From contig NZ_JAUSSH010000001.1 of the NCBI RefSeq assembly GCF_030812255.1, forward strand, positions 124,001 through 188,000: a stretch of DNA of 64,000 nt, read 5' to 3'. The translations under genes and the position numbers were made by a program. The notes beneath the pieces were generated by a model, which did no database searches, was not told the origin of the DNA, and saw nothing but the letters and a program-made list of their open reading frames with translations. This stretch comes from Paeniglutamicibacter psychrophenolicus (GTDB taxonomy: Bacteria > Actinomycetota > Actinomycetes > Actinomycetales > Micrococcaceae). This document shows, in pieces, positions 1-64,000 of the stretch (the first letter of the stretch is position 1; each line of letters opens with the position of its first letter).

Positions 1-332
1 CTTTCGGCCTCGGCCAGCTGCAGCAAGTCCTCAACCGTTCCGCCACCCGGCTTCTCGACGACTACCGACTTGCCTGCCGCCAGGGCGCGCAGGGCATGAG
101 GGACCATGTCCTTGCTCTTTGAATGCACCATGATGGCATTGATCCGCTCGTCATTGAGCACTCCGTCGATGTCCCGAAGCTCGACATTGTACTTCTCTGC
201 GAAGTATCCCAGTCGTGGATCTCCATCGGCTGCGGCAACCACTTCCACGTTCTCAATTTCACGCAGTGCTCGGACACGGGCAGATGCATGCGGGTGGGTG
301 ATTCCCAGTAGTCCCACAACGATAGGTTTCAT
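1..332 (-). CDS. Gfo/Idh/MocA-family oxidoreductase, N-terminal part (gene runs off the window)
   Basis: The reverse strand is open from an ATG at 332 to the window edge, about 110 residues. An AGGAG-type ribosome site precedes the ATG. The protein starts with a Rossmann strand (VVGLLGITHPHA, residues 5-16), in which the usual GxGxxG is degenerate. It carries the family's VEKP motif at residues 92-95, which normally contacts the NAD(P) cofactor. The family oxidises or reduces sugars and cyclitols. The substrate cannot be read from this part. A 17-bp dyad about 120 bases upstream matches the one in front of the ABC importer at 2.36 kb, so it probably belongs to the same regulon. Confidence 0.85.
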   Translation of the reverse strand, partial: MKPIVVGLLGITHPHASARVRALREIENVEVVAAADGDPRLGYFAEKYNVELRDIDGVLNDERINAIMVHSKSKDMVPHALRALAAGKSVVVEKPGGGTVEDLLQLAEAE

Positions 333-450
333 CGAGTTTTCTCCTGTAGCTGTTTCCCGGGCGCTTTCGTCTTCGTACGACGGCACGTGGATCCTGGTCG
401 GTCCTGGCCATGCGGTGTCCAGGTAAATTACTTCGACCTAGTCGCATCTA

Positions 451-467
451 TTGGACAGTGTGTCCAA
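451..467. promoter_or_regulatory. 17-bp dyad, likely operator of the tandem IclR protein
   Basis: The sequence TTGGACAGTGTGTCCAA is a perfect 7-bp inverted repeat around GTG. It lies between the IclR gene stop and the start of the Gfo/Idh gene at 332. A close copy sits at 2251-2267. Two copies flanking the regulator gene point to its own binding site. This is inferred, not shown. Confidence 0.6.
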
Positions 468-535
468 AGTATTGCATGTCACATGATTGAGGGTCAAGCC
501 ATGGAGTGGACAGCGAGGTTGGCTGGTGAAAGTGC

Positions 536-2104
536 TTAGCTGTGCGCCGGGATCGGGGCGCCAAGGTACTCCGAGAGGCGGCGGGCGCCGTCCCTGGCCA
601 GTTCAATCACGGTGCGACCGTCTACCGCTTCCGTCAGGATGCCCGCGCGCAGTCCGCTGACGGAGAGGGAGGCGACAACATGCCCCTTGTGGTCGAATAC
701 CGGGGCACCGATGGCCGCGATGCCCGGCGTCAGGTCGTCGTCACTCACGGAGTATCCCGCGGAGCGGATGGCTTCGAGGTCCGCGTAGAACTTCGTCCGG
801 GCGCGCGCGTCGAACTGGATGTCGGCGGTCTGTGAGACGACCGTCGCGTAGTCGTCCCAGGTTTGGCGGTCCTCGAAGGCCAGCAGCGCGCGGGGGGCTG
901 CGCCGGTATGAAGGGGGAGCGAACCGCCAAGAGACAGCAAACGGCTGTTCACGCGCTTCCCATCGACTCGTTCGATGCAGACGGCACGGGTGTTTCGCCG
1001 GATACACATGAAGGCTGTTTCGCCGGTTGCTTCGTGGATAGAGCGAAGAACCGGAACTGCTGCGCGGCGCAGATCGAGGTCGTTGAGTAGTTTTCCCGAC
1101 AGCGAGATGAGCTTGCTGCCGATCCGGAAGGCACCGCGGGGTCCCAGCTGCTCAACCCAGCCCGCCTCGGCAAGGGTGGCCAGCATGCGATAGACCGAAC
1201 TTACCGGCTCGTCAAGGATCTCGGTCAGCCTGGCGGAGGTTGAGATGCGCTCGTTGGCAAGGGCCTCCATGAGTGCGTTTGCTTTGGCGATGATCGAGGA
1301 GATGTTGTTGATGGATGTGCTGAGCACGCGCTCGGCCGGTTTTGGAACGAAGTCCCGCATAGCCTTGGTCAGGGTCTGTGCGGCCTTGGCGATTACGGAC
1401 TTGGCTTCCTCCTGCTGGTCAAGCACCTGGTCCACGAGGCCGGCTGCGGTGAGCGAGCCGAAAATCGTCCCGTCCGGGTTCAGTACCGGGAAGCTGATGG
1501 CGGCAATCCCGTCTACGACTTCATTGACCTCTAGCCGCCAGCCTTGGTGCCTGGTTTCCTCGATGTGGCTCCGCAGGGTGACGGCGTCAGTCGGGGTCTT
1601 TGAGGAGAGCCTTTCGTACGGTGCTGCGCCGAGTACGCTTTCCAAGACCTCTGCCGGTTGGAAGGCGAGCAGCACATGGGAGGCCGCCCCCGCATGGAGG
1701 GGAAGGATGCGCCCGGAGGAAAGTTCGTACAGGTCGACATCCGTGGCGTCGACCTGTTCCAGGCACACCGCGGTGTCGTTTCGCGGGATCCAAAAAGATG
1801 CCGTGAGCCCAAGCTGGCGTTGGATGGAGCTTAGCTCGGTGGCCAATAGCTCTCGATCGATGATTGCATCTGCCGCGGCCTCTCCAAGGTGCAGGATCTG
1901 GGTCCCGAGTTCAACGCGTCCGTCATCGGAGCGCCGGACCAGCCCTGATTGTTCCAGGGCGGAGACGATTCGATAGACCGACGGGCGGGGCTCGTTCACC
2001 GCCTTGGCCAGTTCTGCCGAAGTTGACGGCCCGAGGTTGGAGATTTCATCGACCACCTGAGTCGCCTTCGTGACCAGTTGAATAATATTCGCTGCGGGCT
2101 TCAT
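536..2104 (-). CDS. Tandem IclR-IclR transcriptional regulator (two full modules in one chain)
   Basis: This protein of about 522 residues is roughly twice the usual IclR length of 250-280. It contains two complete IclR modules in series. Module one has a winged helix at about residues 10-75 and an effector domain to about 245. Module two has a winged helix at about 265-330 and an effector domain to the end. Both effector halves keep the expected LPLHxGAA segment and the GIAAI segment. I chose the ATG at 2104 because AAGGAG lies six bases upstream. An in-frame ATG at 2131 has a poorer site. The gene diverges from the ChvE/Ggu importer and is flanked by two copies of one dyad. It probably controls the hydroxyquinol unit. 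A single chain could supply two of the DNA-binding domains that IclR dimers or tetramers normally assemble from separate subunits. Confidence 0.9.
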   Translation of the reverse strand: MKPAANIIQLVTKATQVVDEISNLGPSTSAELAKAVNEPRPSVYRIVSALEQSGLVRRSDDGRVELGTQILHLGEAAADAIIDRELLATELSSIQRQLGLTASFWIPRNDTAVCLEQVDATDVDLYELSSGRILPLHAGAASHVLLAFQPAEVLESVLGAAPYERLSSKTPTDAVTLRSHIEETRHQGWRLEVNEVVDGIAAISFPVLNPDGTIFGSLTAAGLVDQVLDQQEEAKSVIAKAAQTLTKAMRDFVPKPAERVLSTSINNISSIIAKANALMEALANERISTSARLTEILDEPVSSVYRMLATLAEAGWVEQLGPRGAFRIGSKLISLSGKLLNDLDLRRAAVPVLRSIHEATGETAFMCIRRNTRAVCIERVDGKRVNSRLLSLGGSLPLHTGAAPRALLAFEDRQTWDDYATVVSQTADIQFDARARTKFYADLEAIRSAGYSVSDDDLTPGIAAIGAPVFDHKGHVVASLSVSGLRAGILTEAVDGRTVIELARDGARRLSEYLGAPIPAHS

Positions 2105-2250
2105 GCGTTGCTCCTTGACTTGTTCATTCACGGCTTACCCATTCCTGCGGTGGCGATTAGTCCAGTTTCACCTGTTCCCTCCGAAAGGGAAAATCTTGGG
2201 ACCTGACTCCGCTAGACGGTCTCGCCGTGATCCAGATCATGTGATACTGT

Positions 2251-2267
2251 CTGAACACGTTGTCCAG
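2251..2267. promoter_or_regulatory. Second 17-bp dyad in the IclR/importer divergent region
   Basis: CTGAACACGTTGTCCAG has arms CTGAACA and TGTCCAG around CGT, with one mismatch in the dyad. It matches the site at 451-467 in spacing and in the right arm TGTCCA. It lies about 90 bases before the binding-protein gene and 150 bases before the IclR gene, as expected for a shared operator. Confidence 0.55.
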
Positions 2268-2358
2268 TCTATGACACTAGAGGTCGGTGGCTCGCACCAG
2301 AGATGGCCGAAGACAGCACAATCACGACAAGCAACTCGTTTCAACTTCGGGAGAAGAC

Positions 2359-3510
2359 ATGCAAAGACGAATCTTTTTGGCTGGTGCCGCAGTGGCGGCA
2401 GCGTTGCTGGTTTCAAGTTGTGGCGGACCCGGTGCCACCGGTGGAACGTCGAATGGGCAGAGCCAGGAACCGACTGACATCCGAATTGGGGTGTCCCTGA
2501 CCAGCCAGGACGAGGAACGCTGGATCACCGATGGGAGGGCCATCCAGAAGGGCCTGGAAGACCTCGGCTACCAGGTGGATCTGCAGTACGCGAACAATGA
2601 CATCCCCACTCAGCAGCAGCAGGTCGACCAGATGATCACGCGAGGGGCCGATCTACTGATCCTTGCCCCACTGGATGGAACAGCCCTGGCGCCGCAGCTC
2701 CAGGCCGCGGTGAATGCCGAGATCCCCATCATTTCCTATGACCGGTTGATCCGAAACAGCCCTGATGTCGATCTCTACGTGACCTTTGACAACTTCAAGG
2801 TCGGGGCCGAGCAGGGCAAGGCGCTGCTGACCGGATTGGGTGTCCTGAATGAGGACGGGTCCGAAGGCAAGGCCAAGGGCCCGTTCAACGTCGAATTGTT
2901 CGGTGGATCGCTCGATGACAACAACGCAACCTTTGTCTATGACGGTGGCATGTCTGTATTGCAGAAGTACATCGATGACGGCACGATCGTGATCAAGTCG
3001 GGCCAGACCAAGCTTTCACAAATTGCCACCAAGGATTGGTCTCAGCAGGAAGCCCAGTCCCGCATGGACAACTTGATCACTTCCAGTTATTCCGATGGAA
3101 CCACCCTTGACGGCGTGTTGACGCCCAACGACAGCGTCGCCCGCGGCGCCATTACCGCGCTGAGCAACTCCGGATATGGACCGAAGCACGGCGCGGGCGC
3201 TCGTCCGATGCCCATCACTACAGGCCAAGACGCCGAAATCGCTTCGGTGAAGCTGATCAACGACGACGTTCAGTACTCGACGGTCTTCAAGAACACCAAG
3301 CTGCTGGCCGCCCAGACGGTCAAGGCTACAGAGGCCCTGCTCAATGGCCAGGAGCCGGAGGTCAACGACTCGAAGTCGTATGACAACGGTGCCGAGGTGG
3401 TTCCGTCCTTCCTGATGCCGATCGAGGTGGTGTTCAAGGACAACATCCAGAAGCTCCTGGTGGATTCGGACTACTACACCATGGAGCAGATCAAGGCCGG
3501 CCAGCTCTGA
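2359..3510 (+). CDS. ChvE-type sugar-binding lipoprotein of an ABC importer
   Basis: The 383-residue product starts with a lipoprotein signal (MQRRIFLAG, hydrophobic stretch, lipid-attachment Cys21 in LVSSC), so it is tethered outside the membrane. The mature part begins DIRIGVSLTSQDEERW and has the ChvE/XylF features ITRGADLLILAPLDG and IISYDRLI. ChvE proteins bind several monosaccharides and feed the GguA-GguB importer, which is encoded next. The start is the ATG at 2359, preceded by GGGAG. It is the first gene of a six-gene plus-strand run. Because the run ends in hydroxyquinol cleavage, the ligand could be a cyclitol or aryl glycoside rather than a plain sugar. That is inference. Confidence 0.88.
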   Translation: MQRRIFLAGAAVAAALLVSSCGGPGATGGTSNGQSQEPTDIRIGVSLTSQDEERWITDGRAIQKGLEDLGYQVDLQYANNDIPTQQQQVDQMITRGADLLILAPLDGTALAPQLQAAVNAEIPIISYDRLIRNSPDVDLYVTFDNFKVGAEQGKALLTGLGVLNEDGSEGKAKGPFNVELFGGSLDDNNATFVYDGGMSVLQKYIDDGTIVIKSGQTKLSQIATKDWSQQEAQSRMDNLITSSYSDGTTLDGVLTPNDSVARGAITALSNSGYGPKHGAGARPMPITTGQDAEIASVKLINDDVQYSTVFKNTKLLAAQTVKATEALLNGQEPEVNDSKSYDNGAEVVPSFLMPIEVVFKDNIQKLLVDSDYYTMEQIKAGQL

Positions 3511-3569
3511 CGTCTTCCAGCAGACCCTCACAGGACCACAAATGTTTAGAGAATCGATAGGACAGCGCC

Positions 3570-5108
3570 ATGCCTGATTACATTCTGGAAATGCGTTCCA
3601 TCACCAAGAGTTTCCCCGGCGTCAAGGCGCTGGCGGATGTCACGTTCTCCGCCCAGCGCGGGGAAGTGCACGCCATTTGCGGTGAAAACGGTGCAGGCAA
3701 ATCCACGCTCATGAAAGTGCTCTCCGGCGTCTATCCACATGGAAGCTATGGGGGTGAGATTCTCTTCGAAGGAGAACCCTGCGAGTTTTCCGGAATCCGT
3801 GATTCCGAGCGTGCAGGCATCGTCATCATCCACCAGGAACTGGCGCTGGTTCCGCACCTGTCCATTGCCGAGAATATCTTTCTGGGCAATGAACGACGGG
3901 GCCGGGGCGGGCTCATCGACTGGCACAAGACGCAGGCCGAGGCCGCGGAACTCTTGAAGGCCGTGGGCCTGAACGAGGAGCCAACAACCCAGGTCGGGCA
4001 GCTGGGTGTCGGAAAACAGCAGCTGGTGGAGATTGCCAAGGCACTGGCCAAGGACGTCAAGCTCCTTATCCTGGACGAGCCTACCGCGGCCCTGAACGAC
4101 AACGACTCCGCCCACCTGTTGGATTTGGTGCGCCAGTTGCAGGCGCGCGGCATCACCTCGATCATCATCTCGCACAAGCTCAACGAGATTGAGGCGACCG
4201 CGAACCGCACGACCGTAATCCGTGACGGACAGACCGTTGAAACCCTGGACATGGAGGCACCGGACGTCAACGTGGACCGCATTGTGCGCAGCATGGTGGG
4301 GAGGGACCTCGAATCCTTCTACCCCGAGCGCACCCCGACCCCCGGCAAGGTGGTTTTGGAGGTTCGGGACTGGACGGTGCGTCACCCGCAACAGGATCGT
4401 CTGGTGGTTGACGGCGCCTCGTTCGAGGTACGTGCCGGCGAGGTGGTGGGCATCGCCGGCCTTATGGGAGCCGGACGCACCGAACTGGCCATGAGCGTCT
4501 TCGGACGATCCTACGGACGGTTCATCTCGGGACAAACGCTGATGCATGGCAAGCCGGTTGCTCCCCGCACGGTGGCCGAGGCGATCGGGCGCGGATTGGC
4601 GTATGTGACCGAGGACCGGAAGCAACTGGGCCTGAACCTGCTCGATACGATCACCCGCAATATCTCCGGGGCAGCGCTGCCAAACTTGGCCAAGTGGGGT
4701 TTCGTGGATGCGAACCTTGAAGCGAAGCTGGCCAGGCACTCGATGGACTCGATGAGGATCAAGGCCCCGAGCGTCCAATCGGTGGTGGGGAAGCTCTCGG
4801 GCGGCAACCAGCAGAAAGTGGTGTTGTCCAAGTGGCTGCTCACTGGCCCGGATGTGCTGATCATCGATGAACCCACCCGAGGGATCGATGTGGGTGCGAA
4901 ATTCGAGATCTACACCTTGATCAACGAGTTCGTGGAATCAGGAAAGGCCGTCGTGGTGATTTCCTCCGACCTGTTGGAACTGCTGGGCACCTGTGACCGG
5001 ATCTATGCGCTCTCCGGCGGGCGGATCACCGGCGAGTTCCCGGCGTCGGAAGCGAATGAAGAAAAACTCATGACTCTCATGACGAAAGAAAAGGAAGCAA
5101 TAGGATGA
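3570..5108 (+). CDS. gguA: Sugar ABC transporter ATPase, two nucleotide-binding domains (GguA/MmsA type)
   Basis: The 512-residue protein has two ABC domains. The first shows Walker [10 protein letters not shown] near residue 38, signature LGVGKQQ and Walker B LLILDEPT. The second has a degenerate P-loop (GLMGAGRTE), signature LSGGNQQ and Walker [11 protein letters not shown]. That asymmetry is typical of carbohydrate importers of the RbsA/XylG/GguA class. It energises uptake with the permease encoded next, whose start overlaps this stop by four bases (ATGA). The binding protein ends 59 bases upstream. Together they make a complete ChvE-GguAB importer. Confidence 0.92.
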
Positions 5109-6337
5109 CTGTCACAGCCCCCCGAGGACCCATGGGCGCCATTGCCCCTCCCCCCGAAAAAAATGGTCTGGGCGAGCTGCGCCTTGCCATGACCCACAAC
5201 CTGCGCACCAGCGGCATCTATGTCGCGCTGGTGGCATTGGTTGCCCTGTTCGCCCTCATCACCGGTGGGGCGTCGCTGTCGGCCGGAAACGTCACCAACA
5301 TCGTCTTGCAGTACTCCTATATCCTGGTCCTGGCCATCGGCATGGTCATCGTGATCATTGCCGGGCACATCGACCTGTCGGTCGGCTCCGTGGTGGCACT
5401 GACGGGCGCGATATCCGCAATCACCGTCATAAAATATGACATGCCCTGGTGGGTCGGCGTCCTGGCGGCACTGGCCACCGGGCTGTTGATCGGTGCCTGG
5501 CACGGCTTCTGGGTGGCCTACGTCGGCATCCCTGCCTTCATCGTGACCCTTGCCGGCATGCTTCTCTTCCGGGGCCTGACCCTTTTTGTCCTGGACAATG
5601 TCTCTCTTTCGCCGTTCCCTGACGAATACGGGGTCATCGCTTCGGGATTCATCAACGGGTGGCTCGGTGGTTACGGCTATGACGTCTTCACCCTGGTGGT
5701 TTTCGCGCTCGGCGTTGTCGGGTTCGCCGTGAGCCAGTACCGCTCCCGCAAGGCCCGCATGGGCTACCACCAGCCGGTCCCGCCCCTGTCGCTGTTCGCG
5801 CTCAAGATCCTGGCAGTGGGTGTGCTCGTGATGGCATTCGCATGGAAACTGGCCTCTGCCCGCGGGCTGCCCGTCGTGTTGATCATGTTGGCGGTGCTGA
5901 TCATGGCCTACACAGTGATGATGCAGCACACCGTTTTCGGGCGCCAGATCTACGCCATTGGTGGCAACCTGGCCGCCGCGTCGCTCTCCGGCGTCAAGGT
6001 TCGTGCGGTGAACTTCTGGATCTTCGTCAACATGGGCCTGCTGTCTGCAGTGGCTGGCATCGTTTTCTCTTCACGCACCAATGGAGCCCAGCCGGGGGCC
6101 GGGAACATGTTCGAGCTCGACGCCATTGCGGCTGCCTTCATCGGCGGCGCGGCAGTCACCGGCGGCGTCGGCAAGGTTGTCGGGGCCATGGCCGGTGGCC
6201 TGATCATGGCGGTCATGAGCAACGGCATGCAGCTGATGGGCATCGACCAGTCCCTGCAGTCGGTGGTCAAGGGCCTAGTGCTCCTGCTCGCCGTGGCCTT
6301 CGACATCTGGAACAAGCGTCGCGCCGGCGCCCATTAG
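5105..6337 (+). CDS. gguB: Sugar ABC transporter permease (GguB/MmsB type)
   Basis: This 410-residue integral membrane protein belongs to the BPD_transp_2 permease family. It has roughly ten hydrophobic segments and the family's conserved stretches [26 protein letters not shown] and [17 protein letters not shown]. It is longer than the usual 320-340 residues because of an extra central region around residues 195-260, which is also a trait of GguB/XylH-like permeases. The start codon overlaps the ATPase stop, which indicates translational coupling. Confidence 0.92.
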
Positions 6338-6424
6338 CCCCGCGCACCACAGGACCGGAACATCATCGACAATGCATCGAATAATCTTCTTGCCCAAGAA
6401 ACTTCCCATGGAGGAGTCAAACCA

Positions 6425-7504
6425 ATGACCACGAAATTCACCTACGACGCACTTCCCATGCGAGTCCGGTTCGGAACGGGTTCCCTGGCCGAGCTACCCG
6501 CGGAGCTTGACCACCTCGGCCTGACGCGGGTCCTGGTCCTGTGCTCGCCCGAGCAAAAGGACACCGGGGACCAAATCGCCCGGATCCTGGGTTCCCGCGC
6601 GGTCGGGGTACTGGCCGAAGCGGTCATGCACGTGCCTGCCGAAGCCGCGCAACGCGCAAGCGACGAAGCCGAACGGGTGGGGGCGGACGGGTGCGTCACC
6701 GTGGGCGGAGGCTCGGCCATCGGCCTGGGCAAGGCCATTGCACTGAACCACAACCTGCCGATCGTTGCCGTGCCCACGACCTATGCGGGTTCGGAAATGA
6801 CCCCCGTATGGGGACTTACCACCAACGGACGGAAGCAGACCGGCAGGGATCCCAGGGTGCTTCCACGCAGCGTCGTCTACGACCCGGAACTGAGCGCGAC
6901 GTTGCCGGCATCCATGTCGGTGACCAGCGGAATCAATGCCATTGCGCACGCGGTGGAAGCGCTGTACGCGCCGGATTCGACCCCCATCATTTCCCTGATG
7001 GCGGAAGACGGGGTCCGTGCCCTGGTGGCTGCGCTGCCGGCCATCGTCAAGAACCCCAGCGACCTCGAAGCCCGCAGCAATGCCCTGTACGGTTCGTGGC
7101 TCTGCGGCGCTTGCCTCGGGGCGACGACGATGTCGCTTCACCACAAGCTTTGCCACGCACTGGGAGGGACGCTGAACCTTCCCCATGCCCAGACCCACAC
7201 CGTGGTGCTGCCCTACGCCTTGGCGTTCAACCAGCCGGCCGCTCCGCAGGCCAAGAAGGCATTGTCCAGGGCCCTGGGCGATGTGGACGACCCGGCCTTG
7301 AAATTGTGGGTCCTGGCCGAGGAACTCGGTGCGCCGCGTTCGCTGGCCGAGCTGGGCATGCTCGAGGAAGACATCGATCGGATTGCCGAAGAGGTCACCA
7401 GCTATTCCTACGGAAACCCCCGCCCGATCGACCTGGCCGCGGTTCGCGGGATCCTTCGTGATGCATGGGCAGGGGACAAGCCGCGTGAAAACCCTTCGGC
7501 CTAA
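6425..7504 (+). CDS. Maleylacetate reductase (iron-type alcohol dehydrogenase family)
   Basis: The 359-residue protein matches maleylacetate reductases. It has the nucleotide-binding segment VTVGGGSAIGLGKAIA, PTTYAGSEMTPVWGLT, the metal-site region INAIAHAVEALYAP, and HHKLCHALGG with further histidines at HAQTHTVVLP. The enzyme reduces maleylacetate to 3-oxoadipate with NAD(P)H. It is the step immediately after ring cleavage of hydroxyquinol by the dioxygenase encoded 1 kb downstream. It follows the permease after an 87-base gap with a GGAGG ribosome site. With the dioxygenase it forms the standard lower hydroxyquinol route to the 3-oxoadipate pathway. Confidence 0.9.
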   Translation: MTTKFTYDALPMRVRFGTGSLAELPAELDHLGLTRVLVLCSPEQKDTGDQIARILGSRAVGVLAEAVMHVPAEAAQRASDEAERVGADGCVTVGGGSAIGLGKAIALNHNLPIVAVPTTYAGSEMTPVWGLTTNGRKQTGRDPRVLPRSVVYDPELSATLPASMSVTSGINAIAHAVEALYAPDSTPIISLMAEDGVRALVAALPAIVKNPSDLEARSNALYGSWLCGACLGATTMSLHHKLCHALGGTLNLPHAQTHTVVLPYALAFNQPAAPQAKKALSRALGDVDDPALKLWVLAEELGAPRSLAELGMLEEDIDRIAEEVTSYSYGNPRPIDLAAVRGILRDAWAGDKPRENPSA

Positions 7505-7537
7505 CCATCGCACGCCCCTTCTTTCTGGAGTTTGATC

Positions 7538-8476
7538 ATGTCTTCACGGCTAGCAGTTTCACAGCAAATCAAAGTCTCACCACTGGTGCTCGGCACCAAC
7601 GTCTTCGGCTGGACAGCGGATGCTGACGTTTCCCACAAGATCCTCGATGAGTACGTGGACGGGGGAGGGAACTTCATTGACACCGCCGACTCGTACTCAT
7701 TCTGGGCCGAGGGGAACTCGGGCGGCGAAGCCGAAACCATCATTGGATCCTGGCTGGCGCGGCGCGATGACCGGGACGAGCTCTTGGTGGCTTCGAAGGT
7801 GAGCCACCATCCGCAGCTCTCGGGGATGGCTCCGGCGACAATCAACGCGGCGATCGACGGATCGTTGGCCAGACTGGGCCTCGACCACCTCGACATCTAC
7901 TACGCGCACTTCGACGACTCTTCGACCCCGTTGGCGGAAAGCATCGAAGCAATGTCAGGGCTGGTGGACAGCGGCAAGATCCGCTCGATCGGGATCTCGA
8001 ATTATTCGCCCGAACGGATCACCCAGTGGCTTGAGATCAGTGAACGCGAAGGCTTCCACCTTCCCGTGGCCCTCGAACCCCACTACAACCTGATGGAACG
8101 CGGTATCGAGGATTCGCTCCTGCCGCTTGCGCAAGAACACTCCCTCGACGTCTTCCCCTACTATTCGCTGGCCCACGGATTCCTGACCGGAAAATACCGG
8201 GGCAATGCAGAGGTCGACAGCGTTAGGGCCGCAGATGCCGGCCAGTACCTGACGCCCCGCGGCGAAAGGGTGCTCGCTGCCCTCGTGCAGGTATCGGAGG
8301 GCCGCGCGTGTACCTTCGCCCCGATCGCCTTGGCCTGGCTCAGGGCGAAAACCGGGGTCACCGCACCGATCGCCAGTGCGCGTACCGTGGCACAGCTTCA
8401 GCCGCTGGTGGCCAACATGCACTTGGCCTTGACCGAATGCGAACTACAGCTTTTGGACGAAGCTTCACAGCCGTAA
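7538..8476 (+). CDS. Aldo/keto reductase
   Basis: This cytosolic TIM-barrel oxidoreductase of 312 residues has the catalytic tetrad in place: Asp48, Tyr53 (IDTADSY), Lys87 and His124 (YYAH). The C-terminal NADP-binding part shows [13 protein letters not shown] chose the ATG at 7538, with GGAG seven bases upstream, over a TTG six bases earlier. It lies between the two ring-cleavage pathway genes, so it probably works on an upstream intermediate, for example a ketone or cyclic ketone made from the imported compound. The sequence alone does not give the substrate. Confidence 0.88.
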
Positions 8477-8482
8477 ACACCA

Positions 8483-8500
8483 TTGGTGTGTTGACACCAA
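8483..8500. promoter_or_regulatory. Inverted repeat before the hydroxyquinol dioxygenase gene
   Basis: TTGGTGT-GTTG-ACACCAA is a perfect 7-bp inverted repeat in the 43-base gap between the aldo/keto reductase and dioxygenase genes. It may be an internal operator or an mRNA hairpin. It shares only the TTGG/CCAA ends with the IclR-linked dyads. Confidence 0.35.
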
Positions 8501-8519
8501 CCACGAGGAAGGAAACAAC

Positions 8520-9452
8520 ATGAGCAGTTCAATCGAAGAAACACGCACAGCGGATGAGGCCCGCCTGCCGGCGATTTCCCCGGCCCAGTCGGAAGTCGAA
8601 GAACGGCTGATAGAAAACGTTCTCCGGTCCTTCGAACAATGCACCGAGCCGCGGTCTAAGCAGTTGATGCAGTCGCTGGTACGCCACCTGCATGCATTCA
8701 TCCGTGAGGTACGGCTCACCGAAGCCGAATGGGAGCAGTCCATTGAATTCCTCACGGCGGTTGGCCACATCACCGACGACCGTCGCCAGGAGTTCATCCT
8801 GCTCTCCGACGTCCTGGGCGCTTCCATGCAAACGATCAACGTCAACAACGAAGCCATGGGCAACGCAACGGAGGCAACCGTCTTCGGACCGTTCTTCGTT
8901 GACGATGCGCCCCTCATCGAGAACGGCGGCGATATTGCCGGCGCAGGGGCCGGTCAGCCCTGCTGGGTCGAAGGAAGCGTCAGTGACGTGAAGGGGAACG
9001 CCATTCCCAACGCACGCATTGAAGTATGGGAAGCAGACGAGGACGGATTCTACGATGTCCAATACACCGACCACCGGGTATCGGGCCGAGCCCACCTCTT
9101 CAGCGACGACGAAGGCAAATATCGATTCTGGGGCCTGACGCCGACCCCGTACCCGATCCCGCACGATGGTCCGGTCGGCCAGATGCTGGAAGCCACCGGT
9201 CGCTCGCCCATGCGTGCATCCCACCTCCACTTCATGGTGACCGCACCGGGCTTCCGCACCCTGGTGACGCACATCTTCGTCCGCGGCGACGGGCTGATCA
9301 AATCCGACACGGTCTTTGGCGTCAAGGACAGCCTGATCAAGGACTTCGAGGAGCAAGTCCCAGGCGTTCCCGCACCCGATGGACGTGAACTCGGTGACCG
9401 CGATTGGTCGAGGGTTCGATTTGACATCGTGCTTGCCCCCGAAGGGGCATGA
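8520..9452 (+). CDS. Hydroxyquinol 1,2-dioxygenase (intradiol ring cleavage)
   Basis: The 310-residue protein has the N-terminal helical dimerisation domain of catechol-type dioxygenases (about residues 25-115) and the beta-sandwich iron domain. The four Fe(III) ligands are visible as Tyr178 (GFYDVQY), Tyr211 (PTPYPIP), His235 and His237 (ASHLHF). Their spacing of 33, 24 and 2 residues equals that of the characterised hydroxyquinol dioxygenase of Nocardioides simplex (Tyr164, Tyr197, His221, His223). The enzyme cleaves 1,2,4-trihydroxybenzene to maleylacetate, the substrate of the reductase at 6425-7504. It is the last gene of the run, before a strong hairpin. Catechol dioxygenase is the main alternative. 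The adjacent maleylacetate reductase favours hydroxyquinol. Confidence 0.92.
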
Positions 9453-9638
9453 GCAACAACGACTCGCCGGTGGGCCCCCCACCACAAGCAGTCGCGGCTG
9501 GATGAGGGCCCTGACGATCATTGGATGGGACGGATCCGCCCGCTGCCCGTCGGGGCGCCGGCGGGCATTCCGGCAGGGAACGGCCAAGGCCTTATGGGCT
9601 GAAATGCCCGCGCAAAACTCTTTCGCAAGACCAAACAA

Positions 9639-9687
9639 GCAGGCAAGGAGCCGGTGTCCCCGCAAGGGGCACCGGCTCCTTGCCTGC
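9639..9687. terminator. Bidirectional hairpin between convergent dioxygenase and iolB genes
   Basis: An 18-bp GC-rich stem starting GCAGGCAAGG, extended by CCCC/GGGG with a single bulge, closes on a GCAA loop. It sits between two convergent genes and can end transcription from both sides. No long T-run follows. Confidence 0.8.
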
Positions 9688-9694
9688 AACTTGC

Positions 9695-10588
9695 CTAGGA
9701 CGTGAAGGGCAGCCGCGGATCGATCGACTCCTGGTCCCAGGTGCCTCGAACCCAGCCGTGGTGGGGGTCGTCGCTGATCAGCCACTCGCGCACCCGGCCC
9801 GGCCCGGCCATGACATTGAGGTAGTACAGGTCGTAGCCCGGTGCCGCCATGGCCGGCCCGTGCCAACCGTAGGGAACCAGTACGACGTCGCCGGTGCGCA
9901 CCTCGACGTTCACATCGATGGGGCGTTCATCGGAGGCGTAGACGCGGGCGTAGCCCACCGGATCGCTCGTCTCGGGGGCGGGTGAATCCTTGGCCACGCG
10001 GGTCTCGAAGTAGTAGATCTCCTCGAGATTGGACTCCCCGACCTTCTCTTCGTCGTGCTTGTGCGGGGGATAGGAGGACCAGTTGCCTGCCGGGGTGATG
10101 ACCTCGCAGACGATGAAGCGGTCGGCCTCCAGCGCCGCGGGCGTGCCGAAGTTGTGGACCTGGCGCGAGCAGTTGCCCGCTCCGCGAATTTCAACCGGCG
10201 TCTGGGCAGCCGTGACCAGTCGCGTGGGATAGGCGGCCTGGGCCGGTGCCAGGGCCACGGCAAAGCGGCCACCTGCCGCAGAAGAGACCGTCACAGCGGT
10301 GTCGATGCCGGTGTACAGGACGTCCGATGGCCCGCTAAACACCGAGGGGCGCCCCGCAAGTTCATGATCCTGACCGTCAACCGCGGCGGTGAAGGCCCCT
10401 TGCAGCGGGACGATGATGCGTTCCTCCGCTGCCGCAGGCATCGACAGCGATTCGCCGGGTGCAAGGACCGCGATCTTGATGCCGGTATGCGCCCAACCGG
10501 GGACATCCAGCTGTGAATCAGCTGCGCCGATCGATGTTTGCCATGCTCCGTCGGTGGCTGTTCCGGCCGGATATACCCAATCTGTCAA
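9695..10588 (-). CDS. iolB: 5-deoxy-glucuronate isomerase IolB
   Basis: The 297-residue double-cupin protein carries the IolB landmarks: the GNCSRQVHNFG segment, and the metal-binding PPHKHDE with the later DVVLVPYGWHGP. IolB isomerises 5-deoxy-D-glucuronate to 2-deoxy-5-keto-gluconate in myo-inositol breakdown. The reading starts at a TTG (10588) with AAAGGG upstream, 38 bases after the GntR gene, so the two are probably co-transcribed. It is one of two unambiguous iol enzymes in the window, with iolE at 22 kb. The enzymes acting just before and after it (IolD, IolC, IolA) are not in the window. Confidence 0.93.
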   Translation of the reverse strand: MTDWVYPAGTATDGAWQTSIGAADSQLDVPGWAHTGIKIAVLAPGESLSMPAAAEERIIVPLQGAFTAAVDGQDHELAGRPSVFSGPSDVLYTGIDTAVTVSSAAGGRFAVALAPAQAAYPTRLVTAAQTPVEIRGAGNCSRQVHNFGTPAALEADRFIVCEVITPAGNWSSYPPHKHDEEKVGESNLEEIYYFETRVAKDSPAPETSDPVGYARVYASDERPIDVNVEVRTGDVVLVPYGWHGPAMAAPGYDLYYLNVMAGPGRVREWLISDDPHHGWVRGTWDQESIDPRLPFTS

Positions 10589-10625
10589 GGTGCTGCCCTT
10601 TCGAGGTTCTTGGTGCCCGGCATTT

Positions 10626-11366
10626 CTAGCGCTGGACGAGAGTCATTTCAAAGCTGTATGAATCAGCCCGGTACACGTGGCTGCCGGTCTCCACGCTGCG
10701 GCCGGTGTCATCGACCGCCGTGCGTTCCATGGTCACCAGCGCAGAGCCCTCGGAGACCTTCAGCAGCGGGGCCTGGTAGTCGTTGGCGATCATGGCGCCG
10801 ATCCGCTGGTTGGCCAGACGGAAATTCACGCCGGCATCACGCAGGATCTGGTAGAGCCCGCGCTCGTTGAGCGACTCCTCGTCGATGGTGACGATGTCGT
10901 CGCGCACCCAGTTTTCCATCAGCGCCAGCGGGCTGCCGTCCACGCTGCGCAGGCGCGTGAAGTGGTAGACCTGCACCCCGGCCGGGAGCTTCATCAGGTC
11001 GGCCACGCGTTTGTCGGCAGGTCCGTGGCTGAAGCTCAGCGACTCGGTGGTCGGGGTTTTCCCGGAACGTTCCAGGTCGTCGTTGAGGCTGGACAGTTCA
11101 AGGTGTCGACGCACTTGGCTGGAGACGACCTGTGTTCCCACGCCGCGCTTGCGCACCAGGAGCCCCGAACGGACTAGCTCGTCCATGGCCTTGCGCATGG
11201 TTGGCCGTGAAAGGTTCAGGCGCTGCGCCAGGTCGATCTCGTTCTCCAGGCGACTGCCGGCTTCCAGTGTTCCGTCGTGGATGGCGGTCTCGATGCCCTG
11301 GACAATCTGGTGGTAAAGCGGCACGGGAGACGAGCGGTCAATCTGGATATTCAGGTCCAAGCTCAA
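10626..11366 (-). CDS. GntR-family regulator with UTRA ligand domain (HutC subfamily)
   Basis: This regulator of about 246 residues has an N-terminal winged helix (residues 14-78, PLYHQIVQGIETAI and SRPTMRKAMDELVRSGLLVRKRGVGT) and a C-terminal UTRA effector domain (about 100-240). The start is a TTG at 11366 with a strong GGAGG six bases before it. It is followed by iolB in the same direction and so probably controls inositol genes. The upstream gap holds TGTCTTATCA (reverse strand of 11410-11419), similar to the TGTCnTGACA boxes before the binding-protein genes at 15.1 and 16.4 kb. It could therefore be the regulator that reads those boxes, although the LacI protein is the alternative. Confidence 0.88.
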   Translation of the reverse strand: MSLDLNIQIDRSSPVPLYHQIVQGIETAIHDGTLEAGSRLENEIDLAQRLNLSRPTMRKAMDELVRSGLLVRKRGVGTQVVSSQVRRHLELSSLNDDLERSGKTPTTESLSFSHGPADKRVADLMKLPAGVQVYHFTRLRSVDGSPLALMENWVRDDIVTIDEESLNERGLYQILRDAGVNFRLANQRIGAMIANDYQAPLLKVSEGSALVTMERTAVDDTGRSVETGSHVYRADSYSFEMTLVQR

Positions 11367-11494
11367 TTGTTTCCTCCATGAAACCCGTCGGCATTACGCA
11401 CGAATAGTTTGATAAGACATTCTAACTTGAGTTGAGCATAGCAGTCCAGATTCCCGCGGAGGAGGCGGGTTCCCCATCGGTTCAGGTCAGGGGT

Positions 11495-12565
11495 TCAGCA
11501 TGTCGGGCACGGTTGGTTTTCCGCCTGTGGCACGGGGACCTCGGTGCCGCCGAGGGTGGCGCTGAGCCGGGCCGCATCCAAAACCCGCAGGCAGGCAATG
11601 GCCTCGCAGGCGCACACCGGCAAGGGTGTCTGGTGGCGCACGGAGTCGACCAGCAATTCGTAGTAGGCGTGGTACCTGCCCTGGGCGGAGGCCACCGGCG
11701 CCGTTCGGCCGCCGGCAGCCAGGATGGCATCGACCGGGTCGAAGCCCCAGGTTCCCGGGTTGTCCGCGGGGCGTTGTCCCTCCAATAGGGCCTCGGCCTG
11801 GATGTCGTTGCCCCGGAGCGTGAGCAGGCCGTCCTCGCCTTGGGCCCGGAGCAGTCGTTGGCCCTGTTCCGCCAGCTTGTTCGCGGACAGCCAGCTGGTG
11901 ACGCCGCTGGCATGGTCGAGTCGAATGGTGAATGCCGAGTCGTTGACTCCCCATGAGGTGTGCGTCCATGTCATGCCGGCCGCGACGTTGTCGACCGGGC
12001 CAAAGAGCCACAATGCCTGGTCCACCAAGTGGCTCCCCAAATCCAGGAGGGCTCCACCGCTGGAGGCCGATTCGACGGATCGTGGTTCGTTTTGGTCGAA
12101 CACCGATTCCAGGCTGTGCAGCGGACCGAGCCGGCCCTCGGCAAGCACCGCGCCCAGCGTTGCGATGTTGGTGTCCCACCGGCGGTTTTGGTAGACGCCC
12201 AGGCGTGCCCCGGAGGCCTCGGCGTATGCGGCCAACTCGCTGGCCTGACCGGCATCCATGGCAAAGGGCTTGTCCAGGATCACCACTGCGCACGAATCCA
12301 AGGCCTCCCTGACCAGCTTTTCCCGCCCAGGGGCGGGCACCGAGAGCACCAGGACATCGATGCCCGATGCCACCAGGGATGCAAGGGAGTCGTGGGCGCG
12401 GACCCCGGGGTGCTCGATCGCCAGGTCGGCGCGCCGAGCGGCCGAGGTTGTCACGACTCCTGCCAGCACGGCGCCGGCTGCGGCTTCGATGACGGGGGCG
12501 TGGAAGTATCTTCCTCCCCAGCCGTAGCCAACCAGTCCAATGCGGACATCGGGTTGTTCACTCAT
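11495..12565 (-). CDS. Gfo/Idh/MocA-family oxidoreductase, YvaA/IolW-like
   Basis: The protein is about 356 residues from the ATG at 12565, which puts the Rossmann motif (VRIGLVGYGWGGR) right at the N-terminus. An ATG at 12616 would add 17 residues without a good ribosome site. The cofactor-site motif reads LDKPF instead of EKP. The segment VYQNRRWD, about residues 120-130, is typical of the YvaA/IolW scyllo-inositol dehydrogenase branch. The likely role is NAD(P)-dependent interconversion of an inositol isomer and its inosose. It lies in a minus-strand run with another Gfo/Idh gene upstream and the GntR-iolB pair downstream. The exact substrate is inferred. Confidence 0.85.
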   Translation of the reverse strand: MSEQPDVRIGLVGYGWGGRYFHAPVIEAAAGAVLAGVVTTSAARRADLAIEHPGVRAHDSLASLVASGIDVLVLSVPAPGREKLVREALDSCAVVILDKPFAMDAGQASELAAYAEASGARLGVYQNRRWDTNIATLGAVLAEGRLGPLHSLESVFDQNEPRSVESASSGGALLDLGSHLVDQALWLFGPVDNVAAGMTWTHTSWGVNDSAFTIRLDHASGVTSWLSANKLAEQGQRLLRAQGEDGLLTLRGNDIQAEALLEGQRPADNPGTWGFDPVDAILAAGGRTAPVASAQGRYHAYYELLVDSVRHQTPLPVCACEAIACLRVLDAARLSATLGGTEVPVPQAENQPCPTC

Positions 12566-12675
12566 TTCCGGTGGCACTTCCTCTTCGGTGTTTGCAGTGG
12601 CCTTGGAGTCTGGCATGTGTTGGTTCGCGGCGGCGGGCCAGGTCCTGCGCCCCCCGCCGCGGGGACCGGTTCCTT

Positions 12676-13857
12676 CTAGATGGTGACGAGCTTTCCGTTG
12701 GCCTGTGCCGAGGCGGCGACCGCGGCCAGGACCTCCATGTTCCGCACGCCCTCTTCGAACGTGGCGCAGCGCGGCAGCGATTCCGCCTCGGACACTCCGG
12801 CAACCTCTTCGAGGAAGGCGCGCGCCTGGTAGGCGAAGGCCTCGTTCTGGCCGAATCCGACACTGGGCGCATCCATGGGCAGGCCGCCGGCCAGGTACGG
12901 GTGCTCAGGGCCGAGGATGACCTGGCGGTAGCCATTTTGTGCGCTGGTGCCCTCGTTGAGGAAGAGCTCGATCTCTGCGGGCCGGCGCTGGTCGAACCGG
13001 GCTGACCCGTTGGCGCAGAACACCTCGAAGATCAGGGAGTTGGCGTGGCCCGCGGCGACGCGGGAGACCTCGAATCCGCCGGAGCCGCCATTGGCGAATT
13101 CCGCTGAGAAGGCGGCGTAGTCGTCGTTTTCCACCGGTTCGAAAGTGTCGCTGACCGGGGTGTGGTCGTGGCCCATGACGGCTCCCAGGGGCAGCGGGCG
13201 TTCCTTGATGACGGTGCTCAGCCGTCCGCCGCTGACGGCGGTGATGTCACCGCAAAGGAACTCGGAGACATAGGCCAGGTGGCTTCCCACGTCGGCCAGG
13301 GCGCCCGAACCGGCCCCGCCCTTGTAGCGCCAGCTCATGGGCGCTGCGGCATCGAATCCGTAGTCGGTCCAGTAGCGGCCGCTGAAGTGCAGGACCTCGC
13401 CCAGCACTCCGGTGCGGATCAGATCGCGGATGTAGGCAATGCCGGGGGTGCGGCGGAACGTGAATCCGACACGTGCGATCCCGCTGGCCTTGGAAGCGAG
13501 CTCGGCCATGGCGCGGGCGTCCTCCATGGTGTCGCTCAGCGGCTTTTCACACAGCACATGCTTGCCGGCCGCCAACAGCCCCTCGACGGCCTGGCGGTGC
13601 AGGGAGTTGGCGATGACGACGCTGACAACATCGATGTCGTCGGCCTCGGCAATGGCCTGCCAGCTGCTGTCCGTGCGTTCGTAGCCAAAGCGGCGCGCGG
13701 CCAGCGAACCGAACTCCGGGTTCATGTCCCCGATGGACACGAGCCTGATGGGCGGCAGGACGGGGGAGTAGAGCGTGGAGGCGCTGCGGAAGGCGGCGGC
13801 GTGGGCCTTGCCGGCCATGCCTGCGCCGATGACGGCAACCCTGATTTCATTCGACAT
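12676..13857 (-). CDS. Gfo/Idh/MocA-family oxidoreductase
   Basis: The 393-residue dehydrogenase has the Rossmann motif VAVIGAGMAGKAHAAAF at residues 7-23 and the cofactor/catalytic motif CEKPLS. The C-terminal substrate domain includes the GGAGSGALADVGSHLAYVSEFL helix that holds the catalytic His of this family. The start is the ATG at 13857 behind AAGGAG. It is divergent from the LacI gene, with a palindromic operator in the 139-base gap, and therefore probably regulated by that LacI protein. It resembles inositol or sugar dehydrogenases. The substrate cannot be assigned from sequence. Confidence 0.88.
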   Translation of the reverse strand: MSNEIRVAVIGAGMAGKAHAAAFRSASTLYSPVLPPIRLVSIGDMNPEFGSLAARRFGYERTDSSWQAIAEADDIDVVSVVIANSLHRQAVEGLLAAGKHVLCEKPLSDTMEDARAMAELASKASGIARVGFTFRRTPGIAYIRDLIRTGVLGEVLHFSGRYWTDYGFDAAAPMSWRYKGGAGSGALADVGSHLAYVSEFLCGDITAVSGGRLSTVIKERPLPLGAVMGHDHTPVSDTFEPVENDDYAAFSAEFANGGSGGFEVSRVAAGHANSLIFEVFCANGSARFDQRRPAEIELFLNEGTSAQNGYRQVILGPEHPYLAGGLPMDAPSVGFGQNEAFAYQARAFLEEVAGVSEAESLPRCATFEEGVRNMEVLAAVAASAQANGKLVTI

Positions 13858-13926
13858 TGGGTGTCTCCTTGGAAACTAAAAAGCGGGGGGATGGTGGTGA
13901 CATTTGCTGATGATGCCCTAGACTGT

Positions 13927-13938
13927 TGGAGCGCTCCA
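13927..13938. promoter_or_regulatory. LacI-family operator
   Basis: TGGAGCGCTCCA is a perfect 12-bp palindrome with the central CG and GAGCGCTC core typical of LacI-family operators. It lies in the divergent gap between the LacI gene and the Gfo/Idh gene at 12676-13857, which suggests autoregulation and control of the dehydrogenase. Confidence 0.7.
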
Positions 13939-13958
13939 TATGAACGTTACGGTTGTCC

Positions 13959-13973
13959 ATATGTCCTGTCAAT
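13959..13973 (+). promoter_or_regulatory. TGTCCTG box upstream of the LacI gene
   Basis: ATATGTCCTGTCAAT, 23 bases before the LacI start, is one base off the ATATGTCCTGACAAT found before the second binding-protein gene (16444-16458). It is also close to the copy before the first (15111-15125). It is probably a recognition site shared by the three promoters. Confidence 0.45.
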
Positions 13974-13996
13974 CTTTTTTCGCGAAGGGTTTGAAA

Positions 13997-15022
13997 ATGA
14001 CCGAAACCGCCACATCTGCCCGGCTCCGGGAAGGGCAGCGTCCCACCATCTACGACGTTGCCAAGCGGGCAGGGGTGTCAAAGTCCCTGGTGTCCCTGGT
14101 GCTGCGCGGTTCACCCAACGTCTCTGCGGAACGGCGCACCGCAGTGGAGTCGGCGATAGCCGAACTGAACTATCGGCCCAGCCGGGCTGCCGCCGCGCTG
14201 GCTGGAAGCCGCACCGGAACCATCGGGGTCATCATCGACGACTACCGGAACCTGTGGTTTGTCGACTTCCTGCATGGCGTGCAGGAAGTGCTGGCCGAGC
14301 GTGGCATCCGGGTTGCGGTGGCTGACAGGTCGTTCAACGCCCATGTGGACACCTCGCCGCTGGAGGGGTTTCTGGCCATGCGGGTCGATGGGATCGTCGT
14401 TGCCTCCGAACCGAGCCCAGAGATGGGCGATGGGATCGGCGTGCCGTCCGTCCTGGCGGGAAACCGGCTCCGGCGAATTCCCGGGGCGGACGTCGCCACC
14501 AGTGACGACAGACGCGGAGGCAAGCTGGCTGCCGACCACCTGCTGGGCCTGGGGCACCGGAAAATCGGCCATGTGACGGGCGGGGGCGGCTCGGCCCGCG
14601 AGCGCGCCGCGGGATTCGTCAACGCACTCCACGAGGACGGGATTGAACCGGTGGTGCTGGGGGATGCGGGAACTTCCGAGCAGGACGGCTTTCACTTCAC
14701 CAAGATGCTGCTGCAGGCCAACCCCGAGACCACTGCAGTCTTTGCGGCCAACGATTCGATGGCCATGGGCGCGGCCGCGGCCATCAAGGACCTGGGGCTG
14801 CGGGTTCCGGAGGACATATCCCTGCTCGGTTACGACAATTCCCCGTTGGCATCCTCAAACCTGTTGCGGCTGACGACGGTGGATGCCCTGAATCTCGAGG
14901 TCGGGCGGCAGGCCGCTACGGCATTGTTGGCGCGCTTCGACGGAGCGGAGCAGGAAGCGACCACAAGCCTGGTTGAGCCCCGGCTCGTGGTGCGCGGATC
15001 CACTGCGAGGGTGGCTAGCTAG
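13997..15022 (+). CDS. LacI-family transcriptional regulator
   Basis: The 341-residue protein has the N-terminal LacI helix-turn-helix (PTIYDVAKRAGVSKSLVSLVLRG, about residues 16-38) and a periplasmic-binding-protein-like effector domain (GTIGVIIDDY onward, ending DNSPLASSNLLRLTTVD). The start is the ATG at 13997, because the helix-turn-helix then falls at the usual distance from the N-terminus. It sits between the minus-strand dehydrogenase genes and the plus-strand importer genes. A 12-bp palindrome in its promoter region fits its own operator. It probably responds to an inositol or an inositol-derived metabolite. Confidence 0.9.
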   Translation: MTETATSARLREGQRPTIYDVAKRAGVSKSLVSLVLRGSPNVSAERRTAVESAIAELNYRPSRAAAALAGSRTGTIGVIIDDYRNLWFVDFLHGVQEVLAERGIRVAVADRSFNAHVDTSPLEGFLAMRVDGIVVASEPSPEMGDGIGVPSVLAGNRLRRIPGADVATSDDRRGGKLAADHLLGLGHRKIGHVTGGGGSARERAAGFVNALHEDGIEPVVLGDAGTSEQDGFHFTKMLLQANPETTAVFAANDSMAMGAAAAIKDLGLRVPEDISLLGYDNSPLASSNLLRLTTVDALNLEVGRQAATALLARFDGAEQEATTSLVEPRLVVRGSTARVAS

Positions 15023-15112
15023 GGGGCCGCGCCCAAGCGCACAAGGCGCGCCAATCATTGAATAGATGAATGGCGTTTCTTTGGCATGCCATTTTATATT
15101 AGTAAAAATATT

Positions 15113-15133
15113 TGTCCTGACAATCTATTGACT
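15113..15133 (+). promoter_or_regulatory. TGTCCTGACA box overlapping a probable -35 region (binding protein 1)
   Basis: The dyad TGTC-CT-GACA (15113-15122) is followed at 15128-15133 by TTGACT, a plausible -35 element. The same arrangement, TGTCCTGACAAT then TTGAC, occurs at 16446-16467 before the paralogous gene, with 16 of 18 bases identical. Confidence 0.5.
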
Positions 15134-15265
15134 TCTCGAAATTAACAAATCATGCTCGATTGTGAACGAACGAGTGGCCGACCCGAGGTCCCGCCGCACA
15201 CACCTGCCAGTTCCCGAGGCAATCGCAATCGCAATCAATTCACTTTCATTTCGAGGAGCATTCCC

Positions 15266-16261
15266 ATGTCCAGAAAATTTTCTTGGCGCACGGCTTCGGC
15301 TGCGCTCTTGCTGATTCCCGCGCTCGGCCTCACCGCCTGTTCCAGCCAGGGTGGGCGAGCCCCCGAGCCGGACGCCTCGGCACAGGGTGCCGTCGCCGAC
15401 ACCCCGCGTCTCAAGGTTGCGATGATCACCCACGCCCCGGCCGGGGACACCTTCTGGGACATTGTCCGCAAGGGTGCGGAGGCCGCGGCGGCCAAGGACA
15501 ACATCGACCTGCAGTACCTCAGTGACCCCGAGGGCGGGAACCAGGCCCAGCTCATCGAGCAGGCCGTGGACCAGGGCGTTGACGGCATCGCCGTGACCCT
15601 GGCCAAGCCGGACGCCGTGGCCGGCGCCCTGGCCAAGGCGAAGGCGGCGGGCATTCCCATCACCAGCCTCAACGGCGGCGAGGACCGCTACAGGGAGTTG
15701 GGTGCCTTCGCGAATTTCGGCTCCAACGAACGTGCAGCCGGAGAGGCCGTGGGGCAAAAGCTTCTCGATGAGAACTACAAGAAGCCCATTTGCGTCATCC
15801 AGGTCCAGGGGCACGTGGGGCTCGAGGCGCGCTGCGCCGGGGTGAAGTCCAAGATCCCCGCCACCGAGGTCCTCTACGTCCAGGGCACCGATATGACCCA
15901 GGTGCAGTCGACGACGACCGCGAAGCTGCAAACTTCGAAAGACGTGGACGTCATCATCGGGCTGGGTGCACCCATCAGCCTGACGCTGCTGAAATCCGTT
16001 GCCGAGGCCAACAGTTCGGCCAAGGTCGCATCCTTTGACATGAACGCCGAAATGGCCCAGAAGATCGTGGACGGCGAGATCCTCTTCACCGTCGACCAGC
16101 AGCCATGGCTCCAGGGCTATGAGTCGGTCGATGCGATTTGGCTCGACTCCGTGGGTGGCTTCGCCCTGGGTGGGGGGCAGCCGGTGCCGACCGGCCCGAG
16201 CATCGTGGACAAGGACAACGCAAAGGCCGTGCTGAAGTTCGCCGAGGAAGGCCTGCGCTAG
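15266..16261 (+). CDS. Sugar/inositol-binding lipoprotein 1 of an ABC importer
   Basis: The 331-residue product has a lipoprotein signal (MSRKFSW, hydrophobic core, Cys25 in LTAC) and a mature type I periplasmic-binding fold (LKVAMITHAPAGDTFWD near residue 50, ending in TGPSIVDKDNAKAVLKF). The start at 15266 follows GAGGAG. It is a full-length paralogue of the next gene, with the same length and the same motif order. It probably delivers a cyclitol to the permease and ATPase at 17.7-19.7 kb. It has its own promoter and its own downstream hairpin, so it may be transcribed as a single gene. Confidence 0.9.
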   Translation: MSRKFSWRTASAALLLIPALGLTACSSQGGRAPEPDASAQGAVADTPRLKVAMITHAPAGDTFWDIVRKGAEAAAAKDNIDLQYLSDPEGGNQAQLIEQAVDQGVDGIAVTLAKPDAVAGALAKAKAAGIPITSLNGGEDRYRELGAFANFGSNERAAGEAVGQKLLDENYKKPICVIQVQGHVGLEARCAGVKSKIPATEVLYVQGTDMTQVQSTTTAKLQTSKDVDVIIGLGAPISLTLLKSVAEANSSAKVASFDMNAEMAQKIVDGEILFTVDQQPWLQGYESVDAIWLDSVGGFALGGGQPVPTGPSIVDKDNAKAVLKFAEEGLR

Positions 16262-16272
16262 CAGAAGGCTGT

Positions 16273-16311
16273 GACGGGTGGGGAAGCTCCTCGTTTTGCT
16301 TCCTCCCCGTC
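16273..16311 (+). terminator. Hairpin after binding-protein gene 1
   Basis: GACGGGTGGGGAAGC pairs with GCTTCCTCCCCGTC around TCCTCGTTTT, a stem of about 14 bp with one bulge, 11 bases after the stop codon. There is no long T-run, so termination strength is uncertain. The rest of the 341-base gap to the next gene holds the second TGTCCTGACA promoter and a TTGGCGCCAA palindrome at 16511-16520. Confidence 0.6.
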
Positions 16312-16445
16312 CTTGGCCGTGGCGCTCCTGGGCATCCCGCCACAGGGAATCCTTGACATTCCGGGACTTGATGGGTGTTCCGGCCGGTGTGGAGCGGCAT
16401 CACGCGTGCGTAACAATCACCCCAAGGTAAGGGCTGATGTAAATA

Positions 16446-16467
16446 TGTCCTGACAATGTCTTGACAT
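16446..16467 (+). promoter_or_regulatory. Tandem TGTCnTGACA boxes and -35 of the second importer promoter
   Basis: TGTCCTGACA (16446-16455) and TGTCTTGACA (16457-16466) are two dyads placed 11 bases apart, one helical turn. The second contains TTGACA (16461-16466), which can serve as a -35 box. A regulator bound here would sit directly on the polymerase site. Confidence 0.55.
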
Positions 16468-16602
16468 GTGTGACTGTAGTCACGATGATCGATGGAAAGG
16501 GAAAAGCTTGTTGGCGCCAATGGCGCCTCCGACACTTGGCTGGAGCCCCTTTGGCCGTCTTGGATCAACGAGGCGAGCCCACGACTCAAGGAGATTCTTG
16601 TA

Positions 16603-17598
16603 ATGTCAAAGTTTTCCTGGCGCAAAGCCGCGGTGGCAGCGCTCATTGTCCCTGCCCTCGGCCTGGCAGCGTGCTCAAGCGGCGGCGGACGGGCACCTGA
16701 AACAGCCAATGGTGGCGATGCAGGCGCTGTTGCCGCGACACCGAAAATCAATGTCGCCCTAATCACCCACGCTGCACCCGGTGACACCTTCTGGGACACC
16801 GTGCGCAAGGGTGCCGAGGAAGCGTCCGTCAAGGACAACGTCGACCTGCAGTACCTTTCGGACCCGGACGGCGGACGCCAGGCCCAGCTCATCGAACAAG
16901 CCGTCGACCAGAAGGTCGATGGCATAGCCGTCACGCTAGCCAAGCCGGACGCGCTGGCGTCTGCACTGAAAAAGGCCCGCGATGCCGGTATCCCGGTGGT
17001 AAGCCTGAACGCAGGCGAAGACCGCTACAAGGAACTCGGCGCCTTCACCCACTTCGGTTCCAATGAAAAACTCGCAGGCGAGGCCGTCGGCGAGAAGCTC
17101 GCGGCAGACGGCTTCAAGCACCCCGTTTGTGTCATCCAGGAACAAGGTCACGTCGGCCTTGAGAATCGTTGTGCGGGTGTCAAGGAAAAGGTCCCCGGAT
17201 CGGAGATCCTCTACGTGCAAGGCACCGACATGACCCAGGTCCAGTCAACTGTCACGGCCAAGCTCCAGGCCAGCAAGGACGTCGATGTCGTCATCGGGCT
17301 CGGCGCACCGTTCACCCTGACCATCCTGAAGTCGGTTGCCGGCGCCAATTCGGATGCCAAGGTTGCGTCCTTTGACATGAACCCCGAACTCGCCCAGCAA
17401 ATCGTCGACGGAAACGTCCTTTTCACTGTTGACCAGCAGCCCTGGCTGCAGGGATACGGCGCCGTGGATGCGCTATGGCAGAACACCCGCGGCGGTTTCG
17501 AGATCGGCGGCGGCCAGCCGGTGCTGACGGGTCCGGCCATCATTTCCAAGGACAACGCCGCAGCGGTCCTCGAATTCGCCGAACAGGGTATCCGCTAA
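16603..17598 (+). CDS. Sugar/inositol-binding lipoprotein 2 of an ABC importer
   Basis: This is the second binding protein of 331 residues, with lipid-attachment Cys24 (LAAC). Its mature segments INVALITHAAPGDTFWD and VDQQPWLQGYGAVDALW nearly repeat those of the gene before it. The start at 16603 has AAGGAG nine bases upstream. A perfect hairpin separates it from the permease gene only 72 bases away, so it probably leads the operon and is made in excess over the membrane subunits. The paralogue pair looks like a recent tandem duplication. The two copies may have different ligand ranges or different expression levels. Confidence 0.9.
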   Translation: MSKFSWRKAAVAALIVPALGLAACSSGGGRAPETANGGDAGAVAATPKINVALITHAAPGDTFWDTVRKGAEEASVKDNVDLQYLSDPDGGRQAQLIEQAVDQKVDGIAVTLAKPDALASALKKARDAGIPVVSLNAGEDRYKELGAFTHFGSNEKLAGEAVGEKLAADGFKHPVCVIQEQGHVGLENRCAGVKEKVPGSEILYVQGTDMTQVQSTVTAKLQASKDVDVVIGLGAPFTLTILKSVAGANSDAKVASFDMNPELAQQIVDGNVLFTVDQQPWLQGYGAVDALWQNTRGGFEIGGGQPVLTGPAIISKDNAAAVLEFAEQGIR

Positions 17599-17613
17599 CA
17601 GTCAAAGACCCAC

Positions 17614-17645
17614 GTGGCGGCGGTGGATTAAACCACCGCCACCAC
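17614..17645 (+). terminator. Intra-operon hairpin between binding protein 2 and permease genes
   Basis: GTGGCGGCGGTGG pairs with CCACCGCCACCAC around ATTAAA, 15 bases after the stop codon and 26 before the permease start. Hairpins in this position commonly cause partial termination or protect the upstream message. There is no T-run. Confidence 0.55.
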
Positions 17646-17670
17646 GGACCAACGGAAAGTAATTCACATC

Positions 17671-18726
17671 ATGACGAACACACTCCTCACCCCGCCGACC
17701 GCCCCCAAGGTGGCCGATGAGCGGGTGGCGTCCAAAGGCGCCATCTCCACGCTGTTGGGTCGCCCGGAATTCGGTGCCCTCGTCGGCGCGGTTGCCATGT
17801 TCGCTTTCTTCGCTTTCGTGGCCCCCGTATTCCTGCAGCCTTCATCCTTCGCCACGGTGCTTTACGGGTCCTCGACCATCGGGATCATGGCGGTGGGCGT
17901 CTCGCTGCTGATGATCGGTGGAGAATTCGACCTTTCCACCGGCGTTGCGGTGATTTCCTCGGCACTGAGTGCTTCCCTCTTTTCTTGGTACTTCGGAACC
18001 AATGTGTGGGTGGGTGTGGTGCTCGCGCTCGTCGTCTCGCTGGCCGTCGGATTCATCAACGGCTGGATCTTGATCAAGACCAACCTTCCTTCCTTCATTG
18101 TCACGCTGGCCACGTTCCTGATGCTGACCGGCCTGAACCTGGGATTGACCCGATTGATCGGAGGCTCGGTTTCCACCCCCTCGATCGCCGACATGGATGG
18201 GTTCGAATCGGCACGGGCGATCTTCGCCTCATCGGTGAACATCGCCGGGGTCGAAGTGAAGATCACCGTGTTCATTTGGATCGCCTTGGTGGCAGTGGCC
18301 TCCTGGATCCTGCTGCGAACCCGTATTGGCAACTGGATCTTCGCCGTGGGCGGCGACGCAAATGCCGCACGCGCAGTGGGTGTACCGGTAATCCGCACCA
18401 AGATCGGACTGTTCATGGGGGTGGGCTTCTGTGCCTGGATCCTGGGAATGCACAATCTTTTCGCTTTCGCCACGGTCCAGTCCGGTGAGGGCATCGGCAA
18501 CGAATTCCTCTACATCATCGCCGCCGTCATCGGCGGATGCCTGCTCACCGGCGGCTACGGCTCGGCAGTGGGCGGGGCCATCGGCGCCTTCATCTTCGGC
18601 ATGGCCAACAAGGGCATCGTCTACGCCGAGTGGAACCCGGACTGGTTCAAGTTCTTCCTGGGCCTGATGCTGCTGCTGGCCACGATCGTGAACCTGGTCG
18701 TGAAGAAACGTGCCGAGACCAAGTAG
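17671..18726 (+). CDS. ABC transporter permease, sugar/cyclitol type
   Basis: The 351-residue integral membrane protein of the BPD_transp_2 family has 8-10 hydrophobic segments. Family stretches include [35 protein letters not shown], and [21 protein letters not shown] near the C-terminus. It forms the channel for the binding protein just upstream and the ATPase just downstream (28-base gap). This gene set resembles the FrcBCA fructose and inositol importers. The inositol-type neighbours favour a cyclitol substrate. Confidence 0.9.
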
Positions 18727-18754
18727 CAGCGCAAGGAACCAAGGAGCCAATTCC

Positions 18755-19696
18755 ATGACGAACACCAATAATTCCCCAGCCCCCGAACGCATCGACCAGG
18801 CGACGCTGCTGCAGGAACAGACCGACCCGCTCACCCACACCCCGGTGCACCTGCTGGAGCTCAAGGACGTGGGCAAGCACTACGGGAACATCATCGCCCT
18901 GACCGGCGTCACCATGGCCGTGGACACCGGACGCGTGACCTGCGTGTTGGGTGACAACGGGGCCGGCAAATCGACCTTGATCAAGATCATTGCGGGGCTT
19001 CACCAGCACACCACCGGCACCTTGGAGATCATGGGTGCCGAACGCAAACTCAACTCCCCGCGCGAGGCCCTGGACTCCGGCATTGCCGCCGTCTACCAGG
19101 ACCTTGCGGTCGTGTCCCTGATGCCGATCTGGCGCAACTTCTTCCTCGGCTCCGAACTCACCAAGGGCTTGGGTCCGTTCAAGAGCCTCGACGTGGAGAA
19201 AATGAAGAAGATCACCAAGGACGAGCTCGCCGCCATGGGGATCGACCTGCGGGACGTGGAGCAGCCCATTGGCCAGCTCTCCGGTGGTGAACGACAGTGC
19301 GTCGCCATCGCCCGCGCCGTTCACTTCGGTGCCAAGGTGCTGATCCTTGACGAACCCACTGCGGCGTTGGGCGTCAAGCAGTCCGGCGTGGTGCTGCGCT
19401 ACATCCTGCAGGCGCGCGACCGCGGCCTGGGCGTCATCTTCATTACCCACAACCCGCACCATGCCTTCCCCGTCGGGGACCGCTTCCTGCTGCTCAAGCG
19501 CGGCAAGTCGATCGGCTACTACGACAAGAAGGACATCACCATCGACGAATTGACCAGCCAAATGGCAGGCGGCGCGGAACTGGCCGAACTCGCCCATGAG
19601 CTCGAGCAGTCCGGTGGCCACGCCGACGTGCTTGCCGAGGTCAAGGCCGAGGTGGCAGATGCCCTGGACACCCCTGCCGCCGGGCGCCACTCCTAG
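18755..19696 (+). CDS. ABC transporter ATPase, single nucleotide-binding domain (FrcA-like)
   Basis: The protein has 313 residues and one ABC domain only, with Walker [10 protein letters not shown], signature [14 protein letters not shown] and Walker [13 protein letters not shown]. Most monosaccharide importers use a fused two-domain ATPase of about 500 residues. FrcA-type transporters use a single-domain protein, so this one should act as a homodimer. The N-terminal 35 residues and the C-terminal 50 residues (rich in Glu and Ala) lie outside the domain. The start at 18755 follows AAGGAG. It completes the importer with the permease and binding proteins upstream. Confidence 0.9.
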
Positions 19697-19718
19697 CCTC
19701 CGAGCCCGGTGGCGCCCA

Positions 19719-19753
19719 CCGGTTTCGGAACCCGGACCGCGTACCGAAACCGG
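19719..19753 (+). terminator. Hairpin after the importer ATPase gene
   Basis: CCGGTTTCGG pairs perfectly with CCGAAACCGG across a 15-base loop, in the 118-base gap between the ATPase and the next dehydrogenase gene. It could attenuate transcription into the dehydrogenase genes. Confidence 0.4.
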
Positions 19754-19814
19754 GTGCGACCAGCTGATTCCCCAATTCCCGACACAGGCAACGCCAGAAA
19801 GCGCAGGAGCGCCC

Positions 19815-20870
19815 ATGAGCGGATTCCCCGCTGCACTTCCCGATTCCCGGGTTCCCGATTCGCAAGATGCACCCGTGCTGAACTGGGGAATTGCCGGTCC
19901 TGGCTGGATCGCCGAACGATTCGTCGAGTCCGTCAAGGCGCATTCCGCGCAGAACATCACGGCCGTCGGCTCCCGGTCGGCCTCGCGTGCGGCAGATTTC
20001 GCGGACAAGCACTCAATACCCGCCGGCCACGGAAGCTACAAGGAACTGGCACAGGACCCAAACGTCGACATCGTCTACGTGGCGACCCCGCACCCGCAAC
20101 ACTTCGATACGGCCATGACGGCCATCGAGGCCGGAAAGCACGTGCTGGTGGAAAAGCCCATGGGCATCACCGGTGAACAGGTGCGGATCATGGCCGAGGC
20201 CGCACGGGCGCGGAACGTCTTTGCCGCCGAGGCCCTGTGGACGTTCTTCCTGCCGAAGTTCGACGTGGTCACCCAGTTGCTGGAGGACGGAACGCTGGGA
20301 GACATCGTCTCGGTGTTCGCCGAATACGGAGAGCACTTCGAGGCGGGACACCGGATCTTCGACCCGGCGCTGGCCGGCGGTCCGCTCATGGACCTGGGCA
20401 CCTACCCGTTGGCCTTCGCCACCAGGGTGCTCGGCGCCGCGGAATCGGTGGCCGCCATCGGAACACCCCATCCTTCGGGCGTGAACGGCCAACTGTCCAT
20501 GGCCTTGGGGTTCGCCGACGGGGCCCAGGGAATCGTGAACACCAACCTGTACAACTTCACCCCGACCGAGGCCGTGATCGTGGGCACCGAAGCGACCCTG
20601 CGCATCGACGGCCCCTTCAACATGCCCGGCGGCTTTACCCTGCGTCATAAAGACGGACGTGAACTGCGCTTTGATGAGGACCCCGGGGCGCACTTCGAGG
20701 GGTTGCACTTTGAAGCGGCGGCGGTGGCCAGAAGCATTGCCGCCGGGCTCACCGAGGCACCGCAACGCCCGTTGGAAGACACACTGAGGACCCTTGAGCT
20801 GGCCGACGAAATCCGACGCCAGACCGGCATGGAATTCCCGGACACCACGACACGAAAGCAAACACCTTGA
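19815..20870 (+). CDS. Gfo/Idh/MocA-family oxidoreductase
   Basis: The 351-residue protein starts at the ATG at 19815, behind GGAG. It has an extended N-terminus of about 20 residues, then the Rossmann motif WGIAGPGWIAERF and the VEKPMG motif. The C-terminal domain contains GGPLMDLGTYPLAFATRVLG, resembling the trans-dihydrodiol/xylose dehydrogenase branch more than IolG. It is preceded by the importer genes and overlaps the next dehydrogenase by four bases, so it is translated with it. It probably oxidises or reduces a cyclitol or a sugar derivative entering through the importer. The exact reaction is unknown. Confidence 0.88.
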   Translation: MSGFPAALPDSRVPDSQDAPVLNWGIAGPGWIAERFVESVKAHSAQNITAVGSRSASRAADFADKHSIPAGHGSYKELAQDPNVDIVYVATPHPQHFDTAMTAIEAGKHVLVEKPMGITGEQVRIMAEAARARNVFAAEALWTFFLPKFDVVTQLLEDGTLGDIVSVFAEYGEHFEAGHRIFDPALAGGPLMDLGTYPLAFATRVLGAAESVAAIGTPHPSGVNGQLSMALGFADGAQGIVNTNLYNFTPTEAVIVGTEATLRIDGPFNMPGGFTLRHKDGRELRFDEDPGAHFEGLHFEAAAVARSIAAGLTEAPQRPLEDTLRTLELADEIRRQTGMEFPDTTTRKQTP

Positions 20871-21901
20871 AGACTTTGAACATCGGACTCATCGGAGTCG
20901 GCCGCATCGGCACCATGCACGCAAACAACCTCAATTCGCTGCGCCCGCAGCTGGCCGAACGTGGCCTGGACGTGAACCTGTGGATCACCGACGTTGCCGC
21001 CGATTATGCGCGCACCGTGGCCGAGGGCCTGGGCGCCACCTTCTTCGACTCCGTGCAGTCGATGATCGATTCCGGAGTGGATGCGCTTCTCATTGCCACG
21101 GGGACCATGACGCACCCGGACTTGATCCGTGCCGGCATCGCCGCGAACCTGCCGGTCTTCTGCGAAAAGCCGGTGGCCGGCGACGTGGAGGCCGCCCTGC
21201 CGCTGCTGGAGGAAATCGCAGCCGCCAACGGCCGGGTGCAGATCGGCCACCAGCGCCGCTTTGACGCGGGCTACCTGGAGGCCAAGCGCCGCCTGGATGC
21301 CGGGGATATCGGGTGGATCCACTCGATGCGTGCCATCACCGGGGACATGTTCCCGCCTTCCCTTGAGTTCATTGCCTCTTCCGGCGGACTCTTCCGCGAC
21401 TGCTCGGTCCATGACTTCGATATCCTGCGGTGGCTCACCGGCAAGGAAATCGTCGAGGTCTACGCCAAGGGCTCGAACAACGGGGACCCGGGGATCGGAG
21501 CCGCCGGGGATGTGGACACCGCGCTGGCCGTGCTGACCTTTGAGGACGGGACGGTCGCCACCGCGATAGCCACCCGCTACAACGGGGCGGGCCACGACGT
21601 GCGCCTGGAGATCCAGGGGTCCAAGGACACCGTGGTGGTGGGCCTTGACGAGAAATCCGCCCTGCACTCGGCGGAGGCAGGCATCACCTTCCCCTCCGGC
21701 ACCGCACACCAGACGTTCATCGAGCGCTTCGACGGCGCCTACCGCGCCGAACTGGTGGCCTTCATCGAATACGTCCTGGGGGAACGGGAAAACCCCTGCT
21801 CGCCATGGGACGCCGTGGCCGCATCTCGCGTTGCCGACGCTGCCCAGGAATCCCTCCTCACCGGGGTGCCGGTCTCCATTGCTCCGGTTCCCTCCGTCTA
21901 G
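20867..21901 (+). CDS. iolG: Inositol 2-dehydrogenase-like oxidoreductase (IolG family)
   Basis: The 344-residue protein resembles IolG: GLIGVGRIGTMHANNL at the N-terminus, CEKPVAGD, IGHQRRFDAGY, and FRDCSVHDFDILRWLTG, which carries the catalytic Asp/His pair (D and H in SVHDFDI). IolG oxidises myo-inositol to scyllo-inosose with NAD+. The start is a TTG whose last two bases lie in the TGA stop of the gene before (TTGA), so translation is coupled. Sixty bases downstream lies iolE, the enzyme that uses scyllo-inosose. Of the Gfo/Idh genes here it is the best candidate for the main inositol dehydrogenase. Confidence 0.85.
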   Translation: MKTLNIGLIGVGRIGTMHANNLNSLRPQLAERGLDVNLWITDVAADYARTVAEGLGATFFDSVQSMIDSGVDALLIATGTMTHPDLIRAGIAANLPVFCEKPVAGDVEAALPLLEEIAAANGRVQIGHQRRFDAGYLEAKRRLDAGDIGWIHSMRAITGDMFPPSLEFIASSGGLFRDCSVHDFDILRWLTGKEIVEVYAKGSNNGDPGIGAAGDVDTALAVLTFEDGTVATAIATRYNGAGHDVRLEIQGSKDTVVVGLDEKSALHSAEAGITFPSGTAHQTFIERFDGAYRAELVAFIEYVLGERENPCSPWDAVAASRVADAAQESLLTGVPVSIAPVPSV

Positions 21902-21960
21902 GTGCCCCGCCCAGTCACCGCCAATCACCACTCAGCCACCATTTGTAAGGATATTCATCC

Positions 21961-22833
21961 ATGAGCACCAGCATCGCCAACCAGCTCGCAGCCGCCCCGA
22001 TTTCCTGGGGCGTGTGCGAAGCCGCCGACTGGGGAGTGCAGCTAAGCCCCGAACAGGTCCTGGGGGACATGCGGGAACTGGGCATCAAGGCCACCGAATT
22101 CGGGCCGCTGGGCTTCCTGCCGACCGAGCCCTCCGCCCGCGCCGCACATCTGGAGGGATACGGGATGAAGGCCGTGGGAGGTTTCCTGCCGGTGGTGCTC
22201 CACGACCAGGCCGTGGATCCGTTGCCGCTGGTCGAAGCGGAGCTGAAGGCGTTCTCCGCTGCAGGGGCCTCTGTGCTGGTGCTGGCCGCCGACGCCGGGA
22301 CCGGTGACTACGAGGCACACCACGAAATGGACGAGGATCAATGGGTGGTATTCGGGCGCAATCTTCAGGCGGTGGTGGACCTGGCCGCGAAAGCCGGCAT
22401 CCTGGCGGTGCTGCACCCCCATGTGGGCACCATGGTCGAATCGGCAGCCAGTGTGCAGCGCCTGCTGGAGTCCACCGCGGCGCAGATCTGCCTGGACACC
22501 GGCCACTTGCTGGTCGGGGGAACCAACCCGCTGGACTTGGTGCGCCAGCACGCCTCGCGCGTGGGCATCGCCCACCTCAAGGATGTGCGCTCCGAGATTG
22601 CCGCCAAGGTGGCAAGCGGCGAGCTGGGATTCGTGCAGGCCGTCAAGGACGGCATGTTTGTTCCATTGGGCCAGGGCGACTGCGAGATCGGACAGATCGT
22701 GGGCCTGCTCACGGAAGCCGGATACAAGGGGTGGTATGTCATGGAACAGGATGCGGTGCTCGAAGCGGCCGCCGACGGCGCCGCTGCCAAGACCGATGTG
22801 CGCACGTCGATCGACTTCCTGCTGGGGTTGTAG
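21961..22833 (+). CDS. iolE: Inosose dehydratase IolE
   Basis: The 290-residue TIM-barrel protein of the xylose-isomerase-like superfamily has IolE features: an N-terminal ISWGVCEAADWG, TEFGPLGFLP, the metal-site segments VLHPHVGTMVE and CLDTGHLLVGG, then HLKDVR and a C-terminal YVMEQD. IolE dehydrates scyllo-inosose to 3,5/4-trihydroxycyclohexane-1,2-dione using a divalent metal. AAGGAT precedes the ATG. It ends the plus-strand inositol run and is followed by a perfect hairpin. Confidence 0.92.
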   Translation: MSTSIANQLAAAPISWGVCEAADWGVQLSPEQVLGDMRELGIKATEFGPLGFLPTEPSARAAHLEGYGMKAVGGFLPVVLHDQAVDPLPLVEAELKAFSAAGASVLVLAADAGTGDYEAHHEMDEDQWVVFGRNLQAVVDLAAKAGILAVLHPHVGTMVESAASVQRLLESTAAQICLDTGHLLVGGTNPLDLVRQHASRVGIAHLKDVRSEIAAKVASGELGFVQAVKDGMFVPLGQGDCEIGQIVGLLTEAGYKGWYVMEQDAVLEAAADGAAAKTDVRTSIDFLLGL

Positions 22834-22886
22834 GGCGCCCGCCGACTGGTTGACAGCCTCCTGCACCCCCTGGGTGCATGGGTGTG

Positions 22887-22912
22887 CCGGGGATGCGTGG
22901 ACGCATCCCCGG
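22887..22912. terminator. Hairpin between convergent iolE and HNH genes
   Basis: CCGGGGATGCG-TGGA-CGCATCCCCGG is a perfect 11-bp stem with a tetraloop in the 120-base convergent gap. There is no T-run on either side. Confidence 0.7.
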
Positions 22913-22953
22913 TGGTGCAAGGGTGAGGGTTTCCCGCGCGTGGCGGCGGGCGG

Positions 22954-24363
22954 CTATTTTCGCTGGGGTGGCCGGTTCATGCCGGTGCCGGGCCGCAGCG
23001 GCGGAGCCGTGGAGATGTAGCTGTGGCCGCTGGGGGTGGTGATCCTGAAGGAGTGCCTTCCTTGCCCGGACAGCGGTTCCTCGTGCCAGCCGGGCGCTTC
23101 CTTGGATTGGTTGCACGTCCTGCATCGACCTGAGGCATTTTTCTCGGTGGTCTTTCCGTTGCGGCGCACCTGCACGATGTGGTCGAATTCCTGGATGCGG
23201 CCGTTGCAATGCGGGGTGTGGCAGCGTTGGTCGCGGAGGCTGATGAATCGCTTGAGGTTTCCGGCAAAGCGGCGGGCCGCCGAGTCCATGGCGACAAGCT
23301 TGCCGGTTTCCGGGGTTGTGTAGAGGCGCCGGTACCAGGTGTTCAGCGGGTGCTCGGGATCGCCAGCCACCAGGGACCGTGCCTTGGCAGCGCTGATGTA
23401 GCCGTGGCCCGGAATCAGCGCCGGTTCGTCGTTGTCGCCGGTAAGGCTCTCTGGCTCCATGATCAGGAACAGCGCCACGGGCCTGGAGCCGGTGGCCTTG
23501 GTGTCGGTAAGCGCTTCGAAGACTGTGTCTGCCGCGACCTGGGCATTGGTGCGTTCGTCCCCGGGCTCCCGGGGACGTTCCATTTCGCGGTTGAGGACCT
23601 GCAGGATGGGGATGCCCTGGTCCAGCGGGAACTCGCCGACGATCCGCACGGTGTTTTCATTCAGCTGGTAGCCACTGGCATACCGCTTGTCGGCAGCGTC
23701 TTCTTCCTTCTTTTCGGCGGTTTCCGGTTCCAGGATGAGGGCCCAGTATTCGACCAAGTCACGCAGCGTCGCAATCCCTGCCACGAAGCAGGTGTGGGTG
23801 TCCTCCCACAGCAGGGAATCGAGCATTCTGCGGTTTTCGATCTTGAGGTTCCGGGTGCCGCTGATGACCACGTGTACCTGGTCCCAGGTCAGGATGCCCT
23901 GGCGCAGTCCCCGGTGGCACCGGGGCAGGTCTTCGACAAGAAGCCGGAAGTCGTTGGTGCGGTTGGTCCCGCCCGTCGGGGACAAGTGAAGCGCCAGGGC
24001 AACGTCCCCGCTGGAGCCCCAGGCGGGGGTCTTCTCCCTGATCCCGGCGCGCTTCCGATCGGCAACCAGGCAGTCCTGGTAGGCGACACTGTGGTCGGCT
24101 TGCTTCGCCGTGGCGGCGCATTTCAAGGTCTCCAGGGCACCGACTGCGGCCACCGCATCATGGGTGCCGGTCAGCACCGGGGCCGCGTTCACGGCGGTGG
24201 CCAGGGACAGGATCCCGGCGGTGCCGGTGCGGGCCAGGTGTTCGGCAACCAGTGCATCCATGTCCGCGCCGTCGGCCAGCAGCGCCTCGTAGCCCAGGTC
24301 CTTCCCGGCTCCACCTGTGGTGGTGCCAGCGGAAGGGATGCCGCTCGATGACGTCGTTGCCAT
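22954..24363 (-). CDS. DUF222 protein with C-terminal HNH endonuclease domain
   Basis: The 469-residue protein has an N-terminal DUF222 region (about residues 50-330) and a C-terminal HNH nuclease module of the type CxxxxC, DHI, Asn, CxxC. The visible part is CHTPHC, then IQEFDHIVQV, then NASGRCRTCNQSKEAPGW. This family is multi-copy in actinobacterial genomes and is often regarded as mobile, but its role is not settled. The ATG at 24363 directly abuts GGAGGT with no spacer, an odd arrangement for initiation. Either the message is leaderless or initiation is weak. The gene stands alone between convergent iolE and the MbfA gene. Confidence 0.88.
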   Translation of the reverse strand: MATTSSSGIPSAGTTTGGAGKDLGYEALLADGADMDALVAEHLARTGTAGILSLATAVNAAPVLTGTHDAVAAVGALETLKCAATAKQADHSVAYQDCLVADRKRAGIREKTPAWGSSGDVALALHLSPTGGTNRTNDFRLLVEDLPRCHRGLRQGILTWDQVHVVISGTRNLKIENRRMLDSLLWEDTHTCFVAGIATLRDLVEYWALILEPETAEKKEEDAADKRYASGYQLNENTVRIVGEFPLDQGIPILQVLNREMERPREPGDERTNAQVAADTVFEALTDTKATGSRPVALFLIMEPESLTGDNDEPALIPGHGYISAAKARSLVAGDPEHPLNTWYRRLYTTPETGKLVAMDSAARRFAGNLKRFISLRDQRCHTPHCNGRIQEFDHIVQVRRNGKTTEKNASGRCRTCNQSKEAPGWHEEPLSGQGRHSFRITTPSGHSYISTAPPLRPGTGMNRPPQRK

Positions 24364-24556
24364 ACCTCCATTGTAGAACCGGGCATCGGGAAAGGGAACA
24401 GCTTCTCAAAGAATTTAGAAAATATATTCGAGTCCTGTTGTGGACGACTTCCCTCCGTACAAATGCCCCTTCGCTGGGCAACCGGGAGGAAAGGGCGCCG
24501 CCAAATCGCTGGTTCCGGGAGACGGTGGCACCCTGCCGTCGTTTTCAAGCGGACCG

Positions 24557-25666
24557 CTAGGCCACGGACCCGCCGACGAGCAGGCCCAGGGCATAGGTGA
24601 TGCCCGCGGCGCCCAGGCCGATGGCCAGCTGGCGCAGTCCGCGCTTGGTCGGGGAGGCGCCGGAGAGCAGGCCGACCACCCCGCCGGTGAGCAACAGGGC
24701 GATGCCCACCAGCACGGCGGAGAGCAGGATGGCAGGGGTGCCGCCCATGCCGAAGATGAACGGCAGGATCGGGATCACCGCACCGGAGGCGAAGAAGCAG
24801 AAGGACGCGGAGGCCGCGCCCATGGCCGAACCGATTTCCTCGTGTTCCTGGGCCTCGGCGATGTCCAACAGCTCCGGCTGCAGCGACAGCGAGGGGTTGC
24901 AGTCGCAGGAGTAGATGCCCATGCGTTCGGCGGCGCGGTGGGCCGCATCCTCGTCGCTCATGCCGCGGGCCTTGTAGACCAGCACCAGTTCGTTGGCGTC
25001 CAGATCCAGGTCCGGGGCGGCGGCCAGGGTAACCTGCGTGGGCTTGGATGCGGAGAGCAGCTCGCGCTGGGAGCGCACCGAGACGTACTCGCCGGCGGCC
25101 ATCGACAGGGCACCGGCCAACAGGCCGGCAATGCCGGAGAAGAGCACCATCGAGGTGGCCACCCCGGTCGCGCCGATGCCCATGACCAGGGCGAGGTTGG
25201 AGACCAGGCCGTCGTTGGCGCCAAAGACCGCGGCGCGGAAGTTGCCCGAGAGCTGGTTGCGGCCCCGGGTGGCCAGGCCGCGCACGACCTCTTCGTGGAC
25301 CAGTTCGTCGGCGGCCATCTGGCGGCTGGCGTCGGTGTCCCCGGCATAGGGGGAGTTGCCCTCGGCGCGCTGGGCCAGGGCCAGGGCCAGGACGAAGACG
25401 GAGCCGAAGTGCCGGGCCAGGAAGCGGAGCATGGTGCGGCGGATCGAAGGGCTCATGGTCTTGCCGGCATGTTCACCCAGCAGTGCCCGCCAGTGTTCCT
25501 CGTGGCGGGTTTCGGCCTCGGCCAGTCCCAGCAGGACCGCGCGTTCCTCGCCCTGGCGCTTGTTGGCCAGTTCGCGGTAGACAGCGCCCTCGGCGACTTC
25601 GTCGGCCAGGTACTTGCGCCATCGTCTGATCTGGGCTGGGGTGGGGGTCGGCGCTTGCGGCGTCAT
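24557..25666 (-). CDS. MbfA-like protein: ferritin-like domain fused to a VIT1/CCC1 metal transporter
   Basis: The 369-residue protein has an N-terminal ferritin-like helical domain with metal-ligand glutamates and histidines (EVAEGAVYRELA, AEAETRHEEHW, DELVHEEV, about residues 20-130). A VIT1/CCC1 membrane domain follows, with about five hydrophobic segments (FGANDGLVSNLALVMGIGA onward). MbfA proteins export iron or manganese and protect against metal and peroxide stress. The start is the ATG at 25666 with GAGGA upstream. A perfect 18-bp palindrome lies about 165 bases upstream and may be an operator. Confidence 0.9.
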   Translation of the reverse strand: MTPQAPTPTPAQIRRWRKYLADEVAEGAVYRELANKRQGEERAVLLGLAEAETRHEEHWRALLGEHAGKTMSPSIRRTMLRFLARHFGSVFVLALALAQRAEGNSPYAGDTDASRQMAADELVHEEVVRGLATRGRNQLSGNFRAAVFGANDGLVSNLALVMGIGATGVATSMVLFSGIAGLLAGALSMAAGEYVSVRSQRELLSASKPTQVTLAAAPDLDLDANELVLVYKARGMSDEDAAHRAAERMGIYSCDCNPSLSLQPELLDIAEAQEHEEIGSAMGAASASFCFFASGAVIPILPFIFGMGGTPAILLSAVLVGIALLLTGGVVGLLSGASPTKRGLRQLAIGLGAAGITYALGLLVGGSVA

Positions 25667-25832
25667 GCTCTCATCCTCGTGTGGGCGTTCACGGCCTCAG
25701 GCGGCCATGCGATGGGGAGGCCCAGCGGGATTGTTTCTGGGGTGCGTTGGACCTCGGGCCACCAGTGTGTGGACCGAAGGTCTCGTTCGCCCGGACCCGG
25801 CGTTGCCGCCTCGGGCCCTGGGTGGATTGCCG

Positions 25833-25850
25833 GGTTACAACGTTGTAACC
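25833..25850. promoter_or_regulatory. 18-bp perfect palindrome upstream of the MbfA-like gene
   Basis: GGTTACAACGTTGTAACC is fully self-complementary and AT-rich against its surroundings. It lies in the 241-base gap between the MbfA-like gene and the small gene at 25908. It looks like a binding site for a dimeric repressor. The regulator is not identified. Confidence 0.5.
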
Positions 25851-25907
25851 AGTATGTCGACGCACCGCTGTCCCGCCGCTGCCGGCGGGGCTGGGAACTA
25901 CTCCCCT

Positions 25908-26180
25908 TCAACCCACGAGTGTAGCGTTCGGAAGGGGCCGTGAGAATTCGCTGAGGCTAAAAATCCGGGCCTGGCCAGCGGCGCAACCGGCCTTCGGGAT
26001 GCGCACCACAAGCTCCCGGGCGTCGGTGTCCCAGCGCGGGGAGGCGACCGTGTTGGCCAGTGCCGCGGCCAGGGCCTCGGCATCCGCGACGTGGAAACGT
26101 TGCCAGGTGCCGCGGATGCGAAGCTCGAGGACCTCGCGGTGGACATCGAGCAGGGGAAGGACGGGGATGGAAGGTGCCAT
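25908..26180 (-). CDS. Small hypothetical protein
   Basis: The open frame encodes 90 residues from an ATG at 26180, beginning MAPSIPVLPLLDVHREVLEL. It has a mixed, soluble composition with alternating strand-like segments (REVLELRIRGTWQRFHV, ARELVVRIP). An ATG at 26258 would add 26 residues. Neither start has a strong ribosome site. I do not recognise the family. It lies between the MbfA-like and DinB-like genes in the same direction, so it may be real. Confidence 0.45.
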   Translation of the reverse strand: MAPSIPVLPLLDVHREVLELRIRGTWQRFHVADAEALAAALANTVASPRWDTDARELVVRIPKAGCAAGQARIFSLSEFSRPLPNATLVG

Positions 26181-26324
26181 GGCGGGAAGGGACGGCCTTT
26201 CACTAGCTCTTGCCGGGGCCAAGTGGTCCGCGGCCGCTTCTTCATCCGAACCACCCATGAACCTGGGGTTGGTGCGCGTCTTAGTCGGAGCTTGCCGACG
26301 CGTCTCGTGAAGCTGGGTTCCACA

Positions 26325-26903
26325 TTACCGCGATTCGGAGGCCCGCAGGATCTTTTCGTGCAGTTCCTTCCACGCAGTGCCGTCATAGGGAGGCATGTTG
26401 TCGTTGTCCCGGCGCATGCCGGTGGACCCGTCGATGAGCTCGCGCAGGATGTCGGCGTGCCCCGCATGGCGCGCGGTTTCCACGTTCATGTGCAGCATCA
26501 GCCGCCCGAGGGTGGTGTGGCGCCGTTCCCCGGGCCACCACGGAACGGTTGCCGGGGAATCCAGGGACAGCGCGGCGATGTTGCGGTTTGCCGCCTCGAT
26601 GGCCCTCCGGTAGAAGGCCAGGACCTCGGCGCACGGGACATCGGCCGCAACCCACATGTCCGCGCTGTCATCCGCATCGGCCTCCAGCGCCGCGTAGTAC
26701 TCGTCCTCGATCGTGAAGCCGAGGCATTGGACGAAGTAGCCGTACTCGACGAAGGCCAGGTGCTGGATCAGGCCCAGGATGCTGGTGCCGGTGGGCACCA
26801 GCGGCCGGGTCAGTTCCCCGTCGCTGAGCCCCTCGGCCTTCCAGAGCATGGCCTCGCGGGAATTGGTCAGGTAGGTCGCCAGGTGGTCCTTGAGATCGTC
26901 CAT
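26325..26903 (-). CDS. DinB-like / DUF664 family protein
   Basis: The 192-residue protein from the ATG at 26903 (GGGGG upstream) is a four-helix-bundle protein of the DinB/DUF664 group. It shows the usual LLGLIQHLAFVEYGYF helix, here with ILGLIQHLAFVE, and the C-terminal LMLHMNVETARHAGHADILRELIDG. The conserved histidines (QHLAF, HMNVETARHAGH) form the family's metal site. Members are thought to include thiol-dependent transferases using mycothiol or bacillithiol. The reaction of this one is unknown. Confidence 0.85.
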   Translation of the reverse strand: MDDLKDHLATYLTNSREAMLWKAEGLSDGELTRPLVPTGTSILGLIQHLAFVEYGYFVQCLGFTIEDEYYAALEADADDSADMWVAADVPCAEVLAFYRRAIEAANRNIAALSLDSPATVPWWPGERRHTTLGRLMLHMNVETARHAGHADILRELIDGSTGMRRDNDNMPPYDGTAWKELHEKILRASESR

Positions 26904-27017
26904 GGCCCCCAGCCTAGGAGCGCCGGGGCCGGTTGGGAATGGCGGCAGGCCAAAAGGGCGATGGCCCCCATCGACGCGGTGCGCGCCAAGGGGGGCCATC
27001 GGTGGTGCGGATGCGCC

Positions 27018-28544
27018 CTAGCGTCCGGCGACCTGCTCGAGGTCCGCGCCCTCGGTGTCGCCCTGGCCGGCGACCCGCGCGTTCCAGTTGGTGATGACGG
27101 ACGGCTCGGTGGGCCGTGTCAGCAGCGAGACCAACACGTAGACCAGGGCCGAGGCGATAAGGCCGAAGTAGATCGGCTCGTTGGCGTAGATGCCGTCGAA
27201 GCGGTTCTCCGCCTGGATCTCCAGGGTGATCATGGTGCCCAGCGTGACGATGGTTCCGGCGGCCATGGAGGCGGCGGCGCCCAACCCGTTGCCGCGCTTC
27301 CAGACCAGCCCGCCGATGATGGCCACCAGCAGGCCGCCGACCAGGATGTCGTAGGCGATGGTCAGGGCCGCGACCACGTCGGAGACCATGATGGCCAGCA
27401 CGATGGCGACCACGCCCAGCAGCAACACCCAGATGCGGTTGGCACGCACGTCGTGCTCCGGGTTCTCGTTGGTGTTCACCTGCACCTGCTTGCCGAACCA
27501 GCTGGCCACGAACGGGGTGACGTCGGTGCGGGCCACGGTGGCCGCGGCAATCAACGCACCCGAGGCGGTGGACATCATCGCGGCAACGGCCGCGGCCAGC
27601 ACCAATCCGCCGATCGCGACGGGCAGCAGCTGCGTGGCGACCTCCGCGTAGACGACGTCCTTGCCCAGATTGGCGACATCGATCTCCGGCAGGGCAACGC
27701 GGGCGGCCAGGCCGATCACGGCACCTGCCGCGCCATAGAGCACGCAGTAGATGCCGGCGGTGGTGCCGCCCCAGCGGGCCACCTTCGGGGTCTTGGCGGT
27801 GAAGACGCGCTGCCAGATGTCCTGGCCGATGAGCAGGCCCAGGGTGTAGACCACGAAGTAGGTGATGATGGTCTGGACGCCGATGCCGTCCCAGGTGAAG
27901 AACTCGGCACCGACGCGTTCGCGGATGCCGGACATGCCGCCGGCGGCGTTCAGTGCGAAGGGCAGCATCAGGAAGAAGATGCCCACGGTCTTGATGACGA
28001 ACTGCACCTGGTCGGCCAGGGTAATTGACCACATGCCGCCGATGGTGGAATAGATGACCACGATGACCCCGCCGATGGCGATGGCCATCCAGCGTTCCCA
28101 GCCGAAGAGGACCACGAAGATCGTCGCGTAGGCGCTGGTGGAGGTGGCGCAGAGCATCAGCGTGTAGGCGAGCATGACGATGCCCGAGGTGTTGGTTGCC
28201 GACTTGCTGCCGTAGCGCAGGGTGAGCATCTGCGAGACCGTGAAGATCTTCAGGCGCTGCAGGGTGGGCGCAAAGAGCAGCGAGAGCAGGATGACTCCGG
28301 TGCCGATCGCCACGACCAGCCACATGCCGGAGATGCCGAACTTGTAGCCAAGTCCCACGCCGCCCACGGTGGACGCGCCGCCCAAAACGACCGCGGCCAT
28401 GGTCCCGGTGTAGAGGAAAGGTCCCAACCGGCGGCCGGCGACGAGGTAGTCGCTGCTGTTCTTGGTGCGCGATTTGCCCCACCAGCCGAAGATGAGCATT
28501 GCCGCCAGGTAGACGGCGACGATGGTGCCATTGATGAATTCCAT
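27018..28544 (-). CDS. Sodium:solute symporter family protein
   Basis: This membrane protein of about 508 residues belongs to the SSS family and has about 13 hydrophobic segments. It contains the family signature region (GLVLAAAVAAMMSTASGALIAAATV) and the N-terminal SSDYLVAGRRLGP. I chose the ATG at 28544, because the protein then starts MEFINGTIVAVYL with the first helix in the normal place. It diverges from an XRE-cupin regulator. A short element in this promoter, GTTGTCTCATA, recurs before the ureohydrolase gene at 33.4 kb. The symporter may therefore import the guanidino compound or polyamine used by that unit. The substrate is inferred. Confidence 0.9.
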   Translation of the reverse strand: MEFINGTIVAVYLAAMLIFGWWGKSRTKNSSDYLVAGRRLGPFLYTGTMAAVVLGGASTVGGVGLGYKFGISGMWLVVAIGTGVILLSLLFAPTLQRLKIFTVSQMLTLRYGSKSATNTSGIVMLAYTLMLCATSTSAYATIFVVLFGWERWMAIAIGGVIVVIYSTIGGMWSITLADQVQFVIKTVGIFFLMLPFALNAAGGMSGIRERVGAEFFTWDGIGVQTIITYFVVYTLGLLIGQDIWQRVFTAKTPKVARWGGTTAGIYCVLYGAAGAVIGLAARVALPEIDVANLGKDVVYAEVATQLLPVAIGGLVLAAAVAAMMSTASGALIAAATVARTDVTPFVASWFGKQVQVNTNENPEHDVRANRIWVLLLGVVAIVLAIMVSDVVAALTIAYDILVGGLLVAIIGGLVWKRGNGLGAAASMAAGTIVTLGTMITLEIQAENRFDGIYANEPIYFGLIASALVYVLVSLLTRPTEPSVITNWNARVAGQGDTEGADLEQVAGR

Positions 28545-28610
28545 GAGGGGGTGCCTTTGCTTCGGGAGCGGGGCCAACAACCATCAGGTGATGCCTGTTA
28601 GTAAACATTT

Positions 28611-28621
28611 GTTGTCTCATA
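28611..28621. promoter_or_regulatory. GTTGTCTCATA element in the symporter/XRE divergent promoter
   Basis: GTTGTCTCATA sits inside ACATT...AATGT arms (28605-28630) in the 162-base divergent gap. It differs by one base from GTTGTTTCATA at 33357-33367, upstream of the ureohydrolase gene. It is a possible binding site of the XRE-cupin regulator. Confidence 0.35.
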
Positions 28622-28706
28622 GGCTAATGTGAGATGCCTTACACGTCAATTGCCCTAAGCTGGACAGACCAAATATTTCTTTGAGCACCCCTGGAGAGCC
28701 TTGCCC

Positions 28707-29282
28707 ATGAAAGCCCTGCCCGTCGAACCCAGCAGTGCCGCATTGGCCATCGGTTCGCGGATCCGTGCGGCGCGGCACGCCCAACGACTGACCATCGACC
28801 AGGTCGCCGATTCCACGGGCCTGACCAAGGGCTTCCTTTCCCGGGTGGAACGCGACCTGACCAGCCCCTCGGTCGCCTCGCTGGTGACCCTGTGCCAGGT
28901 GCTCTCGATGGAGGTCGGCGAGCTGTTCACGGCGCCGGACACCCACGTGGTGCGCCTCGCCGAGGCCCCGCGGATCTCCCTGGGCGGCGAAGGCATCGTC
29001 GAGCAATTGGTGACGGCCCGCTCCGAGCGGCGCCTGCAGGTCATTCGCGCGGTCATCGCCCCGCGCGGCGAGGGCGAGACGGAGCTCTACGCGGTGGATT
29101 GCGAGGTCGAGGTGCTCCACGTGCTCTCCGGGCGCTTCGTGCTGATCTTCGCCAACGAGCGCTTTGACCTCAATGCGGGGGACACCGTGACCTTCCCGGG
29201 CCGGGAACCGCACAGCTGGCTCAACCCCACGGACGAGGAAGCCGTGGTGACCTGGACGCTGGTGCCGGCCGCTTCGCGCTAG
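28707..29282 (+). CDS. XRE-family regulator with C-terminal cupin domain
   Basis: The 191-residue protein has an N-terminal helix-turn-helix (QRLTIDQVADSTGLTKGFLSRVERDLTSPS in two halves, about residues 30-65) and a cupin sensor domain at the C-terminus (LHVLSGRFVLIF through GDTVTFPGREPHSW). This architecture is common in regulators of polyamine, amino-acid and guanidino-compound catabolism such as PuuR. I chose the ATG at 28707 with GGAG upstream. It probably controls the divergent symporter gene and, by a shared promoter element, the ureohydrolase/decarboxylase pair at 33.4-36.1 kb. Confidence 0.88.
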   Translation: MKALPVEPSSAALAIGSRIRAARHAQRLTIDQVADSTGLTKGFLSRVERDLTSPSVASLVTLCQVLSMEVGELFTAPDTHVVRLAEAPRISLGGEGIVEQLVTARSERRLQVIRAVIAPRGEGETELYAVDCEVEVLHVLSGRFVLIFANERFDLNAGDTVTFPGREPHSWLNPTDEEAVVTWTLVPAASR

Positions 29283-29438
29283 GACATGTTGCCAAGCCCC
29301 CCGTGGCCGTGGCACGCGGGGGGGCGATCGATTCCCCGGGTGTGGTCCCCGTCCGGTGTGAAGGGTGCTCCCGCGACATCGCGCGGTGGCGCATGGCGCA
29401 GGGCGGGCGCGGTCGCGATCGAGCAGACCCGGGTCATG

Positions 29439-29800
29439 ACGGGGGAGGTCCGGGCCCGCAGCCGGCGGCGCACCAGGGCGAAAATGCCGATCCCGGCCAG
29501 GCCCTGGCGGCGTGGACGACCAGGTCGGCGGCCTTCCACCACCGCAGGGGCGGTGCAAGCAGCATAAGGTGCAGGCCGGAGGGGACAAGAAGCACGAAGT
29601 CCGCGACAACCTCGACAGGTGCGCTGGCACCGAACCCGGAACCGGGGGGCGAACGGGACCAACGTGGCCTGGCGCAGCGCCCCGGCGCCGACCTGGGTGA
29701 CCTCGAGCTTCCACGGCACGATCCAGGTGAGCAGGACCGGGTGGATCGCGAACAGCTCGGCCAACAGGACGCGCCCGCCGACCCGGGCGGCATTTTTCCG
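29439..29800 (-). pseudogene. VanZ-like membrane protein remnant, broken by two frameshifts
   Basis: On the reverse strand three fragments in successive frames read as one VanZ-type protein. First comes LLTWIVPWKLEVTQVGAGA with LVPFAPR. The frame then shifts to SAPVEVVADFVLLVPSGLHLM, matching the VanZ NVLLFVPLG segment, then RWWKAADLVVHAA. A last shift gives GIGIFALVRRRLR. The middle of the family domain, which usually has a conserved Gln and Arg, is missing. No single frame gives a full protein and no start with a ribosome site is present. The rest of the gap 29283-29898 shows nothing I can assign. Sequencing error could explain one shift but not the internal loss. Confidence 0.6.
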
Positions 29801-29898
29801 AAACAGGCACTGCAGACTCCACGACGAACGACAGCAACCAGGCAATCCGGGGGCGTGCCGCCAACCCGGGGACCAGTCCGCGGTTTTCGGGCCGCGCC

Positions 29899-31866
29899 CT
29901 AGCCCACGTGCACCCAGGGCCGCCGTGCGATCGACGGCTCCGCCTCGCGCAGCACCTCGCGGGTCAACGGCGCGATCTCGCCCTGGCCCAGGAACAGGAA
30001 GCGCAGCAGGTTTCGCACCGGGTTCCCCTCGGTCCAGCGGAAGTAGATGTGCGGCATCACGCCTGTGGCATCGCGGATTTCCAGGCAGATCGCGGCGATG
30101 GCCGTGGGGACCGAGGGGGCCTCGGCCTGCAGGATCTTGTAGCCGTGCCGGGTGATCCCGCAAACCTTGAGGTCCTGGGCGAAGTCCGAGAAGTCGGAGA
30201 CCTTGATTTCGATGAAGAGCACCCGGGCCTCCTCGGGCAGGTGGCTGGCCATCCTGGCGTGGGCCAGCTTGTGCCGGTAACGGGAGGCCGAGAGGCGCAC
30301 CGGTTCGTGGGCGATGATCCGCACCATGGAATCCTCGGTGGAGGTCTTGATGATCTCCAGTGCCGCGGCATCCAGGGTCACCGAGGTCGCCCGCAGCTCC
30401 GTGGAGCGGCGGAACCGGGAAACCAGCGAGACGGCGATGATCCCGGCGATGAAGAACGCCGCGATCCGGATGCCGTCCGGGCGCTCGACGACGTTGGCCG
30501 CGGTGGTGTAGACGAAGATGACCGACACGATGCCGAACCCGATGGTCCGCCACCGTTGGCCCTGGCGCTTGGCGGAAATGGTCACGGCCACCGCGGCGGA
30601 GGCCATGAGCACCAGCACGCCGGTCGCGTAGGCGGCACCCTGGGCATCGACACTGGCTTCGAAGGCGATCGTGATGACCACGGCAATGCCGATGAGCACC
30701 AGCACCAGCGGGCGGATGGCGCGGGCCCACTCGGGCGCCATGCCAAAGCGCGGCAGGTACCGGGGGATCAGGTTGAGCATGCCGGCCAGGGCCGAGGCCC
30801 CGGCGAACCACAGGATCAGGATGGTTGACAGGTCGTAGATGCTGCCGAACCCGTCGCCGAGCATCGCGTGGGCCAGGAACGAGAGGGCCCGGCCGTTGGC
30901 GTCGCCGCCGGGCTGGAACTCCGGGGCGGGAATCAGCAAGGTGGTGACCACCGAGGAGAAGACCAGGAACACGCTCATGGTCAGTGCGGCGGTGAGCAGC
31001 AGCTTCCGGGCCCCGGCAATGCGTCCGCGCGGGTTCTCTTCGGTGTCCCCGGGGGTGTGCCGGATCTGCGGCATCACGGCCACGCCGGTCTCGAAGCCCG
31101 ACAGGCCCAGGGCCAGCTTGGGGAACACGAGCAGTGAGATGGCGATCATCATCCACGGGCTCGAATGGGTGGCCGTCAGGTTCAGCCACCAGTGGTCCAC
31201 GGGCGCCGGGTCGGCGACGAGGGAGGCCACGGCCACCGCGATCACCACGACGTTCAGCAGCAGGTAGGTGGCCACCAGCCCCACGGCCAGCCAGATGACC
31301 TCGTGGAAGCCGCGCAGGAACAAGGCCCCGAGCAGCAGGATCAGCACAATCGTGATGATGATTTGCTGTCCGTTGAACCAGTCGGGAGTGAAGGGGTTCT
31401 CGATGATGTGTGCCGAGGCGTCGGCCGAGGACAGGGTGATGGTGATCATGAAGTCGGTCGCGGCGAAGCCCAGCAGCACCAGCACGAACAATTTGCCCTT
31501 CCAGTGCGGAAGCAGGCGTTCGAGCATCGAGATGGATCCCTGCCCGTGCGGGGACTCGTTGGCCACACGGCGGTAGACCGGCAGCGCCGCGCCCAAGGTG
31601 ACTGCCACGAGCATGAGGGTGGCCAGCGGGGCCAGGGCGCCGGCGGCCAGTGCCGCGATGGCCGGCTGGTAGCCCAGGGTCGAAAAGTAGTCCAGGCCCG
31701 AGAGACACATGACCTGCCACCAGCGGTGTCCGGCCGGCTTGGCGGCAACCTCTTCGGGGTTTTCCCGACCGATGTCGGTGTCCTTGAGCCACGCCGCGAT
31801 GGGCTTCGTCCGGCCCGCTCGGCGCAGGGGCTGGACGGGGTATTTGGCGCCCGTGGTTTTCTTCAC
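29899..31866 (-). CDS. APC-superfamily amino-acid permease with large C-terminal domain
   Basis: The product has about 655 residues from a GTG at 31866 (AGGAGTAGGG upstream). Roughly twelve hydrophobic segments ([20 protein letters not shown] to [16 protein letters not shown]) are followed by a soluble C-terminal region of about 190 residues (residues 465-655). The membrane part resembles amino-acid/polyamine/cation permeases. The soluble tail has alpha/beta character ([18 protein letters not shown]). The substrate is not known. It is divergent from the small membrane-protein operon at 32 kb. A TTG at 31917 is a possible longer start. Confidence 0.85.
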
Positions 31867-32044
31867 GAGTGTGAACCCTACTCCTGGTTGAGCATCACGG
31901 GATATAGCTGGGGACAAGTGCTTTTAGTGACATGCCTGACATGCTCTGCTTTGACATTTAGCTGGCGAAAAGCAACCATTTTGTAGCGGGATACGCAGGG
32001 AAGTCGTTTCCTGGTTTGCGCCCGCTCGTTTAAGGACATTGCTT

Positions 32045-32482
32045 GTGAGTTCCCGGCCCGAAGATCCCGCTGCGGTTCCTTGGCGACCCAAGCGGCTCTG
32101 GGCACCCTGGTGGCTGGCCATGTTGTTGGGCGGGGCAATGGGCGTTACCCTGACGTTGCTGCGCGCCTCCAGGGAGTTCGTGATTCCCGGGGCCATCGCC
32201 CTGGCCCTGGTCATCGTCTTCATCACCGTGGCCACGATCATGCGCAGGCAATTCCATCCAGAGGCTCTCGAGCCGCCGATGTCCCTGTCGTATGTGTTGT
32301 GGATGGTCTTGCTGGTTTTCCTGGTCGGGCCCGTCCAGGTGATGCTCCTGCCGGCCAATCCGCAAGAGATCGCCATCAAGGCCCTTGCGTTGTCCGCGGG
32401 CATTTCCATCTGCATCTACGGGGCCGACCGCGCCCTGTTCTCGTCCTTCGCCGTGCGCAAGAGGCCGGGCAGGCCCGCCTGA
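32045..32482 (+). CDS. Small integral membrane protein
   Basis: The 145-residue protein starts at a GTG (32045) preceded by AAGGA. It has four hydrophobic segments: WWLAMLLGGAMGVTLTLL, IPGAIALALVIVFITVA, LSYVLWMVLLVFLVGPVQVML and AIKALALSAGISICIYGA. I do not recognise the family. It precedes a second small membrane protein and a winged-helix regulator, with a nested inverted repeat in the gap. Confidence 0.75.
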   Translation: MSSRPEDPAAVPWRPKRLWAPWWLAMLLGGAMGVTLTLLRASREFVIPGAIALALVIVFITVATIMRRQFHPEALEPPMSLSYVLWMVLLVFLVGPVQVMLLPANPQEIAIKALALSAGISICIYGADRALFSSFAVRKRPGRPA

Positions 32483-32489
32483 TCATTGA

Positions 32490-32529
32490 CTTTCCGTTAT
32501 GGAAAGGCAAGACTTTCCATAACGGAAAG
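32490..32529. promoter_or_regulatory. Nested inverted repeat (double dyad) before a membrane protein/regulator pair
   Basis: CTTTCCGTTATGGAAAG (32490-32506) and CTTTCCATAACGGAAAG (32513-32529) are exact reverse complements. Each arm also carries its own CTTTCC-N5-GGAAAG dyad. This looks like two adjacent operators for the winged-helix regulator encoded at 32989. As RNA it would also make a 17-bp hairpin able to end the upstream message. Confidence 0.65.
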
Positions 32530-32540
32530 CGAGGACGTGC

Positions 32541-33005
32541 ATGTCCGACGAAAAAACTTGGCCCGCCGGCATCGATCCGCGTGAGGCGCTCGCCGAGGTC
32601 GACGGCGCCTCCGGCGCCATGGTGCACTCCACCGAGGCGCCTCGCGGGTTCATGCTGGCCCTGGTGCTGGTCATGTCCACCGTCATGGCGCTGCTCGGAG
32701 TTGCTTCGTGGCCGATCCTTCTGGGCATCGGGGCCCTCGGTGCGCCCCTGCTTGCGTGGTACCTGCTCGCAATGCGCGCACGGCCCAAGCCGCGCCCCAT
32801 CCTGAGCCACTCCGGGCCCTACATGTTGTACGCGCTACTGCTCATGCTGGTCATGCAGGCCGGCCGGTTCTGGGAGCCTCGATCGTGGTGGGAGGTTGCC
32901 GCCAAGTGGATCGTCGTGTTTGCCATCTGCTGGTACGCCATGTCCCGCATGCGGGCTGCCGCCATCAGGAATCGACTCAAGGACGCCAATGAGCGACCCA
33001 TCTAA
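32541..33005 (+). CDS. Small integral membrane protein
   Basis: The 154-residue protein has about 37 soluble N-terminal residues and then four hydrophobic segments: FMLALVLVMSTVMALLGV, WPILLGIGALGAPLLAWYLL, YMLYALLLMLVMQA and AAKWIVVFAICWYAM. The short basic tail is RNRLKDANERPI. The family is not recognised. It overlaps the following regulator gene by 17 bases. Membrane protein plus winged-helix regulator under a shared operator is a common layout for a self-contained sensing or transport unit. Confidence 0.78.
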   Translation: MSDEKTWPAGIDPREALAEVDGASGAMVHSTEAPRGFMLALVLVMSTVMALLGVASWPILLGIGALGAPLLAWYLLAMRARPKPRPILSHSGPYMLYALLLMLVMQAGRFWEPRSWWEVAAKWIVVFAICWYAMSRMRAAAIRNRLKDANERPI

Positions 33006-33294
33006 TCCTGCCGCGTTTGACGAACTGATCCATGCGCCGTTGCGCCTGCGCATCTGCGCTTCCCTGGCCCTGGTGCAGTGGGCGGAGTTTGCCCAGCTGC
33101 GCGATGCGCTCGGTGTTGCCGACTCGGTGCTGAGCAAGCATCTCAAGCAGCTGGTCGATGCGCGCTATGCCCATGTCGAACGCTTCACCAAGGGCGGCCG
33201 GAGCCATGCCAGGGTCGCACTGACGGTGGAGGGCCGCAGGGCCTATGTGGGGCACGTGGCTGCGCTGCGGGCCATGCTCGAGCAGGAGATGTAG
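32989..33294 (+). CDS. Winged-helix transcriptional regulator (MarR/PadR-like, single domain)
   Basis: This is a small regulator of 101 residues made only of a winged helix: LRLRICASLALVQWAEFAQLRDALGVADSVLSKHLKQL, then the wing YAHVERFTKGGRSHARVALT and a terminal dimerisation helix. It resembles the HTH_34/ArsR-like one-domain proteins. The start at 32989 lies inside the previous gene, so translation is coupled. The nested repeat at 32490-32529, ahead of the preceding gene, is the likely autoregulatory site. Confidence 0.85.
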   Translation: MSDPSNPAAFDELIHAPLRLRICASLALVQWAEFAQLRDALGVADSVLSKHLKQLVDARYAHVERFTKGGRSHARVALTVEGRRAYVGHVAALRAMLEQEM

Positions 33295-33356
33295 CGCGGG
33301 GTTTCACGCGGGAGCCTTGACTGTAAGCCGCACCACAAATAGCATACAGGGCAACG

Positions 33357-33367
33357 GTTGTTTCATA
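33357..33367 (+). promoter_or_regulatory. GTTGTTTCATA element upstream of the ureohydrolase gene
   Basis: GTTGTTTCATA lies 59 bases before the GTG start. It is flanked by GTTG...CAAC arms at 33357-33376. It matches GTTGTCTCATA in the symporter/XRE-cupin gap at 28611-28621 in 10 of 11 bases. A TTGACT about 40 bases upstream could be the -35 box. Confidence 0.35.
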
Positions 33368-33426
33368 TTGAGCAACAAGACGTGGTCGGCGGTGGGTACC
33401 GCCGGAAACCCCTGAGGGAGAAGATC

Positions 33427-34419
33427 GTGGAAGAAATCCGCATTGAAGACAACGGAAACATCGGTCCCATCGATGCCTCCAAGATTCCGCGCTTCGCCGG
33501 ACTGGGGACCTATGCCAGGCTCCCCCGCATCGACCAGGTGCCCTCCGCGGACATCAAGGTGGTCGGGGTGCCGTTTGACTCGGGGGTTTCCTACCGGCCC
33601 GGCGCGCGGTTCGGATCCACCCACATCCGCGAGTCCTCGCGACTGATCCGCCCGTACAACCCGGCCCTGAATGTCTCGCCGTTCGCGCTGACCCAGGTCG
33701 CCGACGCCGGGGACATGGCGGTGAACCCGTTCAACATCAACGAAGCCATCGAGACCATCCAGCAGAACGCGCTGGACCTCACCGCCGACGGCTCCACCCT
33801 GGTGACCCTGGGCGGGGACCACACCATCGCCCTGCCGCTGTTGCGCGCCGCCGCCGAACGCGCGGGAAACCCCGTGGCCATGCTGCACTTCGACGCGCAC
33901 CTGGACACCTGGGACACCTACTTCGGCGCCGAATACACCCACGGCACCCCCTTCCGCCGCGCCGTGGAGGAAGGCATCCTCGACACCGAGGCCATCTCCC
34001 ACGTGGGCACCCGTGGCCCGCTCTACGGCAAGAAGGACCTCGAGGACGACAAGCGCTTCGGCTTCGGCATCGTCACCAGCTCGGATGTCTACTACCAGGG
34101 CGTGCGTGAGATCGTGGACAAGCTCCGCGACCGCATCGGCAACCGCCCGCTGTACATCTCGGTGGACATCGACGTGCTGGACCCGGCCCACGCGCCGGGC
34201 ACCGGAACCCCCGAGGCCGGCGGCATCACCAGCCGCGAACTGCTGGAGATCCTCCGCGGGCTGCGCGGCATGAACATCGTTGGCGCCGACATCGTCGAGG
34301 TCGCCCCGGCCTACGACCATGCCGAAATGACCGGCGTTGCGGCATCGCACGTCGCCTACGACCTGATCTCGCTGATCGCGGACAAGCGCGCCAACGACAA
34401 GAAAGCGGCCCAGGCATGA
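33427..34419 (+). CDS. Ureohydrolase: guanidinobutyrase or agmatinase
   Basis: The 330-residue arginase-fold enzyme has all Mn-site motifs: [21 protein letters not shown] and [19 protein letters not shown]. The start is a GTG at 33427 with GGGAG upstream. The family hydrolyses guanidino groups to urea. Agmatinases and guanidinobutyrases look alike. The next gene, overlapping by four bases, encodes an AruI-like thiamine-diphosphate enzyme, which favours 4-guanidinobutyrate as substrate, giving 4-aminobutyrate and urea. That assignment is from context. Confidence 0.9.
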
Positions 34420-36074
34420 GCCCGGACGACATCGCCGAGGTGGGCACGCGCAACGGCGGGGACCTGGTCATCGAGACCCTCGAGGCGCTGGGCGCCCACA
34501 CGGTCTTCGGCATCCCCGGCCAGCACGCCCTGGGCCTGTTCGACGCGCTCTCGCGCTCGAAGCTGCATTTCGTCTCCTCCCGCGTGGAGAACAACTCCGC
34601 CTTCGCCGCCGACGGCTATGCCCGGGCCACCGGCGAGGTCGGGGTGCTCTTCCTGTCCACCGGTCCCGGCGCGCTGACCTCCCTGGCCGGGCTGCAGGAG
34701 GCCTACGCCACTTCCGTGCCGATGGTCGTGGTGGCCAGCCAGATCCCGTTGGACGGGCTCGGTGCCCGCCGCAAGGGCATGCTGCACCAGCTCGACGACC
34801 AGAAGGCCTCCGCAGCCAACGTCACCAAGTCCCAGCGCACCGTGCACCACGCCTCGGGCATCCCCTCGGCGATCCAGGATGCCTGGGCCGATGCGATCAC
34901 CGTGCCGCAGGGGCCGGTCTGGGTCGAGGTGCCGCAGGACGTCCTGCTGGCCCCGGTGCTGGTGCCGCCGGTCATCGACGCGCTGGCCGAGGCCTACGAG
35001 CACCCGCCGCGCGTGGAGCTCATCGAGGAGGCGGTGCGCTGGCTGGCCAAGGCGTCCCGCCCGGTGATCGTGGCCGGCGGCGGGGTGCGCCGTGCCGGGG
35101 CACAGGACGCGCTGCTGGCCGTGGCCCACACGCTGCGTGCGCCGGTGGTTTGTTCGCCCGGCGGCAACGGCGCCTTCCCCTGGAACCACCCCCTGTCCCT
35201 GCAGTCCTGGGTCGAGGACCGGCACGTCACCGAGGTCCTCGAGGACGCGGACGTGCTGATCGTGGTGGGCTCCGCCCTGGGCGAGGTCACCAGCAACTAC
35301 TTCACCCTGGAACCGCGCGGGCACCTGATCCAGATCGACGCCGAGCCGCGCGTGCTCGAATCCAACCGGCCCGCACTGGGCATCCGGGCCGACGCGAAGG
35401 CCGCGCTCGAATATCTGGGCGAGGCCCTGGGCAGGCTCGAGGGCGGGACCGGGGCCGACTGGCACGGGCGGGAGCCCGAAGCGGTCGTGGCCGACACCCT
35501 GGCCAAGGTCATGGCTCGCCTGGACGCGCAGGACCTGGCCAAGGAACGCACGTTCATGGCCGACATCCGTGCCGCCGTGCCCGATAACATGCAGACCTTC
35601 TGGGACATGACCATCTCCGCCTACTGGGGCTGGAGCTGCTGGGATGCCCGGAGCGGGGAATTCCACTCCGCGCAGGGTGCCGGCGGGCTCGGCTTCGGCT
35701 TCCCCTCGGCCATCGGCGGCGCGCTGGGGCTGGGGGAACGGGTATTGGCCGTCTCCGGAGACGGCTCGGCCATGTACTCGATCGCCGAACTGGCCACCGC
35801 CAGGCAGCACAACGCGCCGGTCACCTGGCTGATCGTCGACGACGGCGGCTACGGGATCCTGCGCGAGTACATGGAGGGCGCCTTCGGGAAGGCCACGGCC
35901 ACCGAGCTGGCCCGTCCGGACTTCGTGGCGCTGGCGCAGTCCTTCGGGATCCCGGCCCGCCTGGTGGAGCCGGAAAACGTGCGCGAGGCACTCGAGGAGT
36001 CCTTCGCCGCCGACGGTCCCAACGTGGTGGTCGTGCAGACGCTGCTGAAGATGTTCGCACCCACGCACCTGTAG
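34416..36074 (+). CDS. Thiamine-diphosphate-dependent decarboxylase, AruI-like (2-ketoarginine decarboxylase candidate)
   Basis: The 552-residue enzyme has the three-domain fold of acetolactate synthase-type proteins. The catalytic Glu lies in [20 protein letters not shown], the middle domain is at about residues 195-340, and the ThDP/Mg motif starts at [16 protein letters not shown] and ends [12 protein letters not shown]. In the last part Asp-Asp stands where acetolactate synthases usually have Asn-Asn or Asn-Gly. The length is close to AruI of Pseudomonas (about 560), which decarboxylates 2-ketoarginine to 4-guanidinobutyraldehyde. The start overlaps the ureohydrolase stop (ATGA). No acetolactate synthase small subunit is nearby, which argues against a branched-chain role. 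Confidence 0.82.
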
Positions 36075-36100
36075 CAGGCGGCCCGCCTCCCGGCTGTGGC

Positions 36101-36145
36101 GCGGGCCCCGGATCGATGGATGCATCGGTCCGGGGCCCGCTTTTT
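36101..36145 (+). terminator. Rho-independent terminator after the decarboxylase gene
   Basis: GCGGGCCCCGGA pairs perfectly with TCCGGGGCCCGC and is followed by TTTTT. This is the clearest classical terminator in the window. It also lies three bases beyond the stop of the convergent MerR gene. Confidence 0.92.
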
Positions 36146-36148
36146 CGG

Positions 36149-36910
36149 CTACGGCATGGTCCCTACATAGGTCTGCAGGGCATCGCGCACGAACGATGCA
36201 CCCACGGCTCCGCCGTAGTTCGCGGCGAAGCGCTCGTCGGCCACATACATCTCGGCCAGTCCCAGGACGTAGGCCCTGGTGTGTTCGGGGGAGTCCGCGG
36301 CCGGTGTACCAGGAATGCCGGTGAGCCACTGGACATGGCGCCGGGCCAGGGCCTGGGCCGTGGGGGAATCCGGGGTGGTCCCGGGATCCCGGGCTGCGGC
36401 GATCCAGTCATTGCCAAGTTCCTTCGACCGGCGCTTCCAATCGTCCTGGCCTTCCTTGCCGAGCCCGCGCCACCAGGCATCGGAGCTGGCGTAGGCCTCC
36501 TTGCCCCAGCGCTGCTCCACTTCTTCCCGGTGCACCGTGTGGTCGAATCCGTCAAACATGTCTTGTGCCATGAGCTTTTCGCTTCCTTGGAGTGAATTGA
36601 TGGTGTGCTGCACCGCGGCGATCTGCCGGGCCAGGCGGTCCTGTTCGGCGCGCAACAGGGAAAGGTGCGTCGTCAGCGCCTGGGCCTCGTTGGCCTGCGC
36701 CGCGATGAGATCGGCGATCTGCGGCAGGCCCAGTCCCAGCTCGCGCAGCAGCAGGATGCGCTGCAGGCGGATGAGCGCCGATTCGTCGTAGTACCTGTAG
36801 CCGTTGTGCCCGATCCGGCTGGGCGGCAGCAGCCCAATCTCGTCGTAGTGGCGCAGCGTGCGGCTGGTGGTGCCGGCGAGCCTGGCAACCTGTTGAATCG
36901 AGCGTTCCAT
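36149..36910 (-). CDS. MerR-family regulator with TipAS ligand domain
   Basis: The 253-residue protein from the ATG at 36910 has the MerR helix-turn-helix (SIQQVARLAGTTSRTLRHYDEIGLLPPSR, then NGYRYYDESALIRLQRILLLRELGL), a coiled-coil dimer helix (about 75-115), and a C-terminal TipAS antibiotic-recognition domain (WWRGL, TGIPG, YVADERFAANYGG). TipA proteins bind thiopeptide-type and other drugs and activate their own promoter. A perfect TTGACG-N3-CGTCAA dyad lies just upstream. No obvious efflux gene sits beside it. Confidence 0.92.
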   Translation of the reverse strand: MERSIQQVARLAGTTSRTLRHYDEIGLLPPSRIGHNGYRYYDESALIRLQRILLLRELGLGLPQIADLIAAQANEAQALTTHLSLLRAEQDRLARQIAAVQHTINSLQGSEKLMAQDMFDGFDHTVHREEVEQRWGKEAYASSDAWWRGLGKEGQDDWKRRSKELGNDWIAAARDPGTTPDSPTAQALARRHVQWLTGIPGTPAADSPEHTRAYVLGLAEMYVADERFAANYGGAVGASFVRDALQTYVGTMP

Positions 36911-36927
36911 GGAACCAACGGTAAAGC

Positions 36928-36942
36928 TTGACGTTGCGTCAA
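36928..36942. promoter_or_regulatory. MerR-type operator of the TipA-like gene
   Basis: On the coding strand of the regulator the element reads TTGACG-CAA-CGTCAA, a perfect 6-bp dyad 18 bases before the start codon. It is preceded by TTGACA, a possible -35 box. MerR proteins bind dyads between or beside promoter boxes. Confidence 0.65.
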
Positions 36943-36967
36943 TGTCAAGAGCCGGTGGGGAAATGAT

Positions 36968-37000
36968 GCCGGCGCCCACCTCAAGCGGGTGGACGCCGGC
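36968..37000 (-). terminator. Hairpin after the copper ATPase gene
   Basis: GCCGGCGCCCACC pairs with GGGTGGACGCCGGC around TCAAGC, one mismatch, 20 bases beyond the stop of the copper ATPase gene. A short T-containing stretch follows on the reverse strand. Confidence 0.55.
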
Positions 37001-37019
37001 AACGTGGGCATTTTGGGCC

Positions 37020-39104
37020 CTACATGTTCTCGGTTTTGGTTCCGGCGCCGGGGCGCAGGTCAAGCCGGCGCAGCAGCTGCGCATTCAGCGCCACCACGAC
37101 GGTGGAGATCGACATCAGCACCGCGCCGACCGACATCGGCAGGATGAAGCCGATCCCGGCCAGCACTCCGGCCGCCAGTGGGACCGAGATCAGGTTGTAT
37201 CCGGCCGCCCACCAGAGGTTTTGCTTCATCTTCCGGTAGCTGGCGCTCGACAGATCCATCACCGAGATGACCGATCGCGGGTCGTCGCTGGCCAGGATGA
37301 CCCCGGCCGAGGCAATGGCCACGTCGGTCCCGGCCCCGATCGCGATCCCCACATCGGCCTGGGCGAGCGCCGGGGCGTCGTTGACCCCGTCCCCGACCAT
37401 GGCGACCCTTTGGCCCTCGGCCTGCAGGGCAGCGACCTTGGCGGCCTTGTTCTCGGGCCGCACCCCGGCAAAGACCCTGTCGATCCCCAGCTCGCGGGCC
37501 ACCGATTCGGCCACCGCGGCCGCGTCCCCGGTGATCATCACGACCTCAACGCCCCGGGCGTGCAGGGCGGCAACGGCGGCCCGGGATTCGGGACGGATCT
37601 CGTCGGCCAGCGCGAGCGCCCCGATGACCCGGCCATCGGCGATCACGTGCAGGATGGTTGCGCCGTCATCCTTCCACGGTTCGCTGGCCTGAAGCGGATC
37701 CAGCACGTGGTTGGCCAGCATGTGCGGGCCGCCGACCCCGACCACGGTCCCGTCGACGGTGGCCTGCACGCCCTCGGCCGCGGCTGAACGGAAGCCGGTG
37801 GATGGCGAGAGCTGCAGCGAGCGGTCTGCCGCGGCCCGCACGATGGCCCTGGCCAGCGGGTGTTCGCTGTCGGACTCCGCGGCGGCCGCGAGCGCGAGGA
37901 CCGCCTCCTCGCTGTGGCCGGCCACGGTCGCGATGTTCGTCAGGACGGGTTCGCCCACGGTCAGGGTGCCGGTCTTGTCGAAGAGCACCGAGGTCACCTG
38001 GCGCATGCCCTCCAGGGCCAGCCGGTCCTTGATCAGCACCCCTCCGGCGGCGGCGCGTTCGGTGGCAATGGACACCACCAGCGGGATGGCCAGCCCCAGG
38101 GCATGCGGGCAGGCAATGACCAGCACCGTGATGGTGCGCATGACCGCCGCGTCCGGATCGCCCAGCAGCGACCATGTGGCGGCGGTGATGGCGGCGGCGC
38201 CCAGCGCGAACCAGAACAGCCAGCCGGCGGCGGTGTCGGCGATGCGCTGGGCCTTCGAACTGGAGGCCTGCGCGTCGGAGACCAGCCGCTGGATGCCGGC
38301 CAGGGCGGTGTCGGAGCCGATGGCCGTGACCTTCACGCGGATGGCCGTGTCGGTGGAAACAGTGCCGGCGACCACGTGGGTGCCGGGGCCGCGGGACACG
38401 GTTCGGGACTCGCCGGTGATCATGGATTCGTCCATTTCGGCGGTGCCCTCGGTGATCATCCCGTCGGAGGGGACCCGCCCGCCGGGGCGCACGATCACCA
38501 CGTCGTCCAATTCCAGGTCGGCCGGGGCCACCTGCTCGAAGGCATCGCCCACGAGCCGTTCGGCGGTGTCGGGCAGCAGTGCGGCCAGGGAATCGAGGGC
38601 GGAGGTGGTCTGGGCCAGCGAGCGCATCTCGATCCAGTGGCCCAGCAGCATGATGACCACCAGCAGTGCCAGCTCCCACCAGAAGTCCAGGCCGTGGTCC
38701 AGGAGACCCAGGCTCGCGCCCCAGGAGGAGAAGAACGCGACGGTGAGGCCCAGGGCGATCAGCAGCATCATGCCCGGCTTGCGGGCCGCCAGCTCGTCGC
38801 GTGCCCCGGCTAGGAAGGGGCGCCCGCCCCAGAGGTACATCACGGTGCCCAGGATCGGGGACACCCAGGGGATCCAGGCGTTTTCGGGCAGGGATACGCC
38901 GATGAGCATGGTGAACATGGGGTTGAAGGCCAGAACCGGGATGGCGATGGCAAGCATGATCCAGAACAGCTTCCGGAAGACCGCGACGTGGCCCCCGTGG
39001 CCCCCGTGGCCCCCGTGGTCCATCGCCGCGTCGTCGTGCTCCTGATGCGGGTGCGTCGTGGGTTCGACCGGCATCGTTCCTGGGTGGTGTTGGTGATCGC
39101 TCAT
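37020..39104 (-). CDS. copB: CopB-type heavy-metal P-type ATPase (copper export)
   Basis: The 694-residue P1B ATPase has a His-rich N-terminus (HQHHPG, HPHQEH, then repeated GGH, residues 4-39). The transmembrane metal motif is CPH (near residue 330) instead of CPC, which is the hallmark of CopB/P1B-3 pumps. The phosphorylation site DKTGT is near residue 375. Also present are TGES and GDGVNDAPAL. CopB pumps move copper, usually Cu(II) or Ag, out of the cell. A CsoR-like operator overlaps the promoter, so it is probably derepressed by copper. No csoR or copper chaperone gene is adjacent. Confidence 0.94.
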   Translation of the reverse strand: MSDHQHHPGTMPVEPTTHPHQEHDDAAMDHGGHGGHGGHVAVFRKLFWIMLAIAIPVLAFNPMFTMLIGVSLPENAWIPWVSPILGTVMYLWGGRPFLAGARDELAARKPGMMLLIALGLTVAFFSSWGASLGLLDHGLDFWWELALLVVIMLLGHWIEMRSLAQTTSALDSLAALLPDTAERLVGDAFEQVAPADLELDDVVIVRPGGRVPSDGMITEGTAEMDESMITGESRTVSRGPGTHVVAGTVSTDTAIRVKVTAIGSDTALAGIQRLVSDAQASSSKAQRIADTAAGWLFWFALGAAAITAATWSLLGDPDAAVMRTITVLVIACPHALGLAIPLVVSIATERAAAGGVLIKDRLALEGMRQVTSVLFDKTGTLTVGEPVLTNIATVAGHSEEAVLALAAAAESDSEHPLARAIVRAAADRSLQLSPSTGFRSAAAEGVQATVDGTVVGVGGPHMLANHVLDPLQASEPWKDDGATILHVIADGRVIGALALADEIRPESRAAVAALHARGVEVVMITGDAAAVAESVARELGIDRVFAGVRPENKAAKVAALQAEGQRVAMVGDGVNDAPALAQADVGIAIGAGTDVAIASAGVILASDDPRSVISVMDLSSASYRKMKQNLWWAAGYNLISVPLAAGVLAGIGFILPMSVGAVLMSISTVVVALNAQLLRRLDLRPGAGTKTENM

Positions 39105-39114
39105 GCGCCCACCA

Positions 39115-39133
39115 TATACCCCATGGGGGTATA
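39115..39133. promoter_or_regulatory. CsoR-type copper operator
   Basis: TATACCCCATGGGGGTATA, ten bases before the CopB start, fits the CsoR consensus of TACCCC/GGGGTA arms around a short centre. CsoR repressors leave such sites when they bind Cu(I). Confidence 0.78.
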
Positions 39134-39267
39134 GGTCAACGGCTTGTCAAGGGCTGCACCCGGACGTCGTTTCCGTGCCTCCACGCGTGTTTGTGCCTTG
39201 CCCGACCCGCGGGGCATCGAGACACGAAGCCTGGACACCAATTCCCCGGACCGTCGTGGCCGCCGGG

Positions 39268-39857
39268 ATGAAGATGGACATGCGGCTAATCCCCATTCGG
39301 CACGGCCAGAGCCCATCGAACGTCGGGCACCACCTTGATACCGGGGAACCGGGGGCGAGCCTGACCGGCCTCGGTCGTGAACAAGCCCAGGCGCTGCCTG
39401 CGGCGTTGGCTGGCGCCGGCAGCGAGGCGATCCACGCCTCCACGCTTCGTCGCACCCAACAGACGACAGCGCCGCTCGCCGCCGCGCCCGGGCTCGAGGC
39501 AAGTATTCGTGCCGGGCTTCGGGAAATTTCGGCAGGGACGTTGGAGATGGCCCAGGATGAGGCCTCCCTTGAGGCTTGCCTGTCCGTGGTCCTCGGATGG
39601 GCCAAAGGGGCCACGAACACCACGGTCCCGGGGTCCAGGGAGGACGGGACGGCGGTGCCGGGACGGTATGGCGAGGTTGTTGCCGAAGTCGTGGCCATGG
39701 GCATCGAAACCGCGGTTCCAATACCGGTGTCGTTGTTGTGGACGGGGCTCCGGGCAGCTGGCATGCAGAGAGCCGGCAGGGTCAAGCCCTGGGCGGATGC
39801 GGGCTGGAGGATGCGGCCGCGGATGGCGCCGCCGCCGAGGTTCCGGCGCGGGACTGA
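39268..39857 (+). pseudogene. Histidine phosphatase family gene, broken by internal deletion and frameshift
   Basis: The 5' part reads as a normal phosphoglycerate-mutase-like phosphatase: LIPIRHGQSPSNVGHHLDTG, then IHASTLRRTQQTTAPLA, LREISAGTLEM, and RYGEVVAEVVAMGIETAV. Normal members continue with VSHGAAIR, which carries the second catalytic His. Here it is gone, and the frame switches to NTGVVVVDGAPGSWH and ADGAAAEVPAR, the family's C-terminal region. About 35 residues including the catalytic His are therefore missing. The start ATG at 39268 has only CCGGG upstream. It is unlikely to encode an active enzyme. Confidence 0.7.
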
Positions 39858-39953
39858 TCCGGAATGCCGGGAACGAAACTGCATTTTGCAGGCACCACCA
39901 GGCCTGCACGGCATTCGCCGACCCCGTGAAGGTGTCGGTCTTCCAGCCCAAAA

Positions 39954-39999
39954 GCTTCGGGCCGGCGGGAATCCAAGAAGGATCCCGCCGGCCCGAAGC
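39954..39999 (-). terminator. Terminator of the glyA-sox-purU operon
   Basis: GCTTCGGGCCGGCGGGA pairs perfectly with TCCCGCCGGCCCGAAGC, a 17-bp stem, 28 bases beyond the purU stop on the reverse strand. TTTT follows in that direction. Confidence 0.85.
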
Positions 40000-40027
40000 C
40001 TGGAAAGGGTTTCGTGCGCGCCTGTCG

Positions 40028-40894
40028 TTAGCGCAGCACCACGGTGCGGTTGCCGTAGAGGAATACCCGTCCCTCGGCGTGCCACTTCACTGCGTTGGAC
40101 AGCGCCTTGCACTCGGTGTCGCGGCCCGCGGCGACCAGTTCCGCGGGGGAGTAGGTGTGGTCGACGTCCTGGACCTGCTGGGAGATGATCGGGCCCTCGT
40201 CGAGCTCGGCGTTGACGTAGTGGGCGGTCGCGCCCACGGTCTTGACCCCGCGGTCCCAGGCCTGGTGGTAGGGCTTGGCGCCCTTGAAGCTGGGCAGGAA
40301 CGAGTGGTGGATGTTGATGGTCATGCCGGTGAGCTTGCGGCTGAGCTCGTCGCTGAGCACCTGCATGTAGCGGGCCAGGACCACCAGCTCGACGTCGAAC
40401 TCGTCAATGAGCTCGAGCAGCCTCGCCTCGGCCGCCGGCTTGGTCTCCGGGGTGACAGGCACGTGGAAGAACGGCACGTTGTGCCATGCGGCCAGTGACT
40501 GGTGGTCGGTGTGGTTGGAGACCACCGCGACCACGTCGATGGGCAGCTCGCCCAGCCGCGCCCGGTGCAGCAGGTCGTTGAGGCAGTGGTCGAACTTGGA
40601 GACCATGATCAGCACCCGCTTCCTGGTGCCCTTGGGCGCCAGCGTCCAGGTGATGCCGTACTCCGCCGCCAGCGCCTCGAATCCGCCGCGCATGCGCTCG
40701 GTCAGGCCCTCGGCGTCCGGGCCCGCGACGTCGAGGCGCATGAAGAACTGCCCGGCCCGGCGATCCCCGAAATGCTTGAGCTCGACGATGTCGCGGCCTT
40801 GATCCAGCAGGAACCCGGTCACCGCATGGACGATGCCGGGGCGCTCGGGGCAGGCGACAGTCAGGATGTGTTCAACTTCGGACTTCGTATCCAT
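40028..40894 (-). CDS. purU: Formyltetrahydrofolate deformylase PurU
   Basis: The 288-residue protein has an N-terminal ACT domain ([20 protein letters not shown], residues 10-29) and the formyltransferase/hydrolase fold. The catalytic region is [21 protein letters not shown] with [17 protein letters not shown]. PurU splits 10-formyl-THF to formate and THF. In sarcosine operons it recycles THF that sarcosine oxidase loads with one-carbon units. It is the last gene of the operon, one base after the sdaA stop. A GGAG ribosome site lies inside the end of sdaA. A strong terminator follows. Confidence 0.95.
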
Positions 40895-40895
40895 C

Positions 40896-42287
40896 TCAGC
40901 ACTCCGTTACATTCACGGCGAGTCCGCCTCGCGAGGTTTCCTTGTACTTGGTCTTCATGTCGGCACCGGTCTGCCGCATGGTTTCAATCGCCGCATCCAG
41001 GGACACCTTGTGCTCGCCGTTGCCCTGCAAGCATAGCCGCGCCGCATTGATGGCCTTCACGCTGGCGATCGCGTTGCGTTCGATACACGGGATCTGCACG
41101 AGCCCTCCGATCGGATCACAGGTCAACCCAAGGTTGTGTTCGATTCCGACCTCCGCGGCGTTCTCCACCTGGGCAGGGGTGCCGCCCAAGACCGCGCACA
41201 GCGCACCGGCGGCCATCGAGCAGGCCGAGCCGACCTCGCCCTGGCAGCCGACCTCCGCCCCGGAAATCGAGGCATTCTCCTTGAACAGGATCCCAATGGC
41301 CGCGGCGGTGAGCAGGAATTCCACCACCTTGTCTTCGTTGGCGCCCGGCATGAAGCGCATGAAGAAATGCAACACCGCAGGAATGATGCCCGCGGCCCCG
41401 TTGGTCGGGGCGGTGACGATGCGCCCTCCGGAAGCGTTCTCCTCGTTGACCGCCAACGCATAGAGATTCACCCATTCCATGGCCCACAACGGATCGGGGA
41501 CCTGGCCTGCAGCTGCGGCCTCGGTGGCCCGCAGCTTCTCGCGCAGCGCCGGTGCCCGCCGGCGGACCTTGAGCCCGCCGGGAAGCAGGTCCTCGGTGCG
41601 GGTGCAACCGTTCTCCACGCACGCTTCCATGACGGCCCAGATCTCCAGTAGCTGCCCGCGCAATTCCGCCTCGCTGCGCCAGGTGAGTTCATTGGCCAGC
41701 ATGATTTGCGCAATGGACTTGTTTTCGGTGGAGCAGTGCGCCAGGAGCTGTGCCCCGGTGGTGAAGGGGTAGGGCAGGGCCGAATCGTCGTTCACGATGC
41801 GTTCGGCCCCGAATTCGTGCTCGTCCACCACGAAACCGCCACCGACGGAGTAGTAGGTCTGCTCCTCAAGCAGCGTGCCCGCGGCATCGAACGCGGCAAA
41901 GGTCATGGCATTGGGGTGCCCGGGCAGCGCCTTGCGGCGGTGCAGGATGACGTCCTTTTCGTCGTCAAAACCAATGCGGTGTCCACCTGCAAGCTGCAGG
42001 GTGCCCGCCGCAATGGACTCGGCAACCAAGGAATCGGCCAGCGCGGTGTCCACGGTTGCCGGGTCGTGTCCCTGCAGGCCCAGGATGACGGCCTTGTCGC
42101 TGCCGTGTCCCAGTCCGGTGGCACCCAGCGAACCGAAAAGCTCCGCCCGCAGGCGGGCGACCTGGGTAAGTCGCCCGCCTGCCAGCAAATCATCAGCGAA
42201 CCGCTTCGCCGCCTTCATCGGCCCCACCGTGTGAGAGGAGGAGGGGCCGATGCCGATGGAAAAAAGGTCCAGTGCACTTAGTGCCAT
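40896..42287 (-). CDS. sdaA: L-serine ammonia-lyase (iron-sulfur type)
   Basis: This 463-residue single-chain serine dehydratase has the beta domain first ([22 protein letters not shown]) and the alpha domain with the cysteines of the [4Fe-4S] cluster ([32 protein letters not shown]). It converts serine to pyruvate and ammonia. Its start shares one base with the soxG stop (TAATG), so it is coupled to the sarcosine oxidase genes. Its job is to drain the serine that GlyA makes from glycine and methylene-THF, linking sarcosine use to central metabolism. Confidence 0.95.
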
Positions 42288-42904
42288 TAGTCGACCTCTG
42301 GGGAGGCGAACTCCGTCATGGCGTCGAGCAGCCAGCGTGCCGTGTAGTCGGCGAAGGAGGCACGCGGCAGCAGCCGGAAGGTGTCTTCGGCGGTCTTCCA
42401 CAGCAACACCGGTACCGGGCCGAGCACCGTGGTGATCGCGGTTCCCGCGCCGAAGCTGCGCGGGTGCAGGTCCGCCGGGCAGCCCTTTTCCAGCACGAGC
42501 CGGGCACTGGGGCCCGAGAGCTCGATGATCGTGCGGTTTGCCGAGAGGTCGAGGACCTGTCCTGCGGACTGGCCCAGCGCCGCAACCAAGTCGTCGAGCA
42601 GCTCGGTGCCTTCCGGCGCCACCACAAGGAACTCGTCCGGACCGTTCCAGAGCACCGCGGTGCCCTCCGCGTTCCCGGCGACCTCGCCCACCGAGGCGGG
42701 CAGGCCGACACCGGTTGCCGCAGCCAGGGCCGCATGGGCCTCGGATCCGGGCTCGGCGCGCAGGCCGAGCTGCGTGGTGAATGCAAGCTCGCGTGCGCTC
42801 ACACCGCGTTTCCCGGCCACCGCGCCCTGCTGGAACGCGGATGCCATGTGCGCCAACGGACTGGTGCGCAATGCGGAAATATCAGTCAAAACTTGCTCAG
42901 CCAT
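42287..42904 (-). CDS. soxG: Sarcosine oxidase gamma subunit
   Basis: The 205-residue protein resembles SoxG: N-terminal [32 protein letters not shown], and the C-terminal [19 protein letters not shown]. SoxG is the small cap subunit of the four-subunit sarcosine oxidase and is related to the GcvT fold. The start at 42904 lies eight bases inside the end of soxA with GGGAG upstream. The stop overlaps sdaA. Confidence 0.95.
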
Positions 42905-45809
42905 CTCGACGGCTCCCTTCGGGATCAAACAGTACGGTTTCGGAAACTACAACATCGACGAGGCTTCCATCGACAAAAGCCTGCAGCTTTTCACCGATGC
43001 GGGCCCGGCCATTCTTGAGCATGACCATCGCAAAGCTGCGGCCCAGCGCCGGCGAGTGGTAGCTGGAGGTCGCAAACCCCTCCATCGGCACCGGTTCGGT
43101 GGCCTGGGTCAGCGCGGTTCCGTAGTTGACCAGCTGGGTGCCCTCGGGCAGCCGCAGCGTCTTGTCCTCCGGAAGCACCGTGACCAGCTGCTTGCGGTCC
43201 TCGCGCTTGTTGTCCACGCGGTCGAAGGAACGCTTGCCCACAAAGTCCTTGACCTTGGAGACAACCCATTCCATCGATGCGTCCTGCGGGGTCACCGTGC
43301 CGTCGGTGTCCTGCCCGACGATGATGAAGCCCTTCTCGGCGCGCAGCACGTGCATGGTTTCGGTGCCGTAGGGGGTGATGTTGAATTCCTCCCCGGCCGC
43401 CGCGACGTCCTCCCAGACCTTGAGCCCGTACCAGGCCGGCACGTTGATCTCGTAGGCCAGTTCGCCGGAGAAGGAGATGCGGCAGACCCGCGCCTCGATG
43501 CCGGAGGCCAGCACGGTTTCCTTGAATGCCATGAACGGGAAGGACTCGTTGTCCAGGTCCAGTTCCGGGGCGAGCTTGGCCAGTACGGCGCGGGACTTGG
43601 GTCCCACCACCGCGACGGTGGAGTACTGCTCGGTGACCGAGGTGCACTTCACGTCAAGTTCCGGCCATTCGGTCTGCAGCCATTCCTCCAGCCAGTCCAG
43701 CACGCCGGCGGCGCCGCCGGTGGTGGTGGTCATGAAGAACCGGTCCTCGTCCAGGCGCAGGGTGACCCCGTCGTCAAAGATCATGCCGTCGGCCTTGCAC
43801 ATCAGCCCGTAGCGGGCCAGGCCGGGCTTGAGCTTCTTGAACGCATTGGTGTACATGCGGTTGAGGAACTCGCCGGCGTCCTTGCCGCGGATCTCGATCT
43901 TGCCGAGGGTGGAGGCGTCCATGAAGCCCACCGAGTCGCGCACGGCCTTGGACTCGCGGTAGACCGCGGTGTCCATGTCCTCGCCTTCCAGCGGGTAGTA
44001 CCAGGGGCGCTTCCACTGTCCCACGTCCTCGAACAGCGCACCGCGCTCCACATGCCAGGGGTGGATGGAGGTCAGGCGGGCGGGGTCGAAGAGCTCCCCG
44101 CGTTCGCGCCCCGCCAGTGCCGCGAAGGCCACCGGGGTGTAGGGGGCGCGGAACGCGGTGGTGCCGATGCCCGCCACGTCGTTGATGTCCAGGGCGGAGG
44201 CAATCACGCCGATGGCGTTGACCCCGGAGGTCTTGCCCTGGTCGTTTGCGGTGGAAATGGAGGTGTAGCGCTTCACGTGCTCCACCGAGCGCATTCCCGC
44301 GCCGACCGAACGCAGCACATCGGCCACGGTCTGGTCGCGCTGGAAGTCCACGAAGTGGGTCTTGTAGTCGGCGGCATCGCCGTCAAGTGAAGGCACCAGC
44401 CACAGGGCCCGGGAAGCACCCGGGGTCTCCACCGGGGCGCTGGGCACCGAAGCGGTGCTTGAGAACCCGGCGGCTGTTGCCGCGTCGGCTCCGGCGCGGG
44501 CGCCCTCGGCCAGCGCGGAGGCAAGCTCCAGGCGGCCGTTCATGGCGCCGGCGGTCTGCTGGTTGGCCACCGGGTGCGCCGGGACGAACGCGGAGAGAGC
44601 CTCGTTCCAGCCCAGGCGGCGTTCGCGCTGGGAGTGCAGGTGCACCACCGGGTTCCAGCCGCCGGAAACGGCCAGTACATCGGCGTCGATGGTTTCGACG
44701 CTGCTGTTCAGGGCGCCGTGGGCGTCGATGCCGCTGACGGTCACCGAGGCCAGGGCGCCGTCGGCGCCTGCCGCGGTGTTGGCTACCACCGAGCCGGTCA
44801 GGACCCGGACGCCGCGCGCGGAGAGTTCCGTCGCGCGAATCGAGGGCTCCTCGCGGGCGTCGACAACCGCGGCGACGCTGGTGCCACGGGCCAACAGGTC
44901 TTCAACCAGGGCGTAGGCGGAATCGTTGGTGGTGGCCACGACGATCTGCTGGCCGACCTGGACGCCGTAGCGGTTCAGGTACGAGCGGGCGGCGGCGGCC
45001 AGCATGATGCCGGGGCGGTCGTTGTTCTCGAAGACCAGCGGGCGCTCGTGCGCGCCGGTGGCCAGCACGACCTGGGAGGCACGGATGTGCCAGATGCGCT
45101 CGCGGGACACCCCGGCACCCAGCTCGCCGCCCAGGTGGTCGGTGCGGCGCTGGACTGCCAGGATGTAGTTGGCGTCGTAGCTGCCGAATGCGGTGGTGCG
45201 TGCCAGGTAGGTGAATTCCTCGACCGCGTCCAGGGCCGAGCGGGTCTCGGCGATCCACTGCGCGGCCGGCTGGCCGTCGATGGTTTCCGTCGAGGCCGAA
45301 AGCAGCGAACCGCCGGCTTCGGGCTGTTCGTCGATGAGGATCACGCGGGCACCTGACTTGGCTGCCTCGCGGGCAGCTGCCAGCCCGGCGGGCCCGGCTC
45401 CGACGACCAGGACGTCGGTGTGCACGTGCTTGCGGTCGTAGATGGCCTCGTCGGCACGCGGGTCCAGCTGGCCCAGGCCCGAAAGCAGGGTCACTTCCAT
45501 GCCTTCGGTCAACTCCACGGTGGTGGCCGGGAGCATGGATTCGTTCACGTGCCCTGCGTAGCGGGCACCGATCTTGACCAGCGCGTTGGATTCCTCGACG
45601 CCGGAGGACATGATGCCGCGTGGGCGGTCCAGGTAGAGCGAGGGACCGCAGGCCTTGAGCCCGGCTCCCAGCATGGCGGAGGCCACGGTGTCCCCGGCGA
45701 AACCGGAAAGTTCCTTGCCGTCAACGGTGAAGGTGATTTCCCGCCCGCGGTCGATGCGGGCGGATGCCGATGCTTCTGCGCCGAGTCGGTGCGAAGAAGT
45801 GGTGCTCAC
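42897..45809 (-). CDS. soxA: Sarcosine oxidase alpha subunit
   Basis: The 970-residue subunit has an N-terminal ferredoxin-like segment ([21 protein letters not shown]), then an NAD-binding oxidoreductase part ([21 protein letters not shown], near residue 140), and a C-terminal GcvT-like folate domain (about 590-960) ending in the aminomethyltransferase C-domain. In this enzyme the imine made at the beta subunit travels to the alpha subunit, where folate takes the one-carbon unit. It overlaps soxD by four bases and soxG by eight. Its length and gene order match the known heterotetrameric enzyme. Confidence 0.96.
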
Positions 45810-46114
45810 TTGGTTCCTCCCTGTGCTGGTGCGTTGGTGGTGGCGATGGGTTGTGGTTCGCCTGGCTTGTAGACGGCCTTGAATTCATAGGTGACGGTGT
45901 CGCGCACGGCGTTGAACCAGCGGCGGCAGCCGGCGGAGTGGACCCAGCGTTCGGCGAAGAGCCCCTTGGGATTCTTGCGGTAGAACAGGAACTTGGCCCA
46001 TTCGTTGTCGGTTAGTGCATTCGGGTCTGCCGGGTAGGCCACGTGGGCTTCTCCGCCGTAGCCGTATTCGGTCTCGTTTCGGGGCCCACACCAGGGGCAT
46101 TCGATGAGCATCAT
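45806..46114 (-). CDS. soxD: Sarcosine oxidase delta subunit
   Basis: The 102-residue zinc-binding subunit begins [21 protein letters not shown]. The CPWC pair with a downstream His and a Cys ([15 protein letters not shown]) form the Zn site known in SoxD. It lies 18 bases after soxB and overlaps soxA by four bases. The last 25 residues form a flexible Pro/Thr/Gly-rich tail. Confidence 0.95.
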
Positions 46115-46132
46115 GGTTGTGTGGATCCCTTT

Positions 46133-47350
46133 CTAGTGGGCCACGGCTGCGGCGCCGTGTTCGTCGATGAGGTGGCCGGTCTCGAAGCGCTCAATGCTGA
46201 ATCCTGCATTGAGTTCGTGCGGCTCGTCGTTGGCAATGGTGTGGGCGAAGGTGAAACCGGCGCCCGGTGTGCCCTTGAACCCGCCGGTGCCCCAGCCGCA
46301 GTTCACGTACAGCTGGTCGATCGGGGTCTTGGAGACGATCGGCGAGGCGTCCATGGTGGTGTCCACGATGCCGCCCCAGGTGCGCAGCACGTGGGCCCGT
46401 CCGAAGATCGGGAAGAGCTCCACGGCAGCTGCCATCTGCTCCTCGATCACGTGGAAGGCGCCGCGCTGGCCGTAGCCGTTGTAGGTGTCGATGCCCGCGC
46501 CCATGACCAGTTCACCCTTGTGTGCCTGGGAGACGTAGACGTGGACGTGGTTGGACATCACGACGGTCGGGTGGACCGGCTCGTGCAGTTCGGAGACCAG
46601 TGCCTGCAGCGGGTGCGACTGGATCGGGAGATCGAAGCCGGCCTGTTCGGCCAGCACCGAGGAGTGCCCGGCACCGCACAGGGCGACCTTGCCGGCGTTG
46701 ATGGTCCCGCGGTTGGTCTTGACACCGGTGACCCGGTTGCCGTCCTTGATGAAGCCGGTGACTTCGCAGTTCTGGATGATGTCGACACCCATTTCGTCGC
46801 ACTTGCGGGCGAAGGCCCAGGCGACGTGGTCGTGCTTGGCGATGCCGGCGCGCGGCTGGTAGGTCGCACCCATGACCGGGTAGCGGATGTCGTCCCCGAT
46901 GTTGATGATCGGGCACAGTTCCTTGACCTGCTCGGGGGTGATCCATTCGGCGTCGACGCCGTTGAGCTGGTTGGCCCCGACGCGGCGCATGGATTCGCGG
47001 ACGTCGCCCAGGGTGTGGGCGAGGTTCATGACCCCGCGCTGGGAGAAGAGGAAATCGTATTCCAGTTCCTCGGGGAGCTGCTCCCAGAGCTTCAGGGACT
47101 TCTCGTACATGCCAGCGGATTCGTCCCAGAGATAGTTGGAACGAATGATGGTGGTGTTGCGGGCCATGTTGCCGCCGGCAAGCCAGCCGCGCTCCAGGAC
47201 CGCGATGTTGGTCATGCCGTGGTTCTTGGCAAGGTAGTAGGCGGTGGCCAGGCCGTGCCCCCCGCCGCCGACGATGACGGCGTCGTAGGAGGGCTTGGGG
47301 TCCGGGTTGTGCCAGAGGAACTCCGGGTGCTCGGGGAGGATGTCAGCCAT
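46133..47350 (-). CDS. soxB: Sarcosine oxidase beta subunit
   Basis: The 405-residue flavoprotein of the DAO family has the FAD-binding motif [19 protein letters not shown] at about residues 24-43. His173 (in [10 protein letters not shown]) corresponds to the His that carries covalent FMN in heterotetrameric sarcosine oxidases. The subunit oxidises sarcosine with release of H2O2. I chose the ATG at 47350, with GGAG nine bases upstream, over an in-frame TTG at 47365. It follows glyA by four bases. Confidence 0.96.
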
Positions 47351-47354
47351 GTTC

Positions 47355-48677
47355 TTATGCTCCAATCGGGGCGAGATTTGGGTACAGCGGGTGGGCGTTG
47401 GCCAGGGCGGTGACGCGGTCCTTCAGGGCCGCGAGGGTGTCCTGGTTGTTTTCCGTGGTGCCGGCGATGAGGGTCTCGGCGATGATGTCCGCGACCTCCA
47501 CGAATGCGGCCTCGGAGAAGCCGCGGGTGGCCAGTGCCGGGGTGCCGATGCGCAGCCCGGAGGTGACCATCGGCGGGCGCGGGTCGAACGGGACCGCGTT
47601 GCGGTTCACGGTGATCTCCACCTTCGCCAGCAGGTCCTCGCCCTGCTGCCCGTCCAGCTCCGAGTTGCGCAGGTCCACCAGGACCAGGTGCACGTCGGTG
47701 CCGCCGGTCAGCACGCTGATGCCCGCCGCCGCGACGTCCGCCGCGGTCAGGCGCTCGGCCAGGATCTTGGCCCCGGCGATGGTGCGTGCCTGGCGTTCGG
47801 CGAACTCGGGCGTGGCTGCGATCTTGAACGCGACGGCCTTGCCGGCGATCACGTGCTCCAGCGGGCCGCCCTGCTGTCCGGGGAACACCGCGGAGTTGAC
47901 CTTCTTGGCGATCTCCGCGTCGTTGGTCAGGATGATCCCGCCGCGCGGGCCGGCCAGGGTCTTGTGCGTGGTGGAGGAGACCACGTGGGCGTGCGGTACC
48001 GGGTTCGGGTGCAGCCCGGCGGCGACCAGCCCGGCGAAGTGCGCCATGTCCACGAACAGGTACGCACCGACCTTGTCGGCGATCGCCCGGAAACGCTCGA
48101 AGTCCAGCTGCCGCGGGTAGGCGGACCAGCCGGCCACGATCATCTTGGGCCGGTGTTCGATGGCCAGGGCCTCGACCTTGTCCATGTCGATGACCAGGCT
48201 GTCCTCCTCGACCCCGTAGGGGACGATGTTGTACAGCCGGCCGGAGAAGTTGATCTTCATCCCGTGGGTCAGGTGCCCGCCGTGGGCCAGGTTCAACCCC
48301 ATGATGGTGTCGCCCGGGCGGATCAGTGCGTGCATCACCGAGGCGTTGGCCTGCGCGCCGGAGTGCGGCTGCACGTTGGCGAACTGTGCGCCGAACAGCG
48401 CCTTGACCCGCTCCAGGGCGAGGGTCTCGACGACGTCGACCTCCTCGCAGCCGCCGTAGTAGCGCTTGCCCGGGTAGCCTTCGGCGTACTTGTTGGTCAG
48501 CACCGAGCCCTGGGCCTGCATCACGGCCAGGGCCGTGTGGTTCTCCGAGGCGATCATTTCCAGGCCGCGCTGCTGGCGGGCCAGCTCCGCGTCGATGCGC
48601 TGCGCAATCTCCGGATCCAGGGTGGCAATGCTTTCAGTCAACGTCGACTCGACAAGCGTGGTGTTCGTGGCCGTCAT
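47355..48677 (-). CDS. glyA: Serine hydroxymethyltransferase (sarcosine-operon copy)
   Basis: This 440-residue PLP enzyme shows all GlyA landmarks: [34 protein letters not shown], and the PLP lysine in [16 protein letters not shown]. It interconverts glycine plus methylene-THF and serine plus THF. As the first gene of the sox operon it turns both products of sarcosine oxidase into serine for SdaA. The start is the ATG at 48677 with AAGGAG upstream. A genome usually also has a housekeeping glyA elsewhere, so this is probably a dedicated second copy. Confidence 0.95.
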
Positions 48678-48714
48678 CCAGTATTCACTCCTTGAAGTAC
48701 AAGTTGTTGCTGAT

Positions 48715-48724
48715 TGATATATCA
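48715..48724. promoter_or_regulatory. Palindrome in the glyA/GntR divergent gap
   Basis: TGATATATCA is a perfect 10-bp palindrome about 38 bases before the glyA start, in the 157-base gap shared with the divergent GntR gene. It may be an operator of that regulator. In a region of this AT content a chance match is possible. Confidence 0.35.
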
Positions 48725-48834
48725 GAACTAAACACAATGTTATGATGAGGATCACACGGTGTCAACAGCCGCCTGAAATGAGTCGCCATGCCGGTCACAC
48801 TAAGGTTGATCGGCGACAACAAGGAGAAAATCAC

Positions 48835-49506
48835 ATGAGCGCAGTCTCCGTAGGCCCGGGGTTGCTGGCCGAGCCCATTTCGCTGGCCGAACAGTCCTAC
48901 CGGGATATCCGGGACCGGTTGATCATGCTGGATATCCACCCGGGGGAACCCATCAACGACGGGCAGCTCGCGTTGGAGCTGGGTGTCGGGCGCACCCCGG
49001 TGCGCGAGGCGCTCAAGCGCCTGGAAATAGACCACCTGGTCATCTCCTATCCGCGGCGCGGAACCTTTGCCACGATCGTGGATATCACCGAGCTGGCCGA
49101 CGTCTCTGAACTCCGCCGTTCGCTCGAACCGCTGGCCGCCCGCAAGGCCGCGCTTAGCGCCTCGGACGCTGATCGCAACGCACTGCGTGACCTGGCCCGT
49201 GATATCGAACGGCTGGAAGACAAGAAGGTCGACAAGCGCGGGTTGATGCAATATGACCTCAGCGTTCACCGGTTGATCTATCGCGCGGCGGGAAACCCCC
49301 ACCTTGAGGAAACGCTGATCCGCCTGGACAATCTGGCCACCCGCATCTGGTGCCTGGTGCTGGACAAGGTCCCGACCGTCTCCGGACACATCGAGGAGCA
49401 TGTGGACCTGCTCGATGCCATCGTGGCGGGGGACTCGGAAGCAGCCGAAGCCATGGCGCTGGCGCACATCACCAGCTTCGAGCAGACGATCCGGGCCGTC
49501 CTCTAG
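48835..49506 (+). CDS. GntR-family regulator with FCD ligand domain
   Basis: The 223-residue regulator has a winged helix (SYRDIRDRLIMLDIHPGEPIND, LELGVGRTPVREALKRLE, residues 19-65) and an all-helical FCD effector domain whose histidines and aspartates (DLSVHRLIYRAAGNPHLEE, HIEEHVDLLDAIVAGD) can hold a metal. The start is the ATG at 48835 with AAGGAG upstream. It is divergent from glyA-sox-sdaA-purU and is the natural candidate to sense glycine, sarcosine or a related acid and control that operon. Confidence 0.9.
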   Translation: MSAVSVGPGLLAEPISLAEQSYRDIRDRLIMLDIHPGEPINDGQLALELGVGRTPVREALKRLEIDHLVISYPRRGTFATIVDITELADVSELRRSLEPLAARKAALSASDADRNALRDLARDIERLEDKKVDKRGLMQYDLSVHRLIYRAAGNPHLEETLIRLDNLATRIWCLVLDKVPTVSGHIEEHVDLLDAIVAGDSEAAEAMALAHITSFEQTIRAVL

Positions 49507-49615
49507 GAATTGCGGACGGGGGAGGCCGGCGAGATCCAGGGCATGCCGAAGCCCCCGCTCGGCATGCCTTCGAGCTGTTTCAGGGAGCGGGGCCAAGCGA
49601 CCATATGATGGTTTG

Positions 49616-50368
49616 ATGCGGGAAGAACCGGGCGGGGCCAACGCTTTGAAGCGCACCCCGATTTACGTGGAGATTCCCATTCGGGCTCCCCTGGAACGGG
49701 TGTGGCACCTGAGCCAGGACACCGAGATGCACCCGCAGTGGGATTTACGGTTCTCGCGCATCGTCCCCCTGCGCCAAGATGCGGACGGGGTGCTCGACTT
49801 CCGCTACGAGTTCCATCTTCCCCTTCACATCATCCGCGGGACGGAGGCGTCCCTGGGACATCGGCGCCGGGCCGATGGGCAGGCAACCTCCGTGCTTAGG
49901 TTCGACACGTCCGATCCGCTCTCGCCCATCGGCCAGGGAGCAGGATATTGGAGGTACATCCCCACCGAGGACGGCGTGCGGTTTATTACCGGCTACAACT
50001 ACGAGCCGGGAATGGGGTTGTTGGGAAGGGCCTTGGATTCCAGCGTGATCCGCCCGGCGCTGGGGTGGGCGACCGCCCTGGGTTTTGACCGTCTGCGTCT
50101 CTGGGTCGAATCGGACGTGGATCCCCGCACGGCCCGCAACCGGTGGTTCTTGGATGCGTGTGTGAGAACGGGGAGTCTGCTGGCTGCCGGGATCCTGCTG
50201 CGCCGCGCCCGATCAACCCAAGCACGACCGCTGCCGTGGTCGGCGTGGCCGCGGTTTTGTCGTCATTCACGATTCCGTCCCATTGGACGGTGCCAAGGGC
50301 GCGTCGGTGCCTGCGTCGGGCGCCCGATGCCCGAGCGGCACGTGCGCCCTCAATCCTTGCCGGGCTGA
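49616..50368 (+). CDS. SRPBCC-like lipid-binding-fold protein, probably frameshifted near the 3' end
   Basis: The frame from the ATG at 49616 encodes 250 residues. The first 190 or so fit a START/SRPBCC fold: IYVEIPIRAPLERVWHLSQDTEMHPQWDLRFSRIVPL onward to ALGFDRLRLWVES. After SLLAAGILLRRA the sequence turns into an unlikely Arg/Pro-rich tail. The neighbouring frame supplies PSTTAAVVGVAAVLSSFTIP, a membrane helix, then RRCLRRAPDARAARAPSILAGL, a more protein-like ending. That frame stops at 50436, 17 bases inside the next gene. A frameshift around 50200-50220 is therefore likely, either a true mutation or a sequence error. The function is unknown. Confidence 0.7.
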   Translation: MREEPGGANALKRTPIYVEIPIRAPLERVWHLSQDTEMHPQWDLRFSRIVPLRQDADGVLDFRYEFHLPLHIIRGTEASLGHRRRADGQATSVLRFDTSDPLSPIGQGAGYWRYIPTEDGVRFITGYNYEPGMGLLGRALDSSVIRPALGWATALGFDRLRLWVESDVDPRTARNRWFLDACVRTGSLLAAGILLRRARSTQARPLPWSAWPRFCRHSRFRPIGRCQGRVGACVGRPMPERHVRPQSLPG

Positions 50369-50419
50369 AGACGAGCGGCGAACGCGGAACCGGTGGCCTA
50401 CCCATGGAAGGGGGCAAAA

Positions 50420-51103
50420 ATGGCCTCGATCTTTGAGCTTGCCCTTGGGCAGGATTTTGGGCGGTTGCACCCCATGCTCCGGAAGCGTTTTGGTGTGGAC
50501 ACGTCGGCAGGGTACGCCTGCATTGGGCAGGGCGTCTTTTCCGAAGTTCGGCGCGGCGCCTGGTGGACCAGGCCGTTCCTGCGCCTGGGTTCGTATCGAA
50601 ACATCTTGTTTCCCGGGCAGGGACGGCACATCCCCTTCACCATAGAGAACTACCCGTACACCGACGGACTCGGTCGCCCAACCGTCACCTTCGTGCGCAC
50701 CCTGGAACTCCCGCGCGCCAGGAAGCACCGTTTCGATGCGACCATGGTGCACAGTGCGCAACGCGGTGGGATCGTCGATTACCTGGGAACGCGCCAGCAC
50801 CTGGCCACCGATCTCCAGCTGGAGGTCCTGGACGATGGAACGCTCCACCTCCGAACGGGTGCCCTCCGCTTCTATGAAGGTCCGCTGGCGTTCACGGTTC
50901 CCGCAATCTTCACCGGAACCGCGGATCTGTATGAAGGCTATGACGACGAGCGCGGGGTGTTCACGGTGCGGATGCAGGTGGCAAACCCTGTATTTGGATT
51001 CCTCTTCGGGTACCGGGGCGAGTTCTCCTGCACCTTTCCGCCAATTTCTGACGTCGGTGTCCCGGCAGACCTCAAGCCGCTCAGGGAAGAGATCCGGGAA
51101 TAG
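50420..51103 (+). CDS. DUF4166 family protein
   Basis: The 227-residue protein has features of DUF4166: an N-terminal LGQDFGRLHPMLRKRFGVD, then FPGQGRHIPFTIENYPYTDGLGRPTV, and [31 protein letters not shown] precedes the ATG. DUF4166 proteins are often found next to SRPBCC or saccharopine-reductase-like proteins. Its partner here is the gene just upstream. No reaction is known. Confidence 0.85.
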   Translation: MASIFELALGQDFGRLHPMLRKRFGVDTSAGYACIGQGVFSEVRRGAWWTRPFLRLGSYRNILFPGQGRHIPFTIENYPYTDGLGRPTVTFVRTLELPRARKHRFDATMVHSAQRGGIVDYLGTRQHLATDLQLEVLDDGTLHLRTGALRFYEGPLAFTVPAIFTGTADLYEGYDDERGVFTVRMQVANPVFGFLFGYRGEFSCTFPPISDVGVPADLKPLREEIRE

Positions 51104-51123
51104 CGGCCAACTTCCGCTGGTTG

Positions 51124-52590
51124 TTACTTTTCCGAAATGCGTTCGTGGAGTTCCTTGACGATGGCCTCATGCAGGGTCTTGAGCTGGTCGTTGCTTAAGC
51201 CGGATGGGTCGACAACCCCATTCTCGAGCTCTCCCTCGGGCAAGTTTCCGGGGGAGGGTGCCGCGTCTGTGGAGCAGCGTAGTTTGTTGCCGGTCGCGGT
51301 GAGCAAGCACGAGGAATCGTCGGCGTTCAGTTGAACGCGGTAGTTCACGTTCTGCTTCTGCCCGATGCTGGCGTGCCAGATCCCTTCGCCACCCGGCACG
51401 ATCTCCATGACGGCCATGCCGGTGGCCCAGTCGCTCAGCGAGGAATAGTCGGCCTTGATCTTGTCGGCAGTGGCTGCATTCGACTGGCGCGGGCTGCGCA
51501 GGGCGTACAACTTTGCCGAGGCGCTCGTTCCGGCCGTCACCTGCGAGCTGTCGAGCACAGCCACGTGGTCGATGGTGCGTGAGGACGCACGCGAGGTGAA
51601 CGGCGAGAAGAACCCGAACTTCTCGTCACCATGGTTCAAGCTGAAGTTCGAATGGCTTCCAAGGTTCGTGTCGTCTTCGTCCTTGGGCTCATCGGTGATG
51701 CCGGTTGACTTCAGGATATTGGTGCTCCACCAGCCACCGTTCAGCGTGGCCAGCGACGCATTGATGCGGCGCGACTGGGAAATGGAAACGGCCGGGCCGG
51801 GTAGCTGGCCGGAAGCGACCTCGGGTCGGTACTCCAGTTCGTCGGTGCTTCCGTCATAGATGACGACGCCGGCAGGAACGTCGTGCGGGGCCAACCAGTT
51901 TTCGAGCTTCGTCACCGGGACAACGATTTTCGGGATGCCGTTGTCACAGTAGCCCCAGGTATCCACGTCCTTGGCGATCAAGCCGGTGTCGATGCGGGCA
52001 ATGGCCCTCGTCAGGCTATTGCCGAAGATTCCGTTCATCCGCCTATTGGCGTGCGGGGCGAAATCGCAGCGCTCGCCGGTTGCCTGGCCGGTCAACGCGA
52101 GTTTCTGCACGATCATGGTCTCGTAGCCCGGGCCCAGCCAACCGCGACGCTCCACCAGGGTCGAGTACACATTCTTTCCGGCCAGATAAGTGGTTCCGGT
52201 GATATCTCCCACGGTGCCCGAGCTGTTGGATGAGGCCTGCCGCTCGGCAACCAGATAGGGCGCGCGCAGTCCGGTTTCCGGAAGAAGTTCTTCCTCGGCG
52301 GAAACCACCGCAACGGTGTCGCGCAGGTGCACATTGGCATTCCAGCTGGCAGCCAAAGCCAACGGCACCGCCACGACAGCAGCCAGCAAGCCGAGGCGTG
52401 TGGCTCCCCGCTTCTTGGAAAAGAACAAACCGAACAAGGCGACGAGAATTCCTGCGACCAGCAGCGTGAGGGCCAGACCGCCACCAAGGAAGATCCCCGT
52501 GAATACCCTTGCCCGCGTCAGCGGGTCGAGCAACGGACTCGCCAGAATGGCAAGAAGGACTACGCCGACGATGGCGAGGGGTTTCTTCAC
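51124..52590 (-). CDS. Membrane-anchored protein of unknown function
   Basis: The protein has 488 residues from a GTG at 52590 with AAAGGA upstream. Three hydrophobic segments (LAIVGVVLLAILASPLL, VFTGIFLGGGLALTLLVAGILVALFGLFF, LGLLAAVVAVPLALAAS) occupy the first 85 residues. About 400 residues of probable extracytoplasmic domain follow, with cysteines at CDFAPHA, GYCDNG and DDSSCLL...LRCS that could form disulfides. I do not recognise the family. An ATG at 52635 would add 15 residues. It is convergent with the DUF4166 gene, with only 20 bases between the stops. Confidence 0.72.
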   Translation of the reverse strand: MKKPLAIVGVVLLAILASPLLDPLTRARVFTGIFLGGGLALTLLVAGILVALFGLFFSKKRGATRLGLLAAVVAVPLALAASWNANVHLRDTVAVVSAEEELLPETGLRAPYLVAERQASSNSSGTVGDITGTTYLAGKNVYSTLVERRGWLGPGYETMIVQKLALTGQATGERCDFAPHANRRMNGIFGNSLTRAIARIDTGLIAKDVDTWGYCDNGIPKIVVPVTKLENWLAPHDVPAGVVIYDGSTDELEYRPEVASGQLPGPAVSISQSRRINASLATLNGGWWSTNILKSTGITDEPKDEDDTNLGSHSNFSLNHGDEKFGFFSPFTSRASSRTIDHVAVLDSSQVTAGTSASAKLYALRSPRQSNAATADKIKADYSSLSDWATGMAVMEIVPGGEGIWHASIGQKQNVNYRVQLNADDSSCLLTATGNKLRCSTDAAPSPGNLPEGELENGVVDPSGLSNDQLKTLHEAIVKELHERISEK

Positions 52591-53559
52591 GAGAGAATAT
52601 TCCTTTTGGCTAGGGATGATGAAGTTCCTAGTCATGCTTTCACGGCAGGCTCCCCGGAACGGGAGGTGGCACGCGCTTGTTGCCGATTCGGGGCCGGCAT
52701 CGATTTCTCCTGGCTGGACCGAACTGCCACCAGTGCCGGGCCGTACTACGCACTGGGCTACCGCCGCTTCAGGTCCCGCATCGAACAGGGTGTTCCGTTG
52801 GGGCTGAAGCCTGATTGCTCCGATGCGGAGTTCATCCGCCAGCGTGGCAGTGCCGAGTTCCAGCCCGCTGAACAGCGGATCGACGATGGGGTTTCGCCCT
52901 CGGAAGCGTCGTCCGATGCTGCGTCCACAAAGCACAATGTCGGTTCGTAGTTGCGTCTGTGAGTCAGCGGGTCGCTCGGTGGAGAAGTCCACTGCGGGAC
53001 CCGCTGTTCTGTCGCCTGCAGGGTCCGGTTGCCAAGAACGTGGGCGCCGTTGAAGCGACAAACGTTGTCTCGGATCCAAGTATCTGATCCGGGCAGCACC
53101 CATCAAACTAGTGGAAGGCAATGGGGCGTTCCCTCCTTGGGTAGGCGTTCGCCACGCAGGACATCATCCACGGCGACTTTGAAGTCCACCGGTTCGTTGA
53201 CGGGAGGCGGAAAACTGCAGTGGACCGAGTATGCCGAAGCCGGGCTTGTTTCGGGTGATTCCGCTGTTCTACTGGGAATTCGTTGACGTCGTGAAGTTGG
53301 GAAGGGTCATTTTTGACGGGTTCTGGAGTTGGGTCATCGAATACGGCAGCGTGCTGGAATTTGCCTTGCTCACCGGAAACCTGGAAAGGTCCGCATGACC
53401 CGCGCCAGCAGCCATCCGCCTGCACAGTGAATGCCTGCCCTCGCCGTCGGCGCCCCGAGCCGCGAGTCCGTGGGATTTCTCGGCCCGCTCCCGGGCTGCT
53501 TGCGGAGCCGGTCCGCGCGTCCGAATCGTGGACAGAAAGCCGACTGCCGGAAAAAACCC
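52591..53559. other. Gene-poor kilobase between the membrane protein and the creatinine regulon
   Basis: This stretch has no frame with convincing family similarity. Short protein-like pieces appear. On the reverse strand a segment ending EPVDFKVAVDDVLRGERLPK stops at about 53107. On the forward strand there is a 55-residue frame at 53231-53398. It could contain decayed gene pieces. I see no repeats, tRNA or mobile element. Confidence 0.5.
53231..53398 (+). CDS. Possible 55-residue small protein
   Basis: An ATG at 53231 opens a 55-codon frame, MPKPGLFRVIPLFYW at the start and FALLTGNLERSA at the end. It is rich in aromatic and aliphatic residues, and third codon positions are rich in G/C like the real genes here. 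The ribosome site is weak (GGACCGAG). It may be a small membrane-associated protein, a gene remnant, or chance. Confidence 0.25.
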   Translation: MPKPGLFRVIPLFYWEFVDVVKLGRVIFDGFWSWVIEYGSVLEFALLTGNLERSA

Positions 53560-53588
53560 TTGACAGTGACCGGGGACACAAATAGAGT
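53560..53588 (+). promoter_or_regulatory. Promoter of the MHS transporter gene
   Basis: TTGACA (53560-53565), a 17-base spacer starting GTGA, and TAGAGT (53583-53588). The same TTGAC(A/T)-GTGA start and 17-base spacing occur before the creatininase and creatinase genes. Confidence 0.75.
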
Positions 53589-53591
53589 CGG

Positions 53592-53617
53592 TGCAACAGT
53601 GTTGCAATCAATGCAAC
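53592..53617 (+). promoter_or_regulatory. Three-half-site IclR operator, copy 1
   Basis: TGCAAC-AGT-GTTGCA-ATCAA-TGCAAC, directly after the -10 box. The first and second half-sites form one dyad and the second and third form another. A bound repressor would cover the transcription start. Confidence 0.8.
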
Positions 53618-53642
53618 GTCAAAAAATCTTGGTGGTTCCCAA

Positions 53643-55043
53643 ATGATTCAGCGCAACAACTCCGCGAACGGCAATGGCGCCAACGCACGTTCTGCAACGA
53701 GCACGCTCACCGACCTCCCGCCTTCCGGCCTTGGCCCGACGCTCAGTGGCCAGGAGCGTCCCGACCCGGATGGGATCGGCAAAAAGACCCGACGCAAGGT
53801 GGTTGCCGCAAGTTTTATCGGCAACTTCGTGGAGTGGTTTGACTACGCCGTCTACGGCTACCTCGCAGTCACCATCACCGCAGTTTTCTTCCCCGAGTCC
53901 GATCCGACGACCGGCTTGATGCTCACCTTCGCGCTCTTTGCCGTTTCGTTCTTCGTTCGCCCCTTGGGCGGTTTCGTTTGGGGCCATATCGGAGACAGGG
54001 TTGGGCGTCGCGAGGCACTCTCGTGGTCGATCCTGATCATGTCCGCGGCAACCTTCTGCATAGCCTTGATCCCTTCGTATAACACCATCGGCATCTGGGC
54101 GCCGATCCTGCTGCTGATCATCCGCGTTGTCCAGGGCTTCTCCGCCTCCGGCGAATACGCCGGCGCTTCGGCTTTCCTGGTGGAGTATGCGCCGGCCAAC
54201 CGTCGCGGACTCTACGCCGCCGTTGTCCCGGCCAGCACGGCCACCGGCCTGCTGCTCGGTTCCCTGATGGCAGGGCTGCTTACCGGACTGCTGGAACCAG
54301 CGGCCATGGAATCCTGGGGGTGGCGCCTTCCGTTCCTGCTGGCTGCACCCATGGGCCTGATCGGCCGCTATATCCGCACCAAGCTCGAAGACTCTCCCGT
54401 CTTCGCCGAACTTGCCAAGGAAGACGAGGCGGTCAAGGCCCCGGTGAGCTCATTGTTCAAGAACCACTGGCGCCAGCTCATCCAGGCCGTCGGCGCGGTG
54501 CTGCTCAACGCCGTGGGCTTCTATCTGATCCTCAGCTACATGCCCACCCACCTGCACGAAAACATCGGAATCTCACAGTCCGCCGCCTACGTCGCGACCA
54601 CGGTGGCCTTGACCACCTACATCGGCTTCATCTTCCTCATGGGGCTGCTTTCGGACCGGTTGGGCCGCAAGAAGGTGCTGATGACCGCCTCGATCCTCTT
54701 CGTGGTACTCACCGTGCCGGCCTTCCTGCTGCTGGAAACCGGCAATTTCCTGATCATCGTGCTGGTGCAGGTCCTGCTCGGCGCAATGCTCAGCCTCAAT
54801 GACGGCACGCTGCCCAGCTACCTGGCTGAAATGTTCCCGACACGGGTTCGCTACTCCGGCTTTGCCGTGAGCTTCAACCTGTCCAATGCACTGTTCGGGG
54901 GCACCGCGCCATTCGTGGCGACCGTCCTGATTGCCACCTCGGGCAGTGTGCTGGCGCCCGGCTGGTACCTCATGGGTGCCGCGGTCATTGCCCTGGTTGC
55001 CGTAGCCTGCTCGGTGGAGACCAGCAAAAAACCATTGGCCTGA
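53643..55043 (+). CDS. MHS-type major facilitator transporter, creatinine regulon
   Basis: The 466-residue, 12-helix transporter belongs to the metabolite:H+ symporter group (ProP/KgtP-like): GNFVEWFDYAVYGYLA after a 45-residue polar N-terminus, then VRPLGGFVWGHIGDRVGRREAL between helices 2 and 3, and LLSDRLGRKKVLM in the second half. The promoter and operator match those of creatininase and creatinase exactly in layout, so creatinine or creatine is the probable cargo. The substrate is inferred from regulation only. Confidence 0.9.
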   Translation: MIQRNNSANGNGANARSATSTLTDLPPSGLGPTLSGQERPDPDGIGKKTRRKVVAASFIGNFVEWFDYAVYGYLAVTITAVFFPESDPTTGLMLTFALFAVSFFVRPLGGFVWGHIGDRVGRREALSWSILIMSAATFCIALIPSYNTIGIWAPILLLIIRVVQGFSASGEYAGASAFLVEYAPANRRGLYAAVVPASTATGLLLGSLMAGLLTGLLEPAAMESWGWRLPFLLAAPMGLIGRYIRTKLEDSPVFAELAKEDEAVKAPVSSLFKNHWRQLIQAVGAVLLNAVGFYLILSYMPTHLHENIGISQSAAYVATTVALTTYIGFIFLMGLLSDRLGRKKVLMTASILFVVLTVPAFLLLETGNFLIIVLVQVLLGAMLSLNDGTLPSYLAEMFPTRVRYSGFAVSFNLSNALFGGTAPFVATVLIATSGSVLAPGWYLMGAAVIALVAVACSVETSKKPLA

Positions 55044-55125
55044 GGCCGGGCTGTTGTTACCGTGATGTCGGCCATGGCCCGGTGGGGATCCACCCTCCGG
55101 TCTGCTTCATCTTGGCCGGCCACGG

Positions 55126-55185
55126 TTGACTGTGAACTGAATCACTGAAAGTATGCCGTTGCAACAAGGTTGCAATGAACGCAAC
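55126..55185 (+). promoter_or_regulatory. Creatininase promoter with three-half-site IclR operator, copy 2
   Basis: TTGACT (55126-55131), a 17-base spacer beginning GTGA, and AAGTAT (55149-55154). The operator TGCAAC-AAG-GTTGCA-ATGAA-CGCAAC follows at 55160-55185. The last half-site has one mismatch. Confidence 0.78.
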
Positions 55186-55264
55186 ACTTTTCCATTCGCT
55201 GGAATCCTGGCCGATCCACCGAAGTCCCAACGTGCCTGTCCGCTGTCCAACCTAGGAGACGACG

Positions 55265-56065
55265 ATGACCTCAGTTTTTCTTGAAGACCTTGACGCAGAG
55301 ACCTACGCCGCCATTGTGGCGAAGGAGGGATCGACCGTCATTATCCCGACCGGCGCCACCGAGCAGCACGGTCCGCACATGCCCTTGGGCGTGGATGCAA
55401 TGCTCTCGAAGGCCATCGCCGGGGTGGTCGCCGAGCGGACCGGCGCGGTCGTTGCCCCGGTCTTTGCCTACGGGTACAAATCCCAGCCGCGTTCGGGTGG
55501 CGGCAACCACCGGGTCGGCACCACCTCTCTGGGTGCCGCGTCGCTGACCGGGATGGTTGACGATGTGGTTTCCTCGTTCCTGGGCCAGGGCTTTTCGCAT
55601 GTGGTGGTCCTCAACGGCCACTTCGAGAACTACCAGTTCATCTACGAGGGACTGGACAACGCAGTCTCCCGTGCCCGCGACCGTGCCGCCGGCGCAAATT
55701 CGCGTGCGGTGCTGCTTTCCTACTGGGACTTCGTTGACGAGGCCACATTGGAGCAGGTCTTCCCCGAGGGATTCCTGGGCTGGGACATTGAACATGGAGG
55801 GGTGCTGGAAACCTCACTGATGCTGCTGCTCCACCCGGAGAAGGTGGACATGTCCCGCGTCGTGGACCACCCGCCGGCCAAGCTGACCCCGTATGACATT
55901 TTTCCCGAGGACCCGGCGCGGACACCGGCCAGCGGGTGCCTCTCCAGCGCAATGGGCGCGAGTGCGGAACGTGGACAGCTGCTGCTCGATGCGGTGACCA
56001 CCCAGGTCGCCGCCGCCCTGGAGGGCGAACTGCCGCTCGGAAAAACCACCCTGGAGGTGTCTTAG
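55265..56065 (+). CDS. crnA: Creatininase (creatinine amidohydrolase)
   Basis: The 266-residue enzyme keeps the metal and catalytic residues of characterised creatininase at almost the same numbers: Glu33, His35 (TEQHGPH), Asp44, His119 and Glu121 (NGHFENYQF). It opens creatinine to creatine reversibly using two divalent metals. MftE-type mycofactocin peptidases share the fold. The creatinase downstream and the length favour true creatininase. The gene is first in an operon with the BCCT transporter, whose start lies one base after its stop. Confidence 0.92.
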   Translation: MTSVFLEDLDAETYAAIVAKEGSTVIIPTGATEQHGPHMPLGVDAMLSKAIAGVVAERTGAVVAPVFAYGYKSQPRSGGGNHRVGTTSLGAASLTGMVDDVVSSFLGQGFSHVVVLNGHFENYQFIYEGLDNAVSRARDRAAGANSRAVLLSYWDFVDEATLEQVFPEGFLGWDIEHGGVLETSLMLLLHPEKVDMSRVVDHPPAKLTPYDIFPEDPARTPASGCLSSAMGASAERGQLLLDAVTTQVAAALEGELPLGKTTLEVS

Positions 56066-56066
56066 C

Positions 56067-57818
56067 ATGACCATGGACAAGACAAAGCAGGAGTCCCCAC
56101 GACATACCAAGCCCGGATCCGCCGACAAGGCCAAGGCCCCGGTGGAGGTTCCGCGCTTCGTCGGGCTGCATATCCCGCCCATTGACCGATTGCTGATCCG
56201 CATCATTCCACCGGTGCTGATCGTTGCGGTCATGATCTGGGTGCTGACCAACCCGGTCGGGGCGGCGGCAGTGATCTCCGAGATGCGCACCTTCGTCACT
56301 GGCCGGTTCACCTGGCTGTTCATCCTGTACTCGGCCTTCACCGTGGTGGTGTGCATCTGGCTTGCCTCCAGCAAGGTGGGCAAGATCCGCCTGGGCGGAC
56401 CCAGTGCGAAGCCGCAACACAGCAAGTTCGCGTGGTATTCGATGCTCTTTGCCTGTGGGCAGGGCATCGGCCTGATCTTCTGGTCGGTCGCCGAACCGAT
56501 CATGCTGCGGGATGAAAACCCGGTCATCCCGGCCGGACCCAGCGGGGGTGCAGAGGGCGCCATCGTGTGGACCTATTTCCACTGGGGCCTGACCGCCTGG
56601 GCAATGTACTGCGTGGTGGCCGTGTGCCTGGCATATTCCCACCACAATCTGGGCAAGACCCTCACCTTCCGTGAAGCCACCGTCGATATCCTCCCGCGCT
56701 GGTCGCGCCGCGGTGCCGGCGTGGTTGTTGAACTGCTCGCCATCATCGCCACGGTGCTTGGCCTGGCCACCTCCTTCGGGTTTGCGGCCATGCAGTTCTC
56801 TTCGGGCCTCACCTCCTTTACCGGCATCGTGGCCAGCCCGGTGATGTGGTTCATGGTCATCCTGGTCTTCGCGGGCATCACCTCGATCTCGGCCATCGTC
56901 GGCATCAACAAGGGCATGGCCCGGATCAGCAGCGTGAACTCGATCCTGAGCATCGTGCTGGTCGGTGCCGTGCTGATCTTCGGCCCGACGCTGTTCATCA
57001 TCTCGAACTTGTCCCAGACCTTCGGCAGCTTCATGGCGAACTTCGTGGACATGAGCATGTGGACGGATTCGGGGCTAGCCGCCACGACGCTGGAGAGCTG
57101 GCAGGACAGCTGGAACGGCTGGTGGACGGTGTTCATCTGGTGCTGGGTCATTGCCTTCTCACCGTTTGTCGCCGGCTTCATTGCACGCATTTCCCGTGGA
57201 CGCACCATCCGCGAGTTCGTCCTGGGCGTGACCGTCATCCCCACCCTGATCGTCATGGTCTGGGTTGCGGTGATTGGATCGGCCGCCATCTACTACGACG
57301 ACAAGTCCGACCGCGGAATCAGTGCAGCGGTGGCGGCGGACACGTCTGCCGGCCTGTTTGCGATGCTGGACGCCGTTCCGGTGGTCGGCACCATCCTGTT
57401 GGTGGTGGCCACCATCCTGGTCGCCACCTACTACGTGACCTCGCTGGACTCGGGCATCTATGCGCTGAGCGAGTTCGTCTCGGCGCCGCACAAGTCCGGG
57501 CCGGTCTTCCGCGTGGTGCTGGTGCTTTCGGTGGGTACGGTCACCACCGTGCTGCTGACGCTAGGCGGGACCGCGGTGGTGGACACCGTGCAAACCGGCA
57601 CCATTATCGGGGCCTTCCCGTTCTCCTTCGTGATCATCCTGATGATCGTGAACCTAATCCGTCGCCTGCTCAAGCGCGACAAGGCCATCAGGCGGATGGA
57701 GAAGGACATCAACAACCCGGATCCGTCCCTGGTCATCGTGCCCGACCCGCGCGGGGAAGGAGCCATCCGCATGGCCTCGGTCGACGCGGACCCGGAGGAC
57801 CTGACGCTCCGGGAGTAG
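56067..57818 (+). CDS. BCCT-family transporter
   Basis: The 583-residue, 12-helix transporter belongs to the betaine/carnitine/choline family, with the signature region in helix 8 (WNGWWTVFIWCWVIAFSPFVAGFIARISRGRT, split here for length: Trp-rich first half, FVAGFIARISRGRT second half). The N-terminus is polar and lysine-rich and the C-terminus acidic. It is translated after creatininase with GGAGGTG inside the creatininase end. BCCT members carry quaternary or zwitterionic amines, so creatine is a reasonable cargo. The MHS protein may be for creatinine. A perfect terminator follows. Confidence 0.92.
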   Translation: MTMDKTKQESPRHTKPGSADKAKAPVEVPRFVGLHIPPIDRLLIRIIPPVLIVAVMIWVLTNPVGAAAVISEMRTFVTGRFTWLFILYSAFTVVVCIWLASSKVGKIRLGGPSAKPQHSKFAWYSMLFACGQGIGLIFWSVAEPIMLRDENPVIPAGPSGGAEGAIVWTYFHWGLTAWAMYCVVAVCLAYSHHNLGKTLTFREATVDILPRWSRRGAGVVVELLAIIATVLGLATSFGFAAMQFSSGLTSFTGIVASPVMWFMVILVFAGITSISAIVGINKGMARISSVNSILSIVLVGAVLIFGPTLFIISNLSQTFGSFMANFVDMSMWTDSGLAATTLESWQDSWNGWWTVFIWCWVIAFSPFVAGFIARISRGRTIREFVLGVTVIPTLIVMVWVAVIGSAAIYYDDKSDRGISAAVAADTSAGLFAMLDAVPVVGTILLVVATILVATYYVTSLDSGIYALSEFVSAPHKSGPVFRVVLVLSVGTVTTVLLTLGGTAVVDTVQTGTIIGAFPFSFVIILMIVNLIRRLLKRDKAIRRMEKDINNPDPSLVIVPDPRGEGAIRMASVDADPEDLTLRE

Positions 57819-57832
57819 AACCCCAGGCGGCC

Positions 57833-57875
57833 AAGGCCGTGCCATCCGCAATCTTGTTGCGGATGGCACGGCCTT
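57833..57875 (+). terminator. Terminator after creatininase-BCCT operon
   Basis: AAGGCCGTGCCATCCGCAA pairs perfectly with TTGCGGATGGCACGGCCTT around TCTTG, a 19-bp stem followed by a short T-rich stretch. Confidence 0.9.
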
Positions 57876-57975
57876 TCTGTGTCGCGACACTGCACGAAAG
57901 GCCAGGGAAAATAGCTTCCCCGCGACGGAATGGAGGGCGTGCGGTGGAAAGTTTTAGGTGACCGGCGAAACGCAC

Positions 57976-58033
57976 TTGACAGTGAGGTGAGACACACATA
58001 TTCTGAGTGCAACGGCGTTGCAGTGAATGCAAC
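57976..58033 (+). promoter_or_regulatory. Creatinase promoter with three-half-site IclR operator, copy 3
   Basis: TTGACA (57976-57981), a 17-base spacer beginning GTGA, and TATTCT (57999-58004). The operator TGCAAC-GGC-GTTGCA-GTGAA-TGCAAC follows at 58008-58033. The gap between -10 and operator is three bases, the same as at the transporter promoter. Confidence 0.8.
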
Positions 58034-58131
58034 TTACCGAAAATTTCTCCGGCGGTTCCCAAGAATCCACGCAATCCTTTGGATTGGGCCGGTCTCCATT
58101 GCCACCTGATTACTTCTGAGGAGCCAATATC

Positions 58132-59388
58132 ATGACCACCACCGCGAACAGCGCAACCAACGTTTCCGAGCTCGAGCGCCTGAAGACCCTGCACAACGGC
58201 ACCAAGCAGCAGCTGACCTTCTCGGACGCCGAGTTCGAGCGCCGCCTGGCCGGCCTGCGCAAGATCATGGCCGCCAAGGAACTGGACGCGGTCATCCTGA
58301 CCAGCTACCACGGCATCAAGTACTACTCGGACTTCCTCTACACCACCTTCGGGCGCAACTACGCGCTGGTGGTCACCGCCGACAGCTCGACCACCATCAC
58401 CGCGAACATCGACGCCGGCATGCCGTGGCGCACCAGCTACGGCGACAACATCGTCTACACCGACTGGAAGCGCGACAACTTCTACTACGGCCTGCAGGAG
58501 GCCCTGAAGCGCAACGGCGTGAAGGCAACCCGCATCGGCGTCGAGGACGACGCCCTGGCCCTGTTCACCCGCCAGGCCATCGCCGCCACCTTCGACGGCG
58601 CCACCCTGGTGGATGTCTCGCAGGACGCCATGCGCCAGCGCATGATCAAGTCCGCGGAGGAGATCGAGGTCATCAAGCACGGTGCACGCATCGGCGACCT
58701 CGGCGGCGAGGCCATCAAGGCCGCGATCCGCGAGGGCATCACCGAGTACGAGGTCGCCCTGATCGGCACCGAGGCCATGGTCCACGAGATCGCCAAGACC
58801 TTCCCGCACCGCGAGGTCCGCGACACCTGGGTCTGGTTCCAGTCCGGGATCAACACCGACGGCGCCCACAACTGGGCCACCACCCGCAAGCTTCAGCGCG
58901 GGGACATCCTCTCGCTGAACTGCTTCCCAATGACCTCGGGCTACTACACCGCCCTGGAGCGCACCCTGTTCCTCGGCGAGCCGGACGCCCGCTCGCTGCA
59001 GGTGTGGAACGCGAACGTCGAGGTGCACAAGCGCGGCCTGGAACTGATCAAGCCCGGCGCGGTCTGCAAGGACATCGCCGCGGAACTCAACGAGATCTTC
59101 ATCGGCCACGGCCTGCTGCCCAACCGCACCTTCGGCTACGGCCACTCCTTCGGCGTCCTGTCGCACTACTACGGCCGCGAGGCCGGCCTGGAGCTGCGCG
59201 AGGACATCGACACGGTGCTGGAGCCGGGCATGGTGGTCTCCATGGAACCGATGGTCACCGTCCTTGACGGCGAGCCGGGTGCCGGTGGCTACCGCGAGCA
59301 CGACATCCTGGTGATCGGCGAGGACGGCGGGGTGGAGAACATCACCAAGTTCGGCTTCGGCCCGGAGAACAACATCATCGACGCCTAG
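58132..59388 (+). CDS. Creatinase (creatine amidinohydrolase)
   Basis: The 418-residue enzyme has the pita-bread fold. Its sequence follows characterised creatinases closely: SGINTDGAHN with catalytic His246, then FPMTSGYYTALERTLF, SFGYGHSFGVLSHYYGREAG, and MVVSMEPM with the conserved Glu. It hydrolyses creatine to sarcosine and urea without metal, unlike related Xaa-Pro peptidases. Sarcosine then enters the sox operon 11 kb away. It has its own promoter and operator and a hairpin terminator. The very strong preference for C/G-ending codons suggests high expression. Confidence 0.96.
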   Translation: MTTTANSATNVSELERLKTLHNGTKQQLTFSDAEFERRLAGLRKIMAAKELDAVILTSYHGIKYYSDFLYTTFGRNYALVVTADSSTTITANIDAGMPWRTSYGDNIVYTDWKRDNFYYGLQEALKRNGVKATRIGVEDDALALFTRQAIAATFDGATLVDVSQDAMRQRMIKSAEEIEVIKHGARIGDLGGEAIKAAIREGITEYEVALIGTEAMVHEIAKTFPHREVRDTWVWFQSGINTDGAHNWATTRKLQRGDILSLNCFPMTSGYYTALERTLFLGEPDARSLQVWNANVEVHKRGLELIKPGAVCKDIAAELNEIFIGHGLLPNRTFGYGHSFGVLSHYYGREAGLELREDIDTVLEPGMVVSMEPMVTVLDGEPGAGGYREHDILVIGEDGGVENITKFGFGPENNIIDA

Positions 59389-59407
59389 TATCGAGCTGGC
59401 ATGATGA

Positions 59408-59443
59408 GGGGCGGTGGAGCGCACAATTGCGCACCACCGCCCC
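59408..59443 (+). terminator. Hairpin after the creatinase gene
   Basis: GGGGCGGTG pairs with CACCGCCCC, and inside it GCGCA pairs with TGCGC around CAAT. Only a short TT follows. Confidence 0.7.
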
Positions 59444-59496
59444 TTGCCGATTAACGCAGCGCTTCCCGCCCCCGACGAAGAATCGAGCCCCACGCC

Positions 59497-59973
59497 ATGA
59501 CCCTTCACGAACACGACCGCGCCGGATATGCCACCGCCCTTGGGCAAGCCCGTCTGGGTGCCGGGGAAGGCGGAGTGCCCATTGGCTCGAGCCTCTTCGA
59601 AAACGGCGTGATGCTGGGGGCCGGCCGCAACCGTCGCGTGCAAAACGGGGATCCGACTGCGCACGGGGAAATCGACGCGCTGCGCAATGCCGGGCGCCGG
59701 ACCTCCTACGCCGGGACCACCCTGTACTCCACGCTGGCGCCCTGCGCCCTGTGCACCGGAGCGATCATCCTCTTTGGCATCCGGCGCGTGGTGGTCGGGG
59801 AGGAGAAGAACTTCCCCGGGGAATTCGAGCTGCTTCGGTCCCGCGGGGTGGAGGTCGTGGTCATCGACGATCCGAAGGCCACCGCACTGATGGAAGACTT
59901 CGCCACCCGGAATCCGGAACTCTGGAACGAAGACATCGGCGTCGACCAGGCACAGTCCGACCCGAGGCAGTAG
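59497..59973 (+). CDS. Fcy1-type cytosine/creatinine deaminase homologue
   Basis: The 158-residue zinc deaminase has His56-Gly-Glu58 and the Cys83-xx-Cys86 pair (APCALCTGAI). It resembles yeast cytosine deaminase Fcy1, which is also 158 residues, more than it resembles bacterial tRNA or guanine deaminases: TLYSTLAPC, CTGAIILFGIRRVVVGE, VEVVVIDD, and the C-terminal NPELWNEDIG. HGE rather than HAE at the zinc site is also an Fcy1 trait. Some cytosine deaminases also convert creatinine to N-methylhydantoin, so in this cluster creatinine or a creatinine-like ring is a plausible substrate. Cytosine is the default alternative. Confidence 0.85.
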   Translation: MTLHEHDRAGYATALGQARLGAGEGGVPIGSSLFENGVMLGAGRNRRVQNGDPTAHGEIDALRNAGRRTSYAGTTLYSTLAPCALCTGAIILFGIRRVVVGEEKNFPGEFELLRSRGVEVVVIDDPKATALMEDFATRNPELWNEDIGVDQAQSDPRQ

Positions 59974-60024
59974 CCTACAACTGTGAACGAATCCACCAGC
60001 TCCCCACCCACCGGAGGAAACCCC

Positions 60025-60816
60025 ATGGTTGCCCAAGTGACCGACACCGCCGTCGAACCCCGCGGGGCCTCGGTGATTGTCAATGTCATCGACGTGTTGC
60101 GCTGCTTCACCGTGGAGCAGCCGGTGGTGGGCGTGACCGAAATCGCGGCGCGGGTGGGGCTGCATAAATCCAGCGTCTCGCGCATCCTGGCCACCCTGGA
60201 GCAGGAACGCATCGTCGCCCGCGATGAGACCACGCGCAAGTACTCACTGGGACTGGGGCTCATCGCCGTGGCCGGGCCGCTGCTGGCCAACCTCGACGTG
60301 CGCCGGGTGTCCTTCCCCTTCCTGGAGGAGCTGGCCCGGGAAACCGGGGAAACCGCGGTGCTGACCATCTGGGACGGGCTCGAATCCGTCTCGGTCGAAC
60401 AAATCCCCAGCTTCCACCAGGTCAAGCACACCTCGGCCATGGGCAGCCGCTACAACACCGCGCTCAGCGCCTCGATGCAGGTCTTTTTGGCCCACGAGCA
60501 ACCGGGGCGCGCCGCAGCGCTGCTGGAATCCGGGACGGTGGTGCTGCCGGAGAACACCGCCGCTGCCCGCAGCGCCTACCTCAAACGCCTCGAAGCGGTG
60601 GGCCGGCGCGGATACGCGGCCAACCACGGGGAGACCTCGCCGGACGAAGTCGGCGTGGCCGCACCGGTCTTCGACCACCGCGGCGCGGTGGTCGCCAGCG
60701 CCATGATCGCCGCCCCGTACTACCGCGTCACCGAGGAACAACTCCACCAGCTCGGTGCCGCCTGCGTGCGCGCAGCGCGGCAAATCAGCCTTCGCCTGGG
60801 ATCCCCGGCAATCTAG
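60025..60816 (+). CDS. IclR-family regulator, probable repressor of the creatinine regulon
   Basis: The 263-residue IclR protein has the winged helix SVIVNVIDVLRCFTVEQP through LHKSSVSRILATLEQE (about residues 16-62) and an effector domain at 80-255. The start is the ATG at 60025 with GGAGG upstream. A GTG at 59983 is less likely. It lies at the end of the creatinine genes. IclR proteins bind palindromes of GTTGCA/TGCAAC type, which matches the three-half-site operators before the MHS, creatininase and creatinase genes. No copy is seen before iclR itself. Confidence 0.9.
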   Translation: MVAQVTDTAVEPRGASVIVNVIDVLRCFTVEQPVVGVTEIAARVGLHKSSVSRILATLEQERIVARDETTRKYSLGLGLIAVAGPLLANLDVRRVSFPFLEELARETGETAVLTIWDGLESVSVEQIPSFHQVKHTSAMGSRYNTALSASMQVFLAHEQPGRAAALLESGTVVLPENTAAARSAYLKRLEAVGRRGYAANHGETSPDEVGVAAPVFDHRGAVVASAMIAAPYYRVTEEQLHQLGAACVRAARQISLRLGSPAI

Positions 60817-60832
60817 CGAACAGGAACCCGGC

Positions 60833-61243
60833 ATGTTTGAAGCACGCGGCGCACACACCTTCGACTATTCGCTCCACGAGGGCAGCCCAACGCGCATGCA
60901 GTTCCATTTTGCCGATTCCATGGCCATGCCCGTGGCCATCCAGACCTGGGAGCTTGACCCCGGCGGCCATGAGGGCATGCACTCCCACGACCCGGACACC
61001 ATGGCGCTTGAGGAGTTCTACCTGGTGCTCCAGGGCACCGCGCAGATGCAGGTCGGGGCGGAACACCACCAGCTGCGCGCCGGGGACAGCGTCCTGGCCC
61101 CGGCCGGTGTGGAGCACGATCTGCGCAACACCGGGGACGGCGTGCTGCGCGTGCTGGTGGTCTGGGGCGAGGCCGGGCACAAGGACTTCTCCTCGTTCGG
61201 TTCCCTGGCCGCGGCCCTTGCTGCCCGCGGCCGGAAGCCCTGA
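60833..61243 (+). CDS. Cupin-domain protein
   Basis: The 136-residue protein has a single cupin barrel. The first metal motif is GMHSHDPDTMALEEFYLVLQG (split: GMHSHD and EEFYLVLQG), and the second is PAGVEHDLRN. Possible metal ligands are His, His, Glu and His. It follows iclR by 16 bases and may be co-transcribed. The function is unknown. It could be a small isomerase or a storage/sensing protein. Confidence 0.8.
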   Translation: MFEARGAHTFDYSLHEGSPTRMQFHFADSMAMPVAIQTWELDPGGHEGMHSHDPDTMALEEFYLVLQGTAQMQVGAEHHQLRAGDSVLAPAGVEHDLRNTGDGVLRVLVVWGEAGHKDFSSFGSLAAALAARGRKP

Positions 61244-61253
61244 TTGGCAGCGC

Positions 61254-62066
61254 TCAGCGCGCGCGGGCGGTGGCGGGGCGCTGCCGGGCTGCCATGTCCG
61301 CGAGCCACCCATCGAGCAGCGCGCCGGTTTGCCCCGGCTGGTCAAGGTGCGCATTGTGGCCGGCCTCCTCGAGGACCGATACCGTGCAGTTGCCGTAGCG
61401 CCCCGCCAGCGCCAGCTGGTCCTCGAACCCCACCACGTGGTCCTGGCGGCCCGCGATGAGAACCACGGGTCCGCCGAATGACGACGCACGGTCCTCGGGT
61501 TCGACGGCCAGCGGGTAGTTCCCGGCAATCCGGCCGATGGCCTTGCGGTCAAAGGCACGCAGGCCCGGGAGCGCGCAATCGCGGAAGCGCTCCCAGTTCC
61601 TGCGGGACTGGATGACCGCCAGCTCCGCGTAGGCCGCCGCGTCGTCCGGGTCCAGCGAGGCCAGCAGCTGCGGGTCGGTGCGCAGGATCCTCCGGGGCGG
61701 CAGTGTGCGGCCGGACTTTTCGGCCACGGCCACCGGGCACAGCAGCCCCAGGCCCAGCACCTGGTCGCCGAATTCGGCCACGAGGTGGCGCGCAAGCATG
61801 CCGCCAAACGAATTGCCCAGGATCGCGAAACGCTGGCTTCCCAGGAATTCGCGCACGAATGCCGCCACCGCGGCCGCCACGTCATCGCTGGTGCGGATGC
61901 CCGGCCCGGCCACGGAGCCGCCCATTCCCGGCAAATCGAGGTAGATCCGTCGCCACGTGCCCCGCGCGGCAAACACCGGGTCGAGGCCGAGCAGCAGCCG
62001 GTGGTCGACGCAGAGCCCGTGGATCATGAGGATCGGTGTTCCGGAGCCAGATTCAACAAAGTGCAC
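61254..62066 (-). CDS. Alpha/beta hydrolase
   Basis: The 270-residue alpha/beta-hydrolase fold protein has an oxyanion HG motif (MIHGLCVDH), nucleophile Ser in GNSFGG, an acid in IAGRQDH, and the catalytic His in EEAGHNAH. It is convergent with the cupin gene. It has no signal peptide. The substrate is unknown. N-acyl or hydantoin-type substrates would fit the neighbourhood but nothing in the sequence proves this. Confidence 0.85.
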   Translation of the reverse strand: MHFVESGSGTPILMIHGLCVDHRLLLGLDPVFAARGTWRRIYLDLPGMGGSVAGPGIRTSDDVAAAVAAFVREFLGSQRFAILGNSFGGMLARHLVAEFGDQVLGLGLLCPVAVAEKSGRTLPPRRILRTDPQLLASLDPDDAAAYAELAVIQSRRNWERFRDCALPGLRAFDRKAIGRIAGNYPLAVEPEDRASSFGGPVVLIAGRQDHVVGFEDQLALAGRYGNCTVSVLEEAGHNAHLDQPGQTGALLDGWLADMAARQRPATARAR

Positions 62067-62153
62067 CCCTGCACGCTAGCAGCAGGGGGTGGGGCGGCAT
62101 GCCCCGCCTGCCAAGGCGTGTGGTCCGGACCACTTCGGCGATAGTGTGGATCC

Positions 62154-63860
62154 ATGTCGAACACCCCGCATTCGCAACACTTCGATGTCATCGTCGTCGG
62201 CGCCGGCCTGGCCGGGCTCGTCGCCGCCACCGAAGCCACGGCGGCCGGAGCGCGCGTGCTGCTGCTGGACCAGGAACCCGAGACGAACCTCGGGGCCCAG
62301 GCACACTGGAGCTTCGGCGGGATCTTCCTGGTGGACTCGCCGGAACAGCGACGGCTGGGCGTCAAGGACTCCGAGGACCTGGCCCTGCAGGACTGGGAAA
62401 ACACCGCGGGCTTCGACCGCGACGAGGACGACTGGGCACGCAAATGGGCGCGCGCCTACGTGCAGTGGGCAGCCGGGGGCAAGCGCGAATGGCTGCACCA
62501 ACGAGGCATCCGCTTCTTCCCCGTGGTCGGCTGGGCCGAACGCGGCGGGGCCGGGGCCCAGGGCCCGGGCAACTCCGTGCCGCGCTTCCACATCACCTGG
62601 GGCACCGGGCCCGGCCTGCTCGAACCCTTCATCCAAGCAGCCCGCACGGCCGAGGCCAAGGGCCAGCTGACCATGCTCTGGCGGCACCGGCTCGACGAGC
62701 TCACCACCGGGAACGGAGCCGTCACCGGGGTGCGCGGCACGGTGCTGGAACCCGACCCGGCACCCCGGGGCGTGGCCAGCAACCGCACCAAGGCCGGGGA
62801 CTTCGAGTACTTCGCCCCGGCTGTTGTCATCGCCACCGGCGGCATCGGGGGAAACCTGGACAAGGTGCGTGCCGCGTGGCCGCCGCGGCTGGGAACCCCT
62901 CCCGAAACCATGGTGTCCGGCGTGCCCGCCCACGTGGACGGGCGCGGACTGGATATCGCGCAAAGGGCCGGTGCACGGCTGGTCAACGAGGACCGGATGT
63001 GGCACTACACCGAGGGCATCGCCAACTGGAACCCCGTCTGGAAGAACCACGGGATCCGCATCCTGCCCGGACCCAGCTCGCTGTGGCTGGACGCAACCGG
63101 CAAGCGGCTGCCCGATCCACTGTGGCCGGGCTTCGACACCCTGGGCACCCTGGAACACCTGCGCGCCACCGGGCACGATTACAGCTGGTTCATCCTGAAC
63201 CGACGCATCATCGGCAAGGAATTCGCGCTTTCCGGATCGGAACAGAACCCCGACCTCACCGGCAAGGACATCCGCGCGGTGCTGGCACGGGCCCGCGTGG
63301 ATGTTCCCGGCCCGGTCCAGGCCTTCCTCGACCACGGGGAAGACTTCCTCCAGGCGCCGACGATCGACGAACTGGTGGCCAAGATGAACCGGCTCACCGG
63401 ATCCGATCTGCTGGACCCCGTCCAGGTGGCCGAGGTCCTCAAGACCCGGGACTCGGCGGTGGCAAACCCCTTTGGCAAGGACGGACAGATCGCGGCCATC
63501 ACCTCGGTCAGGAAGTACCTGGGGGACAAGCTGGTCCGCAGCGTCAAGCCGCACCGGATCACCGATCCCCAGGCAGGTCCGCTGGTAGCGGTGCGACTGA
63601 GGATCCTGACCCGCAAGTCGCTCGGCGGGATCCAGACCGACCTGGACTCCCGGGTGCTGGACGCTGCGGGGAACCGGGTCGGCGGGCTCTACGCGGCGGG
63701 CGAGGCCGCGGGATTCGGCGGCGGCGGATACCACGGCTACCGTGCGCTGGAGGGGACGTTCCTGGGCGGCTGCCTCTTCAGCGGAAGGGCGGCCGGCCGG
63801 CATGCCGCTGCGGCCCGGGCCCGGGCGCGGGCATGGGTCGAGCCACCGGCTTCCCCGTGA
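62154..63860 (+). CDS. FAD-binding dehydrogenase (fumarate reductase/ketosteroid dehydrogenase-like)
   Basis: The 568-residue flavoprotein has an N-terminal FAD motif (FDVIVVGAGLAGLVAATEATAAGARVLLLD, about residues 10-39, here given in part) and the second FAD segment GGLYAAGEAAGFGGGGYHGY near residue 525. The middle includes SFGGIFLVDSPEQRRLGVKD and WHYTEGIANWNPVW, typical of the actinobacterial FAD-binding dehydrogenases related to KstD. The substrate is unknown. The final codons lie inside a strong hairpin that probably terminates the gene. Confidence 0.9.
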   Translation: MSNTPHSQHFDVIVVGAGLAGLVAATEATAAGARVLLLDQEPETNLGAQAHWSFGGIFLVDSPEQRRLGVKDSEDLALQDWENTAGFDRDEDDWARKWARAYVQWAAGGKREWLHQRGIRFFPVVGWAERGGAGAQGPGNSVPRFHITWGTGPGLLEPFIQAARTAEAKGQLTMLWRHRLDELTTGNGAVTGVRGTVLEPDPAPRGVASNRTKAGDFEYFAPAVVIATGGIGGNLDKVRAAWPPRLGTPPETMVSGVPAHVDGRGLDIAQRAGARLVNEDRMWHYTEGIANWNPVWKNHGIRILPGPSSLWLDATGKRLPDPLWPGFDTLGTLEHLRATGHDYSWFILNRRIIGKEFALSGSEQNPDLTGKDIRAVLARARVDVPGPVQAFLDHGEDFLQAPTIDELVAKMNRLTGSDLLDPVQVAEVLKTRDSAVANPFGKDGQIAAITSVRKYLGDKLVRSVKPHRITDPQAGPLVAVRLRILTRKSLGGIQTDLDSRVLDAAGNRVGGLYAAGEAAGFGGGGYHGYRALEGTFLGGCLFSGRAAGRHAAAARARARAWVEPPASP

Positions 63861-63882
63861 AGGTGCGGGGAGCCGGTGGCTC
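63840..63882. terminator. Hairpin overlapping the end of the FAD dehydrogenase gene
   Basis: GAGCCACCGGCTTCCCC pairs with GGGGAGCCGGTGGCTC with one bulge. It contains the stop codon at 63858-63860 and lies 18 bases from the stop of the convergent gene. It can serve both genes. Confidence 0.75.
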
Positions 63883-63899
63883 GAAGGTGGGCGGAAGGG

Positions 63900-64000
63900 T
63901 CAGTGCGTGAAGTGGTAGACCGTTCCGAAGAGAATCGCCGAGAGGCTGAACGCGACACCGATCATCATCGGAGCCCAGGTTCCCTGGACGGCAATCAGGA
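63900..64000 (-). CDS. C-terminal end of a small membrane protein (gene runs off the window)
   Basis: The reverse strand is open from the window edge to a TGA at 63900. It encodes a hydrophobic C-terminus, WAPMMIGVAFSLSAILFGTVYHFTH. The family cannot be recognised from 32 residues. Confidence 0.6.
   Translation of the reverse strand, partial: LIAVQGTWAPMMIGVAFSLSAILFGTVYHFTH

Follow-up and report, generated by a model that had tools for sequence, protein, structure and literature searches.

The 64,000-nucleotide stretch of Paeniglutamicibacter psychrophenolicus DNA analysed here (the window) carries a locus for creatinine and creatine use, comprising genes for an MHS-family transporter, creatininase, a BCCT-family transporter, creatinase and an IclR-family regulator. 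Table 1 gives an overview of these genes and of the elements located upstream of them. The MHS family was assigned from the best NCBIfam matches, the scores of which are below their cut-offs. Creatininase and the BCCT transporter are likely encoded by the same transcript. Both domains of the IclR protein score above the gathering threshold (PF09339, HTH_IclR, 51.7 bits against 22; PF01614, IclR_C, 105.5 bits against 24).

Table 1 Genes and promoter elements of the creatinine locus (positions within the window)
Feature	Position	Strand	Remarks
MHS transporter promoter	53560-53588	+	−35 TTGACA 53560-53565, 17-bp spacer, −10 TAGAGT 53583-53588
CRP/GlxR-like dyad GTGA-N7-CAC, MHS promoter spacer	53566-53579	+	GTGACCGGGGACAC
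Three-box array, MHS transporter	53592-53617	+	TGCAAC AGT GTTGCA ATCAA TGCAAC; 3 nt past −10
MHS-family transporter	53643-55043	+	putative creatinine/creatine permease (substrate inferred from neighbours)
Creatininase promoter	55126-55154	+	−35 TTGACT, 17-bp spacer, −10 AAGTAT (weak)
CRP/GlxR-like dyad, creatininase promoter spacer	55132-55145	+	GTGAACTGAATCAC
Three-box array, creatininase	55160-55185	+	TGCAAC AAG GTTGCA ATGAA CGCAAC; 5 nt past −10
Creatininase	55265-56065	+	TIGR04448, 340 bits (cut-off 235)
BCCT-family transporter	56067-57818	+	PF02028; begins one nt past the creatininase stop codon
Creatinase promoter	57976-58004	+	−35 TTGACA, 17-bp spacer, −10 TATTCT
CRP/GlxR-like dyad, creatinase promoter spacer	57982-57995	+	GTGAGGTGAGACAC
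Three-box array, creatinase	58008-58033	+	TGCAAC GGC GTTGCA GTGAA TGCAAC; 3 nt past −10
46-nt leader block	58047-58092	+	5′ of creatinase; could form a three-way junction
Creatinase (creatine amidinohydrolase)	58132-59388	+	1CHM, E 6e-164
IclR-family regulator	60025-60816	+	PF09339, PF01614; alternative GTG start at 59983

A sequence-only reading of the window had proposed a common promoter layout, namely TTGAC(A/T), a spacer of 17 bases, a −10 box and, after three to five further bases, an array of three half-sites. This layout could be read directly at the MHS transporter, creatininase and creatinase genes. All three arrays (MHS, creatininase-BCCT, creatinase) match TGCAAC-N3-GTTGCA-N5-YGCAAC without mismatch. 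When up to three mismatches were allowed, five places were found in the window compared to 0.12 expected, a number reached by no shuffle. These are the three arrays, the mirror reading of the array at 55160 and an unrelated place with two mismatches at 50737. Window shuffles together with a reversed-motif control rule out that the arrays arose by chance or from base composition. Genome-wide (4.57 Mb in 35 contigs), four perfect copies of the core GCAAC-N3-GTTGC-N7-GCAAC were counted and none of its reversed control. The fourth perfect core is located 5′ of an N-carbamoylsarcosine amidohydrolase gene, and a one-mismatch array precedes a second copy of the MHS gene (contig C9, position 161796).

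The three-part tag behind creatinine-gene promoters is real and conserved among related soil actinobacteria. Genomic stretches around matches contained creatinase in 59 of 60 cases and the array core with at most one mismatch in 58 of 60 (perfect in 56); among the named loci, creatinase was found in 76 of 80 and an array with at most one mismatch in 75 of 80. The reversed core did not occur in the 197 family genomes. A total of 125 distinct perfect arrays were collected, of which 59 are located before MHS, 30 before creatinase, 9 before creatininase, 9 before BCCT and 13 before N-carbamoylsarcosine hydrolase genes, while 5 have no assigned gene. The assumption of one creatinine regulon is borne out by the arrays before MHS, creatininase and creatinase genes in relatives, and arrays were indeed present where they were looked for at orthologous creatinase promoters. 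Many species carry more than one array per genome; one array was found at a locus that has no creatinine genes.

All three of the proposed half-sites are conserved: the third box is kept with at most one mismatch in 123 of 128 distinct perfect left dyads of relatives. According to an orientation-free recount its offset is 7 in 124 cases, all other offsets together accounting for 4; most of the apparent two-box sites proved to be divergent promoters read in mirror image. The array follows 2-3 nt past the −10 box in 51 of the 54 promoters having a TANNNT −10, a rule by which no −10 was recognised in 29 of 83 promoters. The predicted place of the array just after −10 applies to the three window promoters and to most promoters of relatives with a recognisable −10.

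The leader block upstream of creatinase is conserved in 11 genomes of two genera. A search of this leader for known RNA families found none, its single-sequence fold was not better than that of shuffles (z −0.35), and no double-sided covariation was found in its alignment.

Most likely, the arrays serve as operators for the IclR protein encoded nearby, which is predicted to repress by covering the promoter start. Counting IclR homologs at E up to 1e-30, paralogs included, we found both the array core and a homolog in 86 of the 197 family genomes, only the homolog in 8, only the array in 1 and neither in 102 (Fisher p 4e-45, which is optimistic because the genomes are related). A perfect array is therefore missing in 8 of 94 genomes with an IclR match; three of these eight were examined and have no site or only one-mismatch sites. 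The recognition-helix residues H47, K48, S49, S52 and R53 do not vary among the IclR sequences compared, 77 from the creatinase side and 15 from the N-carbamoylsarcosine side, and this invariance matches the conserved core of the array. The proposal of an IclR-type operator is supported by this co-occurrence as well as by the box spacing published for the family.

Three-box sites of alternating direction were already predicted for 32 IclR orthologous groups in a census covering 181 groups, in which alternative dimerisation is proposed and PcaU, PobR and HmgR are cited as earlier cases, the third box being needed for PcaU binding (Suvorova and Gelfand 2021, PMC8222616). The creatinine arrays belong to this described type, with which they share the alternating box direction and the nearby IclR gene, and a novel kind of three-half-site array is not supported. 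Boxes 1 and 2 are spaced as in group 2 (TGRAAC-N3/4-GTTYCA) at all three sites and in relatives, and boxes 2 and 3 as in the GTT-11-AAC subtype of group 1, here GTT GCAN5TGC AAC (PMC8222616). The supposed preference of IclR proteins for GTTGCA/TGCAAC agrees in spacing with the family consensuses GKTYCRYW3-4RYGRAMC and TGRAACAN1-2TGTTYCA, but it was put too generally and the letters are partly others (PMC8222616). One core base differs between GTTGC/GCAAC of the creatinine arrays and the published GTTYC/GRAAC, a consensus averaging many proteins; deviating motifs are listed in Table 1 of the census. The regulon described here serves creatinine and creatine use, whereas the string 'creatin' is absent from the main text of the census (PMC8222616).

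The three boxes form two overlapping inverted repeats with centres 10 bp apart, and boxes 1 and 3 are direct repeats 20 bp apart. Three conserved boxes do not imply three bound monomers, and any monomer number given for an array is one that we infer. Conceivably, IclR binds only one palindrome, formed by boxes 2 and 3 (GTT-11-AAC with a T.A centre), box 1 being an accessory contact or a remnant, but we consider this unlikely. In favour of a single palindrome, dyad 2-3 has a palindromic centre (T 51/75, A 61/75) and dyad 1-2 has not, and operators of the HmgR/PcaU type likewise combine a palindrome with one external half-site (PMC8222616). The operators of PcaU, PobR and HmgR share a palindrome with a direct external half-site with the creatinine arrays but differ in their letters and belong to aromatic pathways. 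Against a single palindrome, the core of box 1 is conserved like boxes 2 and 3 (1.8-2.0 bits, in arrays chosen by all three boxes), and when only dyad 2-3 was required box 1 was perfect in 112 and had one mismatch in 18 of 135 sites. Since box 1 persists in sites selected without it, the single palindrome is kept only as a rival of the three-box operator.

GTGA at the start of the spacer had been noticed before and is present, but it constitutes only half of a conserved dyad, GTGA-N7-CAC. This dyad is found in the −35/−10 spacer of 91 of 107 creatinine/creatine promoters compared to none of 13 N-carbamoylsarcosine promoters. It occurs in 69 of 83 promoters, with a maximum of 2 in 500 mononucleotide shuffles and no more than 18 for other gap lengths; in the named set it accompanies 58 of 97 perfect arrays. 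The spacing (GTGA-N6-nCAC) is that of GlxR/CRP sites, TGTGA-N6-TCACA, and the genome encodes a GlxR/CRP-like protein matching 3D0S of the CRP/FNR family (E 2e-78) and 3R6S (E 2e-72), which are CRP of M. tuberculosis and GlxR of C. glutamicum, respectively. This protein is the most likely reader of the dyad. The assignment is uncertain, since the right-hand T is present in 17 of 69 spacer dyads and thus not conserved; unlike known GlxR/CRP sites, the dyad also lies inside the −35/−10 spacer. GlxR is described as mostly an activator (PMC4254451), which disagrees with a site between −35 and −10 unless it has a repressive role there. That the dyad is a part of the promoter, reflecting for example a sigma-factor preference, appears improbable: it does fall on a constant part of the promoter in most cases, but its two arms are exactly spaced while the seven bases between them vary, the 13 N-carbamoylsarcosine promoters do without it, and the same module precedes a glyoxylate-pathway operon that has no array.

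We are confident in the overall proposal, drawn from sequence, that the arrays are operators through which the IclR protein (60025) represses, that a GlxR/CRP protein gives a second input and that a paralogous IclR serves a parallel route. The winged helix of IclR would read the core GCAAC/GTTGC. Without inducer, IclR would cover roughly −5 to +21 relative to the presumed transcription start and block the MHS, creatininase-BCCT and creatinase promoters, from which it may be released by creatinine, creatine or a breakdown product as the putative inducer. The second, global input would act via the spacer dyad, and the paralogous IclR would run the hydantoinase/N-carbamoylsarcosine route from arrays of the same geometry with different edge bases.

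Activation instead of repression by the arrays is quite improbable. In its favour, some IclR proteins do activate (PMC8222616). PcaU, with its required third box, is an activator of this kind, with sites upstream. Activators usually sit upstream of −35, but in the window promoters the arrays lie after −10, as they do in most promoters of relatives with a recognisable −10, and protein bound there would clash with polymerase. It is hardly credible that the arrays have a different reader, with iclR as a mere neighbour. In favour of this, IclR binding is a prediction and no IclR match was found in one array-bearing genome, but the co-occurrence, the paralogous iclR adjoining arrays of the same geometry in N-carbamoylsarcosine loci and a box spacing exactly equal to the published IclR geometry argue against it.

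The N-carbamoylsarcosine arrays have the edge bases A..T..A in 13 of 13 cases, whereas those of the creatinase route mostly have T/C, A/G and T/C. A tentative and rather doubtful extension is that two paralogous IclR proteins split the two routes by an edge-base code, with a tetramer or alternative dimers on each array and a cAMP-dependent CRP/GlxR protein as second gate. The geometry is shared and the recognition helices are almost identical; the edge bases would be read outside this helix, candidate residues being R13/G, R26/E and R71/G. Each array would be occupied by one asymmetric tetramer or by two alternative dimers with the middle box in common, and the CRP/GlxR protein, seated within the promoter spacer, would add carbon status. 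An absolute code is weakened because a final T in box 2 (3 of 97 among the named loci) occurs in one N-carbamoylsarcosine locus and also in creatinase loci of Amycolatopsis and Geodermatophilus.

Genes of the same kinds (crnA, cshA, hyuB, transporters) are controlled in Corynebacterium glutamicum ATCC 14067 by AmtR, a TetR-family regulator with CTAT-N6-ATAG sites, and the accessible text of that report mentions IclR 0 times (PMC8864220). A literature search, the coverage of which misses most subscription journals, gave no paper joining creatinase with IclR. Clinical creatinine assays use creatininase and creatinase as their enzymes, and the IclR regulator is therefore a candidate biosensor part. 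For three-box IclR sites, the 2021 census raises, without settling it, the question of two alternative dimerisation modes and calls for experiments (PMC8222616). For this question the creatinine regulon supplies 125 perfect natural arrays of one spacing, and the paralogous protein-operator pair with its different edge bases offers a built-in control.

Open reading frame and family matches revealed a creatinine/creatine island in the window, which also includes further genes. The promoters ahead of the MHS, creatininase and creatinase genes share one layout, in which TTGAC(A/T), a 17-base spacer and a -10-like hexamer are followed after 3 to 5 bases by the array TGCAAC-N3-GTTGCA-N5-(T/C)GCAAC. 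These arrays far exceed chance expectation. Named proteins nearest to the predicted IclR regulator come from Arthrobacter sp. C2, Arthrobacter sp. AQ5-05 and Paeniglutamicibacter species. A second creatinase locus of the same genome lies at a contig end (G000:C9, L172), with an MHS copy and creatinase (99% identical), and an IclR gene product of 81% identity is encoded at another contig end (G000:C10, L048); the two ends are possibly one locus split by assembly.

Genes of the creatinine/creatine island and frequency of the spacer dyad GTGA-N7-CAC by gene class
Feature	Window position	Spacer dyad in gene class	Remark
MHS transporter	53643-55043	46/59	
creatininase	55265-56065	9/9	
BCCT transporter	56067-57818	9/9	
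creatinase	58132-59388	27/30	
deaminase-family gene	59497-59973		
IclR regulator	60025-60816		
short gene	60834-61243		no Pfam match at E 0.001
N-carbamoylsarcosine hydrolase		0/13	
unassigned arrays		1/5	

IclR homologs (E up to 1e-30, distant paralogs counted in) were found in 94 of 197 family genomes. Creatinase was present in 59 of 60 stretches fetched around hits, the exception lying at the end of an own-genome contig, and the array core GCAAC-N3-GTTGC-N7-GCAAC in 58 with at most one mismatch (56 perfect); the two stretches without it are the own-genome contig end and another one cut by a contig end. Array-core presence agrees with IclR-homolog presence: a perfect core and a homolog occur together in 86 of the 197 genomes, IclR only in 8, the array only in 1 and neither in 102, counts which are not independent events since the genomes are related. 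The core read backwards, used as control, was absent from all 197. When sampling was extended to the order, the core was detected in 21 of 297 genomes and the reversed control in one; of the core-bearing genomes, all 12 that lie outside the family were retrieved, and in 11 of them the array is accompanied by nearby creatinase and IclR genes.

Among 80 named loci, selected like the others via iclR or array hits, 76 contain creatinase and 75 an array with at most one mismatch, extending to Amycolatopsis and Geodermatophilus. In each of the five array-less loci (L223, L229, L247, L277, L289) the sequence begins at a contig end no more than 2.3 kb upstream of iclR, yet in L229 some 1.2 kb ahead of the creatinase match is still covered. 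Two Streptomyces loci and one from Actinomadura (L272, L273, L276) showed only one-mismatch arrays in reverse orientation, which precede MHS genes adjoining creatinase and IclR.

So that sites were not preselected for having all three boxes, the count started from each perfect left dyad GCAAC-N3-GTTGC in 302 upstream regions of 101 loci (picked, except for the window, through iclR or array hits), and a third box was sought on either side. Beside 128 perfect left dyads the third box was perfect in 117 cases, carried one mismatch in 6 and was missing in 5. Conversely, 135 perfect right dyads had a perfect first box in 112 cases, one mismatch in 18 and two or more in 5. Over whole loci a perfect third box stood at offset 7 in 124 cases and elsewhere in 4. 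Selection maintains all three boxes. Position weights from 75 non-redundant sites, selected by the full array, gave 1.8-2.0 bits for the five-base core of each box and a more variable edge base, the palindromic T.A centre being confined to boxes 2-3.

The sequence-only reading had noted GTGA at the start of the spacer. This was correct but captured only half of the element, a candidate second operator in the form of a dyad GTGA-N7-CAC located between -35 and -10 in 69 of 83 non-redundant array-anchored promoters; 500 mononucleotide shuffles yielded no more than 2, and alternative gap lengths no more than 18. The bases separating its arms vary. In the named set it accompanies 58 of 97 arrays. 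Written as GTGA-N6-nCAC the dyad has the spacing of CRP/GlxR sites, although their right-hand T is not conserved (17/69). The own genome encodes a GlxR/CRP-like protein and holds 70 TGTGA-N6-TCACA palindromes with at most one mismatch, versus 10 for the control.

Promoters of this style also occur elsewhere. An array-less spacer-dyad promoter, TTGACAGTGACTCAGGCCAC with the -10-like TACAGT, lies at G000:C2:86860 (L171:4861-4880); the best NCBIfam match of the following gene is hydroxypyruvate isomerase (214 bits, under the cut-off of 353), and glyoxylate carboligase is encoded downstream (1062 bits, cut-off 791). At window 33317-33345, TTGACTGTAAGCCGCACCACAAATAGCAT has the same style and matches the spacer dyad with one mismatch, and no three-box array of TGCAAC-N3-GTTGCA-N5 spacing is present; the ORF behind it (33358-34419) is arginase-family with agmatinase as best named match.

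Another perfect array core of the own genome directly precedes an N-carbamoylsarcosine amidohydrolase gene (protein vs 1NBA, E 2e-174). The neighbourhood also includes a fused hydantoinase A/B gene (PF01968, PF02538) and the gene of an IclR paralog with 40% identity. These are the genes of the parallel route of creatinine breakdown, which runs via N-methylhydantoin and N-carbamoylsarcosine. N-carbamoylsarcosine hydrolase, hydantoinase and the same IclR paralog group were found in all of ten further, array-selected loci. In the text of PMC8864220, csh and hyu genes are tied to the N-methylhydantoin/N-carbamoylsarcosine route.

The edge bases are A, T, A in 13/13 distinct arrays ahead of N-carbamoylsarcosine hydrolase genes. 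In 107 creatinase-class arrays outside the named set they are T or C (103), A or G (98) and T or C (102), and none has T ending box 2. The rule is looser elsewhere, a final T in box 2 occurring in two creatinase loci, from Amycolatopsis and Geodermatophilus. An IclR tree of 75 rows (midpoint root, program warning of long branches) groups the proteins of the N-carbamoylsarcosine route into a single cluster with support 97/89, whose 11 members comprise 9 labelled and 2 unlabelled rows. Two rows carry the labels of both routes; these proteins are of the creatinase type and are encoded next to both loci. Across 77 creatinase-side and 15 N-carbamoylsarcosine-side sequences, recognition helix residues H47, K48, S49, S52 and R53 are identical, with S/T at position 50 and mostly V at 51. 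Majority residues (>70% on each side) differ at positions 13, 14, 16, 17, 18, 26, 27, 57, 61, 65 and 71. By eye, N-carbamoylsarcosine hydrolase promoters (L170:8218-8261 and relatives L190-L199) have a common CTCTGGCGCTGGGC-like element ahead of a TATAGT-like -10, instead of TTGAC and the dyad GTGA-N7-CAC. At L170:7638-7675, in the interval that separates the hydantoinase gene from the N-carbamoylsarcosine gene, a CRP-like TGTGATTCGGCTCACG is adjoined by GCAAC/GTTGC boxes in a different arrangement (no 3-bp gap).

The creatinase leader contains a 46-nt block (window 58047-58092, CTCCGGC...GGGCCGG). Among the 197 family genomes, 11 from two genera contain an exact copy of its first 22 nt, always in the creatinase leader; places with two mismatches occur in 11 further genomes. 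The block is a candidate leader RNA and has no Rfam match. A three-way junction is a possible fold, in which the 15 pairs all hold in 8 sequences, with no pair changed on both sides.

As three-box sites are described in Suvorova and Gelfand 2021 (PMC8222616), the creatinine arrays belong to a known architecture. According to its text, this architecture covers 32 orthologous groups (199 proteins), with one box pair in each of two arrangements and PcaU, PobR and HmgR as earlier cases; alternative dimerisation was inferred and experiments called for. The creatinine/creatine pathway is not named in its main text, and no paper treating creatinase together with IclR was found in an open-licence library.

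By usual promoter geometry the spacer dyad would be centred near -23 and the array would extend from roughly -5 to +21, positions at which a bound protein would block polymerase. The simplest model would be induction, IclR repressing until a metabolite of the creatinine route binds its C-terminal domain, while a CRP/GlxR-like protein would contribute carbon status. A solved structure exists for the effector domain of a close relative (3OBF, E 1e-52). Metabolite-relieved IclR repression with this carbon input is most likely. Boxes 1 and 3 lie on one face, two turns apart, and because both dyads share box 2, the two palindromes cannot be occupied by two dimers simultaneously. The array may be bound either by one tetramer, with three of its four DNA-binding domains engaged, or by two alternative dimers. 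The text of PMC8864220 places the corresponding genes of Corynebacterium glutamicum ATCC 14067 under AmtR, and control therefore differs between lineages.
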